In this document: positions 1 through 48,526 of the stretch, in pieces
Position numbering within the stretch: the stretch's first letter is position 1
Layout of the letters: each line of letters opens with the position of its first letter
NCBI GenBank assembly: GCA_021413735.1
Contig: JAIOPV010000068.1
Span: forward strand, 1-48,526
DNA from: Planctomycetota bacterium
GTDB taxonomy: Bacteria; Planctomycetota; Planctomycetia; Gemmatales; Gemmataceae
Direction of reading: 5' to 3'
Length of the DNA: 48,526 bases
The notes under the pieces: model-generated
The model's database searches: none
Told to the model about the DNA's origin: nothing
Seen by the model: only the letters and a program-made list of their open reading frames with translations
Translations under genes and position numbers: made by a program

Positions 1-6
1 CGTTGT

Positions 7-633
7 TCAGTGCGTAAGGTCGAGGGACGGATTCGATTTCAAGCGTTCAACTTCGGCTTCCAGTTCGGCGATTTTCTTGTGGAGGCTCTCGATCACCGGG
101 GCGATCTGCCGCCGCGAGTACCGCTCGTGGATGTGCTGCTGACAGTTCACATCCCACGCTTCGACCGTGAAGAGTATCACCCGCTCCACCTTGCCGGAGT
201 ATGCAGGGTCGCGGAGTTTCTCTTCGAGAGTTGGAGCGCCTTCGACCACGCGGGCCGTGCCCCAAACCTTGACCCGTCGCTGGTTCGCATAGTCCATCAG
301 GAACAGGAACGCCTTCGGGTTCTCGGACAGGTTACCCAGGGTGAGGTACTGTCGGTTGCCGCCGAAGTCGGCGAAGCCCAGCGTGTGTTCGTCGATGACC
401 TTGAGGAACCCTGGCGGGCCGCCGCGATACTGGATGTACGGTTGGCCCTCGGCAGTTGCGGTCCCCATGTAGAACATGTCCAGATCGGCGAGGTACTCTG
501 CCAGTTCCGGGGTGACGGTCGTCTGCCAACCTTCGCCCCGCTCCATCCGGGCATAGCTCCTGCGCGAGTTATTCTTCTCTTGAATGGCCTTCACAGCAGG
601 GGTGAAGGCGATATCGCTTGCATACGTTCTCAT
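7..633 (-). CDS. Pyridoxamine 5'-phosphate oxidase-fold protein (FMN-binding family)
   Basis: The 208-residue protein has the PNPOx-like split-barrel pattern: the segment around residues 50-75 (LDMFYMGTATAEGQPYIQYRGG) followed by a GFADFGGNRQYLTLGNL stretch and then FLFLMDYANQRRVKVWGTARVV, typical of flavin-nucleotide-binding proteins that reduce small electrophiles or bind FMN/F420. The C-terminus (about 180-205) is a heptad-like coiled coil (KKIAELEAEVERLK). The ATG at 633 has a GGAGGG Shine-Dalgarno about 8 nt upstream. It is the last gene of a minus-strand operon behind DUF417 and AhpD-like genes, which points to detoxification or redox stress. Substrate is unknown. Confidence 0.85.
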   Translation of the reverse strand: MRTYASDIAFTPAVKAIQEKNNSRRSYARMERGEGWQTTVTPELAEYLADLDMFYMGTATAEGQPYIQYRGGPPGFLKVIDEHTLGFADFGGNRQYLTLGNLSENPKAFLFLMDYANQRRVKVWGTARVVEGAPTLEEKLRDPAYSGKVERVILFTVEAWDVNCQQHIHERYSRRQIAPVIESLHKKIAELEAEVERLKSNPSLDLTH

Positions 634-714
634 TGGTCTGCCCTCCAGTCGGTAACTTCGTGCTGACGAGCTTGCCGAGGAAACTTCGCATCAACTCGGC
701 AAGCTCGTCGCCGT

Positions 715-1347
715 TCAATTCCAGAGCGAAGTGGTCTGCAGGGTCCGTTCTTGTGCGGCAACCACTTGCTGGCTTGCGTTTGTCTTCCGCAGATACGCTT
801 TCGCAGAGTCGGCCATCGTCACCATCGCGGCACCGAGCATGATCGCGTCCTTCACGACCAAACGTCCGGCACCAGACAGCAACGGGAAACCGTGCTCGGA
901 ACTGCCCAGCGACGGCACCCAGCATTCCGGCGTTGTGATAAGGAACGACAGCGTCACGAACGACATCACGACGACCAGGAAACTGCCGACGGCTGCGACT
1001 CGCGGGAACACCGGGTGCAGGGCGATCATCACGCCGTAGGCGACGATCACCGAACCGAGACCGTATGCGAACAGATAGGTTCCGTTCTTCTCGTGCCATT
1101 CGCGATTGGCGGGTACGAGGTCGCCTTCGCGATTCATGTGCCTGCGGTACTCGCCCGCGGGTTCCTGGTACAAGAAGCTCATCAGCGGGCTGTTCGCCAC
1201 GAACGGAACGATGCCCTCGTCCTCATACTTGAACACCTTGAGGCTACCGATCCAGACCAGCACCACGACCAACCCGATGCGGGTCAGCGTGATACCGACT
1301 CGATCCATCTGTGCAGCGTACTCGAATAGCTTGTTGATGCGGTCCAT
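715..1347 (-). CDS. DUF417 (YkgB/RclC) family inner-membrane protein
   Basis: A 210-residue protein with about four hydrophobic helices. The pattern RIGLVVVLVWIGSLKVFKYEDEGIVPFVANSPLMSFLY near the N-terminus is characteristic of DUF417, the family of E. coli YkgB/RclC, a membrane protein of the reactive-chlorine response. The open frame extends further upstream, but that part overlaps the preceding gene. The chosen ATG (residue 46 of the long frame) has a GAGAGGGC Shine-Dalgarno. It lies 40 nt after the AhpD-like gene and 81 nt before the PNPOx-like gene, so the three are probably co-transcribed. The exact function of the family is not known. Confidence 0.85.
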   Translation of the reverse strand: MDRINKLFEYAAQMDRVGITLTRIGLVVVLVWIGSLKVFKYEDEGIVPFVANSPLMSFLYQEPAGEYRRHMNREGDLVPANREWHEKNGTYLFAYGLGSVIVAYGVMIALHPVFPRVAAVGSFLVVVMSFVTLSFLITTPECWVPSLGSSEHGFPLLSGAGRLVVKDAIMLGAAMVTMADSAKAYLRKTNASQQVVAAQERTLQTTSLWN

Positions 1348-1387
1348 GGCCCAGCCCTCTCGCGGTTGGTGGTGATGTTGGTTGGAT

Positions 1388-1948
1388 TCACTCGGCGGCG
1401 GTTTGCGAAACGTGCAGGTCTTCGGCCTTCGGGAAGTCGATGTCGGTCTCGGCGAGTTCGTTGAAGTAATTCGTGAAGACATTCAGCGCGACATGCGCGA
1501 CGACTTCGGCGATCATGCCGTCGTCGAATCCGGCTTCACGAACCTCAGCAAGGTCGCCGTCACTGACTCGTCCGCGGGTGTCCACCACTTTGCGAGCGAA
1601 CCGAATGAGCGTGTCGGCCTTCGGGTCAACCGTAGTGCCAAGGCGACTGTCGCGGATCTGATCGGCGGTCAGCCCAACCATCCGGCCGATTGTCGAGTGA
1701 GCCGCGAGGCAGTACTCACAACCATTCGCCTGCGAGATTGCGAGAGCGAGTTGTTCGCGGAGTTTCGCCGACAGCGTGCCCTTCGTGAGTGCTCCGCTGA
1801 ACTGGAGGTAGCCATCGAGAACCGCCGGAGCGTTCGCCATCGCACGGGTCATGTTCGGCACGAGACCGAGTTTGCTCTTGACTGCGTCGAGGAGCGTCTT
1901 CGCACGGCCGGTTGCGCTTTCTGGTTCGAGTTGATTGACGCGGGACAT
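1388..1948 (-). CDS. Carboxymuconolactone decarboxylase / AhpD-like peroxidase family protein
   Basis: The 186-residue protein carries the AhpD-type redox motif CEYCLAAH (Cys77, Cys80, His84) in an all-helical CMD domain. In this family the cysteine pair acts as a thiol peroxidase or reductase centre. The open frame starts at 2050, but the ATG at 1948 has an AAAGGA Shine-Dalgarno 8 nt upstream and begins at the usual family N-terminus (MSRVNQLEPES). It is the first gene of the minus-strand operon and is divergent from the sigma-54 activator, with four palindromic sites 113-200 nt upstream of its start. A role in peroxide, chlorine or electrophile stress is inferred. Confidence 0.88.
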   Translation of the reverse strand: MSRVNQLEPESATGRAKTLLDAVKSKLGLVPNMTRAMANAPAVLDGYLQFSGALTKGTLSAKLREQLALAISQANGCEYCLAAHSTIGRMVGLTADQIRDSRLGTTVDPKADTLIRFARKVVDTRGRVSDGDLAEVREAGFDDGMIAEVVAHVALNVFTNYFNELAETDIDFPKAEDLHVSQTAAE

Positions 1949-2060
1949 GGTCGTGATCCTTTCGTTTCGGGTCGGCTTTCCGCAAGCAGTAAGTGCATGG
2001 CTAAGGAGTAATCCACGTTGCATGCCAAATGAATAAGATTGCCACAACACGCATGAGACA

Positions 2061-2147
2061 AGAAATTTGCGGCGAATTGATCGGCTCCATCAAGATCCCG
2101 AAAGTTCGTAAATCAACGAGATTTCGTAAACCAACTCCGAAATTTCG
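2061..2147. promoter_or_regulatory. Four phased palindromes, probable activator-binding (UAS) array
   Basis: Three sites fit the palindrome CGAAATTTCG: an exact copy at 2138-2147, CGAGATTTCG at 2117-2126 and CGAAAGTTCG at 2099-2108. A weaker relative, AGAAATTTGC, is at 2061-2070. Spacings are 38, 18 and 21 bp, near multiples of two helical turns. The array lies between the sigma-54 activator and the divergent redox operon. Sigma-54 activators usually bind such repeats 80-200 bp upstream of the target promoter, which fits the minus-strand operon. The last site also lies 12 bp before the activator's own start, so autoregulation is possible. No clear -24/-12 element was found. Confidence 0.55.
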
Positions 2148-2159
2148 TCAGGGGAGCGT

Positions 2160-3731
2160 ATGACACCAATCGCCGACGGACCGCTGCTCGTCGAACCGAA
2201 GCGATTGCTTCTCGACATGGCTCAGGAACATCAGCTATCAGCGTTACTCCGCCTGGTTGTGGATCGGTTAGCTGCGACCCCGCGGGTGGCGATGGCTCGT
2301 ATCTGGTTGATGCAGCCGAGCGAAGACTTCCTTCATCTGGTCGCGAGCGCCGGTCGGTCAGTGGTCGATCCGCGGATCGAGTGGACCAAACTCGATGGCT
2401 CGTTCCGGCGAATTCCGATTGGTGTGCGGAAGGTCGGGCGGATTGCAGCGACCGGTGAGCCGATCGAAGCTCCCAACCTCACCCCCACGCCGGATTGGAT
2501 TGCGAATCCCGAATGGATTCGCGCCGAGGGGATCGCGGGGTTCGGCGGCCAACCGCTCATTCATCGTGGGCGGGTTCTCGGCGTGCTCGCCGTGTTCGCT
2601 CGCGGTCCAGTCGGTGCCGAGTGCATGAGTTGGCTGCGGACCATCGCCGACCACGCCGCGGCTGCTATCGCGACCGCCCGTGCGTTCGAGCAGATCGAGG
2701 AACTGCGAGCAAAGCTGGAACTGGAAAACGAGTACCTGCGGGAAGAAGTGATTCGCAGCGGGGCATTCGGCGAGTTGATCGGGCAGGGTCCGGCGCTGGA
2801 AGCCATCGCCCGGCAGATCGACCTCGTCGCTCCAACAGACTCTGCGGTGCTGATTCTCGGCGAGAGTGGCACGGGCAAGGAACTCGTGGCGCGAGAAGTT
2901 CACCGGCGCAGCAAGCGGGCAAACCGAGCGCTCGTGAAGGTGAACTGTGCAGCAGTGCCTCATGAGTTGTACGAGAGCGAGTTCTTCGGCCACGCGAAGG
3001 GTGCGTTCACCGGCGCTCTGCGTGACCGAGCTGGTCGCTTCGAGTTGGCCGATAGCGGCACTCTGTTCCTCGACGAGGTAGGCGAGATTCCGCTGGAATT
3101 GCAGGCCAAATTGCTCCGCGTGCTTCAGGAAGGAGAGTTGGAGCGAGTCGGTGAAGAACGCACTCGAAAGGTGAATGTGCGAATCATCGCGGCCACGAAT
3201 TGCGACCTCCGAGCAGAGGCCGAGATGGGGCGATTCCGACAGGATCTGTACTACCGACTCAGCGTGTTCCCGGTCGAGTTGCCTCCACTGCGGAAGCGAG
3301 TTGAGGACATCCCACTGTTGGCCGAACACTTCGTGACGCTGATCGCCCGCAAGATCGGGCGGCCGAAGCCGCGTCTCACACTGGCGAATATCCAGCAACT
3401 TCAGCGATATCACTGGCCCGGGAACGTCCGCGAGTTACAGCACGTCATCGAGCGGGCGGTAATTACAGCCGACGGGAACCGCCTGACGATCGACCTGCCT
3501 TCGAACCCCGCTTCGCCGATGGTCAAGGTACTGGCGGCTCCCGCCCCGGCTGCGACCGACAATCGTGTGCGGACCGAAGCCGAGATGCGCCGACTGGAGG
3601 CGGACAATATCCGGGTCGCGCTGCAGCAAGCGAAGGGCAAAGTGTCGGGGGTCGGTGGGGCCGCCGACTTGCTTGGGATGAAGCCAACCACTCTCGCATC
3701 CAGGATGAAGGCGCTGGGTATTTCGCGGTGA
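2160..3731 (+). CDS. Sigma-54-dependent transcriptional activator with N-terminal GAF domain (NorR-like)
   Basis: The 523-residue protein has a GAF sensor domain (about 25-175), a coiled-coil linker (178-200), a sigma-54 activator AAA+ domain (about 203-430) and a Fis-type helix-turn-helix (about 470-523). Walker A is GESGTGKE (234-241), the sigma-54-contacting GAFTGA loop is at 281-286, and Walker B is TLFLDEVGE (301-309). The final HTH reads [23 protein letters not shown]. The architecture matches NorR and FhlA rather than phosphorelay regulators, since no receiver domain is present. It is divergent from the AhpD/DUF417/PNPOx operon, its likely target. The ATG has an AGGGGAG Shine-Dalgarno. 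The inducer sensed by the GAF domain is unknown. Confidence 0.93.
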
Positions 3732-3823
3732 GGCTCCGGAACCACCGCGAAGAGTGATCTCGTGAGTTATGAAATATCGCAACTGACTATTTCGCCAATC
3801 ACATAGTTAAAAACAAGCACCAA

Positions 3824-4618
3824 TCATGACTTGACGAATCCCAAGGGTTCGGGTTGCATCATGTCGCTCTCACTGATGGTGTACGTAATCCGTGGATAGG
3901 TAAATTGCGTTTCATTGTTCTCGCGATGCCGCAGATGGTAAAACTCTCGCCTTTGTTCATCGTTGGCCAACGTCAGACTCGCGCCGTCCAGGAAGTATGC
4001 AGATTCGTCGCGAAACCGCACAAAGGTCTTTGATGTTCGAAATGTGATGCCCAACCATTGGTTCTCAGGCGTTTGGATGGGCGTGTCCAGCACGATCTTG
4101 TGTTTGAGTCGCCGATTGGCGTCAACGGAGAACACCACGACACTATTGTGGGTTAAGGGGATCTCGATATTAGCCCCGCCAGCCTCCTTCAATCCGACGA
4201 GCAACTTCCTCGGCGGGTTCGCTATCTCAGGATGTTTGTAGCAGGAGAAAACAGCAATGAACGATTCGTCTGCCAGATCCAGGGCTTGGTCAGAGTGACT
4301 GCCCATGGTGGTGTAAGCGTTCGTGTAGTTCTCGATGAGAGCGTTGTTGAAGCTAGCCGAAAGCGACGCACTGTTTTGAATCTGCTGTGCTAACTGCTCA
4401 TGCACCGACCGGAAGTGTTGCGCTGGGGATCTATACCTGGTGGTGGTGCGAACGATAGGCATGTTACCTGCGGTGTCGATCTTGAGCAGCACCGCTCCCT
4501 GCCTACCTTTTCCCACGGCTTCAAACCGAACCGATGCAAGCAGCTCCTCAAAAAGATTGCCTTCGGTAAGTAATGTGTATGAGCGAACCTCGTCCGTTAT
4601 TTTAGAGTTGGGGAGCAA
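3824..4618 (-). CDS. AlkB-like 2OG-Fe(II) oxygenase (downstream member of tandem pair)
   Basis: The 264-residue protein has the double-stranded beta-helix dioxygenase pattern: an NALIENYTNAY segment, the iron motif HSD (His108, Asp110), a distal His173 in RRLKHKIVL after a NSVVVFS strand, and Arg194 in GITFRTSKTF as the likely 2-oxoglutarate ligand. This order fits the AlkB superfamily. The start is TTG with a GGGAG Shine-Dalgarno 6 nt upstream, and it overlaps the end of the preceding paralogue by 17 nt, suggesting translational coupling. The substrate is not predictable: nucleic acid repair, RNA or protein hydroxylation are all possible. The local DNA is less GC-rich than elsewhere in the window. 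Confidence 0.65.
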   Translation of the reverse strand: MLPNSKITDEVRSYTLLTEGNLFEELLASVRFEAVGKGRQGAVLLKIDTAGNMPIVRTTTRYRSPAQHFRSVHEQLAQQIQNSASLSASFNNALIENYTNAYTTMGSHSDQALDLADESFIAVFSCYKHPEIANPPRKLLVGLKEAGGANIEIPLTHNSVVVFSVDANRRLKHKIVLDTPIQTPENQWLGITFRTSKTFVRFRDESAYFLDGASLTLANDEQRREFYHLRHRENNETQFTYPRITYTISESDMMQPEPLGFVKS

Positions 4619-5831
4619 TGTAATCTCCCGTGTTCATACTGAAGAGAAAATTATTTCCGTAATCGATGAAGTCTCGGGTCTTGTTCTCCTCTGCATACAA
4701 CTTGCGCAATTCATTCATACCCTCAAGCGTGGGTGGTACGAGCTTCACAAGCTTTCCGTCGCTCTTGAGGAAGGTGTGGCCGTTCTTGTGAACAGCCTCG
4801 GCGTTCGAACAGCGAACCACATACCCCATGCGGGTCGGGAGCAACTCGGCGTCCAGCGTCGATGACCGGATCTCGTGCGTGTACAGCCGATTCGTGGACA
4901 GCGGTATGAAGAATACAGAGTTGGGGTACAAGGTCAGGGAGAACTGAGTGGGGAGGGTGCATCCAGGGCGTTCCGCGACCGGCTCTTTGAGACGAAAGTG
5001 GAGTTTGGTAAGCCCGCTGATACCATTATGGCCGTAGTCAAAGGCGTCCTTGGTCAGGGGACGTAGCTTATCGAGTTGGTCGTAGAAGGTGCAGAAGGCC
5101 ATGATGCCATTTCCAGGCATGTCCTTGGTCTTGTCTGCGTGCGCCGAGATCTTGGCCTTGGACTGCTTTTGCGCAACGTCTGCAGGGGTGTTATGGTAGA
5201 TCTGCGTCAGGACGTGATTCAGCGGCGCCTGGTTCTGGAAGATACGGGCGGCCTCCTGGTTCAGGGCATCGACAATGCGCCAGTCGTTCGCGCGAAAGTT
5301 CTCGGTTGGGCCCGAGAGATTCGTGGAGCACCTGAGCAGGCGGAAGTGCAGCTCTTCGCTGTCCAGCTTAACGGGTGTCAGATAGATTCCTGTGCGATGG
5401 GCCGTCCCGGGCTTGGTGGACTCCGTGAGGGACTGGAAAGTGTGCTCCGTGCAGATACGGTTGAAGTGATCGAACCCCAGGTCGAAAAAGCGCCGATAGT
5501 ACACGCCGACGCCGTGCACGTTGATGGGAACCTGACCTCGGTCCACGAGCGTCCAGGTCTTGCCGTCTTCCTCGTTGTAACCGTGCGAAAGCTCCCGGAT
5601 CACAAATATCCGCTCGGCCGAATCGAGATTGTGGCCGCTGACCTTGGATACGTCGCCGCACAGGTAAACGGTTTTCTGGGAGAAGCTGGGCAGCTCAGAT
5701 GAAAGATCGTCGAGAGTGATCACGGACCCGCAAAAGTCTCTGGTCAAACCACCATCTTCCAACGTAGACAGCACGACCAAGATGTTGCTTGCATCGAGGA
5801 TGCGAGCTTCCGTTCTTTCCGTTGTACGCAT
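4602..5831 (-). CDS. AlkB-like 2OG-Fe(II) oxygenase with long N-terminal extension (upstream member of pair)
   Basis: A 409-residue protein. Its C-terminal half shows the same layout as its neighbour: YHNTPADV, then HAD (His231, Asp233) followed by KTKDMPGNGIMAFCTFYDQ, a NSVFFIPL strand with NRLYTHEI (distal His319), and RMGYVVRCSN (Arg334/Arg340). The N-terminal ~210 residues match no family I recognise. The frame is open to 5870, but the ATG at 5831 has a GGGAGAG Shine-Dalgarno and the upstream GTG has none. The two genes overlap and are clearly paralogous, so they may form a two-subunit oxygenase. That is inference from the motifs and arrangement. Confidence 0.6.
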   Translation of the reverse strand: MRTTERTEARILDASNILVVLSTLEDGGLTRDFCGSVITLDDLSSELPSFSQKTVYLCGDVSKVSGHNLDSAERIFVIRELSHGYNEEDGKTWTLVDRGQVPINVHGVGVYYRRFFDLGFDHFNRICTEHTFQSLTESTKPGTAHRTGIYLTPVKLDSEELHFRLLRCSTNLSGPTENFRANDWRIVDALNQEAARIFQNQAPLNHVLTQIYHNTPADVAQKQSKAKISAHADKTKDMPGNGIMAFCTFYDQLDKLRPLTKDAFDYGHNGISGLTKLHFRLKEPVAERPGCTLPTQFSLTLYPNSVFFIPLSTNRLYTHEIRSSTLDAELLPTRMGYVVRCSNAEAVHKNGHTFLKSDGKLVKLVPPTLEGMNELRKLYAEENKTRDFIDYGNNFLFSMNTGDYIAPQL

Positions 5832-6031
5832 TAAACTCTCCCTGCTGGCCAAGAAGCGATCCTCTAACACGCAGAGGTTGCAATTCCGCGTCGGCTAACA
5901 CTGCAGGACTTCGTGTTCGGGCACGAAGCCATGCGGTTTTTCGCAGGCTCACACAGTCGGTGTTGGCCTGCTAAGGATGTGGCCTTCACCCTGCGGCTAC
6001 CCAAGTTTCCCCACGGATTGCAACTCTCGAT

Positions 6032-6529
6032 TCACGCGATTTCTGACCAGACCGCCAAGCACTTCTTCGATTGCCACCACTCCTCCAATGTCAACTTGTC
6101 GTCGAGCACGCAGCGGATGTGCAGAGGGCTGAGTCGCACGCTGATTGGGTGCGAACGCTCGCCTTGCCAAGTGCCGATGTCCACGACTTCGCTGCCTTGC
6201 AATTCCATCCCATGCTCTCGGAGATACCGCATGATCGCGGGAACCTGGAGATCGACTCCGGTCGTGGCCTCGGCGTGAGGGTTGCGCAGAACCTTCGCCC
6301 GTGCCACCAATTCCTTCAAATCAACAGGATGATCGCGGAAGTGGGCCTCGTAACTGCGGTAGTAGACCGACCCCAGCGCGTCGTCCTGAAACACGAATTC
6401 GTTGTCGATGACGTAACCGACCGCCCAAGCATCGGCTCCGTACTTGTGGTCCCACTCTCGCTGCCGAGCGGTACGCTGTCTCTCCCCGCCAGCGTGACCG
6501 ATCTTGCGTTCAACGACTTGCCAGCCCAC
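6032..6529 (-). CDS. Hypothetical protein, no recognised family
   Basis: A 165-residue soluble protein with balanced composition (WDHKYGADAWAVGYVIDNEFVFQDDALGSVYYRSYEAHF, later LTLEEWWQSKKCLAVWSEIA) that looks like a real globular domain. There is no signal peptide or membrane helix. The GTG start at 6529 has a GGAGG Shine-Dalgarno, but the first ~25 residues are Arg/Gly-rich and could be untranslated. It lies 200 bp upstream of the oxygenase pair on the same strand. I do not recognise a function. Confidence 0.55.
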   Translation of the reverse strand: MGWQVVERKIGHAGGERQRTARQREWDHKYGADAWAVGYVIDNEFVFQDDALGSVYYRSYEAHFRDHPVDLKELVARAKVLRNPHAEATTGVDLQVPAIMRYLREHGMELQGSEVVDIGTWQGERSHPISVRLSPLHIRCVLDDKLTLEEWWQSKKCLAVWSEIA

Positions 6530-7013
6530 GTTCCGCCTCCGCGAGTATGCGACGCTCCGGACCGGCCATCAACATCTTCAACCAGATGACGCACGAGGAG
6601 CAAATTGGGTTCGGGGACGTTGGCCCGACTATGGAGTTGTCTGGAGAAGAAGCCTGCCGCCCGTTACTCGTCGGTCGCGGCATTTGCCGCTGACCTGCGA
6701 AGGCGGCTCGACGGCATTCCGCTGAGCATCGGCCAGGCCGACGTTCTCGACCAGCACGCGAGAAGCCCAGTTTGTGTCGGATGATGACATTTCAGTCGGG
6801 CTTTTGAGATGGCCGAGGTGGCGTTCCATGCGGTAGCGCGAAGGGCATCGGAATGCCATCGGGATGGTATGGTCGAAGAATAACAGCTCCTCTCACCAAA
6901 TTTGCCTCGCTTTGTTCGGTCCAATAATCCCACCGGGGCCAGCGTGCTCTTCGCCATGGTGAACCTTGGACGGGCACGTCAGGAATGCAGATGCAGCGAA
7001 GATCCGACATCCT
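6530..7013. other. Gene-free stretch, nothing recognised
   Basis: About 480 bp between two minus-strand genes. Several short overlapping frames exist on both strands, but none has globular composition, a good start or a recognisable motif. There is no strong hairpin. It could be decayed coding DNA or a long leader of the gene ending at 6032. Confidence 0.4.
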
Positions 7014-7937
7014 CTACTCGGGTTTCGTGGCGAGCCAGCGAACGGCGTTCTCCACGAGTTTCAGCACCGGCTTCTCCTTGAACACCGGGTAGGTCTCGTG
7101 ACCGGGACGGAAGTAGAAGACCCTGCCCTTGCCAAGTTTCCAGATCATCCCGCTGCGAAACCACTCGCCGGTCGCCCATCGCTCCTCCAAAATCAACTCG
7201 TCAGCTTCTGGAACGTGGAACGGTTCGGCATACATCTCGGTCTGAGGCAACTCGAACTTCTCGGGCAATCCCTTGCATATCGGGTGGTTCGGCTTCAACA
7301 CGCGAATCTGACTCGGTTTCCCGTCCGCCCGGTACGCAGGAAAGCAGCAATACGGCAAGTAGACCGTCGCCTTCTCGCTGTTGTCGGGGAATTTCTTGAT
7401 GTCCGTGTACGGTGTGAGGTGGTCGCTAGATTTCGGCAAAGTGTATCGCTTTGAAGGTTCGGCGTAGCTGATCTCCAATTTGGTTCCCTCACGTCGGAGA
7501 GCCTTCTCGGCGTCGAGTCGGGTTCGCTCGTACATCGCTTCCACGAAGGGCGTCGCCCAGTGTGCCGAGTGCAACGCGATCAGGGAGAGTGTGCCTTCCT
7601 TGATCCGTTCGATCAGCGGTGCTGCCATTTTCGGCGTAATCTCGGCCTGTCGCTTGTGTCCCCACCAAATCAGAACATCGCACCCGCGAATGATCCCTGG
7701 CGACAATCCCTTTTCGTCGTCCTCGATGCTGACCGACTTGACCGACAATCCTTCCTGACCCTTCAGGTGATCCGCGATCTGGTTGCCGAGGAAGTTGTCG
7801 TATGCGTGCTTCTGCTCAGGTTGCCGCTCATCCCAGACCACCACACTGATGGATTTCGGTTCCGCCGCTGCGGATGCGGAAGACAACACTGCGCTGGCGG
7901 CTGTCGTTGCCAAGAACTCGCGTCGGCTCGTGGTCAT
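7014..7937 (-). CDS. ThuA-domain (trehalose utilisation-like) protein with Tat signal
   Basis: The 307-residue protein begins with a twin-arginine export signal (TTSRREFLATTAASAVLSSASAAA) and continues with a class-I glutamine-amidotransferase-like ThuA domain: ISVVVWDERQPEQKHAY, GCDVLIWWGHKRQ, LIALHSAHWATPF and a C-terminal GKGRVFYFRPGHETYPVF. ThuA proteins act in sugar metabolism and are very common in planctomycetes beside oxidoreductases and DUF1080 proteins. The ATG at 7937 has a GAGGA Shine-Dalgarno; an ATG eight codons upstream is less likely. It starts 20 nt after the wrbA-like gene in the same operon. Its substrate is not known. Confidence 0.9.
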   Translation of the reverse strand: MTTSRREFLATTAASAVLSSASAAAEPKSISVVVWDERQPEQKHAYDNFLGNQIADHLKGQEGLSVKSVSIEDDEKGLSPGIIRGCDVLIWWGHKRQAEITPKMAAPLIERIKEGTLSLIALHSAHWATPFVEAMYERTRLDAEKALRREGTKLEISYAEPSKRYTLPKSSDHLTPYTDIKKFPDNSEKATVYLPYCCFPAYRADGKPSQIRVLKPNHPICKGLPEKFELPQTEMYAEPFHVPEADELILEERWATGEWFRSGMIWKLGKGRVFYFRPGHETYPVFKEKPVLKLVENAVRWLATKPE

Positions 7938-7957
7938 CTCGGATCCTCGTGGAGAAT

Positions 7958-8515
7958 TCAACCTGGGAGCGTTCTGGATTCGGGCTTATTCAGCGGGTGC
8001 TGGTCTTTGCGGCCATCGGCCACGACGGCGACCCACTCAGCGAGCCGTCGTCCCAGCAGCCGACACGCATCCTGAACATCAACGTCTCGTGGCTCTCGTG
8101 CCGCGACCGCACCGTAATGTGCCGTCATCGTCTTGCCGGCATAATCCGTGACCCCGAACACGAGGAACCCGAAGTTCATGAGGACCATCTGAATCGACTG
8201 GCAGGCGATCTCGGCACCACCTCCCCAGCCACCCGATGACGAGAACGCACACGCGACCTTCCCGTCAACCTTGCCCCAATGATTGAACATCGCTTCGTCC
8301 CAGAAGCGTTTCATCTTCCACGAAATGATGCCCATGTTTGTCGGGCTGCCGACCGCAAGCCCGTCGCACCAGTGAATGTCCTCGGGTGTTGCCGCGTCTA
8401 CTTCCACCAGACGGACCTCGATGCCGGGGATCAGCTTTGCCCCTTCGGTGACGAGATTTGCCATCTTGGCGGTGTTGCCGCTGGCGGAATGGTAGAGAAC
8501 CAGAACCTTGCCCAT
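7958..8515 (-). CDS. wrbA: Flavodoxin-like NAD(P)H:quinone oxidoreductase, WrbA family
   Basis: The 185-residue protein starts with the flavodoxin FMN-phosphate loop YHSASGNTAKMA (residues 8-19), followed by CDGLAVGSPTNMGIISWKMKRFWDE and KVACAFSSSGGWGGGAE, the WrbA/flavodoxin signature around the isoalloxazine pocket. WrbA proteins reduce quinones by two electrons and protect against redox cycling. The frame is open for 60 codons upstream, but the ATG at 8515 has a GAGGAACGA Shine-Dalgarno and is the family start. It is the first gene of a two-gene operon with the ThuA protein. Assignment to WrbA rather than another NAD(P)H-flavodoxin is probable, not certain. Confidence 0.85.
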   Translation of the reverse strand: MGKVLVLYHSASGNTAKMANLVTEGAKLIPGIEVRLVEVDAATPEDIHWCDGLAVGSPTNMGIISWKMKRFWDEAMFNHWGKVDGKVACAFSSSGGWGGGAEIACQSIQMVLMNFGFLVFGVTDYAGKTMTAHYGAVAAREPRDVDVQDACRLLGRRLAEWVAVVADGRKDQHPLNKPESRTLPG

Positions 8516-8724
8516 TCGTTCCTCGTGGCAGATCTCGTTTTGGTCGCGACTCCGGTACGATACGCCATGAGGGTTGTCGCGGCAGGGCGAACCATCCCAT
8601 CGAACCTTGCAACCCACCACAGGCTCCGCTAACTTCACCTTGTTCCCGTGGTTGCGTTTAGCTCGTTGCTCTGCAACAGGGTGATGTTGCGTCACCTAAG
8701 CGATCTGTCTTCGATCCGTCTCGG

Positions 8725-8852
8725 GGAAGGCTGTTCCAGCACCGCTTTCGGGGCGAATCCGCACACCTGCGGGTCGGTCTGGAACAACCACGCCAAACGC
8801 GGTCTCGACCCGCAGGTGTGCGGATTCGCCCCGGCGGTGCCGTGAGCCTTCC
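8725..8852. repeat. Long imperfect palindrome (128 bp) in a divergent promoter region
   Basis: Arms pair as follows: 8749-8776 with 8806-8833 (28 nt, perfect), 8739-8744 with 8835-8840, and 8725-8732 with 8845-8852. The central spacer is about 29 nt. A second option exists inside, since TGTTCCA upstream of the arm pairs with TGGAACA in the spacer. It lies in the 510-bp gap (8516-9025) between divergently transcribed wrbA-like and DUF1080 genes, so it is not a conventional terminator. It could be a MITE-like mobile palindrome or a regulatory hairpin. Apart from this and the hairpin at 8889-8915 I see nothing else in the gap. Confidence 0.85.
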
Positions 8853-8888
8853 GCGTATCAGGTCTTGAAGTAAACGCCTCGGAACACG

Positions 8889-8915
8889 ACGAGCCGGGGA
8901 CCCTCCCCGGCTCGT
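8889..8915. repeat. Perfect 12-bp stem, 3-nt loop hairpin
   Basis: ACGAGCCGGGGA at 8889-8900 pairs exactly with TCCCCGGCTCGT at 8904-8915 around a CCC loop, followed by TCGTTT on the plus strand. It is 110 bp upstream of the DUF1080 start. It could terminate upstream readthrough, act in the leader of the DUF1080 gene, or be a small dispersed repeat. Confidence 0.7.
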
Positions 8916-9025
8916 TCGTTTGGCAACCCGCCAGCCATCACGGCTTCACGCGGTTTCCGGTTGCCTTCCAACTCGCTCAGTTCCACAATTCGAGAGTCAT
9001 GCCTTTTCCGAACCGGAGCGAATCA

Positions 9026-9787
9026 ATGCGCGTCAAGCGAGCTATCCTATGGGCCATCACCGGCGGAGCCGTCGCGTTCTCCATGAACGCGCACGCCGCA
9101 CGTCAATCCACCGAATTCAAGAGCGGCATCGTGTGGCCCGAACCCAAAATGGTCACCCCAGGTAAGACCGACGCCGAACCGCCAGCCGACGCCATCGTGC
9201 TATTCGACGGCAAAAACCTCGATATGTGGAAAGACGGCGCGAACTGGGAAATCAAGGACGGCGTTGCTACCTCGAAGAAGTCTGGCATCACCACGAAGGA
9301 AGCGTTCGGCGATTGCCAGTTGCACCTGGAGTTCGCAACCCCCGAGAAGATCGAAGGCAAGGGCCAGGGTCGCGGCAACAGCGGCGTCTACATCATGGGC
9401 AAGTACGAAGTGCAAATCCTCGACTCCATCGACAACCCGACGTACTTCGATGGCCAGTGCGCCAGCATCTACAAGCAGACGCCGCCGATGGTGAACGCGA
9501 GCCGCAAGCCCGGTGAATGGCAAACCTACGACATCATCTTCACCGCTCCGAAGTTCGGCGAAGACGGCAAAGTCACGAAGCCAGCGTATGCGACGGTCAT
9601 TCACAACGGCGTCGTGGTTCACAATCATTTCGAGTTGCTCGGCGGCACGTTCTACGATCGCGCACCGGTCTATCAGAAGCACGCGGAGAAGCTGCCGTTG
9701 AACTTGCAGTATCACGGCAACCCGGTGAAGTTCCGCAACATCTGGATTCGCTCCTTCGAGCCGCTCGTGGGCAAGAAGCCTGAGTGA
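9026..9787 (+). CDS. DUF1080 (3-keto-disaccharide hydrolase-like) secreted protein
   Basis: The 253-residue protein has an N-terminal hydrophobic export segment (residues 5-24, ending AHAA) and one DUF1080 domain, a concanavalin-type beta sandwich: IVLFDGKNLDMWKDG (about 60), GNSGVYIMGKYEVQILDS (about 120) and YHGNPVKFRNIWIRSFEP at the end. The family includes enzymes acting on 3-keto sugars and is greatly expanded in planctomycetes. The ATG at 9026 has a GGAGCG Shine-Dalgarno; an upstream ATG at 8999 would add nine residues before the signal peptide. It sits downstream of divergent WrbA/ThuA genes, which fits a sugar-oxidation context. Substrate is unknown. Confidence 0.92.
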   Translation: MRVKRAILWAITGGAVAFSMNAHAARQSTEFKSGIVWPEPKMVTPGKTDAEPPADAIVLFDGKNLDMWKDGANWEIKDGVATSKKSGITTKEAFGDCQLHLEFATPEKIEGKGQGRGNSGVYIMGKYEVQILDSIDNPTYFDGQCASIYKQTPPMVNASRKPGEWQTYDIIFTAPKFGEDGKVTKPAYATVIHNGVVVHNHFELLGGTFYDRAPVYQKHAEKLPLNLQYHGNPVKFRNIWIRSFEPLVGKKPE

Positions 9788-9819
9788 AGTCGCTCGCCAT
9801 GTCGCGAAGGAATTCTGCC

Positions 9820-10989
9820 ATGTCGATCACCGCAGCGCCGTCAGAAAGCACGAACCCGCTTCCGTTCCTGGCGGCACTCGGCCTCGCGGTGGTCGGGTTC
9901 TTCGTCGTCGTGAACGTCGCTGATGTCCTCGGTTACGGCAAGGACACGCACACGTTGCGGGTGCTCTCGCTCACGCTTCCGCTGTTCGTCGGTGGCGCGG
10001 TCGCGTTCTGGCCCGGGAGTTCGGTCGTTGTTCGCGTCGGGGTGCTGGCCGTCACGATCGGAGTTGCTGTCGCTGCGTGGGTGTACACACCGAGTTCAGG
10101 CGGAGGAATGTCGCTCGCTCAGGCTGTGGCGAAGCGCAATGAAGTACTCGCCGAAATCACGACAGCACCCTCGTACCAGGACGTCACGCGAGCAGAAGGC
10201 ATCGGAACGCGGCTAGCATCTCTCGCCGCCTTTCCGTCACTCATTGAGACCGTTCAACCTGACGTGAACGAATGGGGAAATGCCGCCGCCGAGCGACTCG
10301 CGGAACAATACCGCAGCGTCAGCCCCGACAACGTTTCCAGCCTCGACGAATTGACCAAACGCGCTCACCTATTGACGAAGTACATTCCACAGACACGCGA
10401 AGCGGTCGCCACTGCGGAACGCACCTTCTCCAACCGCAGCGCCGACTTCTGGGTCAGCGAGTTGAACCGCGTGCCAGCCGGCGACTTCATCAAGTTCCGT
10501 GCCTGGGGCAGCCGACGCGACTCCGTGAAATCCATCCTGCCAAACCCGACACGCATCGTGGAAGCGGAAAACGCGTGGGTCTCGTCCGCGGTTGAAGCGG
10601 CCATCACCCGATCTGAACTCATCCAGAAGTTCATGCCTCAGCGAGCACGCGATGCTCTGCTCACAACCGCGATGGAGATACGGAACCTACCCGAAGGTGG
10701 TGGCTCAGAGACGAAGCCGTTCCGTGCCGCTCGGCAACGATTGTTCGCGGTGGCGCTCGAACGGGCACAGGGCGAAGCGCAATCGCTTGCCGAACAGAGT
10801 GCATACGACCGGGCGTTCGACGTGGCGAAAACTCACGCGACTGGCTGGGCACTCGATGCCGTTGCACTTGGGCCGGATGCAACCACGAACCTGGCCCACT
10901 TCCGCGACGGATATGGCTTCCTCGCCACGCTCGCCGAGAAAGTCGGCGTCGGACCCGATTTCGTGCCGCCACCGAGAACCAAGCCGTGA
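9820..10989 (+). CDS. Hypothetical membrane-anchored protein, helical
   Basis: The 389-residue protein begins with three hydrophobic helices (about 13-35, 47-65 and 70-88 from the chosen start) and then a ~290-residue soluble, mainly helical part rich in Ala/Glu/Arg, including SLAEQSAYDRAFDVAKTHATGWALDAVALG. No catalytic motif or named domain is apparent. The ATG at 9820 has an AAGGAA Shine-Dalgarno; earlier ATGs at 9784 and 9799 are possible. It starts 32 nt after the DUF1080 gene and may be co-transcribed. I do not recognise a function. Confidence 0.75.
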   Translation: MSITAAPSESTNPLPFLAALGLAVVGFFVVVNVADVLGYGKDTHTLRVLSLTLPLFVGGAVAFWPGSSVVVRVGVLAVTIGVAVAAWVYTPSSGGGMSLAQAVAKRNEVLAEITTAPSYQDVTRAEGIGTRLASLAAFPSLIETVQPDVNEWGNAAAERLAEQYRSVSPDNVSSLDELTKRAHLLTKYIPQTREAVATAERTFSNRSADFWVSELNRVPAGDFIKFRAWGSRRDSVKSILPNPTRIVEAENAWVSSAVEAAITRSELIQKFMPQRARDALLTTAMEIRNLPEGGGSETKPFRAARQRLFAVALERAQGEAQSLAEQSAYDRAFDVAKTHATGWALDAVALGPDATTNLAHFRDGYGFLATLAEKVGVGPDFVPPPRTKP

Positions 10990-11060
10990 AGTGATTGAGA
11001 AGTGTTGGCGGAAAAGGAGAGTCGCCTGACGGGTGCCGAGTGCCGAGTGCCGTCGTCTTT

Positions 11061-11253
11061 TGTCTTTGCCCTGAAGGGGGGGATAACGTAGCCCGGGGCA
11101 AGCCGAAGGCAACGCCCCGGAATAGTTGTCGCACCCTTTTCAGGGTGCATGAGTTTTGGTGGTTGGCACCGGGGCGACCGTTGATCCCGGGGCTGCGACA
11201 GCTCCGCAGTCTTGCCCGGGGCTATGTTGTCCTGCCCCTTCGGGGCAAAGACA
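11061..11253. repeat. 193-bp multi-stem palindromic element between convergent genes
   Basis: Outer arms 11061-11079 and 11235-11253 match at 18 of 19 positions. Inner arms 11089-11102 (TAGCCCGGGGCAAG) and 11211-11224 are perfect, as are 11113-11120 and 11169-11176. A small hairpin, GCACCCT/AGGGTGC, sits near the apex at 11131-11148. The nested stems give an RNA-like secondary structure. It fills most of the 360-bp gap (10990-11352) between convergent genes. GC-rich palindromes with CCCCTTCGGGGC cores are common dispersed repeats in planctomycete genomes as I know them. An open frame runs through it, but it looks like a by-product of the repeat. Confidence 0.8.
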
Positions 11254-11352
11254 TGAACCGTTTCTCTTTTTCACCACCAACACGCACGACATCCTGCGAC
11301 ACCAGATGTCCCGCCGTCTGCTTTCAAGGCTCACATTGGTGAAGGTGGTTTC

Positions 11353-13224
11353 CTACGGCTTCGGAGCGGCTTTCGGAGCGCGGCGTAAGCTCACCGAATA
11401 CACGCCGCTCGCCAAGCCGGAAGCACCGTCTTCCGTAAGATCCAGATCCACGTCGATTCGGGCGGTCGCCGACACCACCTGCCCAGACTCCACATCAACG
11501 CTCGATGTCACTTCCATCTTGCCGCCGATGTTCGAGCCTTCACCCTTGCGACCGCGAACCAGCCCCTCCGCCTTGATAACCGCCTCAACCCGACCATTCA
11601 CGGTTCGCACTCCCAAGTACCGGAACGTCAGTTCGGCTACCGCCAGTTCCGGGGCCCCCGCAACGCTGAGCAGCACGTCACGCTTCGCCGTCCACGGCTT
11701 GTCAGATGTCACTTCCTTCCCCGTGAGCGGAATCACTGTCGAATCCAACCCCTGTGCCATCTGGAGAACCAGATACGACATGACGTTTCGATCCTTCGCC
11801 GGAAGCGAGGCGACCACCGGGCGGAATTCGAGGAACTCCCCTTCCTTGTTGATCGAGACGGTGGTTGGAACCTTGTCCACCTGCGAGAGCAATTCCTGAA
11901 GCCGAACGGATTTCGCTTCTTCCTTGCCGTCGGTGGCGATCGTGAGTTTCGCGTTCGAGAACAGGAGCTTGGCGGTCGTGCTGCCGTCTGGCTTGGCCTT
12001 GCCGTCGGTCTCGCGAACCAGATCGGTCTGGTACTTCATGCTCATGCTGTGGTCGTTCCCTTCCCGGTCGCGGATCTTCAGTTCCGCATCGCAATTCAGG
12101 AGCAACTTGCCAGGATCCCATGCGAGCGGTTTGTACCCCAACACGACCGGGGTTCGCTCAACGAGTTGCTGCGGACGGAATGGCCGACCCGGGAGAGTGA
12201 TTTCGTTCTTGTCTTTGACCGTCACGAGCTGGAGCCAGTACAGTTTCCCCTTCGGGAGTTCGGGCAACGCGATATCACCCTGAGCAAACCCGGCTTTGTA
12301 GACGAGATCGGTCTTCACACGTTCAGAGTCGCCGGGCAGTGCCTCGCGGGACTTCGGACCGGTGCGCTCTGGTCCTGGGTCGCCAGTCCACACTTCCGCC
12401 CGAATCGTCCGAACGCTGCTGAGTGGGTCATACGTCATCGTGCTCAGTGGCATCTTGATTGTGTCGCCGTCCTTGTAGGGAACGCCCCAGAACCAACGGT
12501 GAGTTCGCCCGAGGAGGAATGAGTGAACGTAGCCCACGGGCACAGCGAAATGAATCTGCGTGCCCTTGATGCCCGACACCGCGACGCCGACAACCGCACC
12601 CTTGGCGTCGAGAACTGGACCGCCCGAGTTGCCGGGGTGTAAACCGCCAGCGAGTTGAATCTGGGTGTAACCACTCGGAGCTTTGCGGGCGCTCGACGAA
12701 ACGGTGGATTTGGTAACCGTGATGGTCTTGCCCAGATCGTCGCCGAACGGGTAGCCGAAGATGAACACGTTCTGGGTTTCCAGGACTTCCGTGCGGCTCG
12801 GTGCCAACGCAAGAGGTGCCGGAAGATCCTTGCTGGAGACAACCAACACGCCGAGATCGCTACCCGCATCGACGCCGAGTACGCGGCCGATGTACGTCTT
12901 CTCGTCGGCGGTGCCACCGTGGACGATCACTTCGACCTTCTTGGGCTTGCGGCTCTCGTCACGCAGCATTCCGAGGACGTGAGCGTTGGTGAGAACGAGA
13001 TTCGGGCCGGCGCCGAAGAACCCACTTCCTTGAATCACGCTGTTATCTGGCAGTGTGACTTTCAGGCGAACAGTTGCCGCTTTCGATTTCTTCAGCGTGT
13101 CCGCATCGAGGGCATCGTCGGCCGCTCGGAGTGAAGCCGACTGCACAAGCACACAAAGCGAAGCCACGAACAGACCGAACAGCACAGCCCTGCGCGGCCG
13201 AGTACGGGCGAACGAGTTCGTCAT
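11353..13224 (-). CDS. Secreted trypsin-like serine protease (S1C/DegP-type fold) with large C-terminal extension
   Basis: The 623-residue protein has a signal peptide (residues 10-34, cleaved near SLRAAD) and an HtrA-like chymotrypsin fold with an intact triad: His82 (TNAHVL), Asp123 (GSDLGVL) and Ser200 (HPGNSGGPV). No PDZ domain is obvious. The C-terminal ~400 residues are beta-rich and match nothing I know. The ATG at 13224 is preceded by GAGG and starts the signal peptide; the frame is open further upstream to 13335 without support. It is expected in the periplasm or at the cell surface. The extension may recognise a substrate, which is inference. Confidence 0.88.
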   Translation of the reverse strand: MTNSFARTRPRRAVLFGLFVASLCVLVQSASLRAADDALDADTLKKSKAATVRLKVTLPDNSVIQGSGFFGAGPNLVLTNAHVLGMLRDESRKPKKVEVIVHGGTADEKTYIGRVLGVDAGSDLGVLVVSSKDLPAPLALAPSRTEVLETQNVFIFGYPFGDDLGKTITVTKSTVSSSARKAPSGYTQIQLAGGLHPGNSGGPVLDAKGAVVGVAVSGIKGTQIHFAVPVGYVHSFLLGRTHRWFWGVPYKDGDTIKMPLSTMTYDPLSSVRTIRAEVWTGDPGPERTGPKSREALPGDSERVKTDLVYKAGFAQGDIALPELPKGKLYWLQLVTVKDKNEITLPGRPFRPQQLVERTPVVLGYKPLAWDPGKLLLNCDAELKIRDREGNDHSMSMKYQTDLVRETDGKAKPDGSTTAKLLFSNAKLTIATDGKEEAKSVRLQELLSQVDKVPTTVSINKEGEFLEFRPVVASLPAKDRNVMSYLVLQMAQGLDSTVIPLTGKEVTSDKPWTAKRDVLLSVAGAPELAVAELTFRYLGVRTVNGRVEAVIKAEGLVRGRKGEGSNIGGKMEVTSSVDVESGQVVSATARIDVDLDLTEDGASGLASGVYSVSLRRAPKAAPKP

Positions 13225-13360
13225 GGGAACCTCGGAATCTGGCCGGGGTTGGGATGTGGCATGGGTTACCCGGCTTTGGTGCGTGGATAATTTCACCACG
13301 CCGAATTTCCAGGAGCAAGCGAAGACCGGAAACATTCAGAATTGAGAGATTCGCCAGATC

Positions 13361-13502
13361 CAGGGCTGAAATCACGGTTCCGGGCGTGAATCGTTCGTTT
13401 CCGGAGGCGAATGACATGGTTCCGGGGTTGAAATCTTGGTTCCGGACGTGTTTGGGGTCTTTCCGGACGTGGGGTGTGCGTATCGCCCGGAACCGATCAG
13501 AA
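13361..13502 (+). repeat. GGTTCCGG dispersed repeat, copy A (six imperfect units)
   Basis: GGTTCCGG-like cores (GGTTCCGG or TTTCCGGA) recur about every 20-22 bp from 13376, and the element ends in ATCGCCCGGAACC. The whole array is closely similar to the reverse complement of 21600-21730, apart from an extra ~22-bp unit here. It lies in the 461-bp gap (13225-13685) upstream of the DUF1549 gene. The long frame running through it is not likely to be translated, since the real gene start is downstream. I see nothing else in this gap. Confidence 0.8.
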
Positions 13503-13685
13503 GCAACCGACCCACTTGACTCCCTGCGAACGTTCACTCCGGAATTCAGTCGCACACCCCTCCATCTCATCTCTCGCAGTTCTCACTTGACTTGTGCGGG
13601 TTTCGGGTGGACGATTCATAAACCTGCACTTGCTCCCGTCGCGCCGGTCCCGCGACGGGCTTCCCACCCACCGAGGACCGCTGCC

Positions 13686-15227
13686 ATGCTGGTCTGTTTC
13701 CTACTTGCCACGGTCGTGAGCGTTGGAGATGCGCGTAACCCGCTACCCAACCGCATCGACACGCTGATCGCTGCCGGGTTCCCTGACTTCACCAAAGTCG
13801 CCGCGCCACCGGCTGACGATGCCGAGTTCTGCCGTCGAGTCTACCTCGACCTCACCGGCACCATTCCAACCGCAGCCGAAGTTCGCTCCTTCCTCGCCGA
13901 CAAGAACCCCAAGAAGCGAACGGCTCTCATCAACTCGCTGTTGAACACGCCAGGCTTCATTCGCCGCCTGATGTGGTTTCTCGACGTGACCCTCATGGAA
14001 CGTCGCGCGGATGCGAAGGTTCCGCGTGCTGCGTGGGAATCGTACCTGCAAACTGCCGTCACGGAGAACCGCCCGTACAACGTGCTGGTTCGCGATCTGC
14101 TGTCGAATGACGGCAGTGATCCGAAGACGCGAGCGGCCGCGAAGTTCTTCCTCGATCGCGACCTCGAACCGAACCTGGTCACCCGCGATTTGAGCCGCAT
14201 CTTCCTGGGGCGAAACTTGCAGTGTGCCCAGTGCCACGATCACCCCAGCGTGATCGACTACAAGCAGGAAGAATACTACGGCATCCAGGCGTTCGTGAAC
14301 CGTTCGTTTCTGTTCCCGAACGCACAGGCACCGACCGCGATCATCGCTGAGAAAGCCGAAGGCGACGTCACTTTCGTGAGCGTCTTCGACAAGGCGAAGA
14401 AGTCGTATACAGTCACGCCGAAGATGCCCGGCATGAAGGCCGCGACCGAGGAGAAGCCCGAGAAGGGCAAGGAATACAAGGTTGCCCCTGCCGCGAACGT
14501 GCGACCGATTCCCCTGTATAGCCGTCGCGAACAGCTTGCGGGTGCGATCACATCGCGTGACAACCCGGCGTTCGCTCGCACGGCCGTGAACCGCGTCTGG
14601 TCGATGATGCTCGGTCGCGGGCTGGTGAACGTGCTGGATTGGGACCACAGCGCGAACCCGCCGAGCCATCCGGAGTTGTTGGATCTGCTCGCGGCCGAAT
14701 TCGTTTCGCACAATTACGACGTGAAATGGCTCGTGAGTCAGATCGCCTACACGCAGACGTATCAGCGGAGCAGCGAGGTTCCTGCAACCCTCACCGACGT
14801 TCCAGCCGACCGGTATCTCGTTGCGATTATGAAGCCGCTGTCGCCGGAGCAGTTTGCGTTCGCGATCTCGCAAGCCGGCGGGCAGCCAAATGGGAACGGT
14901 GCTCTCGGCCCGTTCCGGAGTATGTTCGGAGCGCGTCCGGGGGAAGCGCAGGATGGCCTCACCGCGACGCTCGACCAAACGCTGTTCCTGAAGTACGGCG
15001 GAACGGTTCGCAGTTTAATTGCTGGTCGCCCTGCTCTGCTCGCGAAGCTGACCACCGACGACGCGATTGCCGAGGAATTGTTTCTGAGCGTGCTTTCGCG
15101 GCTTCCCACGGCCGACGAGAAACGCGATGTGATCGACGCTCTGAAGTCGGCCAAGGACCGCAACGCTGCCCTCGCGGAACTGACGTGGGCGCTGGTGGCC
15201 TCTGCGGAATTCCGATTCAACCACTGA
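13686..15227 (+). CDS. DUF1549/DUF1553 domain protein (planctomycete cytochrome-associated family)
   Basis: The 513-residue protein has a short N-terminal hydrophobic segment and the DUF1549 pattern (RIDTLIAAGFPDF, RRVYLDLTGTIPTAAEVRSFL, then CAQCHDHP with a CxxCH haem-type motif). DUF1553 follows (RREQLAGAITSRDNPAFARTAVNRVW, GLVNVLDWDHSANPPSHPELLDLLAAEF, and YTQTYQRSS). Unlike the second copy in the window it lacks a PSCyt1 haem domain. The ATG at 13686 follows GAGGA; the frame is open 204 codons upstream through a repeat, which I reject. It is followed by DUF1501, WD40 and DUF1080 genes on the same strand. The function of the family is unproven; an extracytoplasmic redox role is usually inferred. 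Confidence 0.92.
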   Translation: MLVCFLLATVVSVGDARNPLPNRIDTLIAAGFPDFTKVAAPPADDAEFCRRVYLDLTGTIPTAAEVRSFLADKNPKKRTALINSLLNTPGFIRRLMWFLDVTLMERRADAKVPRAAWESYLQTAVTENRPYNVLVRDLLSNDGSDPKTRAAAKFFLDRDLEPNLVTRDLSRIFLGRNLQCAQCHDHPSVIDYKQEEYYGIQAFVNRSFLFPNAQAPTAIIAEKAEGDVTFVSVFDKAKKSYTVTPKMPGMKAATEEKPEKGKEYKVAPAANVRPIPLYSRREQLAGAITSRDNPAFARTAVNRVWSMMLGRGLVNVLDWDHSANPPSHPELLDLLAAEFVSHNYDVKWLVSQIAYTQTYQRSSEVPATLTDVPADRYLVAIMKPLSPEQFAFAISQAGGQPNGNGALGPFRSMFGARPGEAQDGLTATLDQTLFLKYGGTVRSLIAGRPALLAKLTTDDAIAEELFLSVLSRLPTADEKRDVIDALKSAKDRNAALAELTWALVASAEFRFNH

Positions 15228-15231
15228 TTTT

Positions 15232-15296
15232 ATTGTGGTCCGCTCGCTCCGCGAGCGGTGCTTTCTGAACCGCTCGCGGAGCGAGCGGACCACAAT
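15232..15296. repeat. Perfect 28-bp inverted repeat hairpin between DUF1549 and DUF1501 genes
   Basis: The arms at 15232-15259 and 15269-15296 are exactly complementary, with a 9-nt loop. It begins 5 nt after the DUF1549 stop and ends 12 nt before the next start, so it occupies the whole intergenic space inside an operon-like gene set. No T-run follows. It may stabilise the upstream mRNA or be a mobile palindrome. Confidence 0.9.
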
Positions 15297-15308
15297 CAGG
15301 AGCCATTC

Positions 15309-16595
15309 ATGCAACGCTGCACCTATTCCTGCAACACTGCCGATCATGGGCTTTCGCGTCGTGCGTTCCTCGGAGCCAGCACAGCCGCAGCGCTGGGGCC
15401 GAGCGGTTTCGCTAACGCATACGCGAACGCCGAACTCGCCAAGACGCAAAAGCGAGTGCTGGTAATCTTCCTCGCGGGCGGGGCGAGCCAGCTTGAAACG
15501 TGGGACCCGAAGCCGAACACCGACACCGGCGGGCCGTTCAAGGCGATTCCGACATCGGTGCCGGGCACGCACATCGGCGAACTGCTGCCGTACACCGCGA
15601 AGCAAATGCATCGTCTCGCCATCGTTCGGGGCTTGAACTCGGTCTCGGACGATCACGGCATCGGCGAGAAGATCATGTTGACCGGTCGCAAGCCGGAACC
15701 AGCCGTAGAGTATCCGCACATCGGAGCCGTCGCCGCGAAACTCCTTGGCAACTCCGCCGCGAGTGCGTTGCCTGGTCACATTCAGATTCTCCCCAAAGGA
15801 AGCAGCGGCTTCGGCAAAGCCGACGCCACATTCCTGGGGCCGAAGTTCGGTTCGGTATCGCTTGGCGATGGCAAGCCGCCGGCCGATTTGCTGCGTCCCG
15901 CGAACATGACCGCAGAATCAGATGCGGCCCGTGAAGACTTCCGCCGCAAGCTGAACGATCGCTTCGCAAAGTCTCGTAAGTCTGCCGCGACTGATGCCTA
16001 CGCGGAATCGTTCGAGCAAGCCGAGCGTGTCGTGAAGCAGGGTGAAGTGTTCGACATCGAGAAGGAAGACCCGAAGGTTGCGGACCGCTATGGCCGACAC
16101 GACCTCGGCAGGCACTTCCTGCTCGCTCGGCGACTGCTCGAAGCGGGCGTGACGTATGTGAAGGTGTCGCACTCGAACTACGACACGCATCACGAGAACT
16201 TCGACTTCCACATCGAACAACTCGGCGAGTTCGATCGGCCGTTCGCGGCACTGATGGATGATCTCGCAGCACGCGGAATGTTGGAAACGACGCTCGTGAT
16301 CGTGATGAGCGAGATGGGCCGCACGCCGAAGATCAACGCGAACTATGGTCGCGATCACTGGTCGCGGGCGTGGTCGGTGGCGCTCGGCGGGTGCGGCATC
16401 AAGGGCGGGGCAGTCGTCGGCAAGACGAACGCGAACGGCACCGTCGTCACGGATCGCGAAGTGTATTCGGGGCACCTGTTCCACACGTATTTGCAGGCCG
16501 TCGGCCTCGATTCGAGCAAGAGCTTCCACCCGAACGATCGCCCCATTCCGATCGCCGATCCGAAGACTGCCGCCATCAGCGAAATCCTGGCGTAA
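15309..16595 (+). CDS. DUF1501 family Tat-exported protein (sulfatase/phosphatase-like fold)
   Basis: The 428-residue protein has a twin-arginine signal (GLSRRAFLGASTAAALG) and the DUF1501 landmarks: VLVIFLAGGASQLETWDPKPNTDTGGPF, HRLAIVRGLNSVSDDHG, TYVKVSHSNYDTHHENF, IVMSEMGRTPKIN and GRDHWSRAWSVALGGCGIKGG. This metal-dependent alkaline-phosphatase-like fold has no proven substrate, but the gene nearly always accompanies DUF1549/1553. The ATG at 15309 has AGGAG 6 nt upstream. An earlier ATG at 15258 lies inside the palindrome and is rejected. Confidence 0.93.
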   Translation: MQRCTYSCNTADHGLSRRAFLGASTAAALGPSGFANAYANAELAKTQKRVLVIFLAGGASQLETWDPKPNTDTGGPFKAIPTSVPGTHIGELLPYTAKQMHRLAIVRGLNSVSDDHGIGEKIMLTGRKPEPAVEYPHIGAVAAKLLGNSAASALPGHIQILPKGSSGFGKADATFLGPKFGSVSLGDGKPPADLLRPANMTAESDAAREDFRRKLNDRFAKSRKSAATDAYAESFEQAERVVKQGEVFDIEKEDPKVADRYGRHDLGRHFLLARRLLEAGVTYVKVSHSNYDTHHENFDFHIEQLGEFDRPFAALMDDLAARGMLETTLVIVMSEMGRTPKINANYGRDHWSRAWSVALGGCGIKGGAVVGKTNANGTVVTDREVYSGHLFHTYLQAVGLDSSKSFHPNDRPIPIADPKTAAISEILA

Positions 16596-16597
16596 TC

Positions 16598-17725
16598 ATG
16601 AATCCTCCCATTGATCCCATCGCCGCCCGTCTCGAACGCGAACTGAAACACGCCCGGCCGCTCATCGGATGCCGCTTCGACCCGAGCGGGCGATTCGTGT
16701 TCGCCTCGTCCGAAGACGACACCATTCAGCGATTCGACCTGCTCACGGGCACCAAGACGGCACTCCTCGGGCATAGGAGCTGGGTGCGTGGCCTCGCGTT
16801 CGTCGGCACACCAATCGCCGGTTCGGGTGAGGTCGCCGCGTGGCAACGCCGACAAACCAACCTTCACGCGGTCGCTGGTTTTGGTGGCACGATGTTGCCG
16901 CCACCGAAGGCCGCACCGTTCACGCTCATCTCGGGCGACTACCACGGCAACCTCATCTGGTGGCAAGGTGACGCCGAAACGCCAAAGCCGATTCGCACCG
17001 TGGAAGCTCACAAGGGTTGGGTTCGCGCCGTAGTGGTGAGCCCCGATGGAACCAGGATCGCGAGTTGCGGCAACGACAACGCCGTGAAGCTCTGGAAGGC
17101 CGATGATGGCACCCTGATCCGCACGCTCGAAGGGCACGCTTCACACGTTTACAATGTCGCGTTCCATCCGGACGGCACCCGCATCGCGTCCTGCGATTTG
17201 AAGGGCGTCGCGAAGGACTGGAACATCAAAACTGGCGTCGCCGACCGGGATCTCGACGCGAAGATCCTGACGAAGTACGATCCGACATTCATGGCCGACA
17301 TCGGCGGGGCGCGTGCGATGGCTTTCAGTCCGGATGGCTCGAAACTCGGCTGCGCGGGCATTACGAATGTGTCGAACGCGTTCGCGGGCGTCGGGAATCC
17401 CGCCGTGGTCGTATTCGACTGGAAAGACGGCAAGGCGAAGGTGCTGAAGCCGAAGGATGCGTTTCAGGGCACGGCGTGGGGCTTCGTGTTTCACCCGGCG
17501 GGCTTCTCGCTCGCGGCGGGTGGCGGAAGCGGCGGTCGCGTTTGGTTTTGGAAGGGCGACGACGTGGTGAGTATGCACATGCTGACGATCCCCGGCAACG
17601 CCCGTGACCTCGCGCTGACGGCCGACGGAGAACGCTTCGCGGTCGCCAATTCGGGCGGCAGCGTCTATGTATACACGTTCACGCCCGGCCCCGCGACCAC
17701 GCCCGTTGCACCACCCAAAAAGTAA
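16598..17725 (+). CDS. WD40 repeat protein
   Basis: The 375-residue protein has WD40 blades throughout, for example GHRSWVRGLAFVG, AHKGWVRAVVVSPDGTRIASCGNDNAVKLW and GHASHVYNVAFHPDGTRIASC, giving a probable seven-bladed propeller with some degenerate blades. No signal peptide is evident, so it appears cytoplasmic unless exported by another route. The ATG at 16598 overlaps nothing and lies just after the DUF1501 stop; the frame is open upstream inside DUF1501. It sits within the DUF1549-DUF1501-WD40-DUF1080 set, an arrangement typical of planctomycetes. The binding partner is unknown. Confidence 0.9.
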   Translation: MNPPIDPIAARLERELKHARPLIGCRFDPSGRFVFASSEDDTIQRFDLLTGTKTALLGHRSWVRGLAFVGTPIAGSGEVAAWQRRQTNLHAVAGFGGTMLPPPKAAPFTLISGDYHGNLIWWQGDAETPKPIRTVEAHKGWVRAVVVSPDGTRIASCGNDNAVKLWKADDGTLIRTLEGHASHVYNVAFHPDGTRIASCDLKGVAKDWNIKTGVADRDLDAKILTKYDPTFMADIGGARAMAFSPDGSKLGCAGITNVSNAFAGVGNPAVVVFDWKDGKAKVLKPKDAFQGTAWGFVFHPAGFSLAAGGGSGGRVWFWKGDDVVSMHMLTIPGNARDLALTADGERFAVANSGGSVYVYTFTPGPATTPVAPPKK

Positions 17726-17747
17726 CTTGCAGGTAAGGATTTTCTCC

Positions 17748-19070
17748 ATGCGTCTCGCACTCTTCATTGCGATCATTTTCGCCGTTCCGGTAACGGCTGC
17801 GGAGCCTCCGAAGGGCTTCACACCGCTGTTCAACGAGAAAGACCTCACCGGCTGGCACGGTTGGGCCATTCACGAGAAGGGTGCCGCCCCCGCAGACTTC
17901 GCGAAGCTCTCATCCGAAGATCGCACCAAGAAACTCGACGCCTGGACCGACGACGCAAAGAAGCACTGGACCGTGGACAACGGCGAACTCGTGAACGACG
18001 GCAAGGGAGCGTACCTCGCCACCGAAAAGGAATACGGTGACATTGAACTGCTGATCGAGTACAAGACAGTCGCCAAGGCCGACAGCGGCATCTATCTTCG
18101 GAACACGCCCCAGGTCCAAATCTGGGACTCGAACCAGAAGTTCGACCCGAAGAACCCCACACGGAGACCTCACCTCGGCTCCGGGGGCCTGTTCAACAAC
18201 ACCCCCGACGCAGACGGCCGCGACCCGAGCGTGGTGGCCGACAAGCCATTCGGCGAATGGAACACGTTCCGCATCCTGCAAGTTGGCGAACGCACGACGG
18301 TCTACCTCAACGACAAGCTGGTGGTCGATCACGCCCGCATGGAGAACTTCTGGGATCGCAAGTCCGCGTTGCCGAGGGTGGGGAAGATTCTGCTACAAAC
18401 GCACGGCGGCGAGATTCGCTGGCGAAACCTGTTCGTCCGCGAAATCCAGGCGAAGGAAGCGAACGAACTGCTCGCGAAGCACAAGCCCGACGGCTTCGAG
18501 AGCATCTTCAACGGCAAGGACTTCACCGGTTGGGAAGGGCCACTCGAGAATTACGAGGTCGTCGATAGCGCGATCGTGTGCAAGCCGAAGAAGGGCGGGA
18601 ACATCTACACGAAAGCCGAGTACGCCGATCACGTCATTCGGCTGGAGTACAAGCTGCCGCCGGGCGGGAACAACGGCCTCGCGTTGCGTTATCCGGGGAA
18701 CGGGGTTCACGCCGCAACTCAGGGCATGTGCGAAATGCAAATCCTCGACGACACGGCTGCGAAGTACACGAAGCTCGACCCGCGGCAATTCAACTGCTCG
18801 GCGTATGGCATGGTCGCGTCACAGAAGGGCTACCTGCGACCGGTCGGCGAATGGAACTTCCTGGAAGTGACCGTGAAGGGTTCGACGCTGCGAGCGGAAC
18901 TGAACGGTACACGCATCCTCGACGCGGATTTGAGCAAGGTGACGGAGTTCAAGGACAACCAGAAGCACCCCGGCAAGGACAACGTGAAGGGGCACTTCGG
19001 CTTCGCGGGGCACAACGACCCCGTCGCGTTCCGCAATCTTTCCATCAAAGACATCAGCGACAAAAAGTGA
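17748..19070 (+). CDS. Secreted protein with two DUF1080 domains
   Basis: The 440-residue protein has a signal peptide (MRLALFIAIIFAVPVTAA) followed by two DUF1080 beta-sandwich domains: LFNEKDLTGWHGWA (about 24) to LFVREIQ (about 228), then IFNGKDFTGWEGPLENYEV (about 252) to FRNLSIKDI at the end. Both carry the SGIYLR / NNGLALRYPG core. The domains are 3-keto-disaccharide hydrolase-like, and the tandem form may bind a polymer. The ATG at 17748 has AAGGA 9 nt upstream. It is the last gene of the DUF1549 set and converges on der. Confidence 0.92.
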   Translation: MRLALFIAIIFAVPVTAAEPPKGFTPLFNEKDLTGWHGWAIHEKGAAPADFAKLSSEDRTKKLDAWTDDAKKHWTVDNGELVNDGKGAYLATEKEYGDIELLIEYKTVAKADSGIYLRNTPQVQIWDSNQKFDPKNPTRRPHLGSGGLFNNTPDADGRDPSVVADKPFGEWNTFRILQVGERTTVYLNDKLVVDHARMENFWDRKSALPRVGKILLQTHGGEIRWRNLFVREIQAKEANELLAKHKPDGFESIFNGKDFTGWEGPLENYEVVDSAIVCKPKKGGNIYTKAEYADHVIRLEYKLPPGGNNGLALRYPGNGVHAATQGMCEMQILDDTAAKYTKLDPRQFNCSAYGMVASQKGYLRPVGEWNFLEVTVKGSTLRAELNGTRILDADLSKVTEFKDNQKHPGKDNVKGHFGFAGHNDPVAFRNLSIKDISDKK

Positions 19071-19079
19071 CCAACGTGA

Positions 19080-19104
19080 AGCGGCCGCCCCAACGGGGCG
19101 GCGT
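19080..19104. terminator. GC hairpin between convergent genes (8-bp stem, AAC loop)
   Basis: GCCGCCCC at 19084-19091 pairs with GGGGCGGC at 19095-19102. The same hairpin with flanks AGCGGCC...CGT recurs at 33162-33186, also right after a stop codon, so it is a small dispersed repeat. Its position between convergent stops (19070 and 19113) fits transcription termination, although no T-run follows. Confidence 0.6.
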
Positions 19105-19112
19105 TCCACCGG

Positions 19113-20600
19113 CTAAAAATCCCACGTCTCGGCGCCGGCCTTCTTTTTCTTGGGCTTCGGCATCGGCGCTTCTTCCTCATACACAGGCTCGGCTCGCTTC
19201 TTGTTCGGCTGACGCACAACCGGCATCTCCTCGTCGCCTTCTTCTTCGGGGATATCGAGTGCATCGTCGGCACGTCGCGGACCGCCTTCGCCCTTCGCAC
19301 GCAGCATGATCTTGATCGACACCTCAGGGAACGGCAGGTTATCGCGGAACGTCTTCGTGAGGTATCGCAGGTACGTATCCTCGAACAGCTCCGGGCCGTT
19401 CGTGAACAGCACAATCGACGGCGGATATACCCCGACCTGCGTCGCATAGAAAATCTTCGGCGTCTTACTTCCCTGCATCGGCGGCGCGGTCGCCTCGACT
19501 GCCGATCGCACAACGCGGTTCAAGTCGCCAGTGCTGACACGCAATCCCGCCTGCTTGTGCAACTGAACCGCGAGTTGCAGCAACCGCAGCACGTTCTTGC
19601 CGCTCTTCGCCGTGATGAACGCGATCGGAACGTGTTCGAGCATCGGGAACATCTTGCGGACGTAGTCGGCCATCTTGTCGGTGGTCATGTCGTCCTTGAC
19701 GAGATCCCACTTGTTCACCACGAAGATCGCCGGCTTGTTCTCGTTGACGATGTAGCCCGCGAGCTGCTTATCCACACGGCCCACGCGGTGACGGGCATCG
19801 AAGAACTGCAACACGACATCCGCACGCCGAATCGACCGCTCGGCTCGGTGCATGCTGTAGAACTCGACGTTGCTCTCGATGGAAGTCTTCTTTTGAACAC
19901 CGGCCGTGTCGATGGCCATGAACGTCTTGCCGTCACGCTGGAACAACACGTCGATGCTGTCTCGCGTGGTACCCGGCACTTCCGAAACGATCACACGCTC
20001 GCTCTCGGCGAGGCTGTTGATGAACGTGGACTTCCCGACGTTTCGCCGACCGACAATGGCGATCTTCAGGGCCGCCTCCGCCGGCGGCAACTCGTGCGTG
20101 TCGGGCGGCAACTTCGCGTACACCGCTTCGAGCAGTTCGCCACGACCGAGCTTTTGATCAGCGCTGACCGTGAGCGGTTCGCCATAGCCGAGTGCGTTGA
20201 ACTCGCCCGCAAGTTGGGCGATCTTCTCGGTGTCGGCCTTGTTCGCCACGAGAACGACCGGCTTCTTCACCGCACGCAACCGCACCGCGACATCCTGATC
20301 GAGCGGCGTCACGCCATCGCGGACATCGACGACGAAGACGACAACCGATGCGGTGTCGAGGGCTATCTGAATTTGCCGTTCGACGTCTGCGGTCAGGTCA
20401 TCGACATCGACGATGCCAATGCCGCCGGTATCCATCAATTCAAAGAACCGCTCCTTGAACTCGACAACTGTGGCGACACGATCGCGTGTCACGCCCGCAG
20501 CGGGGTCAACGATGCTGATTCGCCGGTTCGCGAGCCAGTTGAATAGCGACGACTTGCCGACATTCGGCCGGCCAATGATCGCAACAGTGGGAAGGGACAT
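19113..20600 (-). CDS. der: Ribosome-assembly GTPase Der (EngA)
   Basis: The 495-residue protein has the two tandem GTPase domains and KH-like C-terminal domain of Der, needed for 50S ribosome maturation. P-loops are GRPNVGKSS and GRRNVGKST, G3 motifs DTGG and DTAG, G4 motifs NKAD and NKWD, with the KH-like segment KIFYATQVGVYPPSIVLF near 420. A charged tail of about 45 residues (PEEEGDEEMPVV, then KPKKKKAGAETWDF) extends beyond the usual family end. The ATG at 20600 is the family start, but no Shine-Dalgarno precedes it. Instead an AACAC-rich palindrome begins 2 nt upstream. Confidence 0.97.
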   Translation of the reverse strand: MSLPTVAIIGRPNVGKSSLFNWLANRRISIVDPAAGVTRDRVATVVEFKERFFELMDTGGIGIVDVDDLTADVERQIQIALDTASVVVFVVDVRDGVTPLDQDVAVRLRAVKKPVVLVANKADTEKIAQLAGEFNALGYGEPLTVSADQKLGRGELLEAVYAKLPPDTHELPPAEAALKIAIVGRRNVGKSTFINSLAESERVIVSEVPGTTRDSIDVLFQRDGKTFMAIDTAGVQKKTSIESNVEFYSMHRAERSIRRADVVLQFFDARHRVGRVDKQLAGYIVNENKPAIFVVNKWDLVKDDMTTDKMADYVRKMFPMLEHVPIAFITAKSGKNVLRLLQLAVQLHKQAGLRVSTGDLNRVVRSAVEATAPPMQGSKTPKIFYATQVGVYPPSIVLFTNGPELFEDTYLRYLTKTFRDNLPFPEVSIKIMLRAKGEGGPRRADDALDIPEEEGDEEMPVVRQPNKKRAEPVYEEEAPMPKPKKKKAGAETWDF

Positions 20601-20602
20601 TG

Positions 20603-20692
20603 TGTTTAGTGTGTGGTGTTGAGTGTTTGGTGTTTTGCATTCGGAGTTGTGCGGTTGGTGAACGAAACACCAAACACACAACACTAAACACC
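20603..20692. repeat. AACAC-rich imperfect palindrome between SDR and der
   Basis: The arm at 20603-20635 (TGTTTAGTGTG..., ending TTGGTGTTT) is the near-complement of 20665-20692. Both are built of ACACTAAAC and ACACCAAAC words. It lies between the SDR stop at 20696 and the der start at 20600, both on the minus strand, and covers nearly the whole gap. Confidence 0.8.
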
Positions 20693-20695
20693 AAC

Positions 20696-21475
20696 TCACC
20701 AGATCGTGAATCCACCGTCCACAACCAAGGTTGCGCCGGTGATGTAACTGCTGGCGTCGCTCGCCAGGAAGACCGCTGCGGGGCCGAGTTCAGCCGGTTC
20801 GCCAAGCCGACCCATCGGAATGTGTGCCTCGAACGTCGCCCGTAACTCCGGCTTCTCGGCGTACCACTTCTTGTTCGGGTCCGTCAGAAAACCGCCCGGA
20901 GCGATGGCATTCACACGCACGCCGCGTTCGGCCCAGTCCGCGGCGAGCGAACGGGTCAGCCCCGTGAGCGCAGCCTTTGCTGTTTCATAGTGCCGACCGC
21001 GAATGCCCTTGATCGCCAGCGGACCCGCGATGCTCGTGATGTTGATGATCGACCCACGCCGCCGTTCCAGCATCGGCTTGCCCATGTGCTGACAGCACAC
21101 CAGAGCGCTGGTCAGGTTCAGATCGAACAGCTTCTTCCACTCGTCAATCGGGAAGTCTTCGGTCGCGATATCGGCCCGGCGACCGCCGACATTGTTCACG
21201 AGAATGTCGATGGGCTTGCCGATCCCGAGCACTTCCTTGCACACCTCGGCAGCCACTTCCGGAGTGCCGACATCGCCGACGGCAATGCCAACCCAGCGAC
21301 CGAGCTGCGCCAATTCCCTCGCTGCTGTATCGAGCGACGCTTCTTCACGCCCAACGAGCAGAATGTCGGCACCGGCTTCCGCGAGAGCCTGAGCCATCGC
21401 GCGGCCCAACCCTCGGCTGCCGCCCGTAATCATCGCCGTGCGACCAATCAGCGAGAATTTCTGAAGCACGCTCAT
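20696..21475 (-). CDS. SDR-family oxidoreductase
   Basis: The 259-residue classical short-chain dehydrogenase has the NAD(P) loop GGSRGLGR (18-25), NNVG (94-97), catalytic Ser148, Tyr163 and Lys167 (RHYETAK), and ends with GATLVVDGGFTIW. It resembles gluconate 5-dehydrogenase and 3-oxoacyl-ACP reductase relatives. The ATG at 21475 has CAGGT 5 nt upstream. It precedes der on the same strand, separated by a palindrome. The substrate cannot be told from sequence; a sugar acid or alcohol is likely. Confidence 0.92.
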   Translation of the reverse strand: MSVLQKFSLIGRTAMITGGSRGLGRAMAQALAEAGADILLVGREEASLDTAARELAQLGRWVGIAVGDVGTPEVAAEVCKEVLGIGKPIDILVNNVGGRRADIATEDFPIDEWKKLFDLNLTSALVCCQHMGKPMLERRRGSIINITSIAGPLAIKGIRGRHYETAKAALTGLTRSLAADWAERGVRVNAIAPGGFLTDPNKKWYAEKPELRATFEAHIPMGRLGEPAELGPAAVFLASDASSYITGATLVVDGGFTIW

Positions 21476-21603
21476 ACATACCTGCGGGAACGCTGTTCTG
21501 GAGCCAACCGCTTATTATATCGCGCCGGGCCGTTGTTGGAATCGCGACGCAATCATTGAGATGCCGCTTACGTTTCACAAATCTGAAAGTCCAGTGATGT
21601 ATC

Positions 21604-21730
21604 GGCTTCTCATTGGTTCCGGGCGACATGCCCACCCCACATCCGGAACCATGATTTCAGCCCCGGAACCACGTCATTCGCCTCCGGAACCAAACGATTG
21701 ACGTCCGGAACCATGACTTCACCCTGGAGA
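21604..21730 (-). repeat. GGTTCCGG dispersed repeat, copy B (five units)
   Basis: Read on the minus strand, GGTTCCGGA-type units recur about every 20-22 bp and end in GTCGCCCGGAACC, matching copy A at 13361-13502 through almost its whole length. Copy A has one more unit. This copy lies upstream of both the SDR gene and the end of the HAD gene, in a 266-bp gap that otherwise holds nothing recognisable. Confidence 0.8.
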
Positions 21731-21742
21731 GTACCGAATACT

Positions 21743-22246
21743 TCACTCTCGATATCGGTACTCTTTGGGCAAGTCGACAGGCGTGGCAGGTCGTTCGTTC
21801 CGGATGCGCCGAGCAACAGCATCCCTCACGCAATCAGCCCAACCCGGATCATCGAAAATGACGGCACAGACATTCGCCTCAGCATGGTTTTCCAGCCAGA
21901 CGCCCCAGCTATCATCGACGTGCAGTTGAATTCCGAATCGTGCTGGATCTTTGCTTCTGCCGCGTCGGCCGCACATCCGTTCGTGAGCGTTCTGGTTGAT
22001 GACCTTCCGGATTCGGACACCGAAACCCCACAGCCACCACGAAACGCTCATCGGCGAGCGGTACGAGGTTGTGTAGACCCACAGTTCGTGGCCCGCCGCC
22101 GAGAGTTCTCGGAGCAACTCGACAGCACCAAGCCTGAGAGGCTCGCGAACCCAAGGCCGCAACCACCACGGGACGCGGTTCGGTTCGTGGAGCGCACCGG
22201 GTTGGTAGCAGATCAGTGTGTCGTCGAGGTCGAACGAAATCCGCAT
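21743..22246 (-). CDS. HAD-superfamily hydrolase
   Basis: The 167-residue protein starts with HAD motif I, ISFDLDDTL (Asp6 and Asp8), has motif II at VYTTSYRS (about 57-64), and motif IV-like LHVDDSWGVWLE (about 108-119). No cap domain is evident, so it may act on a large substrate or a protein. No strong Shine-Dalgarno precedes the ATG. The start is 55 nt downstream of the ubiX stop on the same strand, so the two are probably co-transcribed. The substrate is unknown. Confidence 0.85.
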   Translation of the reverse strand: MRISFDLDDTLICYQPGALHEPNRVPWWLRPWVREPLRLGAVELLRELSAAGHELWVYTTSYRSPMSVSWWLWGFGVRIRKVINQNAHERMCGRRGRSKDPARFGIQLHVDDSWGVWLENHAEANVCAVIFDDPGWADCVRDAVARRIRNERPATPVDLPKEYRYRE

Positions 22247-22300
22247 ATCGGGAAATACGTGAATCGGGGAATCTGTGTTCGGGTCATCGCAGCAGCACGG

Positions 22301-22924
22301 TCAATGCCTATCGGTTTCTCCCCAACGCTGCAACAAACTGTGTTCGACCCCGAGTTGATCGCAGATACGCCCGACAACGAAATCCACCATATCCGCCACG
22401 GTTTGCGGACGAGTGTAGAACGCAGGCATCGCCGGCAACACCACAGCACCCGCTTCGGCCACCGCCACCATGTTCCGCAACTGGATCAACCCCAGTGGCG
22501 TCTCGCGTGGCACGAGCACTAACTTCCGACGCTCCTTCAAGTGAACGTCGGCGGCCCGATGGATCAGGTTCTCGGAAACGCCGTGAGCAATCGCCGCGAG
22601 CGTTCCCATGCTGCACGGGCACACCACCATCCCACCCGTCAGGAACGAACCGCTGGCGATTCCGGCCCCGAAGTTCCGGAAATAGTGATACTTCAACCGC
22701 GACAGATCCAACCCTTCCGCAGTTGGGCCGAGCAATTCGCGGGGATCGAATTCTCCTTCCCCCAGTCGTAGCGGGCGACCGATTTCGCGGTCGAAGACCT
22801 CAACCGCTGCTGGACTGATGGTGAGATGAACCGTGCGGCCCATGCGGAGCAGCACTTCCACGAGTCGCAGACCATACGGCGAACCGCTGGCACCGGTGAA
22901 CGCAACCACGAGATCGGAGGACAT
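22301..22924 (-). CDS. ubiX: Flavin prenyltransferase UbiX
   Basis: The 207-residue protein begins with LVVAFTGASGSPYGLRLVEVL, the FMN-binding Rossmann start of UbiX/Pad1. It continues with GSFLTGGMVVCPCSMGTLAAIAHG and LVLVPRETPLGLIQLRNM, both hallmarks of the family that makes prenylated FMN for UbiD-type decarboxylases. The ATG at 22924 has an AGGAG Shine-Dalgarno; upstream frame is rejected because it overlaps the divergent promoter. No ubiD gene is in the window, so its partner must be elsewhere. It is followed by a HAD gene on the same strand. Confidence 0.95.
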   Translation of the reverse strand: MSSDLVVAFTGASGSPYGLRLVEVLLRMGRTVHLTISPAAVEVFDREIGRPLRLGEGEFDPRELLGPTAEGLDLSRLKYHYFRNFGAGIASGSFLTGGMVVCPCSMGTLAAIAHGVSENLIHRAADVHLKERRKLVLVPRETPLGLIQLRNMVAVAEAGAVVLPAMPAFYTRPQTVADMVDFVVGRICDQLGVEHSLLQRWGETDRH

Positions 22925-23018
22925 GACGACTCCTGCCGAGTGCAAAACAACCCTTCCGCGAACACCAATCACACCGCACAATGGTATGGATAGTTCACTC
23001 GGACGGAGGAACCCGACA

Positions 23019-24431
23019 ATGACACGGTTTACCATTCTCGCTGGTTCCATGCTGATCGCCGTCGGGTTTGTGTTCGGTCAACAGCCGCCGATGCCACCCA
23101 TCGGGCTTGCGAACTGGTCGTTCGACGAACTCACGCTCATGAACGGTGGCAAAATTCAGGGTTTGCTCGTGTCCGAAGGTCCGGATGGGATCCGGTTCAA
23201 GTCCGTGACCCAACTGCCAGGCCGCCCCACCGTCATGCTGACGTGGTTTCACACCAAGGCCGAGGTCGCCAGCATCAAGAGGCTCCCGGATGCCGAGCGC
23301 ACCATTCTTAAAGAGCGTCTCGCGGAACTCGACACCAACGGCAAGGGCGAACGCGACCGCATGGATTCGCTGGAACTCATCTCGAAAGATTGGCCCGGCA
23401 AACCCGGCGCGGCAAAAGTGTACGAATCCGAACACTTCGAGTTGTACTCGACCGGCTCAGAAGAGTTGACTCGTCGTTCCGCCGTTCGGCTCGAACAGGT
23501 TTACACTGCGTTCGCCCGATCCCTGCCTCCGACGGTGAAGGATGGCAAGCCGACCCGAATCATGCTCGCAACCGACAGGGAAGAATACCGGACTCTGCTC
23601 GGGCCACTGCGGGAAACACTGCTCTTGAACCCAGCGGTGTACGATCGAGAAACCAACCGCGTGCTGTGCGGACACGATCTGAAGCAACTCGGCGACCAAC
23701 TCCAAAACGCACGTATCCAACACGGGCAGCAACTCGCAACGCTCGCTCGCTACGAAGGCGAGATCCGGAAGCTCTACAAAGTTCCGGAACTCACTCGCTA
23801 CCTCGAAGTGGTTCGCCTGGAACGCAGCCGGGTCTGGAAAGCAGACACCGACAACGGCATCAAGTTCGACAAAGCCACAGCGGCCGTGTTCGCTGTGCTG
23901 TACCACGAGGCGTTCCACGCTTACGTCGGAACGTTCGTATATCCCGCGTTGAAGCCTGACGACGTGAAAGCTGGCAAGGGCACAGGCGAGTTACCTCGCT
24001 GGCTCAACGAAGGACTGGCTCAGGTGTTCGAGACATCCGTTGTGGAGGCTGGCGAACTGCGGGCCGACACGCCCAACAAGGCGAGGCTGGATCTGGCCAA
24101 GGAATCGCTGAAGGCGAAAAACGGTAACTCGCTTGTGCCGTTGTCCGATCTTCTTGTCACGGGGAAGGAAGCATTCCTGGCTTCGCACGCGGATCAGAAA
24201 GCGGCTGCGAATCGCGCCTATCTTTCGAGCTGGGCACTCGCGTACTACCTGACGTTCGACCGTCGAGTGATCGGAACCGCTGGCTTCCGCAAGTACCTCG
24301 TTGCCGTGAACTCAGGCGACGATCCTCGGCAAGCGTTCGCCGGTCTTGTCGGCAAGGATCTCGCTGCGTTCGAGAAAGACTGGCACGCCTACTTGCTGCG
24401 ATTAAACTCGGACGGGACGCTTGCGAAGTGA
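23019..24431 (+). CDS. Secreted DUF1570 metallopeptidase-like protein
   Basis: The 470-residue protein has a signal peptide (MTRFTILAGSMLIAVGFVFG) and a gluzincin-type zinc motif HEAFH (296-300) with a downstream Glu331 in WLNEGLAQVFE. This order is characteristic of DUF1570 in planctomycetes. The N-terminal part before residue 120 has no clear match. The ATG at 23019 has a GGAGGAA Shine-Dalgarno. It is divergent from ubiX. Proteolytic activity is predicted from the intact HExxH but not proven for the family. Confidence 0.88.
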   Translation: MTRFTILAGSMLIAVGFVFGQQPPMPPIGLANWSFDELTLMNGGKIQGLLVSEGPDGIRFKSVTQLPGRPTVMLTWFHTKAEVASIKRLPDAERTILKERLAELDTNGKGERDRMDSLELISKDWPGKPGAAKVYESEHFELYSTGSEELTRRSAVRLEQVYTAFARSLPPTVKDGKPTRIMLATDREEYRTLLGPLRETLLLNPAVYDRETNRVLCGHDLKQLGDQLQNARIQHGQQLATLARYEGEIRKLYKVPELTRYLEVVRLERSRVWKADTDNGIKFDKATAAVFAVLYHEAFHAYVGTFVYPALKPDDVKAGKGTGELPRWLNEGLAQVFETSVVEAGELRADTPNKARLDLAKESLKAKNGNSLVPLSDLLVTGKEAFLASHADQKAAANRAYLSSWALAYYLTFDRRVIGTAGFRKYLVAVNSGDDPRQAFAGLVGKDLAAFEKDWHAYLLRLNSDGTLAK

Positions 24432-24452
24432 TCCGAAACGAACCAAACGAAA

Positions 24453-24484
24453 AAGCCCCTCGTTGTTGGGTCAACGAGGGGCTT
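24453..24484 (-). terminator. Rho-independent terminator of the Gly/Tyr-rich protein gene
   Basis: A 13-bp perfect stem (AAGCCCCTCGTTG at 24453-24465 with 24472-24484) and 6-nt loop is followed on the minus strand by TTTTTCGTTT. It sits 16 nt beyond the minus-strand stop codon, and can also serve the converging DUF1570 gene, less well because that side lacks a T-run. Confidence 0.85.
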
Positions 24485-24499
24485 CGCATTCACTGGGAA

Positions 24500-25306
24500 T
24501 CACTTTTCGCCATACGCCTTGTAGGTGTATGGCTTGCTCGTTTTGACCTTGATCAGCGAGATCGGCACATCGCCGGTCGCCGAGGGAACTGCTTGAGTCT
24601 TGGGCGTCGGGTCCGCGAGTGGAATCGGAACCGGGTTCGACGGACCACCATCGTAACGGAGACCGTCGGCTGGGGTCGCGTTCAGCGGAACCGCCGGTGC
24701 GTTCAGATCGGCTGCAGTTGCGCTGATCCCGTAATAGGCAGAACTGCAACCGTAACTGTAACTCGGGTAGTAGCTGCTGTAACCATACCCGCTGGAGCCG
24801 CCATAACCGCCGTACCCCAACCCAAGACCAAGGCCATATCCAAAACCGTAGAAGGGTCGGTAGTACGAGCTGTAGTACGGTCGGTAGTAACCACCGTAAC
24901 CACCATAGCCGTAACCGCGATAGCCGTAACCACCGTAGCCGTAACCGCGGTAACCGGTGTAATAACCACCGCGATAGCCACCGTAGCCGCCGTACCCACC
25001 GCGATAACCACCGTACCCACCATGGTATCCGCCATACCCACCGTGGTATCCGCCACCGCCATGGTAGCCACCACCGTGATAACCACCACCACCGTGGTAG
25101 CCACCGCCGCCACCGCCGTGACCACCGTGAGCAGTGAGAACGGTGTCGTCTTCCGCGGCTGCCTGTGAAGCGGTGCCCGAACCGCCGAGCGTCATCGTCG
25201 TGCCAAAGTGCGACTTGATTGGACTGACATCTTCAGCGGTCGCCACTCCGTTCAGCGTCAACACTGCTCCGAGAGCGAGTGCTGATGCCCCAATTGTGCG
25301 AATCAT
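24500..25306 (-). CDS. Secreted Gly/Tyr/His-rich low-complexity protein
   Basis: The 268-residue protein has a signal peptide (MIRTIGASALALGAVLTLNGVATA) and a central region, about 60-190, of short repeats such as GGYHGG, GGYRGGYGGYG and YGYRGYGYGG. A Tyr/Ser segment (YRPYYSSYYRPFYGFGYGLG) and a non-repetitive C-terminus follow. The Gly-Tyr composition resembles secreted structural or biofilm-matrix proteins, so a cell-surface role is possible. The ATG at 25306 has GAGAGGA upstream. A strong terminator follows. I know no precise homologue. Confidence 0.85.
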   Translation of the reverse strand: MIRTIGASALALGAVLTLNGVATAEDVSPIKSHFGTTMTLGGSGTASQAAAEDDTVLTAHGGHGGGGGGYHGGGGYHGGGYHGGGGYHGGYGGYHGGYGGYRGGYGGYGGYRGGYYTGYRGYGYGGYGYRGYGYGGYGGYYRPYYSSYYRPFYGFGYGLGLGLGYGGYGGSSGYGYSSYYPSYSYGCSSAYYGISATAADLNAPAVPLNATPADGLRYDGGPSNPVPIPLADPTPKTQAVPSATGDVPISLIKVKTSKPYTYKAYGEK

Positions 25307-25520
25307 TGTGTCCTCTCCCGAAGATCCCATGATCTTCATTCCCGATGGTGAAGGGCGTTCCGCTGGCGCACCATCTACCCCGATTGTAGACGTCAGCGCG
25401 GACAAACGGAAGCGACGCACAACAAATCTCATCAATGGGCACAGTCTCTTTGCGATCCGGTCGTTCGTGTGTCATGCTTCCTCGGTTGCCGCGAGGTGTC
25501 CGAGTTCTGTCGAGGCTGTC

Positions 25521-25916
25521 ATGCGTCAATTCACGTTGTTCCTCGTCCTTGTTAGCCTGTATGCGGTGCTCGTCGGCAGTCAGTTCAAGGCATCCGACGG
25601 TGATCGGCTGGTAGCGGTTACCCGGAGTGTGACGGGAAAGCTGCGTGAAGCCCTTCCCCCGACGCTGAACGTGATCGCTCCGCTCGACACTCTCAGACGC
25701 GAACTCCCGACACGGCCCGAAGACGCCGTGCGTTCCAGGCTCGCTGCGGATCGTCGCCTCATCGGTTTGGATGTGACGGTGATAGGCGAGGGCAGCACCG
25801 TGAAACTGCGTGGCGTGATGCCAGATGCGAAATCCCGCAGGGTGGCATTGAGCCTGGCTGAGAACACGGCGGGCGTCGAACAGGTCGTGGACGAACTGGC
25901 GATTCCGGTCGAGTGA
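25521..25916 (+). CDS. BON-domain protein, exported or membrane-anchored
   Basis: The 131-residue protein has an N-terminal hydrophobic segment (TLFLVLVSLYAVLVG) and a BON-like domain at 68-131: SRLAADRRLIGLDVTVIGEGSTVKLRGVMPDAKSRRVALSLAENTAGVEQVVDEL. BON domains bind phospholipid or stabilise envelopes. The ATG at 25521 follows GAGG at a 5-nt spacing; longer frames upstream belong to shadow reading. It precedes another secreted protein on the same strand. Confidence 0.8.
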   Translation: MRQFTLFLVLVSLYAVLVGSQFKASDGDRLVAVTRSVTGKLREALPPTLNVIAPLDTLRRELPTRPEDAVRSRLAADRRLIGLDVTVIGEGSTVKLRGVMPDAKSRRVALSLAENTAGVEQVVDELAIPVE

Positions 25917-25986
25917 AGGTTGGCCTTCCCAGGTTGCCGCGATGTGGGTATCTCCCCGTCGGTTCCATGAACCACGGAGATTCCCC

Positions 25987-26835
25987 ATGTTCCACCGGTA
26001 CGCTCTGCTCGCTGCTTTGATTGCCGTCCCACTCACGGCGAGCGCCCAACCACCCGCAGCAAATCCGCCCGCTCGCTTCAAATGGCAAGCGAATCAGGTT
26101 CTCACCTACAAGGTGACCCAGGTCACGGCTGTTCGCGAAACGAGCCTCGACGAGAAGACCGAAAAGCCGGTCACCACGGAGGCCCGCACGAATCTGACGA
26201 TCATCAAGAAATGGACCGTGAAAGGCATCGAGCCGAACGGCGTTGCCACGCTGGAAATGACCATCTCTCAGATGAAGACCGAGTTCATCAAGCCCGACGG
26301 CAGCAGTGTCGTTCGCGACTCGGCGAACCCGGAGCAGGCCAAGGAAATGGTCGGCTTTCTGAACGTGCCGGTGGTGACGATCAAGGTTGACCCGCAGGGC
26401 AAGCTCATCGACGTGAAGGAAGCGAAAGCAGGTTCCGCGGCCCGGTTACACGCCGAGTTGCCGTTCCGCTTTATCCTGCCTGAGACAGGTCCGACCCCAG
26501 GGCAGAAGTGGGAACGCACCTTTACGCAGAAGCTCGACCCGCCGCAGGGCACGGGCGAGAGCTACGAGTTCACGCAGAAGTACGTTGGCAGCGTGAAGGA
26601 TAGTCTCGTGGCGATTGGCGTTGAGACGACCCTGAACGCACCACCGAAGACGTTGGCGGAGCGGGTGCCGTTGGTGCCGATGCTGTGGACGGGCGAGGTG
26701 TACTTCAACCCGACGTTGGGACAGTATCACGCGGCTCGTCTGAAGGTGAAGGCGGAGCTGCCGAATCACCAGGGCGAAGGCACGAAGTTCGAGTACGAGA
26801 GCGCTTACGTCGAAGACATCGTGACGGGGAAGTAA
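25987..26835 (+). CDS. Secreted protein of unknown function (DUF6263-like)
   Basis: The 282-residue protein has a signal peptide (MFHRYALLAALIAVPLTASA) followed by a beta-rich domain with LTYKVTQVTAVRETS, TTEARTNLTIIKKWTVKG, LEMTISQMKTEF and a later LPETGPTPGQKWERTF. The layout resembles DUF6263, a family of exported bacterial proteins; this assignment is from memory of the pattern only. The ATG at 25987 starts the signal peptide. It is the last plus-strand gene before a long palindrome and a convergent FAH-family gene. Confidence 0.75.
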   Translation: MFHRYALLAALIAVPLTASAQPPAANPPARFKWQANQVLTYKVTQVTAVRETSLDEKTEKPVTTEARTNLTIIKKWTVKGIEPNGVATLEMTISQMKTEFIKPDGSSVVRDSANPEQAKEMVGFLNVPVVTIKVDPQGKLIDVKEAKAGSAARLHAELPFRFILPETGPTPGQKWERTFTQKLDPPQGTGESYEFTQKYVGSVKDSLVAIGVETTLNAPPKTLAERVPLVPMLWTGEVYFNPTLGQYHAARLKVKAELPNHQGEGTKFEYESAYVEDIVTGK

Positions 26836-26840
26836 AAGAC

Positions 26841-26946
26841 ATTAGCCACGGATGAACACAGATGAAACACGGATAAGACCAAAGACAATGAAGCAAATTG
26901 CTCTTCTGTCTTATCCGTGTTTCATCTGTGTTCATCCGTGGCTAAT
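26841..26946. repeat. Perfect 39-bp inverted repeat filling a convergent intergenic gap
   Basis: The arm 26841-26879 (starting ATTAGCCACGGATGAACAC) is exactly complementary to 26908-26946, with a 28-nt loop. It spans nearly the whole 119-bp gap between convergent stops at 26835 and 26955. Arms this long without mismatch imply recent insertion or active maintenance. Words such as CCACGGATGAACAC occur as dispersed repeats in many environmental bacterial genomes, as I recall. Confidence 0.92.
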
Positions 26947-26954
26947 CTTCTGTC

Positions 26955-27824
26955 TTAGCTCTCGGCGACGCAGGGGTTCTTCAGCACGCCGATCTTCTCG
27001 ATCTCCACTTCGCACACGTCGCCAGGGTTCAGCGTCACCGGTGGCTTGCGAGCAATGCCCACCCCCGGAGGCGTGCCCGTGAAGATCAAGTCGCCCGGCT
27101 CCAGCGTCACGCCCTGCGACACGTACCACAGCACGTGCGGCACGCTGAAGATGAACTCCTTCGTGTTCGAATTCTGCAGCGTCGTGCCGTTCAGCCGCAA
27201 CTGAATCTGAAGGCTGTGCGGGTCGGTCAGTTCATCGGCCGTCACCAACACCGGCCCCGTCGGCGCGAACGTGTCCATCGTTTTGCCGATGACCCACTGC
27301 TTCTCTTCGCCGCGGAACTGCCAGTAACGATCGCTCACGTCGTGACCGCAAGTGTAGCCGCCGACGTAATCGAACGCGGACTTGTCGTTTGGAATGTGCT
27401 TGCCCTTCTTGCCGATCACGATCACCAACTCAGCTTCGTAATCCATCTTCTGCGCGACTTTCGGAATCACGATCGGGTCGCCGTGCGCGACGAGCGTGTT
27501 CGGGAACTTCGCGAACAGCACGGGTTCCGTCGGGATCGCCTTGCCGCCCTCGATGGCGTGGTCGCGGTAGTTCAAGCCGACGCACACGATCTTGCTCGGG
27601 TTCGGGATCGGCGGAAGCAACTTCACCGCGTTGGCGGCGTACTTCACGGCGTGCTTGCAGTTCACGGTTTCGGCCGCGATCTTGCGAATGCCGGCGCTTG
27701 CGGCGAGGAGATTCTTCACGCACGTCGGCAGGCCGGGGTCGGTTGCGTGGAGGTCGATGTAGCCGTCGGCGGTGGCGATGGCGGCACGCGGGCCGTGCGG
27801 GGTGAGGATGGTGGCGAGACGCAT
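26955..27824 (-). CDS. Fumarylacetoacetate hydrolase family protein
   Basis: The 289-residue protein has the FAH C-terminal domain: KIVCVGLNYRDHAIE, then metal ligands Glu130, Glu132 and Asp162 in MDYEAELVIVIG and CGHDVSDR, then GKTMDTFAPTGP, IFSVPHVLWYVSQGVTLEPGDLIFTGTPPGVG and GDVCEVEIEKIG. The family includes acylpyruvate hydrolases and 2-keto-4-pentenoate hydratases. The ATG at 27824 has GGAG 10 nt upstream. The neighbouring uronate genes suggest a sugar-acid substrate, but that is weak inference. Confidence 0.95.
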   Translation of the reverse strand: MRLATILTPHGPRAAIATADGYIDLHATDPGLPTCVKNLLAASAGIRKIAAETVNCKHAVKYAANAVKLLPPIPNPSKIVCVGLNYRDHAIEGGKAIPTEPVLFAKFPNTLVAHGDPIVIPKVAQKMDYEAELVIVIGKKGKHIPNDKSAFDYVGGYTCGHDVSDRYWQFRGEEKQWVIGKTMDTFAPTGPVLVTADELTDPHSLQIQLRLNGTTLQNSNTKEFIFSVPHVLWYVSQGVTLEPGDLIFTGTPPGVGIARKPPVTLNPGDVCEVEIEKIGVLKNPCVAES

Positions 27825-27897
27825 GTGGGTGTGGCTCCGGGTGTTGATGGAACCCGGAGTATTGAATGAGTCGATGCCCCCGGCGGCGAGGATGAGA

Positions 27898-28037
27898 GAA
27901 GAGTATTCACCACAGAGGGCGCGGAGGACGCAGAGAGAAAACTAAAGGCAGGAGAATTCAGAGTTTGAAGACTCCTCTTTTCTCGGTTTTGGTTTTTCTC
28001 TCTGTGCTCTCCGCGCCCTCTGCGGTGAATACTCTTT
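27898..28037. repeat. Long inverted repeat (45-bp arms, few mismatches) between FAH and S41 genes
   Basis: The arm 27898-27941 (AGAGTATTCACCACAGAGGG...) is near-complementary to 27993-28037. The right arm ends at the stop codon of the minus-strand S41 gene, so the palindrome begins immediately after translation stops. The inner 50 nt contain further purine/pyrimidine complementarity. Confidence 0.88.
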
Positions 28038-29668
28038 TATTTCTTCCCGTCGAGTTTCTTCCGCAGATACTTCAGCGCGGCGAGGCGATATGGGTCGGCG
28101 TCCGCATCGTCGAACGGCAACGCTTCCCGGCTGTCCGCGGGCCGCAGCGAATGCAGATCGGCTTGCCGACGCAACTCCGCCGACTTGTCTGCCGTGATCG
28201 GCACCTCAAGCCCATCATCCGGACGAATGCCCCATTCGTCGGTCGGCTGGCTGTCCGGCTTCCGCTGGCGATTCTTGCCGTTCGGGCGAAGTGACGTTCC
28301 GGTCGTGATGCGGAACTGCACGCCCGCAAAGCCCGCATCCCGCACATTCTGAATCGACGCCCGCCCGACCGTCCGCTGACCCACAACAACACAGCGATCG
28401 TTGTCTCGCAACGCCGACGTGATTAGTTCGCCGCCGCCGGTCGTTTCGTTCCCCACCAGCACAACCAACGGCATGTTGGAATACTGCCCACCGCCCGGTG
28501 GAGTGTGAATCTCGCCTGCCGAGCCTGCGAGTGCCGCGTTACGATACTCCATCTTCGCGATGACCGAGCCATCCTTCAGGAACATGCCCGCGATCTGCGT
28601 CCCCGGATCGACATAGCCCCCTGGGCACCATCGAAGATCGAGAATCAATGCGCGACAGCCCTGTTTCGTGAGTTCAGACATGAGATCCGCGAACTTCCGA
28701 TCCAGGCCGGTTTCGATCGGTCCGAGGCGGATGTAGCCGATCTTGTTCTTCCGGTCGAGCATGCAATCCCATTTGTCGTCGGCAGTGCGAAAGACGCCGA
28801 ACGCGCTCTCGGGCGTATACGCTTCCGATTTGAGGTTGGCGGTGAATGGCTTCTCCTCGCCGCGACGAAAGATGAACCTTCGCTCTTGCGGCATCATGCG
28901 ACCAGTTGCCGGGTCGAATATCTGCGTGGGGTTCGCCAGTTGCGAGAACAGCCGATTCGCGGTTTCGGCAGTAATCTCGGAGCCGTTGAAACTCGTGATG
29001 ACGTCACCGGGTTTCACGCCCGCTCGCTGTGCGGGACTGCCCGGAATCACACGCTTCACTTTCCACGGCACACCCGCAGGACTGGGGAGTGCATCGGCTT
29101 TCACAACGGGACCAAACCAGCCGATGGCCCCGAACCGCCCGAGCGCGACGCCCTGTTCGACCTGGTAAAGCGTCCACCGCGTTCCGACGACACCTTCCAG
29201 TTCGATGCCGACGCCGAAGTCCTGATCGACCGATGCGAAGGCGTTGATTCGCGGGCTATACAGTCCGCAGATTTGGTCGGTGGCGTGCTTGAAGCCGTTC
29301 ATGGCCGCGAACAGCGACTTCGCTCCGGTCAGGTTCGGGTGATCCCCGAGCAGGATGCGGACATCGGCCAGTGTATCGACCAGTTCCACTGCGCTGTTTG
29401 AACGAGCGAGGGCGGCTTTCACGTTGTCGGGAATGGCCTGGCCAGTTTCGTCGTAAAGCCCGCGAACCGCTGCCTCGATGAGTTCTTTCTGGTGGTTCTT
29501 CTTCTCGATGACGTAGTTGACCGCGACCTGCTCGGCGAGTTGGTACACGAGACGCGAGAATTGCAGAGCCTGGTTGCGATCCACGTACCCCGCGACCGGC
29601 TTCGGTGGTGTCGCTGGCACCGGAGCGGCAGGCGTGAGCAACAGCGTGAGAGTGATGATTCCGGTCAT
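28037..29668 (-). CDS. S41-type protease homologue with PDZ domain, catalytic residues lost
   Basis: The 543-residue protein has a signal peptide-like start, a PDZ segment (VKRVIPGSPAQRAGVKPGDVITSFNG, about 205-230) and a C-terminal-processing-protease domain with GYIRLGPI (311-318) and DLRWCPGGYVDPG (344-356). In active CtpA/Prc proteins the Ser lies in TASASE and the Lys in FGKG. Here the matching stretches are NETTGGGEL (Gly411) and TVGRAS (Arg436), so both are replaced. It should be non-proteolytic, perhaps a scaffold or binding protein. The ATG at 29668 has AAGGT at 7 nt. It is divergent from uxaE. Confidence 0.88.
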   Translation of the reverse strand: MTGIITLTLLLTPAAPVPATPPKPVAGYVDRNQALQFSRLVYQLAEQVAVNYVIEKKNHQKELIEAAVRGLYDETGQAIPDNVKAALARSNSAVELVDTLADVRILLGDHPNLTGAKSLFAAMNGFKHATDQICGLYSPRINAFASVDQDFGVGIELEGVVGTRWTLYQVEQGVALGRFGAIGWFGPVVKADALPSPAGVPWKVKRVIPGSPAQRAGVKPGDVITSFNGSEITAETANRLFSQLANPTQIFDPATGRMMPQERRFIFRRGEEKPFTANLKSEAYTPESAFGVFRTADDKWDCMLDRKNKIGYIRLGPIETGLDRKFADLMSELTKQGCRALILDLRWCPGGYVDPGTQIAGMFLKDGSVIAKMEYRNAALAGSAGEIHTPPGGGQYSNMPLVVLVGNETTGGGELITSALRDNDRCVVVGQRTVGRASIQNVRDAGFAGVQFRITTGTSLRPNGKNRQRKPDSQPTDEWGIRPDDGLEVPITADKSAELRRQADLHSLRPADSREALPFDDADADPYRLAALKYLRKKLDGKK

Positions 29669-29815
29669 GGGTTACCTTCTCGCGAGAGTTCACCACTGAG
29701 TTTCCGGCGTCTGCGGCGAAGATGCAAGTCACGGTTCGTAACAATTGGTCGCCGCTTGTTCTTGCCGTTCATTCGATACAACAAGTTCAATCACTCTTCT
29801 CCCGAGGTGTCGTCA

Positions 29816-31066
29816 GTGCTCACGCTCGCCAAATACTCCGTCGGCGTTGGAGATCGGTTCGCGCATCAAGCGAAGGCACAACTTCGGGCGTGCATGCTCG
29901 CGGCCGACAAGGGCGTCGAAGTCATTCCGGTCTGGAACAAGTCGAACCGCGAGCACACGATCATCGGCTCGGAGCCTGGCAGCGTGCGTGCTTCTGGTGA
30001 CGCTGCCGTGAAGGCACTCGGCTGGACGAAGCCGTATCACGTTGACGCCGACCACATCAGGCTCGAAACCGTCGATCGTTTCCTGCCGGCGTGCGACTTC
30101 TACACCATCGATGTCGCCGATTCGATTGGTCACGCGGCAGCGCCGGAAGCCGTGAAAGCGTTCGTCGATCGGCACCCTGAACTCGCTGGGAAGCTGGAGA
30201 TTCCCGGCATTGCGGAGCCGTTCACCACGACTCGTGCAGACGTCGAACGGGTCGCTGCAAAGTATCTGAAGGCCGTGCAGGATGCGGGAGCGATCTACCG
30301 CAAGATCGCGGGTGCGAAGGGTGCCGAGAACATTATCGCAGAAGTGTCGATGGACGAAACCGACGCTCCGCAGACGCCGCCGGAACTGCTGCTGATCCTC
30401 GCCGCACTCGCGGATACTCAGGTGCCTGTGCAGACGATCGCGCCGAAGTTCACGGGGCGCTTCAACAAGGGCGTCGATTACGTCGGCGATCTGAAGCAGT
30501 TCGAGAAGGAATTCCGCGACGACCTCGCCGTAATCGCGTTTGCGGTGCGGAAGTACGGCCTGCCTGCTAACCTGAAATTGAGCGTGCATTCCGGCAGCGA
30601 TAAGTTTTCGATCTACGAACCGATGCGTCGTGCGATTCGCGAAACCGGTGCCGGCCTTCACCTGAAAACCGCCGGCACAACGTGGCTAGAAGAAGTGATC
30701 GGCCTCGCGGAAACGGGCGGTGCGGGCCTCGACATGGCGAAGGAGATCTACGCAGGCGCACTCAAGAAGAAGGACGAGTTGTGCGCCCCGTATGCGACCG
30801 TCATCGACATCGACGCTGCGAAGTTGCCGACCGCTGAAGCCGTGAAAGGCTGGACCTCAGAACAGTTCGTCGCGGCGCTGCGACATGAGCCGTCGAACCC
30901 AGCGTTCAACGCTTCGCTTCGGCAACTGATTCACGTCGGCTTCAAGATCGCAGCCCAGATGGGCGAGCGGTATCTGAACATGCTGAAGACGTGCGAACCA
31001 GCCGTATCGCGGAACGTGACCGGCAACTTGTACGATCGGCACCTGAAGCCACTGTTTGTGGACTAA
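29816..31066 (+). CDS. uxaE: Tagaturonate epimerase family protein
   Basis: The 416-residue protein matches the UxaE family: YSVGVGDRFAHQAKAQLRAC, GVEVIPVWNKSNREHTIIGSEP, the catalytic-core HVDADHIRLETVDRF, DFYTIDVADSIG, and later KLSVHSGSDKFSIYEPM. UxaE interconverts D-tagaturonate and D-fructuronate, linking galacturonate and glucuronate breakdown. The start is GTG at 29816 with GAGGTG 7 nt upstream; no closer ATG exists. The next gene is a mannonate-type SDR, consistent with tagaturonate to fructuronate to mannonate. A perfect-core palindrome separates the two genes. Confidence 0.92.
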   Translation: MLTLAKYSVGVGDRFAHQAKAQLRACMLAADKGVEVIPVWNKSNREHTIIGSEPGSVRASGDAAVKALGWTKPYHVDADHIRLETVDRFLPACDFYTIDVADSIGHAAAPEAVKAFVDRHPELAGKLEIPGIAEPFTTTRADVERVAAKYLKAVQDAGAIYRKIAGAKGAENIIAEVSMDETDAPQTPPELLLILAALADTQVPVQTIAPKFTGRFNKGVDYVGDLKQFEKEFRDDLAVIAFAVRKYGLPANLKLSVHSGSDKFSIYEPMRRAIRETGAGLHLKTAGTTWLEEVIGLAETGGAGLDMAKEIYAGALKKKDELCAPYATVIDIDAAKLPTAEAVKGWTSEQFVAALRHEPSNPAFNASLRQLIHVGFKIAAQMGERYLNMLKTCEPAVSRNVTGNLYDRHLKPLFVD

Positions 31067-31073
31067 AACCAAG

Positions 31074-31135
31074 CTCACGCAAAGCCGCAAAGACGCGAAG
31101 TTGTCTTTCTTTGTGGCTTTGCGGCTTTGCGTGAG
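31074..31135. repeat. 27-bp-arm inverted repeat between uxaE and SDR
   Basis: 31074-31100 (CTCACGCAAAGCCGCAAAG...) pairs with 31109-31135; the outer 19 bp match exactly. The loop is short. It begins 7 nt after the uxaE stop within a co-directional operon-like pair. The CTCACGCAAAGCCGC motif is of the widespread dispersed-palindrome kind. Confidence 0.88.
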
Positions 31136-31159
31136 ATCCATGATTTCATTGGGGATGCA

Positions 31160-31969
31160 ATGACCAATCTGTTCGACCTCTCTGGTGAAGTGGCGGCTGT
31201 GCTTGGCGGTACCGGCGTTCTCGGTGGCGGCATGGCTGACGCACTGGCTGCGGCTGGCGCAACGGTTGCCGTCGTGGGGCGCAGTGAAGAACGGGGCATC
31301 GAGCGAGTGCGTGCTATCGAGAGGGTCGGCGGCAAAGCGATCTTCCAGCAAGCCGACGCGATGAGTCGCGATTCGCTGGCAATGGCTCGCGATTCCATCA
31401 CGTCGAAGCTCGGCAACGTCACGATTCTGATTAACGGTGCGGGCGGCAACAAGCCCGAAGGCACCATCATGCCCGGCGGCGACTTCTGCAAGATGGGCAT
31501 GGAAGGCTGGAACGCCGTCTTCGACCTGAACCTAGTCGGTGGGACGCTGCTGCCGTGTCAGATCTTTGGCGAGAAGATGGTCGCGGCGGGCAAGGGCAGC
31601 ATCATCAACATCGCGTCGATGGCAAGCATCATTCCGTTGTCGCGGGTGGTGGCGTATTCGGCATCGAAGGCGGCCGTGTTAAACCTGACGCTGTGGCTCG
31701 CTCGCGAGTGGGCCACGAAGGGCGTGCGGGTGAACGCGATCAGTCCGGGGTTCTTCCCGGCGGAACAGAATCGCCGAATGCTGATGAAGGATGACGGCAC
31801 TTACACCGAACGCGGTCAGTCGATTGTCGGGCACACGCCGATGGCACGGTTTGGCAGCGCCGAGGAACTCGCGGGCGCAACGATCTGGCTTGCGTCGCAG
31901 CGAGCGAGCGGCTTCGTGACGGGACAGAACATTGTCGTGGACGGAGGCTTCTCGTCGGTGACGATTTGA
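31160..31969 (+). CDS. SDR-family oxidoreductase, probable mannonate/fructuronate reductase
   Basis: The 269-residue classical SDR has the NAD loop GGTGVLGGG (16-24), NGAGG (92-96), Tyr166 and Lys170 (AYSASK) and ends GQNIVVDGGFSSVTI. The NGAGGNKPEGT segment and the gene's place next to tagaturonate epimerase match D-mannonate oxidoreductase-type SDRs of uronate operons. Reduction of fructuronate to mannonate is therefore inferred. The ATG at 31160 is preceded by GGGGAT; a start 11 codons upstream is possible. It is the second gene of the operon. Confidence 0.88.
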   Translation: MTNLFDLSGEVAAVLGGTGVLGGGMADALAAAGATVAVVGRSEERGIERVRAIERVGGKAIFQQADAMSRDSLAMARDSITSKLGNVTILINGAGGNKPEGTIMPGGDFCKMGMEGWNAVFDLNLVGGTLLPCQIFGEKMVAAGKGSIINIASMASIIPLSRVVAYSASKAAVLNLTLWLAREWATKGVRVNAISPGFFPAEQNRRMLMKDDGTYTERGQSIVGHTPMARFGSAEELAGATIWLASQRASGFVTGQNIVVDGGFSSVTI

Positions 31970-31971
31970 AT

Positions 31972-32041
31972 GTAGGGCCGGCTCAGCCGGCCATCTCGAT
32001 TCGACCGACGTATGAAAGAAGGCCGGCTGAGCCGGCCCTAC
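31972..32041. repeat. Perfect 21-bp inverted repeat between SDR and Rieske genes
   Basis: The arms 31972-31992 (GTAGGGCCGGCTCAGCCGGC...) and 32021-32041 are exact complements. It begins 2 nt after the SDR stop. Each arm is itself near-palindromic (GGCCGGCTCAGCCGGCC). An open frame runs from the right arm into the Rieske gene, but the true start is downstream. Confidence 0.9.
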
Positions 32042-32065
32042 GAAGTCGGTGAAAGGTCACATCCC

Positions 32066-33163
32066 ATGAACGGTACACATCAAGGTCTGCTTTCGCAGTT
32101 CGATCCGTCGGTCCCACTGGAGAAAGCGCACTGTCTGCCGAACACGTGGTACACGTCGCCGGAAATCGCTCGTTTGGAACGCGATCGGGTGTTCACGCAG
32201 ACTTGGCAAGCAGCCGGGAGGCGAGAACTCGTTGCGAAGCCTGGGCAGTTTCTCACGACTGACATCGCCGACGAGCCGATCCTCGTCGTGCGTGGGGAAG
32301 ACGGCGTTTTGCGGGCGTTCGTGAATGTGTGTCGGCACCGGGCAGCGCGAGTGTGCAGCGAGGAGTGCGGTACCGTCACGAAACTGCGTTGCCACTACCA
32401 CGGCTGGACCTACGATCTCGCCGGCAACCTTCGTGGCGTGCCCGAGTTCGACGGCGTGGAGGAGTTCCGTCGCGAAGACAACGGCTTGCCGCCGGTGAGC
32501 GTTGCAGAGTGGGGGCCGTATGTGTGGGTGCATTTGGAGAAACCGCGTGAACCTCTGGAGCAGTTTCTCGCTCCGTTGCCGACGTGGAGCGACTCACGCA
32601 GCGCCCTGAGTGGCCTTGTGTGGCACACTCGCAAGCATTACGACCTCGCGTGCAACTGGAAGGTGTACGTCGATAACTACCTCGACGGCGGTTATCACGT
32701 AAACACCATCCATCCCGGACTTGCGGGCGTGCTGGACTATCGCGAATATCGCACGACGCCCGACCGCAACACGGTTCTGCAAAGCAGCCCGATGAAGCCC
32801 GCGGAAGGCGAAACTGGCCGGACTCGCACCGGCGACCTCGCGGCGTACTGGTGGGTGTTCCCGAATGTGATGGTGAACCTCTACTCCGGCGTCCTCGACA
32901 CGAACATCGTGTTGCCGCTGGCGGTGGATCGTTGTCGAGTGATCTTCGATCTGTATTTCGCGGCCGACGCGGACCCCGAATTCGTTCGCGAAAGTTTGCT
33001 GGTGACGGATCAAGTGCAGACGGAAGACGTGGGAGTGTGCGAGGAAGTTCAGCGGAATCTGAACAGTCGCAGTTACACGACAGGCCGTTACAGCGTGAAG
33101 CGCGAGAACGGCGAGCACTACTTCCACACGATGTTGGCGAAGGCGTTACAACATCCCGTGTAG
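32066..33163 (+). CDS. Rieske non-haem iron oxygenase, alpha subunit type
   Basis: The 365-residue protein has a Rieske [2Fe-2S] site, Cys89/His91 and Cys109/His112 (CRHRAARVC...LRCHYHGW), and the catalytic iron site His211/His216 in DNYLDGGYHVNTIHP. The C-terminal domain resembles choline- and carnitine-monooxygenase-like ring-hydroxylating oxygenases. No reductase or beta subunit lies nearby, so electron donors must be elsewhere. The ATG at 32066 has GAAAGG upstream. It follows the uronate pair with two palindromes in between, so co-regulation is not certain. The substrate is unknown. Confidence 0.92.
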   Translation: MNGTHQGLLSQFDPSVPLEKAHCLPNTWYTSPEIARLERDRVFTQTWQAAGRRELVAKPGQFLTTDIADEPILVVRGEDGVLRAFVNVCRHRAARVCSEECGTVTKLRCHYHGWTYDLAGNLRGVPEFDGVEEFRREDNGLPPVSVAEWGPYVWVHLEKPREPLEQFLAPLPTWSDSRSALSGLVWHTRKHYDLACNWKVYVDNYLDGGYHVNTIHPGLAGVLDYREYRTTPDRNTVLQSSPMKPAEGETGRTRTGDLAAYWWVFPNVMVNLYSGVLDTNIVLPLAVDRCRVIFDLYFAADADPEFVRESLLVTDQVQTEDVGVCEEVQRNLNSRSYTTGRYSVKRENGEHYFHTMLAKALQHPV

Positions 33164-33186
33164 CGGCCGCCCCGCCGGGGCGGCGT
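33162..33186. terminator. GC hairpin after Rieske gene, second copy of the 19080 hairpin
   Basis: GCCGCCCC and GGGGCGGC surround a GCC loop, with the AGCGGCC...GGCGT flanks shared with 19080-19104. It overlaps the stop codon region of the Rieske gene and precedes rarD by 60 nt. It may terminate transcription or belong to the palindrome repertoire of this genome. Confidence 0.55.
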
Positions 33187-33246
33187 GTTTGCGAGTGAGC
33201 CGCGTTCCATTTTGGGGCGCGGCCAAACCATTGAAAGGGGTTATCG

Positions 33247-34200
33247 GTGTCCGATCCCGCGGCGGCAAAGTTTAGATCTGGCCTCGTCTTTGGTCTGATC
33301 GCGTACTCGTGGTGGGGGCTTGTTCCTCTCTACTTTTCTGCCCTGCAAGCGTTCGGAATGCCGGCCTGGGAAATTCTCGCACACCGAATTACGTGGTCGC
33401 TGCCGATCATGATTGCCATCACGGCCGTCGTCGGTGGCTGGTCTGATCTCTTCCGCGTTCTGCGAAATCGAAAGCTCGTGCTGACGCTGTTGCTCTCGTC
33501 GGTTCTCCTGGCGATCAACTGGCTGCTCTACATCTACGCCACGGTGACGAATCGCGTCCCGGAGGCGAGCCTCGGTTACTACATGATGCCGCTCGTGAAC
33601 GCGGCCCTCGCCACGGTGTTTCTCGGTGAGAAACTGCGTCCCGCACACTACCCCGCACTCGCGTTAGTGGCGATTGGCGTGGCGGTGCCGTGCATCGCGG
33701 GCGGCTACTTCCCCTGGCTCGCAATCTCGCTGACGATCTCGTTCGGCTGCTACGGTCTCGTGCGGAAGCAAGTAGCGGTGGAAAGCATCGCGGGCCTGAC
33801 GGTCGAGACGCTGCTGATGCTGCCGGTGTCGCTGGCGTTTCTGGGATATTTGTGGTCGATCAACGAGAACCACATGGGCGGCGAACTCGGTCTGAGCGCC
33901 TTGATCGCGTTCAGCGGAATCGTGACGGTGGTGCCGTTGCTGACGTTCACGCTGTCGATTCGTCGGCTTCCGTTGTTGGCGGTGAGCTTCATTCAGTTCC
34001 TGTCGCCGACGATTCAGTTGATCCTGGCGGTACTGGTGCTGAATCACCCGTTGGTTGAAGGTGCGTTCACAGCGTTCGTGTGCGTGTGGGCTGCCGTGCT
34101 GATCTTCGTCGGCGACGCCATCTGGCAAGTCCGAGCGAGGAAGCGTCAAGTGCGGTTGTACAGCGGCGTCGCGACGAAGATCGCCGTCGTCACACGATGA
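33247..34200 (+). CDS. rarD: RarD/EamA-family transporter
   Basis: The 317-residue protein has about ten hydrophobic helices and the RarD pattern: GLIAYSWWGLVPLYF at the start, EILAHRITWSLPIM, NWLLYIYATVTNRVPEASLGYYMMPLVNAAL and SFIQFLSPTIQLILAVLVLNHP. RarD proteins are inner-membrane EamA/DMT exporters, linked to chloramphenicol sensitivity in Pseudomonas. The start is GTG with AAAGGGG 6 nt upstream. The last 11 bp overlap the end of the convergent M24 peptidase gene. The substrate is unknown. Confidence 0.94.
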   Translation: MSDPAAAKFRSGLVFGLIAYSWWGLVPLYFSALQAFGMPAWEILAHRITWSLPIMIAITAVVGGWSDLFRVLRNRKLVLTLLLSSVLLAINWLLYIYATVTNRVPEASLGYYMMPLVNAALATVFLGEKLRPAHYPALALVAIGVAVPCIAGGYFPWLAISLTISFGCYGLVRKQVAVESIAGLTVETLLMLPVSLAFLGYLWSINENHMGGELGLSALIAFSGIVTVVPLLTFTLSIRRLPLLAVSFIQFLSPTIQLILAVLVLNHPLVEGAFTAFVCVWAAVLIFVGDAIWQVRARKRQVRLYSGVATKIAVVTR

Positions 34201-35371
34201 TCTTGTGGACTTCCGTTTGGAGTTCGCCGCCGGTAACGTGAACCGTTCCGGCGGCGTCGATGTACACGTCCACTTCGCTTCGCACGCCGAACTCGGGCAG
34301 GTAAATTCCCGGTTCGATGCTGAAGCAAGTCCGCGGAATGATCCGGCGGTCGTCGCGGGTTTCGAGGCCGTCGATGTGCGCTCCGTTGCCGTGAACTTCC
34401 TGCCCGATGTTGTGACCCGTGCGGTGCGTGTACTGCTCGCCGTAACCCGCCTTCTCGATCACGTCCCGCGTCGCGTTATCGACCTCCCAGCCCCGCAACG
34501 GCTGCTTCGCCGCGAACGCATCCTTCACCTTCTTGATGCCCGCATCGCGACCAGCCGCCACGACGTTGAACACCTTCGCAATCTTTTCCGGCACTGTGTC
34601 GCCGACGAACGCCGTGCGTGTGTAGTCCGCATACACCGCACGCGGACGATCCATCTTCGCCCACAGATCGATCAGCACGAACGAACCCTTCTCGATGGGC
34701 ATGTCGGTCGCGAGGCTCGTGTCGAAGTGTGGGTCGCCACTGTGCGGACCCACACCGATAATCGGCGGGCTGTAGGTGGTCATCTTGTTGTCGGCAAAGT
34801 GCTTCATGATGCGGGCCTGCACGGCCGTTTCCATCACCTTGCCCTTCGCCTTGATCTCGGAAGCGATGAACGCAAACGCCACGTCATAAGCCTCTCGACA
34901 CAGCTTCGCGGCCTCGAAGTGCGATTTCTCCTGGTCGGCGTCCCAGACCGACTCGAACAGTTGAATCAGGTCGCCCGAGCCGACCACCTCGCAGCCAAAC
35001 GACCGCACGAGTTCGACCGTGCCCGCATCGACACGCCCGATGTACGGGTTCGCGTTGCGGGGGCTGTACTCCATCGCGACGACTTTCGTGCCTGCCACTA
35101 GCCAGCCGACCTCCGCTTCGAGTTCCTGCCAGCGACGATACGTTTTCTTCGTGCCCGGAAGATGATCGAGCGAAGCGGGTTCAATGACGTGGGCCAGCTT
35201 CTTCGGCTCGCCGGTCGCGGGCACAAAGTAGAACCAACGTCGTGAGAGCTTCTTTTCGGCGACGCCGACAACCCGCTGAGCGAGGATGTTCTGGCCGCGG
35301 AAGTCGTAGAGCAACCAGCCGTCGAAGCCGGATTCGCGAATCGCTGCTTGCACTGCGTTGAGATCAAACAT
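34190..35371 (-). CDS. M24-family metallopeptidase (Xaa-Pro aminopeptidase type)
   Basis: The 393-residue protein has a creatinase N-terminal domain (1-150) and an intact pita-bread metal site: Asp235 (LIDLWAK), Asp249 (ADYTRTAF), His320 (HRTGHNIG), Glu353 (SIEPGIY) and Glu366 (RSEVDVY). These ligands bind two Mn or Co ions in aminopeptidase P and prolidases. No signal peptide is seen, so it should be cytoplasmic. The ATG at 35371 has GGAG at 7 nt. It is convergent and slightly overlapping with rarD. The exact specificity is not determined. Confidence 0.95.
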   Translation of the reverse strand: MFDLNAVQAAIRESGFDGWLLYDFRGQNILAQRVVGVAEKKLSRRWFYFVPATGEPKKLAHVIEPASLDHLPGTKKTYRRWQELEAEVGWLVAGTKVVAMEYSPRNANPYIGRVDAGTVELVRSFGCEVVGSGDLIQLFESVWDADQEKSHFEAAKLCREAYDVAFAFIASEIKAKGKVMETAVQARIMKHFADNKMTTYSPPIIGVGPHSGDPHFDTSLATDMPIEKGSFVLIDLWAKMDRPRAVYADYTRTAFVGDTVPEKIAKVFNVVAAGRDAGIKKVKDAFAAKQPLRGWEVDNATRDVIEKAGYGEQYTHRTGHNIGQEVHGNGAHIDGLETRDDRRIIPRTCFSIEPGIYLPEFGVRSEVDVYIDAAGTVHVTGGELQTEVHKIIV

Positions 35372-35435
35372 GGGAAATCTCCGAGACGGGTGTTCAGATC
35401 ACACTATCGAGTACCACGTGGAGTGCGAGCGTCAC

Positions 35436-36920
35436 TCACAGACGTACCCTATCGCCGAAGCGTTTCTTGAGGATGTTCTTCCCCGCAATGGGAACGCCAG
35501 ACGTGGAAATGTACTTCAGATTGGTGAAGTGCGGAGACCCCGCGAGGCTTCTCGCTGCTGCGATGTCGAGCGGGTTGCCATACAAGTGCAAACGCTGAAT
35601 TCCCGTGGCGGCCGGCCATTGTGCCAGCACCTCGGCCGCCTTCGCCCCGAAGCGGTTCCCCATCAGATACAGAATCGCCGGGGCACGATCCCCAAGCCCC
35701 TTCACCAACCCGGATACCGCAGAGTCCGCAAGGTTGTTGTGATCGAGATCGAGGTACATGAGATTCGCCAAGCGTGGTGCCGCCGCGAGCCCAGCGACGT
35801 CCTTGATCGTGAGCCGACAAGCGTGGAAGCCGACGCCACGCAACCCGCCCGGCGGGGCCGCGGCAAGCGCCTTCGCGTCCAGACCACGCACGGGGTTATT
35901 CTCCAGATCGAGGAACCCGAGGTTCGCGAGGTGCGGCGACGTGAGCAACGCCGTCGCGCCGCGGCCCGTAATGCGGTTGTTGTGCAGCGACAGAGATCGC
36001 AGGTTCGCCAATCCCGGCATGTTCGCAAGTGCGATGGCCGCATCGTCGCCCAGTCCGCAGTAACGGATGCTGAGTTCTCGCAGAGCCGTGAAGTTGTTCA
36101 ACTCGCTAATCGTGTGCTGGTTCCAGTCACGCCCATGCATAATGAGCCGGGTGAGCTTGTGAAGGTGCTTCGCTCGTAAGAATTCCGCCGCCGAGTCGTG
36201 ATCGAGCGCCTCGGAATCGTTCAGCGCAACGTCCTGCAACCCGTTCCAGTTGGCTGACACGGCCAGCCATCGCCGCACAATCTCCTGTCCTCCCCCGTTC
36301 TGGGTCAACATCCGCACGTCCTTCGCGTCGGACGAAGAGCTGAACGCGCTCATCACGTTCGTGTCGTGGGAGAGCACGACCTCTTTGGCCCATCGGAGCA
36401 ACCCGGCTTCAACAAGCTGGACCGCGAGTTCCGGTCCGACTCTATGGTTTAATAGGCCGATAATTGAAAGCCGGGGGTTGGTCTTCAGAAGTGCGGGCAG
36501 CGCCTTGATGAGGTGCTCGGGGTCTTCGAGCGTCACGCGACTTGGAAAACCGCGGTCAGTGCTGTCCGTCCACTTGACTCCGCATTGCTTCGGCCGCACG
36601 CACGCCATTTGCGACTTCGCCTTCCCCCGCAAACGTGTTGCACGCAGCGTGAGTTCCACTCGACGAGCGATCTCCAAATCCACTTTCGGCCACTCGACGG
36701 TCGTAATCGCTCCTTGATCGGCTCCTGAGAGGAACCGAAAGATCGCCTCCGCAGCGGAGCCATCGTCGGCGAGTCGGGCGAGTTCGCACTCGACGCGGAT
36801 CAACTCGGCCCACGCTGGCGAGTTGTGCTCATCGAGCCAGTCGGCGAACACGAGCCGCGGCGTATCGTCTTCTGGGTTAGCACAAATCGCGGCCAACAGG
36901 GCATCGCGTTCGGTGGTCAT
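35436..36920 (-). CDS. TIGR02996 domain / leucine-rich-repeat protein
   Basis: The 494-residue protein opens with the planctomycete TIGR02996 motif (ERDALLAAICANPEDDTPRLVFADWLDEH, 3-31) and continues with LRR units of ribonuclease-inhibitor type from about 250: LRELSIRYCGLGDDAAIALAN, LRSLSLHNNRITGRGATALL, LGFLDLENNPVRG and so on. It has no signal peptide. TIGR02996 is found in many paralogues of Gemmata-type genomes and its role is unknown; the LRR surface suggests protein binding. The ATG at 36920 lies 3 nt beyond the dprA TGA (GTGACCATG), implying coupled translation; a GTG two codons upstream is the alternative. Confidence 0.92.
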   Translation of the reverse strand: MTTERDALLAAICANPEDDTPRLVFADWLDEHNSPAWAELIRVECELARLADDGSAAEAIFRFLSGADQGAITTVEWPKVDLEIARRVELTLRATRLRGKAKSQMACVRPKQCGVKWTDSTDRGFPSRVTLEDPEHLIKALPALLKTNPRLSIIGLLNHRVGPELAVQLVEAGLLRWAKEVVLSHDTNVMSAFSSSSDAKDVRMLTQNGGGQEIVRRWLAVSANWNGLQDVALNDSEALDHDSAAEFLRAKHLHKLTRLIMHGRDWNQHTISELNNFTALRELSIRYCGLGDDAAIALANMPGLANLRSLSLHNNRITGRGATALLTSPHLANLGFLDLENNPVRGLDAKALAAAPPGGLRGVGFHACRLTIKDVAGLAAAPRLANLMYLDLDHNNLADSAVSGLVKGLGDRAPAILYLMGNRFGAKAAEVLAQWPAATGIQRLHLYGNPLDIAAARSLAGSPHFTNLKYISTSGVPIAGKNILKKRFGDRVRL

Positions 36921-36922
36921 GG

Positions 36923-38104
36923 TCACCGCCGTTCGTAGAAGTTGCCGGGCTGTCGGCGAACGAGCTTCTTCATTTCGAGCTGCATGAGTGTGCGTGACAG
37001 CTCCGCTACCGGCATCGCGAGTTCGCGGGTAAGTTCGTCCGCATGGCGACGGTTCGCGAGCGCATCGAACACCCGCTGTTGCGTGAGATCGAGCGTTGGT
37101 GCGGGCGCGGGTGGTGGTTCTGGCGAGCGGGGGACGTCAGTCCCCTGTTTCTTCTCCTTCGCACTATCAACAGGGGACTGACGTCCCCCGCTCGCCAAGT
37201 CGCGGTAATCGGCCACCGCGATACCCTTCAGGTCTTCGATCACGTCGTCGGCCGATCGTACGAGGCGGGCACCACCGCGAATCAGTTCCAGGCAGCCGGC
37301 GCTCGCGGAATCGTCTACGCGACCAGGCACCGCGTATACCTCTCGCCCCTGCTCGGCAGCGTGTCGGGCCGTGATGAGTGCCCCACTGCGTGCGTTCGCT
37401 TCCACGACGATCACCGCTCGCGACAAGCCGCTGATGATGCGATTGCGGGCCGGGAACATGCCAGGTTGCGGGTCCATGCCCATCGGCGTTTCCGTGATGA
37501 GACAGCCACGACCCGCAGCGATTTCGTCCGCGAGGGCGGAATGTTCCGGCGGGTAAATCTTCGACAGGCCGCCCGCGAGTGCCGCTACCGTGCGTCCACC
37601 CGCTTCCAGCGCGGCCCGATGAGCGGCACCGTCGATTCCGCGTGCGAGCCCCGAAATGATCGTGAAGCCGGCACGAGCGAGTTCGCGAGCCAGTTGCGCC
37701 GCGATTTTCTGGCCGTAGGTCGTGCAGTTGCGTGAGCCGACGATGCCGATGCTGTTCGCGTCGGCTTCGAGCCATTCGCCACGCACGTACAGCAACGGTG
37801 GCGGGGCCGGTACTTTCGCAAGGGGCTGCGGATATCCAGATAAACCCAACGCCAACACGCCGGTCGCGTGCTTCTCCATAAGCCGCAATTCGGGTTCGAT
37901 GTCCACTGTGCGAAGGGCCGCAGCCAATCCGATTGCGGTCTTCTCGCCGATGTGCGGAATTTCCGCGAGTTGTGTCGCCGTGGCTTGTCGGGCAAGTGTC
38001 GCCGAGCCGAAACGTTCCAGAAGCGCGGCGGTCAGCTTCGGCCCAAGACCGGGCACGAGAGCCAACGCCAGATGATCCCGAACCGCATCTGAAATGTCGG
38101 GCAT
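36923..38104 (-). CDS. dprA: DNA-processing protein DprA with palindrome-derived linker
   Basis: The 393-residue protein contains a helix-hairpin-helix segment (ALVPGLGPKLTAALLERFG), a Rossmann-type DprA core (SIGIVGSRNCTTYGQ, TIISGLARGIDGAAHRAAL, TVAALAGGLSKIYPPEH, MFPARNRIISGLS, VVEANARSGALITA) and a C-terminal winged helix (RVFDALANRRHADELTRELAM). DprA loads RecA on incoming single-stranded DNA during transformation. Residues 303-328, between core and winged helix, are encoded by a perfect palindrome (37121-37197). The ATG at 38104 lacks a clear Shine-Dalgarno but is the family start. The LRR gene follows with a 4-nt overlap. Confidence 0.95.
   Translation of the reverse strand: MPDISDAVRDHLALALVPGLGPKLTAALLERFGSATLARQATATQLAEIPHIGEKTAIGLAAALRTVDIEPELRLMEKHATGVLALGLSGYPQPLAKVPAPPPLLYVRGEWLEADANSIGIVGSRNCTTYGQKIAAQLARELARAGFTIISGLARGIDGAAHRAALEAGGRTVAALAGGLSKIYPPEHSALADEIAAGRGCLITETPMGMDPQPGMFPARNRIISGLSRAVIVVEANARSGALITARHAAEQGREVYAVPGRVDDSASAGCLELIRGGARLVRSADDVIEDLKGIAVADYRDLASGGRQSPVDSAKEKKQGTDVPRSPEPPPAPAPTLDLTQQRVFDALANRRHADELTRELAMPVAELSRTLMQLEMKKLVRRQPGNFYERR
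37121..37197. repeat. Perfect 29-bp inverted repeat inside dprA, in frame
   Basis: 37121-37149 and 37169-37197 are exactly complementary around a 19-nt loop. The core words are GGGGGACGTCAGTCCCC. It encodes part of a low-complexity linker (LASGGRQSPVDSAKEKKQGTDVP) of DprA without breaking the frame, in a position where family members vary in length. The arrangement matches a palindromic element inserted into a tolerant protein site. Confidence 0.92.
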
Positions 38105-38236
38105 GGGAAGCGTGTATGTCAGGTATTGGGTCGCGGGATCGAAAAGACAAGCCCGCCAACTCTTCTTTCGGTATACACACAGAACTAGCAATCCGGTGTC
38201 ACTGACCGCATAATGCACACCGTTCGGCGACTCGCC

Positions 38237-39238
38237 ATGGAGGAACGACCGGTGTTCGGGAACGGGAACAATAACAAGCTCAAGATCTTCAGCGGACGAG
38301 CGAATCGGTCGTTGGCCGAGAAAATCGCCGTGGATCTCGGCAGCGGGATGGGTCGCATTTCCATCGGCGACTTCCCCGACGGCGAAACCAGCGTTCGCAT
38401 CGACGAAGACGTTCGCGGTCGAGATGTGTTCATCGTGCAGTCGATTTGCACGCCGGTGAACCAGAACCTGATGGAACTGCTCATCATGCTGGACGCCTTC
38501 AAGCGTGCCAGCCCCGCTCGCATCACCGCCGTGCTGCCGTACTACGGCTACGCTCGCCAGGACCGCAAAGACAAGGGTCGCGTTCCCATCTCGGCGAAGC
38601 TCGTCGCGAACCTCATCACGAAGGCTGGGGCCGATCGCGTTCTGGCGCTCGACCTACACGCGGCACAGATTCAGGGTTTCTTCGACATCCCGGTCGATCA
38701 CCTGTACGCGGTGAAGGAGTTGGCGAAGCACGTCCGTTCGCTGGACATCGTTCCGGATGAGCTGGTTGTGCTCAGCCCCGACGAGGGCAGCATCAAGAAG
38801 GCTCTCGACTTCCAGAAGAACGTCGGCGGCAAGATCGCGATGATCGACAAACGCCGCACGAGTGCCACGGAAGTGAAGCAGGGGCATCTGCTCGGCGCTC
38901 CGATCGAGGGGAAGTCGGTTATCATCTACGACGACCTGATTTCCACCGGCGGCACAATTGCGGGGGCGGTTCGTGTGGCTCGCGAGTTCGGCGCGAAGAA
39001 GGTGTACGTCGGGGCGACGCACGGTGTCCTCTGCGGTAAGTGGATGGAGAATCTCGCGAAGGCGAACATCGACCAGATCGCCGTAACGGACAGCGTGCCG
39101 CTGTCGCCGGAGAAAATGCTGCCGAACATCAAGGTGATTTCGGTGGCAGGGCTGTTTGCGAAGGCGATTCAGCGCATCCACGGCAATGAGTCGATCAGCG
39201 CGTTGTTCTCGGATGAAAGCCCCGGCGAGAAGAAGTAA
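38237..39238 (+). CDS. prs: Ribose-phosphate pyrophosphokinase
   Basis: The 333-residue protein has the class-I PRPP synthetase layout: KLKIFSGRANRSLAEKIA, GDFPDGETSVRIDEDVRGRDVFIVQS, YYGYARQDRKDKGRVPISAKL, the catalytic-flexible loop and Mg site DLHAAQIQGFFDIPVDHL, and the PRPP-binding loop VIIYDDLISTGGT. It makes PRPP for nucleotide, His and Trp synthesis. The ATG at 38237 fits the family; an ATG at 38213 would add eight residues. It is divergent from dprA with about 130 nt between starts. Confidence 0.96.
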   Translation: MEERPVFGNGNNNKLKIFSGRANRSLAEKIAVDLGSGMGRISIGDFPDGETSVRIDEDVRGRDVFIVQSICTPVNQNLMELLIMLDAFKRASPARITAVLPYYGYARQDRKDKGRVPISAKLVANLITKAGADRVLALDLHAAQIQGFFDIPVDHLYAVKELAKHVRSLDIVPDELVVLSPDEGSIKKALDFQKNVGGKIAMIDKRRTSATEVKQGHLLGAPIEGKSVIIYDDLISTGGTIAGAVRVAREFGAKKVYVGATHGVLCGKWMENLAKANIDQIAVTDSVPLSPEKMLPNIKVISVAGLFAKAIQRIHGNESISALFSDESPGEKK

Positions 39239-39270
39239 TTGTTCGGCGAACCCCGCAGAGGGTTTCTGAG

Positions 39271-39636
39271 ATGTCGGTCGATAACCCGGACGTGATCGAC
39301 ATTGTCACCACGGTGGGAGCGACCGGCGAGGTTGTGCTGGTCATCACCGATCATCTGCGGTGGTCGGATGAGAATCATCTGGACGTTCTCCAAGCCAAGA
39401 TCAACAGCTACTTGGCGTACATCGAGAGCGGACAGCTCGCGGCAACATATCCAAACGCCAAGCCCGGCGTATCAGTCCGGATTGAAGTGGCATGTAAATA
39501 TCGTCCGTCGCATGAGGGGCTCCGGTTCCTGAAGCTCGCTCGTGGTGCCGTTCAAGCTGCCGGATGGGGATTCTCGTGGGATTTGCCGCAGCGCAAACAA
39601 ACAGAACGTGATGCGGCGTCTGACCCAGCCGGTTGA
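39271..39636 (+). CDS. Small DUF6572-type protein
   Basis: The 121-residue protein shows NPDVIDIVTTVGATGEVVLVITDHLRWSDENHLDVLQAKINSYLAYIESGQL, the pattern I associate with DUF6572, a small soluble family of unknown role. The ATG is preceded by AGAGGG at 9 nt. It lies 33 nt after prs on the same strand, so may be co-transcribed. The last ~15 residues (KQTERDAASDPAG) are not conserved-looking. Confidence 0.75.
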   Translation: MSVDNPDVIDIVTTVGATGEVVLVITDHLRWSDENHLDVLQAKINSYLAYIESGQLAATYPNAKPGVSVRIEVACKYRPSHEGLRFLKLARGAVQAAGWGFSWDLPQRKQTERDAASDPAG

Positions 39637-39738
39637 TCCGTTCCCCATGAACGGAGCCGAGCAGTCGGGGTTGCAACGAATGGGCGAGTCTTGCAATACT
39701 TTTCCGGTCACCCTCTGTAACCGGTCAAGGAAGCCCCA

Positions 39739-40626
39739 ATGACACGCCTGCTCGTGATCGTTTCCGTCGCACTCGTCGCGACGGGTCTCGCGTTCATCAC
39801 CTCTGCTCGCTCAGCTCCGAACCAACTGCCACCACAACCCGCACTGCAACCGCCGGTTGCCGCAGCGCAGGTTCCGCTCGATGGCACCTGGGAACTGGTT
39901 TCCGTCATCGACGACGGAAAGCTGATTCCGCTGGAATCCGTGCGTCAGACGATGATTAAAGATGCGAGGGTCGTCATCAAGGGGCAGACCGCTTCAGTCC
40001 TGCGACCCGACGGCAAAGTTCGCACGATGGCGTTCGTGACCGACCCCACGACAAGCCCCAAGACGGTTGACATCGCGGGCGAGTTGCACATCGGCGGCAA
40101 GGGAATTTACATGCGGGACGGTGACGTGCTGATGGTCTGCACGCATGGTTCCGACTCGCACACGCGGCCCACGGTCATGGCATCGCTGCCGGCCAGCGAC
40201 ACCTTCTTGATGACGTTCCGCAAGGTGAACGCTCCCGTGGCGGTGGTCCCGCCTGCTCCCGTGGTGGAATTCAAGCCACAACCGCTCGTGTTGCCACAGG
40301 AAGACGGCGTTCGGAAGGCGCTCATCGGCACCTGGGGTCACCAGACCGACAGCGAAATCGTGAAGGTGACGATGAACGTCGACAACACATTCGCGTTGCT
40401 CCGGACGTACAAGAAGGGCTTTAAGAAGGTATTCGACCACGAAGATCGAACGAGCGGCACCTGGCGGGTCAAGGATGGCGAAGTGACGTTGAGTATCTCG
40501 GCTTCGACGAACCGCGAGAACATCGGTCAGGTGTTCTCGTATCGCATCACATCGATCAACGATTCGGAGCTGATTTACATCGATACGCTGTCGGGGCAAC
40601 GTCGCGTCGAGTGGAAACTGCGGTGA
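39739..40626 (+). CDS. Exported TIGR03067-type (lipocalin-like) protein
   Basis: The 295-residue protein has an export signal (LLVIVSVALVATGLAFITSARSA) and two beta-barrel-like halves. The first, from about 47 (LDGTWELVSVIDDGKLIPLE...), matches TIGR03067, a planctomycete family. The second, from about 195 (KALIGTWGHQTDSEIVKVTMNVDNTFALL), looks like another lipocalin-type unit. The ATG has AGGAAG upstream. A role in binding small ligands at the envelope is possible but not shown. Confidence 0.8.
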   Translation: MTRLLVIVSVALVATGLAFITSARSAPNQLPPQPALQPPVAAAQVPLDGTWELVSVIDDGKLIPLESVRQTMIKDARVVIKGQTASVLRPDGKVRTMAFVTDPTTSPKTVDIAGELHIGGKGIYMRDGDVLMVCTHGSDSHTRPTVMASLPASDTFLMTFRKVNAPVAVVPPAPVVEFKPQPLVLPQEDGVRKALIGTWGHQTDSEIVKVTMNVDNTFALLRTYKKGFKKVFDHEDRTSGTWRVKDGEVTLSISASTNRENIGQVFSYRITSINDSELIYIDTLSGQRRVEWKLR

Positions 40627-40707
40627 ACCCTGGCCGGTGGTGACGTGTCGAGTTGGAGACACTGGGCGACGCGAGACTGATCGTTTCACGCGCCCGGTCG
40701 TAAACTA

Positions 40708-40719
40708 CTCGATATCGAG
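40708..40719. promoter_or_regulatory. 12-bp palindrome upstream of serA
   Basis: CTCGATATCGAG is a perfect dyad 29 bp before the serA start, a reasonable place for a repressor operator. A single 12-bp dyad can arise by chance in GC-balanced DNA, so this is tentative. Confidence 0.2.
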
Positions 40720-40747
40720 AATTCTCACCGCCGTCTCAGGAATTTCA

Positions 40748-42376
40748 ATGCCTCGCGTTCTGATCGCTGACAAGCTCGAAGCCGCTGGAATCGAACTCCT
40801 CCAGGCCGCCGGCTTGGAGATCGACAACCAACCGAACATCCACAAGGAGCCGAAAGAAAAGCTCATCGCCGCGCTCCAGAATTCGGACGCGGTGATTTGC
40901 CGCTCTTTCCCCAAGCTCACCGCAGAATTGCTCGAGAACCCCGGGAAACTCCGGGCCATCGCTCGGGCTGGCGTCGGCGTCGATAACGTCCACTTGCCCA
41001 CGGCGACCAGCAAGGGCATCATCGTGATGAATACGCCGGGCGGGAACTCCGTCTCGGCTGCGGAACACACCATCGCGCTGCTGTTCGCTCTGGCAAGGCG
41101 CGTACCAGTTGCCGACGCCACCATGAAAGCCGGCGGCTGGGATCGCAACAAGTTCGTCGGCACCGAAGTCGCGGGCAAAACGATCGGCATCATCGGTCTC
41201 GGCCGCATTGGTCGCGAAGTCGCCCGACGAGCCATCGGGCTCGACATGAAAGTCATCGCGCTCGATCCGTTCGTCACGGCCGCGAAGGTTGCCGAGATGG
41301 GCTACAAGGTCGCACAGTCGGTCGATGAACTCCTGCCGCAAGTCGATTTCCTCACCGTTCACGTCCAGCTCTCTGCCGAAACCAAGAGCCTCATCGGAGC
41401 CCGCGAACTCGGCCTCATGAAGAAGTCCGCTCGCGTGCTGAATGTCGCTCGCGGTGGCATCATCGACGAGAAAGCCCTCGCCGACGCTCTCGCCGCTGGC
41501 ACCATTGCCGGCGCCGGCATCGACGTGTTCTCGGTCGAGCCGATCACCGCAGACAACCCGCTCCTCAAGGCTCCGAACATCGTGCTGACGCCACACCTCG
41601 GGGCGAGCACCTTCGAGGCACAGGAAAACGTTGCGGTTGAGGCGGCTCAACTCATCGCCGATTTCTTGCTCAAGGGGCAGGTCGCGAACGCCGTGAACAT
41701 GGCTGCGGTCAACCCTGCGGAACTCGCGGAAGCTCGGCCGTTCGTGGACCTCGCACGGCGACTCGGCTTGCTCCAGGCACAACTCGCGCAGGGGCCGATT
41801 CGCAAGGCGACGCTGAGTTTCAAGGGCGATCTCGCTGGCAAGAAGACGAAACTCCTCACGGCTGCGTTCACGGCTGGCCTGCTCGAATTCCGACTGAGCC
41901 AGGGCGTGAACCTCGTGAATGCGGAAGTCGTGGCACGCGAACGCGGGATCGAGATTGCGGAATCGTCGAACCCGAAGAAGGGCGACTTCGCGGCGCTCTT
42001 GCACACGGAAGTCGAGACCGAACAGGGCACCCACGTCGCGGCTGGCACGTTGTTCGGCGACCAGTATGTGCGTCTCGTGCAGCTCGACACGTTCCGCATG
42101 GAAGGCTACCTCGACGGCGTACTGCTCGTGTTCACGCACCGCGATGTGCCGGGCTTGATCGGCTTCGTCGGCACGATCTTCGGCAATCACAAGGTGAACA
42201 TCGCTCAGATGACGGTCGGCCGGCAGACGCAAGGCGGCGAGGCGATCGGGATTCTGAATCTCGATAGCCTGCCTCCGGAAGCAGCCGTGAACGAAGTGAA
42301 AGCTCACCCGCAGATCAGCAACGTGACGGTGGTGAAGTTGCCCAAGGCCGGCGAACTCCCCGCATGGTTGGGGTGA
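40748..42376 (+). CDS. serA: D-3-phosphoglycerate dehydrogenase
   Basis: The 542-residue protein is the long type of SerA: substrate- and NAD-binding domains (1-320, with VGVDNVHLPTATSKGIIVMNTPGGNS and the NAD loop IGIIGLGRIGREVARRA), catalytic NVARGGIIDEKAL and LTPHLGASTFEAQENVA, an intervening ASB domain and a C-terminal ACT domain (VLLVFTHRDVPGLIGFVGTIFGNHKVNIAQM). It commits 3-phosphoglycerate to serine synthesis, with serine feedback expected at the ACT domain. The ATG at 40748 has AGGA upstream. A strong terminator follows. Confidence 0.97.
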   Translation: MPRVLIADKLEAAGIELLQAAGLEIDNQPNIHKEPKEKLIAALQNSDAVICRSFPKLTAELLENPGKLRAIARAGVGVDNVHLPTATSKGIIVMNTPGGNSVSAAEHTIALLFALARRVPVADATMKAGGWDRNKFVGTEVAGKTIGIIGLGRIGREVARRAIGLDMKVIALDPFVTAAKVAEMGYKVAQSVDELLPQVDFLTVHVQLSAETKSLIGARELGLMKKSARVLNVARGGIIDEKALADALAAGTIAGAGIDVFSVEPITADNPLLKAPNIVLTPHLGASTFEAQENVAVEAAQLIADFLLKGQVANAVNMAAVNPAELAEARPFVDLARRLGLLQAQLAQGPIRKATLSFKGDLAGKKTKLLTAAFTAGLLEFRLSQGVNLVNAEVVARERGIEIAESSNPKKGDFAALLHTEVETEQGTHVAAGTLFGDQYVRLVQLDTFRMEGYLDGVLLVFTHRDVPGLIGFVGTIFGNHKVNIAQMTVGRQTQGGEAIGILNLDSLPPEAAVNEVKAHPQISNVTVVKLPKAGELPAWLG

Positions 42377-42392
42377 ACCGGCATCGTCAGTC

Positions 42393-42430
42393 TGTTGGGT
42401 GGTCTTGTCGGAACGCACGACCACCCAACA
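42393..42430 (+). terminator. Terminator of serA
   Basis: TGTTGGGTGGTC (42393-42404) pairs perfectly with GACCACCCAACA (42419-42430), 17 nt after the stop codon. A second, weaker hairpin, AAAACGG...CCGTTTT, lies at 42431-42465. No long T-run follows, so termination is inferred from the stem and position. Confidence 0.7.
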
Positions 42431-42803
42431 AAAACGGATGTGACCACATTTCACACACCCGTTTTGAGATGGCACGTTGACAAAAGTGGCTGCGGTATTG
42501 CAATTCTCGTCGGTCATTTCCGTTCGCTCCAGCGGCCACTCACTCCGAACGCATCATCTGACCCATAAGCCGGTTATAGCGAGCAGTGACGTGAAGCGAT
42601 TCATCCGTCACTTCGTCGGGGAGGCGCTGAAAGCCGACCCCAATGTTCGCAGCTTCGGACCGATTTGCCCGATCGGGGGTTTCATCCTTGAGACGCTCCA
42701 CACCGGCGTTATTCTCAAGGGCAATCGCGGTTCCCACCGCCGGCGAAGTGACCCTCGAACTCAAGCAGCGCTGAATATACCTCCGAGATTCAGGAAGACC
42801 GAC
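42431..42803. other. Intergenic region upstream of the second DUF1549 gene
   Basis: About 370 bp with no convincing gene. An open frame of 109 codons precedes the DUF1549 start in phase but has no family similarity or start signal. The first 35 bp hold a weak hairpin; the remainder probably carries the promoter for the DUF1549/DUF1501 pair, although no clear -10/-35 could be assigned. Confidence 0.4.
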
Positions 42804-45494
42804 ATGCCATCCCGACCCCGCATCATCGCTCCGGCCGCGTTGCTGCTGCTCGTCAGCGCAGCTGCGGCAGAGACGCCTCCGGCCGATCCTGCTGTTGCCG
42901 CGAAGGTCGAATTCTTCGAGAAGAAGGTTCGGCCGATTCTGGTGGACCACTGCCATCACTGCCATTCGGCAGACACGAAACCAGCCGGCGGATTGCGAGT
43001 CGATGACCGCAACGGCCTCTTCCTCGGCGGGAATACCGGCCCAGCCGTCGTGCCAGGCAACCCCGAGAAGAGTCTGCTTCTGAAGCGGATCGGCCCTGAG
43101 AACGCCAAGCGTCGGATGCCGCTGGAAGGCAAGCATCTGACCGAGGAACAGACCGAGATCATCGCCAAGTGGATCAAGGACGGAGCCGCGTGGCCAGCAA
43201 TCCGAATTCCTGCTTCGCTCGGCAAGATCCGGCCTGAGTACGAGCAGTTGAGGAAAGAACATTGGGCCTGGCAACCACTCACGAAGCCTGCGGTTCCGGC
43301 GGTGAATGACGCAGCGTGGGCACGCGACGACATCGACCGTTTCCTGCTTGCGAAGCTCGACGCCAAGGGATTGAAGCCCGTCGGCGACGCGGACAAGGTC
43401 ACGCTGATTCGCCGGGTCACATTCGATCTGACGGGGTTGCCTCCGACGCCTGCCGAGATCGATGCGTTCGTGAAAGACAGCAGCCCGAATGCGTTTGAGC
43501 AGGTGGTGGATCGATTGCTCGCGAGTTCGGCATTCGGCGAACGGTGGGGTCGGCACTGGCTCGACGTCGCCCGCTATGGCGAAAGCACGGGACCATCGCG
43601 GAACATCCCGTATCCGCACGCCTGGAAGTACCGCGATTACGTCATCGACTCCGTGAACGCCGATGTGCCGTATGATCGATTCCTGCGCGAACAGATCGCG
43701 GGCGACCTGCTTGCCAAGGCGGAAGGCTTCGCCAAGGCGGAAGGCGGAGGGCAGAAGGCGGAAAACGAAAGCGGTTGGGGGATATTCTCCGCCTTCCGCC
43801 TTCCGCCCTCCGCCTTTGTTGATCGGCTCCTGACCGCAACTGGCTTCCTTGCCCTCGGCGTGAAGGACGTGAACCAGCGCTTCAAGGTGCGGTTCATCAT
43901 GGACAACGTTGATGAGCAGATCGACACAGTGACTCGCTCGATTCTCGGGTTGACGGTCAGTTGTGCCCGCTGCCACGACCACAAGTTCGACCCGGTTCCG
44001 ACAACCGATTACTACGCGATCGCCGGCATCTTCACCAGCACCGACAACGCCGCCGGAGTGCGAAACCTGATGGGCGGTGGTGGCCTCGCTTATTACGTAC
44101 CAGACATGCTCGTGAAGCTCTCCGGCAGCGCTCCGCCGGCCGATCCCGCACGGCTTGCCAAGTTGAAGGCCGATTTCGAGGAAGCCAAGAAAGCCTGGGA
44201 CGCGATTCGAGGCACACCAGCCGGCACGAAGATCGCTGCGAACGGGCAGCCGACGCAGCGACCGTACCGGCTCAAGTTCGAGGCACTTCAGACTGAACTA
44301 AACTCGCTCACGGACCCAGCAGCGCGAGGGCAGGCAGTTCACGGCGTTCGCGACGCCAAGACACTGGCCGACACCGAAGTTCGCATTCGCGGCGAAGCCG
44401 AGAAGCTCGGACCAATCGTGCCTCGTGGCTTCCTCACGGCGTTCACAGTGCCGGGCGCTGCGAACGTCAATCCGAAGCAAAGCGGCCGGCTCGAACTCGC
44501 GAACTGGCTCACGAGCGCGAAGAATCCGCTGACTCCGCGTGTGGCCGTCAACCGTATCTGGCAGCATTTGTTCGGCACGGGCATCGTGAACACGGTCGAC
44601 AACTTCGGCGTCACGGGCGGGGCACCGTCGCATCCAGAACTGCTCGATCACCTCGCGAATCGCTTCATTGCGGATGATTGGTCGGTGAAGAAGTTGGTGC
44701 GTGCGGTCGTGCTGACACACGCTTACCAGTTGAGTGCGGAAGCGACGCCCGCGAACACGGCTGCCGATCCGGGCAACCGTCTCGTGTGGCGGCACACACC
44801 GCGACGCCTGACGGCTGAAGAGATTCGCGACGCGACTCTCGCCGCTGCCGGAACCCTCGACGTGAAACGCCCAGGCGGTTCACCGGCGCAGAGCCTTCGC
44901 ATGGTCGAGATGTTGGACAACGGTCCGGAAGCCCGCACCATCAACGAGAAGGCCGACGCCAGCATGAACCGCAGCGTTTACTTGCCGTTGCTTCGTGGTG
45001 TCGTGCCGCATTCGCTCGAAGTGTTCGACCCCGCGGAACAAACGCTCGTCACCGGCAACCGCGACGCGACCACCGTTCCAAGTCAGGCGTTGTATCTGCT
45101 GAACGGCTCCTTCGTGCGTCGGCAATCGCTGATCCTCGCGGAACGTCTGTTGAAGCCGAACGCCAGCGATTCGGAACGCATTACTGAGGCTTATCGTCGC
45201 GCGTTGGGTCGTGCCCCCACGAAGACCGAGGTTGCACGGGCGCGAGCGTTCCTCGATGAGTACGAATCGGAATCGCGTCAGTTCTACCCGGACAATCTCG
45301 CACCTGCACCGCGTCGCGTGAAGACCGCCGAACCGGCCAAGGTCGAGGAACCGCCGTTCGATCCCGATCAGGTCGATCAGACCGGCACCCCAATTCACGA
45401 AGACCTGATCCGTGCGAAGGACGCCCGCACAGCAGCGTGGCTCGCGTTCACGCAGGCGCTCTTTGGCAGCGCCGAGTTCCGATACGTTCGCTGA
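42804..45494 (+). CDS. PSCyt1-DUF1549-DUF1553 protein (planctomycete cytochrome family) with palindrome-derived insert
   Basis: The 896-residue protein has a signal peptide (IIAPAALLLLVSAAAAE), a PSCyt1 domain with haem motif CHHCH (VRPILVDHCHHCHSAD), a DUF1549 domain (RRVTFDLTGLPPTPAEIDAFV, RWGRHWLDVARYGES, CARCHDHKFDPV) and DUF1553 (RLELANWLTSAKNPLTPRVAVNRIWQHLFGTGIV...HPELLDHLANRF). Residues 313-338 come from a palindrome (43741-43816) placed between GDLL and DRLLTATGFLALG, where relatives have a shorter link. The ATG at 42804 follows AGGAAG. It pairs with the downstream DUF1501 gene. An extracytoplasmic redox role is the usual inference. Confidence 0.94.
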   Translation: MPSRPRIIAPAALLLLVSAAAAETPPADPAVAAKVEFFEKKVRPILVDHCHHCHSADTKPAGGLRVDDRNGLFLGGNTGPAVVPGNPEKSLLLKRIGPENAKRRMPLEGKHLTEEQTEIIAKWIKDGAAWPAIRIPASLGKIRPEYEQLRKEHWAWQPLTKPAVPAVNDAAWARDDIDRFLLAKLDAKGLKPVGDADKVTLIRRVTFDLTGLPPTPAEIDAFVKDSSPNAFEQVVDRLLASSAFGERWGRHWLDVARYGESTGPSRNIPYPHAWKYRDYVIDSVNADVPYDRFLREQIAGDLLAKAEGFAKAEGGGQKAENESGWGIFSAFRLPPSAFVDRLLTATGFLALGVKDVNQRFKVRFIMDNVDEQIDTVTRSILGLTVSCARCHDHKFDPVPTTDYYAIAGIFTSTDNAAGVRNLMGGGGLAYYVPDMLVKLSGSAPPADPARLAKLKADFEEAKKAWDAIRGTPAGTKIAANGQPTQRPYRLKFEALQTELNSLTDPAARGQAVHGVRDAKTLADTEVRIRGEAEKLGPIVPRGFLTAFTVPGAANVNPKQSGRLELANWLTSAKNPLTPRVAVNRIWQHLFGTGIVNTVDNFGVTGGAPSHPELLDHLANRFIADDWSVKKLVRAVVLTHAYQLSAEATPANTAADPGNRLVWRHTPRRLTAEEIRDATLAAAGTLDVKRPGGSPAQSLRMVEMLDNGPEARTINEKADASMNRSVYLPLLRGVVPHSLEVFDPAEQTLVTGNRDATTVPSQALYLLNGSFVRRQSLILAERLLKPNASDSERITEAYRRALGRAPTKTEVARARAFLDEYESESRQFYPDNLAPAPRRVKTAEPAKVEEPPFDPDQVDQTGTPIHEDLIRAKDARTAAWLAFTQALFGSAEFRYVR
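43713..43816. repeat. In-frame palindromic element in the DUF1549 gene
   Basis: A 22-bp arm at 43741-43762 (AAGGCGGAGGGC...) pairs with 43795-43816 with one mismatch. It is preceded by a 15-bp direct repeat, GCCAAGGCGGAAGGC at 43713-43727 and 43731-43745. The reading frame stays open through both arms, coding AKAEG twice and SAFRLPPSAF. A related element lies at 45500-45630. Confidence 0.9.
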
Positions 45495-45499
45495 CACCC

Positions 45500-45630
45500 C
45501 AAGGCGGAGGGCAGAAGGCGGAAGGCGGAGTGAAAACCGCCCTGTCCGCACTCCGCAGACCACACACCATCAACAACTGAGGTATCTCGATGTCTTCGCC
45601 TTCCGCCTTCCGCCTTCCGCCTTCCACCTT
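45500..45630. repeat. GGCGGAAGGC/GCCTTCCGCC palindrome spanning the DUF1501 start
   Basis: The left arm at 45500-45530 (CAAGGCGGAGGGCAGAAGGC...) is near-complementary to 45595-45630. It belongs to the same sequence family as 43713-43816. The Shine-Dalgarno of the DUF1501 gene (TGAGGTATCTCG) lies in the loop, and the right arm is translated as PSAFRLPPSTF. The element starts 6 nt after the upstream stop. Confidence 0.85.
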
Positions 45631-46984
45631 CGCGCCGTCGCGTCGTCAAGCACTCAAGTCCGCGGGTGCGGGCTTCGGTATGGTCGCTCTCGCGGGCATC
45701 CTCGGCGAACAAGCCAAGGCCGCTGAGAAGGCCGCTGTGCTGAAACCTCTCGCCCAGAAGTCCCCGCACTTCCCCGCGAAAGCCAAGCGGCTCATCTTCG
45801 TTCACATGAACGGGTCGATGTCGCAGCACGACACGTTCGACTACAAGCCGCAACTCGTGAAGGACAACGGCAAAGGCGGCCCTGGTGGCGGCACACTCAC
45901 CGCGTCGAAGTTCAAGTTCTCGCAGCACGGGGAAACTGGCTCGTGGTTCTCGGAACTGCTGCCGAACATCGCCAAGCACGCCGACAGCCTGACGTGGTTG
46001 CGCGGCCTCTACACCGACACACCGGCACACCCGCAAGCCGTCGTTCAGATGCACACCGGCAGCGCGAACGCCGCACTCACACGCCCGAGCATGGGGGCGT
46101 GGTTGCTTTATGGTCTGGGCACCGAGAATCAGGACTTGCCGGGCTATGTCACCATCAACCCGCCGCCGAACTTCGGGGGTGCGGTGAACTACGGTAGCGC
46201 CTTCTTGCCGGCGCACTTCCAGGGCACGCGGATCAACGATCAAGGCTACCTGCCCAATCTGAAAGCGCAGACCGAAGCCGACCTTCAGCGCAAGCAACTC
46301 GATCTGTTGCAGGCGATGAATCGCGATCTCGCTGCGACGCCTGGAGCGCCCGAAGCGGTGGATGGCGTCATCGAGTCGTTCGAGTTGGCGTTCAAGATGC
46401 AGGGAAAGGTTCCGGAATTGCTCGACATCTCGAAGGAACCGAAGAAGATCCTCGATGCTTACGGCGCGAATGACAAGGCGACCGCGTCGTTTGCTCGGCA
46501 ATGCCTGATGGCCCGGCGACTCAGCGAAGCTGGAGTGCGGTTCGTGGAGATCTGTCAGCCGGGTTGGGATCACCACAACAACTTGCACAAGGGGTTGATC
46601 GACCGTTGCCGATCCGTGGATCGTCCGACGGGTGCGCTACTCGCGGACCTCCAGCAGCGCGGCTTGCTCGAAGATACGCTCGTGCTGTTCGGGAGCGAAT
46701 TCGGGCGTCTCCCGACGCAGCAGGGAGTCGATGGCCGCGATCACAACATCACGGGTTATTCGATGTTCCTGGCGGGTGCGGGAGTGAAGCCGGGCGTGAA
46801 TTACGGCGTCACCGACGAGTACGGCATCAAGGCCGTGGAAGGTCGAATGCACACGAACGACCTGCACGCAACGCTTCTCGCGCTAATGGGTCTGGATCAC
46901 GAGAAGCTGACGTACAACTACGCGGGCCGCGACTTCCGTCTGACCGACGTGAAGGGAAACGTGGTGAAGGAAATCTTCGCCTGA
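45590..46984 (+). CDS. DUF1501 family Tat-exported protein with element-derived N-terminus
   Basis: The 464-residue protein has a twin-arginine signal (SRRQALKSAGAGFGMVALAG) preceded by SSPSAFRLPPSTFAP, which is coded by the palindrome arm. DUF1501 landmarks follow: RLIFVHMNGSMSQHDTFDYKP, LTWLRGLYTDTPAHP, MHTGSANAALTRPSMGAWLLYG, RFVEICQPGWDHHNN, VLFGSEFGRLPTQQG and GRDHNITGYSMFLAGAGVKPG. No later ATG precedes the twin arginine, so the start at 45590 (SD TGAGGT) is the only reasonable one. It is partner to the DUF1549 gene just upstream. The substrate is unknown. Confidence 0.94.
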   Translation: MSSPSAFRLPPSTFAPSRRQALKSAGAGFGMVALAGILGEQAKAAEKAAVLKPLAQKSPHFPAKAKRLIFVHMNGSMSQHDTFDYKPQLVKDNGKGGPGGGTLTASKFKFSQHGETGSWFSELLPNIAKHADSLTWLRGLYTDTPAHPQAVVQMHTGSANAALTRPSMGAWLLYGLGTENQDLPGYVTINPPPNFGGAVNYGSAFLPAHFQGTRINDQGYLPNLKAQTEADLQRKQLDLLQAMNRDLAATPGAPEAVDGVIESFELAFKMQGKVPELLDISKEPKKILDAYGANDKATASFARQCLMARRLSEAGVRFVEICQPGWDHHNNLHKGLIDRCRSVDRPTGALLADLQQRGLLEDTLVLFGSEFGRLPTQQGVDGRDHNITGYSMFLAGAGVKPGVNYGVTDEYGIKAVEGRMHTNDLHATLLALMGLDHEKLTYNYAGRDFRLTDVKGNVVKEIFA

Positions 46985-46997
46985 TGTGTTTGTTTTC

Positions 46998-47022
46998 GCC
47001 CTCTCTCCTTGTGGGAGAGGGC
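46998..47022. terminator. CCCTCTC hairpin after DUF1501 gene
   Basis: GCCCTCTC at 46998-47005 pairs with GAGAGGGC at 47015-47022, 14 nt after the stop codon and between convergent genes. The GGGAGAGGGC motif is a common palindromic repeat in GC-rich bacterial genomes. There is no T-run, so a termination role is inferred only from position. Confidence 0.5.
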
Positions 47023-47052
47023 AACTCGCGAAGCGAGCTGCGAGCGGTTGCT

Positions 47053-48327
47053 TTACCTCTTCCAATCCACTGGCAAATCGCCCTTCGTCTCGCGAAGAAT
47101 CTCCATCACGGCCCGACGGTCCTCCTTCGTGAGATGTGCGAACTCCTTCGTCTGATCTTTCTCGGTGAGGATTTCCAGGAGCCGCGAGTAAATGCGTGTC
47201 TTCGCCTCGATCGGCAGGCCATCGAAGAGTTTCGAGTAGACGAGATAGCTCAACGGGTAGCGGAACATCCGCGTCTTCAGATCGAACTCACGCAGCGAGC
47301 GCTTCTGTGAGTCGAACGGTCCGCGAGCAGCGAACTCTTTCGCGAACCCGGAAGTGCCCGCCACCGGTTCGGTGAGTTTCGCTTCCTCGCAGAACAACAG
47401 ATATCGCACCACCGACTCACACGCATGATTGATGCGGCGAGTGATCCCCTCACTGCGATATGTCGCAGGCTCACGAAACGCCTTGTTCAATTCTCGCTGT
47501 TCGTGAAGGGCCGAACGAATCTGGAAGTTCGCTCGAATGAGCCGATTCTGCATCTCGCACTGATGTTCGAGCACCATCAACGCGACGATGTCGCTGTGCG
47601 TCGTCGGGTAATTCGCCGCTGTGAAATATGGCTTCAGATCAGTGACATTCGTGTTTTCCGCGTCGTCATCTTGGCCCGGCCAACCGCCGACGATGGAGTT
47701 CCCCATGTGCGTTTGCTTGCCACTGGTACCGGTGACGTACCAGCCACCCCAACGGTCCGCGAATGGTGTCGAGTGATCGACTCGCTTTGTGCCGCGCGAG
47801 AACACAGGCTCACCCGTGCGATCCGGTGAAACCGAACGGATCAGATGGCCTGGGAACCCCTGATTGCTTGAAGAACCGTGACACAGCAGGCAGCTTTCGG
47901 TCTGACGAGTGAATGCTACCTCCTTCGCCGGGTTCTGGTCGAGCGTGTAGAACACAGCACCAAGATTGGGATCGGACGCGACGACTTCGAGAACGTCGCC
48001 CCGCTGACAGAACCCCACGGTGACATCATCATTGAAGTAGATGGCTCGCGGCGTCTTCGGCCCGATCCGCGACCGCTGGAGACTGGTTCGCGAGAACACC
48101 AACACCTGCGACGACAGTGGGACATCCAGCTCCTTGAGCAACGACTTCAGGTAGCCGTGGTCGTCGGTGTGTTTCAGTTCCGCGTTGCCTTTGCGGATCT
48201 TCTCGTTGAGCGAGGTGATGACATCGTTGGTTGGGGCGGTGCCGTACTCGATTGGTGGCCGGTCATAGTCCGCAGCGGAGGCCACTCCACACACGGCGAA
48301 GACGAACATGATGGTGAACGATTTCAT
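47053..48327 (-). CDS. Secreted CxxCH protein of unknown function
   Basis: The 424-residue protein has a signal peptide (MKSFTIMFVFAVCGVASA) and a single haem-type motif CLLCH in RQTESCLLCHGSSSNQGFPGHLIRSV, followed by SRGTKRVDHSTPFADRWGGWYVTG and a helical C-terminal half. The pattern resembles exported c-type cytochrome-like proteins of planctomycetes. No family name is certain. The ATG at 48327 has a weak GAGA upstream. It is convergent with the DUF1501 gene and has a perfect palindrome about 90 bp upstream. Confidence 0.8.
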   Translation of the reverse strand: MKSFTIMFVFAVCGVASAADYDRPPIEYGTAPTNDVITSLNEKIRKGNAELKHTDDHGYLKSLLKELDVPLSSQVLVFSRTSLQRSRIGPKTPRAIYFNDDVTVGFCQRGDVLEVVASDPNLGAVFYTLDQNPAKEVAFTRQTESCLLCHGSSSNQGFPGHLIRSVSPDRTGEPVFSRGTKRVDHSTPFADRWGGWYVTGTSGKQTHMGNSIVGGWPGQDDDAENTNVTDLKPYFTAANYPTTHSDIVALMVLEHQCEMQNRLIRANFQIRSALHEQRELNKAFREPATYRSEGITRRINHACESVVRYLLFCEEAKLTEPVAGTSGFAKEFAARGPFDSQKRSLREFDLKTRMFRYPLSYLVYSKLFDGLPIEAKTRIYSRLLEILTEKDQTKEFAHLTKEDRRAVMEILRETKGDLPVDWKR

Positions 48328-48418
48328 CGCGATCTCGCGGCCGACTGAATTATGGATAATGTTATCCTCAATTCTCCGAAAAGTCAAGGAGTTCAGTATA
48401 TTCGCTAAAATCTCGGTC

Positions 48419-48478
48419 GGTATTCGCCGCTTGCGGCGTAGCGATTCTTGGAACGCTACGCCGCAAGCGGCGAATACC
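48419..48478. repeat. Perfect 25-bp inverted repeat upstream of the CxxCH protein gene
   Basis: 48419-48443 (GGTATTCGCCGCTTGCGGCG...) and 48454-48478 are exact complements with a 10-nt loop. The window ends about 50 bp later, so the upstream neighbour is not visible and the element could instead be the tail of a gene beyond the edge. Confidence 0.9.
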
Positions 48479-48526
48479 ATATCCCGGATGAAATGACTTG
48501 TCGCCTCCGTCGTAATTCACGTTAGC

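What the first reader, a model, noticed from the sequence alone, without database searches (positions are those of the whole stretch)
37121..37197. Perfect palindrome inserted in frame in dprA linker
A 29-bp perfect inverted repeat with a 19-nt loop lies inside a conserved competence gene and encodes a Ser/Pro/Lys-rich linker between the Rossmann core and the winged helix. The sequence is unrelated to the other coding palindrome, so more than one family seems able to enter genes without breaking them. DprA itself handles incoming DNA, which makes the location curious but possibly accidental.
Basis: partly seen in the sequence, partly recalled or inferred. Interest (0 to 1): 0.68.

Follow-up and report, generated by a model that had tools for sequence, protein, structure and literature searches.

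The report
Mobile palindrome inside DprA's linker
A 77-base palindrome, one of dozens of related copies in this planctomycete's genome, sits in frame in the flexible link between two parts of the DNA-handling protein DprA, and related or unrelated palindromes have entered links of the repair proteins UvrA and MutL too; such insertions are known from other bacteria, but this family and these shared sites look new.

Summary
In detail: perfect 29-nt inverted arms with a 19-nt loop at 37121-37197, in frame in dprA between SLOG core and winged helix. It is one copy of a dispersed family: 47 half-copies in the genome at up to 3 mismatches (control 0), clearly above control in 13 of 19 genomes of the genus. 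Each arm is a REP-like unit (head GGCGAGCG, 6-bp stem, GTNA loop); two units stand head to head as in a REPIN, and stem cores covary. In two relatives, palindromes with the same head flank a RAYT-like transposase gene on both sides; no such RAYT was found in the window's genome. Of 42 family places examined in that genome 17 lie inside genes, including dprA, mutL, uvrA (twice) and cobW. G013, G010 and G018 carry the whole palindrome or one REP at the same dprA site and frame, with other cores. Across the genus, all 15 uvrA and 6 mutL palindromes fall in four linkers, from several unrelated families, far above the coding baseline. Intragenic REPs with a repair-gene bias were published in 2013 (PMC3733652), so this is a new member of a known kind. 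A neutral, tolerated linker insert is favoured; why pairing persists is open.

The parts
36923..38218 (-). dprA open frame (431 aa); the likelier start is the ATG at 38104 (393 aa)
   Evidence: start from the gene caller
37256..37876 (-). SLOG/DNA_processg_A domain, aa 115-321
   Evidence: PF02481
36941..37120 (-). DprA winged-helix domain, aa 367-426
   Evidence: PF17782
37121..37149 (.). first arm of the palindrome (one REP-like unit)
37150..37168 (.). loop, 19 nt
37169..37197 (.). second arm (inverted REP-like unit)
37130..37145 (-). inner hairpin core GGGGAC-TGAC-GTCCCC of the first arm
37173..37188 (+). inner hairpin core of the second arm

Best explanation
The feature is a REPIN-like element: two head-to-head REP units, non-autonomous, most likely spread by a RAYT-type transposase acting in trans. 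It entered dprA at a permissive, probably disordered inter-domain linker. The half-element has no stop in four or five of its six frames, so many landings leave a gene open, and selection keeps only those. The roughly 25 encoded residues act as a neutral spacer between the SLOG core and the winged helix. Shown: palindrome, dispersed family, covarying cores, in-frame position, REPs at the same site and frame in three other species, palindromes with the same head on both sides of RAYT-like genes in two relatives. Inferred: transposition by a RAYT, neutrality, and one old insertion (rather than renewed insertion) behind the shared dprA site.
For: 47 half-copies, control 0; inverted pairs; stem covariation over 96 distinct halves, 0 of 1000 shuffles reach it; same-head palindromes on both sides of a RAYT-like gene in G008 and G010, whose protein matches Y1_Tnp over its cut-off and REP_Tyr_transpos below its cut-off; 4-5 of 6 frames open in three consensus halves; domain matches on both sides of the element in DprA, MutL, CobW, UvrA and a PKS; G013, G010 and G018 share site and frame; the G013 dprA loop is the best of 27 other elements against the G000 loop (8.0, next 6.5).
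Against: None of the own genome's 11 Y1_Tnp loci, nor the further RAYT-like locus L295, has a palindrome of this family within 1.5 kb, so the exact cognate is not identified. The RAYT-flanking palindromes have a different core (CGCGGC...). No clean empty site. Between G000 and G013 the arms differ at 7 and 8 of 28 places yet keep all but one pair, which simple neutral drift does not explain. Full elements have only 2-5 open frames (13 of 28 fewer than four). The disorder evidence is weak: linker residues 333-372 have pLDDT under 50, but the model as a whole is poor (mean 62.1).
Confidence: 0.66

Rival explanations
1. Renewed insertion at hot spots: the linkers of DprA, UvrA and MutL are hit again and again by different palindromes, and the shared dprA site in several species is convergence or replacement by new copies, not descent.
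For: Unrelated palindromes at the same uvrA place in G000, G014 and G006; all 15 uvrA palindromes fall at three places and all 6 mutL linker palindromes at one. At dprA and uvrA the core matches the genome's common core in G000, G010 and, for uvrA site 2, G001.
Against: Same frame and near-identical borders at dprA in G000, G013, G010 and G018; loop similarity of G000 and G013; the G013 dprA core is a minority type in G013.
Confidence: 0.4
2. The insert is selected: the hairpin in DNA or mRNA, or the encoded linker, tunes DprA (and UvrA, MutL), as conjectured for REPs in repair genes.
For: Pairing kept while sequence changed between G000 and G013; three recombination or repair genes among the carriers; same bias in print (PMC3733652).
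Against: Most dprA orthologues of the genus lack a palindrome: 2 of 16 have one with arms of 16 or more. Carriers are diverse (sulfatase, PKS, CobW and others). Positions cluster in a few tolerant linkers.
Confidence: 0.15
3. A chance palindrome in an ordinary Pro/Ser-rich linker.
For: Low-complexity linkers are normal at this place of DprA.
Against: 47 half-copies elsewhere with control 0; fold z-scores near -14.
Confidence: 0.01

Closest known systems
REPINs with RAYT transposases (PMC3116915; only passages seen)
   Same: Two REP-like hairpins in inverted orientation forming one long hairpin; dispersed, many copies; same-head palindromes flank RAYT-like genes in relatives.
   Different: Head GGCGAGCG; cognate RAYT of this exact core not found; many copies lie inside genes, whereas the paper describes extragenic ones.
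Intragenic REPs and REP dimers of the GTAG and CGTC super-families (PMC3733652; sections 15 and 17 part 1 read, plus passages)
   Same: REP dimers inside genes, encoding 20-30 residues, with many in replication and repair genes including uvrA; REPs at about the same recB site in two Xanthomonas; linkers proposed as tolerant places.
   Different: No GTAG or CGTC tag at the unit's end as I read it; new host genus; dprA and mutL do not occur in that paper's main text (its supplementary tables were not seen).
Rickettsia palindromic elements (RPE; listing only, and mention in PMC3733652)
   Same: Palindromes inserted in frame in unrelated protein genes.
   Different: Different host; no RPE sequence was compared.

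Membership tests
REPIN / RAYT system | REP doublet in inverted orientation forming a hairpin | tested here: met
REPIN / RAYT system | Many dispersed copies, doublets common | tested here: met
   14 of 42 places are pairs
REPIN / RAYT system | A RAYT gene flanked by the same REP | tested here: inconclusive
   Not in the own genome within 1.5 kb. In G008 and G010 a RAYT-like gene is flanked on both sides by palindromes with head GCGAGCGG and another core
REPIN / RAYT system | Predominantly extragenic | tested here: inconclusive
   17 of 42 family places intragenic, 20 intergenic, 5 at gene ends
REPIN / RAYT system | Mobilised by the RAYT | not testable with these tools
   needs an experiment
GTAG/CGTC REP super-families | Unpaired GTAG or CGTC tag at one end of the unit | tested here: not met
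   the constant head is GGCGAGCG; read by eye
GTAG/CGTC REP super-families | Intragenic units occur, often in repair genes | tested here: met
Rickettsia palindromic elements | In-frame insertion in unrelated protein genes | tested here: met
Rickettsia palindromic elements | Sequence homology to an RPE family | not tested
   no RPE sequence was compared

The most novel reading that the evidence does not exclude
In this genus a few inter-domain linkers of DNA repair and recombination proteins (UvrA, MutL, DprA) are recurrent landing places for several unrelated palindromic mobile families, tens of times above the coding baseline, and pairing at an orthologous coding site is kept while its sequence changes, so that the elements either tune these proteins or persist by hairpin-templated correction.
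Probability: 0.25. Interest if true: 0.75.

Novelty: new member of a known kind. Interest (0 to 1): 0.5.

Why it matters
It extends intragenic REPs to Gemmata-like planctomycetes and to DprA and MutL, and gives a comparative system for an old conjecture: do REP insertions in repair genes change mutation or recombination, or do these proteins merely have tolerant linkers? REPs at one dprA site with different cores in different species also offer a natural experiment on how near-perfect palindromes are kept or renewed.

Tried and rejected
Chance linker: rejected. Known RNA family: 9 Rfam matches at E up to 1, all below their gathering scores, 8 of them microRNA precursor models that any long hairpin resembles. 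Cognate RAYT in the own genome: not found (the further own match L308 was checked only for the 8-mer GCGAGCGG, one lone hit). Length-multiple-of-three test: uninformative. A coding test on 300-nt flanks was noisy, missing dprA, cobW and mutL, and was replaced by a gene caller. Structure prediction was poor. My working notes said at least four unrelated families in the mutL linkers; by eye I can defend two besides this one, and the report says no more.

Limits and rows dropped. The gene caller is my own codon model trained on this genus. For one search I left out 8 of the 60 matches as likely chance; of its 42 places one intragenic row (L195:4315) and one intergenic row (L190:3045) are probably not of this family, and 12 of the 17 intragenic ones are single halves, weaker evidence than the 5 pairs. 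The strict palindrome criterion did not count the 88%-complementary palindrome 43734-43816, which also lies in a called gene. The shuffle control used simulated dinucleotide chains of the two contigs, not of the window. uvrA and mutL were examined because G000 carries copies there; no control set of other long-linker proteins was tested, so repair genes and tolerant linkers are not separated. mutL was searched in only 20 relatives, so G013, G014, G015, G016, G017 and G018 mutL were not seen. dprA was not found in G003 and G015 and is partial in G010; uvrA of G015 and G018 was not recovered, and sites 1 and 2 could not be read in G003 and G004. One of the 7 mutL palindromes (G003, aa 7-37) lies outside the matched gene and is dropped. 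Related sequences weaken the shuffle test.

Literature: Gemmata and palindromic: 40 papers, 15 listed, none read; one, PMC4672568, is a Gemmata genome paper; 2 papers listed; 2; 6; 10; only PMC3733652. I claim no more than that these searches showed me no report of this family. PMC8049555: passages only.

Full report
What is there. The inverted repeat is as described: 29-nt arms at 37121-37149 and 37169-37197, fully complementary, 19-nt loop. It lies in the dprA frame on the minus strand, between the SLOG domain (aa 115-321) and the winged helix (aa 367-426), and folds far better than shuffles as DNA and as RNA.

A dispersed family. The 24-nt half occurs 47 times in the 9.8-Mb genome with up to 3 mismatches, the reversed control 0 times. 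Many copies are inverted pairs; of 28 full elements collected from G000 and G013 the loops between the 24-nt halves are 19-40 nt. Each arm is itself a hairpin behind a constant head: GGCGAGCG, six paired bases, loop GTNA. A pattern that fixes head, loop and one base but not the stem matches in 17 of 19 genomes of the genus. Four of these 17 (G006, G007, G009, G012) have only 1-3 matches, no more than the control or 2 against 0, so the family is clearly present in 13, with up to 229 matches (G015) against controls of 0-4. Over 96 distinct halves printed the stem covaries: 82% of pairs formed against a shuffled mean of 65%, 61 double changes against 17, 0 of 1000 shuffles reaching either. The common core differs by genome: GGGGAC in G000 and G013 (100 of 142 rows printed), GGGGGC in G004, G018, G014, G010 and G001. 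For G008 only eight rows were printed, five of them GGGGAC; G016 rows were not printed.

Relation to RAYT. The own genome has 11 Y1_Tnp matches; none has a palindrome of this family within 1.5 kb. In G008 and G010 a RAYT-like gene is flanked on both sides by palindromes starting (G/A)GCGAGCGGCGCGGCGT(C/A)AGCC: same head, other core. Its protein matches Y1_Tnp over the cut-off and NCBIfam's REP-associated tyrosine transposase below the cut-off. A 55%-identical protein is encoded in the own genome without such flanks. Other RAYT-like genes of the genus are flanked on both sides by other palindromes, for instance L081, L178, L296 and L299. The family is therefore REPIN-like and close to RAYT-associated elements, but its own RAYT is not identified.

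Where copies sit. In about 396 kb of G000 taken without regard to the family, plus the window, 44 inverted repeats with arms of 18 or more were found (0 in six simulated controls at 16 or more): 36 intergenic, 6 overlapping gene ends, 2 intragenic, both of this family, one being the finding itself. Of 42 places of this family examined in G000, 17 are intragenic, 20 intergenic and 5 at gene ends. Carriers include DprA, UvrA (two places), MutL, CobW, a DEAD helicase, two PKS-type proteins, a DUF1501 protein, a sulfatase and a WD40 protein. In DprA, MutL, CobW, UvrA and a PKS there are domain matches on both sides of the element; the sulfatase copy lies inside a domain match. Three consensus halves are open in 4-5 of 6 frames, 28 full elements in 2-5.

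Orthologues of dprA. Matches were found in 56 of 59 genomes; I read the linker of 17 of the 19 genus genomes. It is hypervariable. G013 (77% identity) has a palindrome at the same position and frame with core GCCGGC. Its arms differ from those of G000 at 7 and 8 of 28 places, three stem pairs changing on both sides in each arm, yet its two arms pair with one mismatch. G010 and G018 keep the right-hand REP at the same position and frame with core GGGGGC; the G018 copy is slightly decayed. G001 has what looks like a decayed left half, and G008, sister of G000 in the tree, at most a stub; both are readings by eye. The G013 loop is the best match to the G000 loop among 27 other elements (8.0, next 6.5), a modest sign of common descent. 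Contig lengths identify G008 with PNLP01000014.1 and G013 with LR594584.1, Gemmataceae bacterium CJuql4.

UvrA and MutL. UvrA site 1 could be read in 15 genus genomes: G000, G010 and G016 have elements of this family, G014 and G006 unrelated palindromes, G008 a decayed form by eye, nine have none. At site 2 single REPs occur in G000, G001, G010 and G016, decayed forms in G008, G013 and perhaps G014, none in eight. With arms of 16 or more there are 15 palindromes in 8 of 17 uvrA genes, 7 in 5 of 13 mutL frames (6 inside the matched gene) and 2 in 2 of 16 dprA genes. In own UvrA numbering all 15 lie at three places, about 312-324 (5), 1432-1470 (6) and 1706-1765 (4); the 6 of mutL lie at 459-503. 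Several sequence families share these places by eye. In G008 mutL has an element of this family, with 12-nt matching outer arms, at the place and frame where G000 has a half. Own uvrA also carries a palindrome that shares the 14-mer GCCGCGACGCGGAG with the palindrome beside the RAYT-like gene of L080.

Baseline. Called genes in sampled DNA hold 1 palindrome in 339 kb coding (G000), 0 in 304 kb (G016), 3 in 173 kb (G014) and 2 in 171 kb (G004). In G016, G014 and G004 together the recovered uvrA, mutL and dprA hold 8 (all in uvrA and mutL, none in dprA): in 23.7 kb if stop-to-stop frames are counted, in about 18.8 kb if uvrA and mutL are cut to the matched part. Against 5 in 648.5 kb this is some 44- to 55-fold. 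The genes were chosen because G000 has copies there; see Tried and rejected.

Prior art. PMC3733652 (sections 15 and 17 part 1 read, plus passages) reports intragenic REPs and dimers, a bias to replication and repair genes including uvrA, REPs at about the same recB site in two Xanthomonas species, and linkers as tolerant places. dprA and mutL do not occur in its main text. Hence a new member of a known kind.

Mechanism. Shown: a dispersed REP-dimer family, an in-frame place in a linker, REPs at the same site in other species, RAYT-like genes with same-head palindromes in relatives. Inferred: spread by a RAYT in trans, survival only in open frames, a neutral spacer. Open: whether the shared dprA site is one old insertion whose arms were corrected or selected, or renewed insertion at a tolerant place. 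I favour descent slightly for dprA, and repeated insertion for uvrA site 1, where unrelated palindromes share the place.

Noticed in passing
   Followed up: partly
window 8749-8833, 15232-15296, 26841-26946, 27899-28036, 31972-32041, 48419-48478: Further inverted repeats of different sequence; by the open-frame list five lie between the longer frames, the last overlaps the 5' end of a frame (47053-48480).
   Followed up: no
L024 and L034, 1501-1532: 32-bp collapsed forms of the element (head, stem, GTNA loop, stem, inverted head), as if the inner half had been deleted.
   Followed up: no
L043 (G008) and L052 (G004), dprA linkers: Both share a stretch GTAGCCGCGACGCG.AGCGGAGCG (VAATRSGA), perhaps another repeat family; its copy number was not searched.
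   Followed up: no
L081/L303, L178/L304, L296, L299: RAYT-like genes flanked on both sides by palindromes of other families, so the genus seems to hold several RAYT/palindrome pairs.
   Followed up: partly
L227 (own uvrA), aa 1436-1461: A palindrome of another family, GCCGCGATGCGGAGTCCTCG, in frame in uvrA and similar to the palindrome beside the RAYT-like gene of L080.
   Followed up: partly
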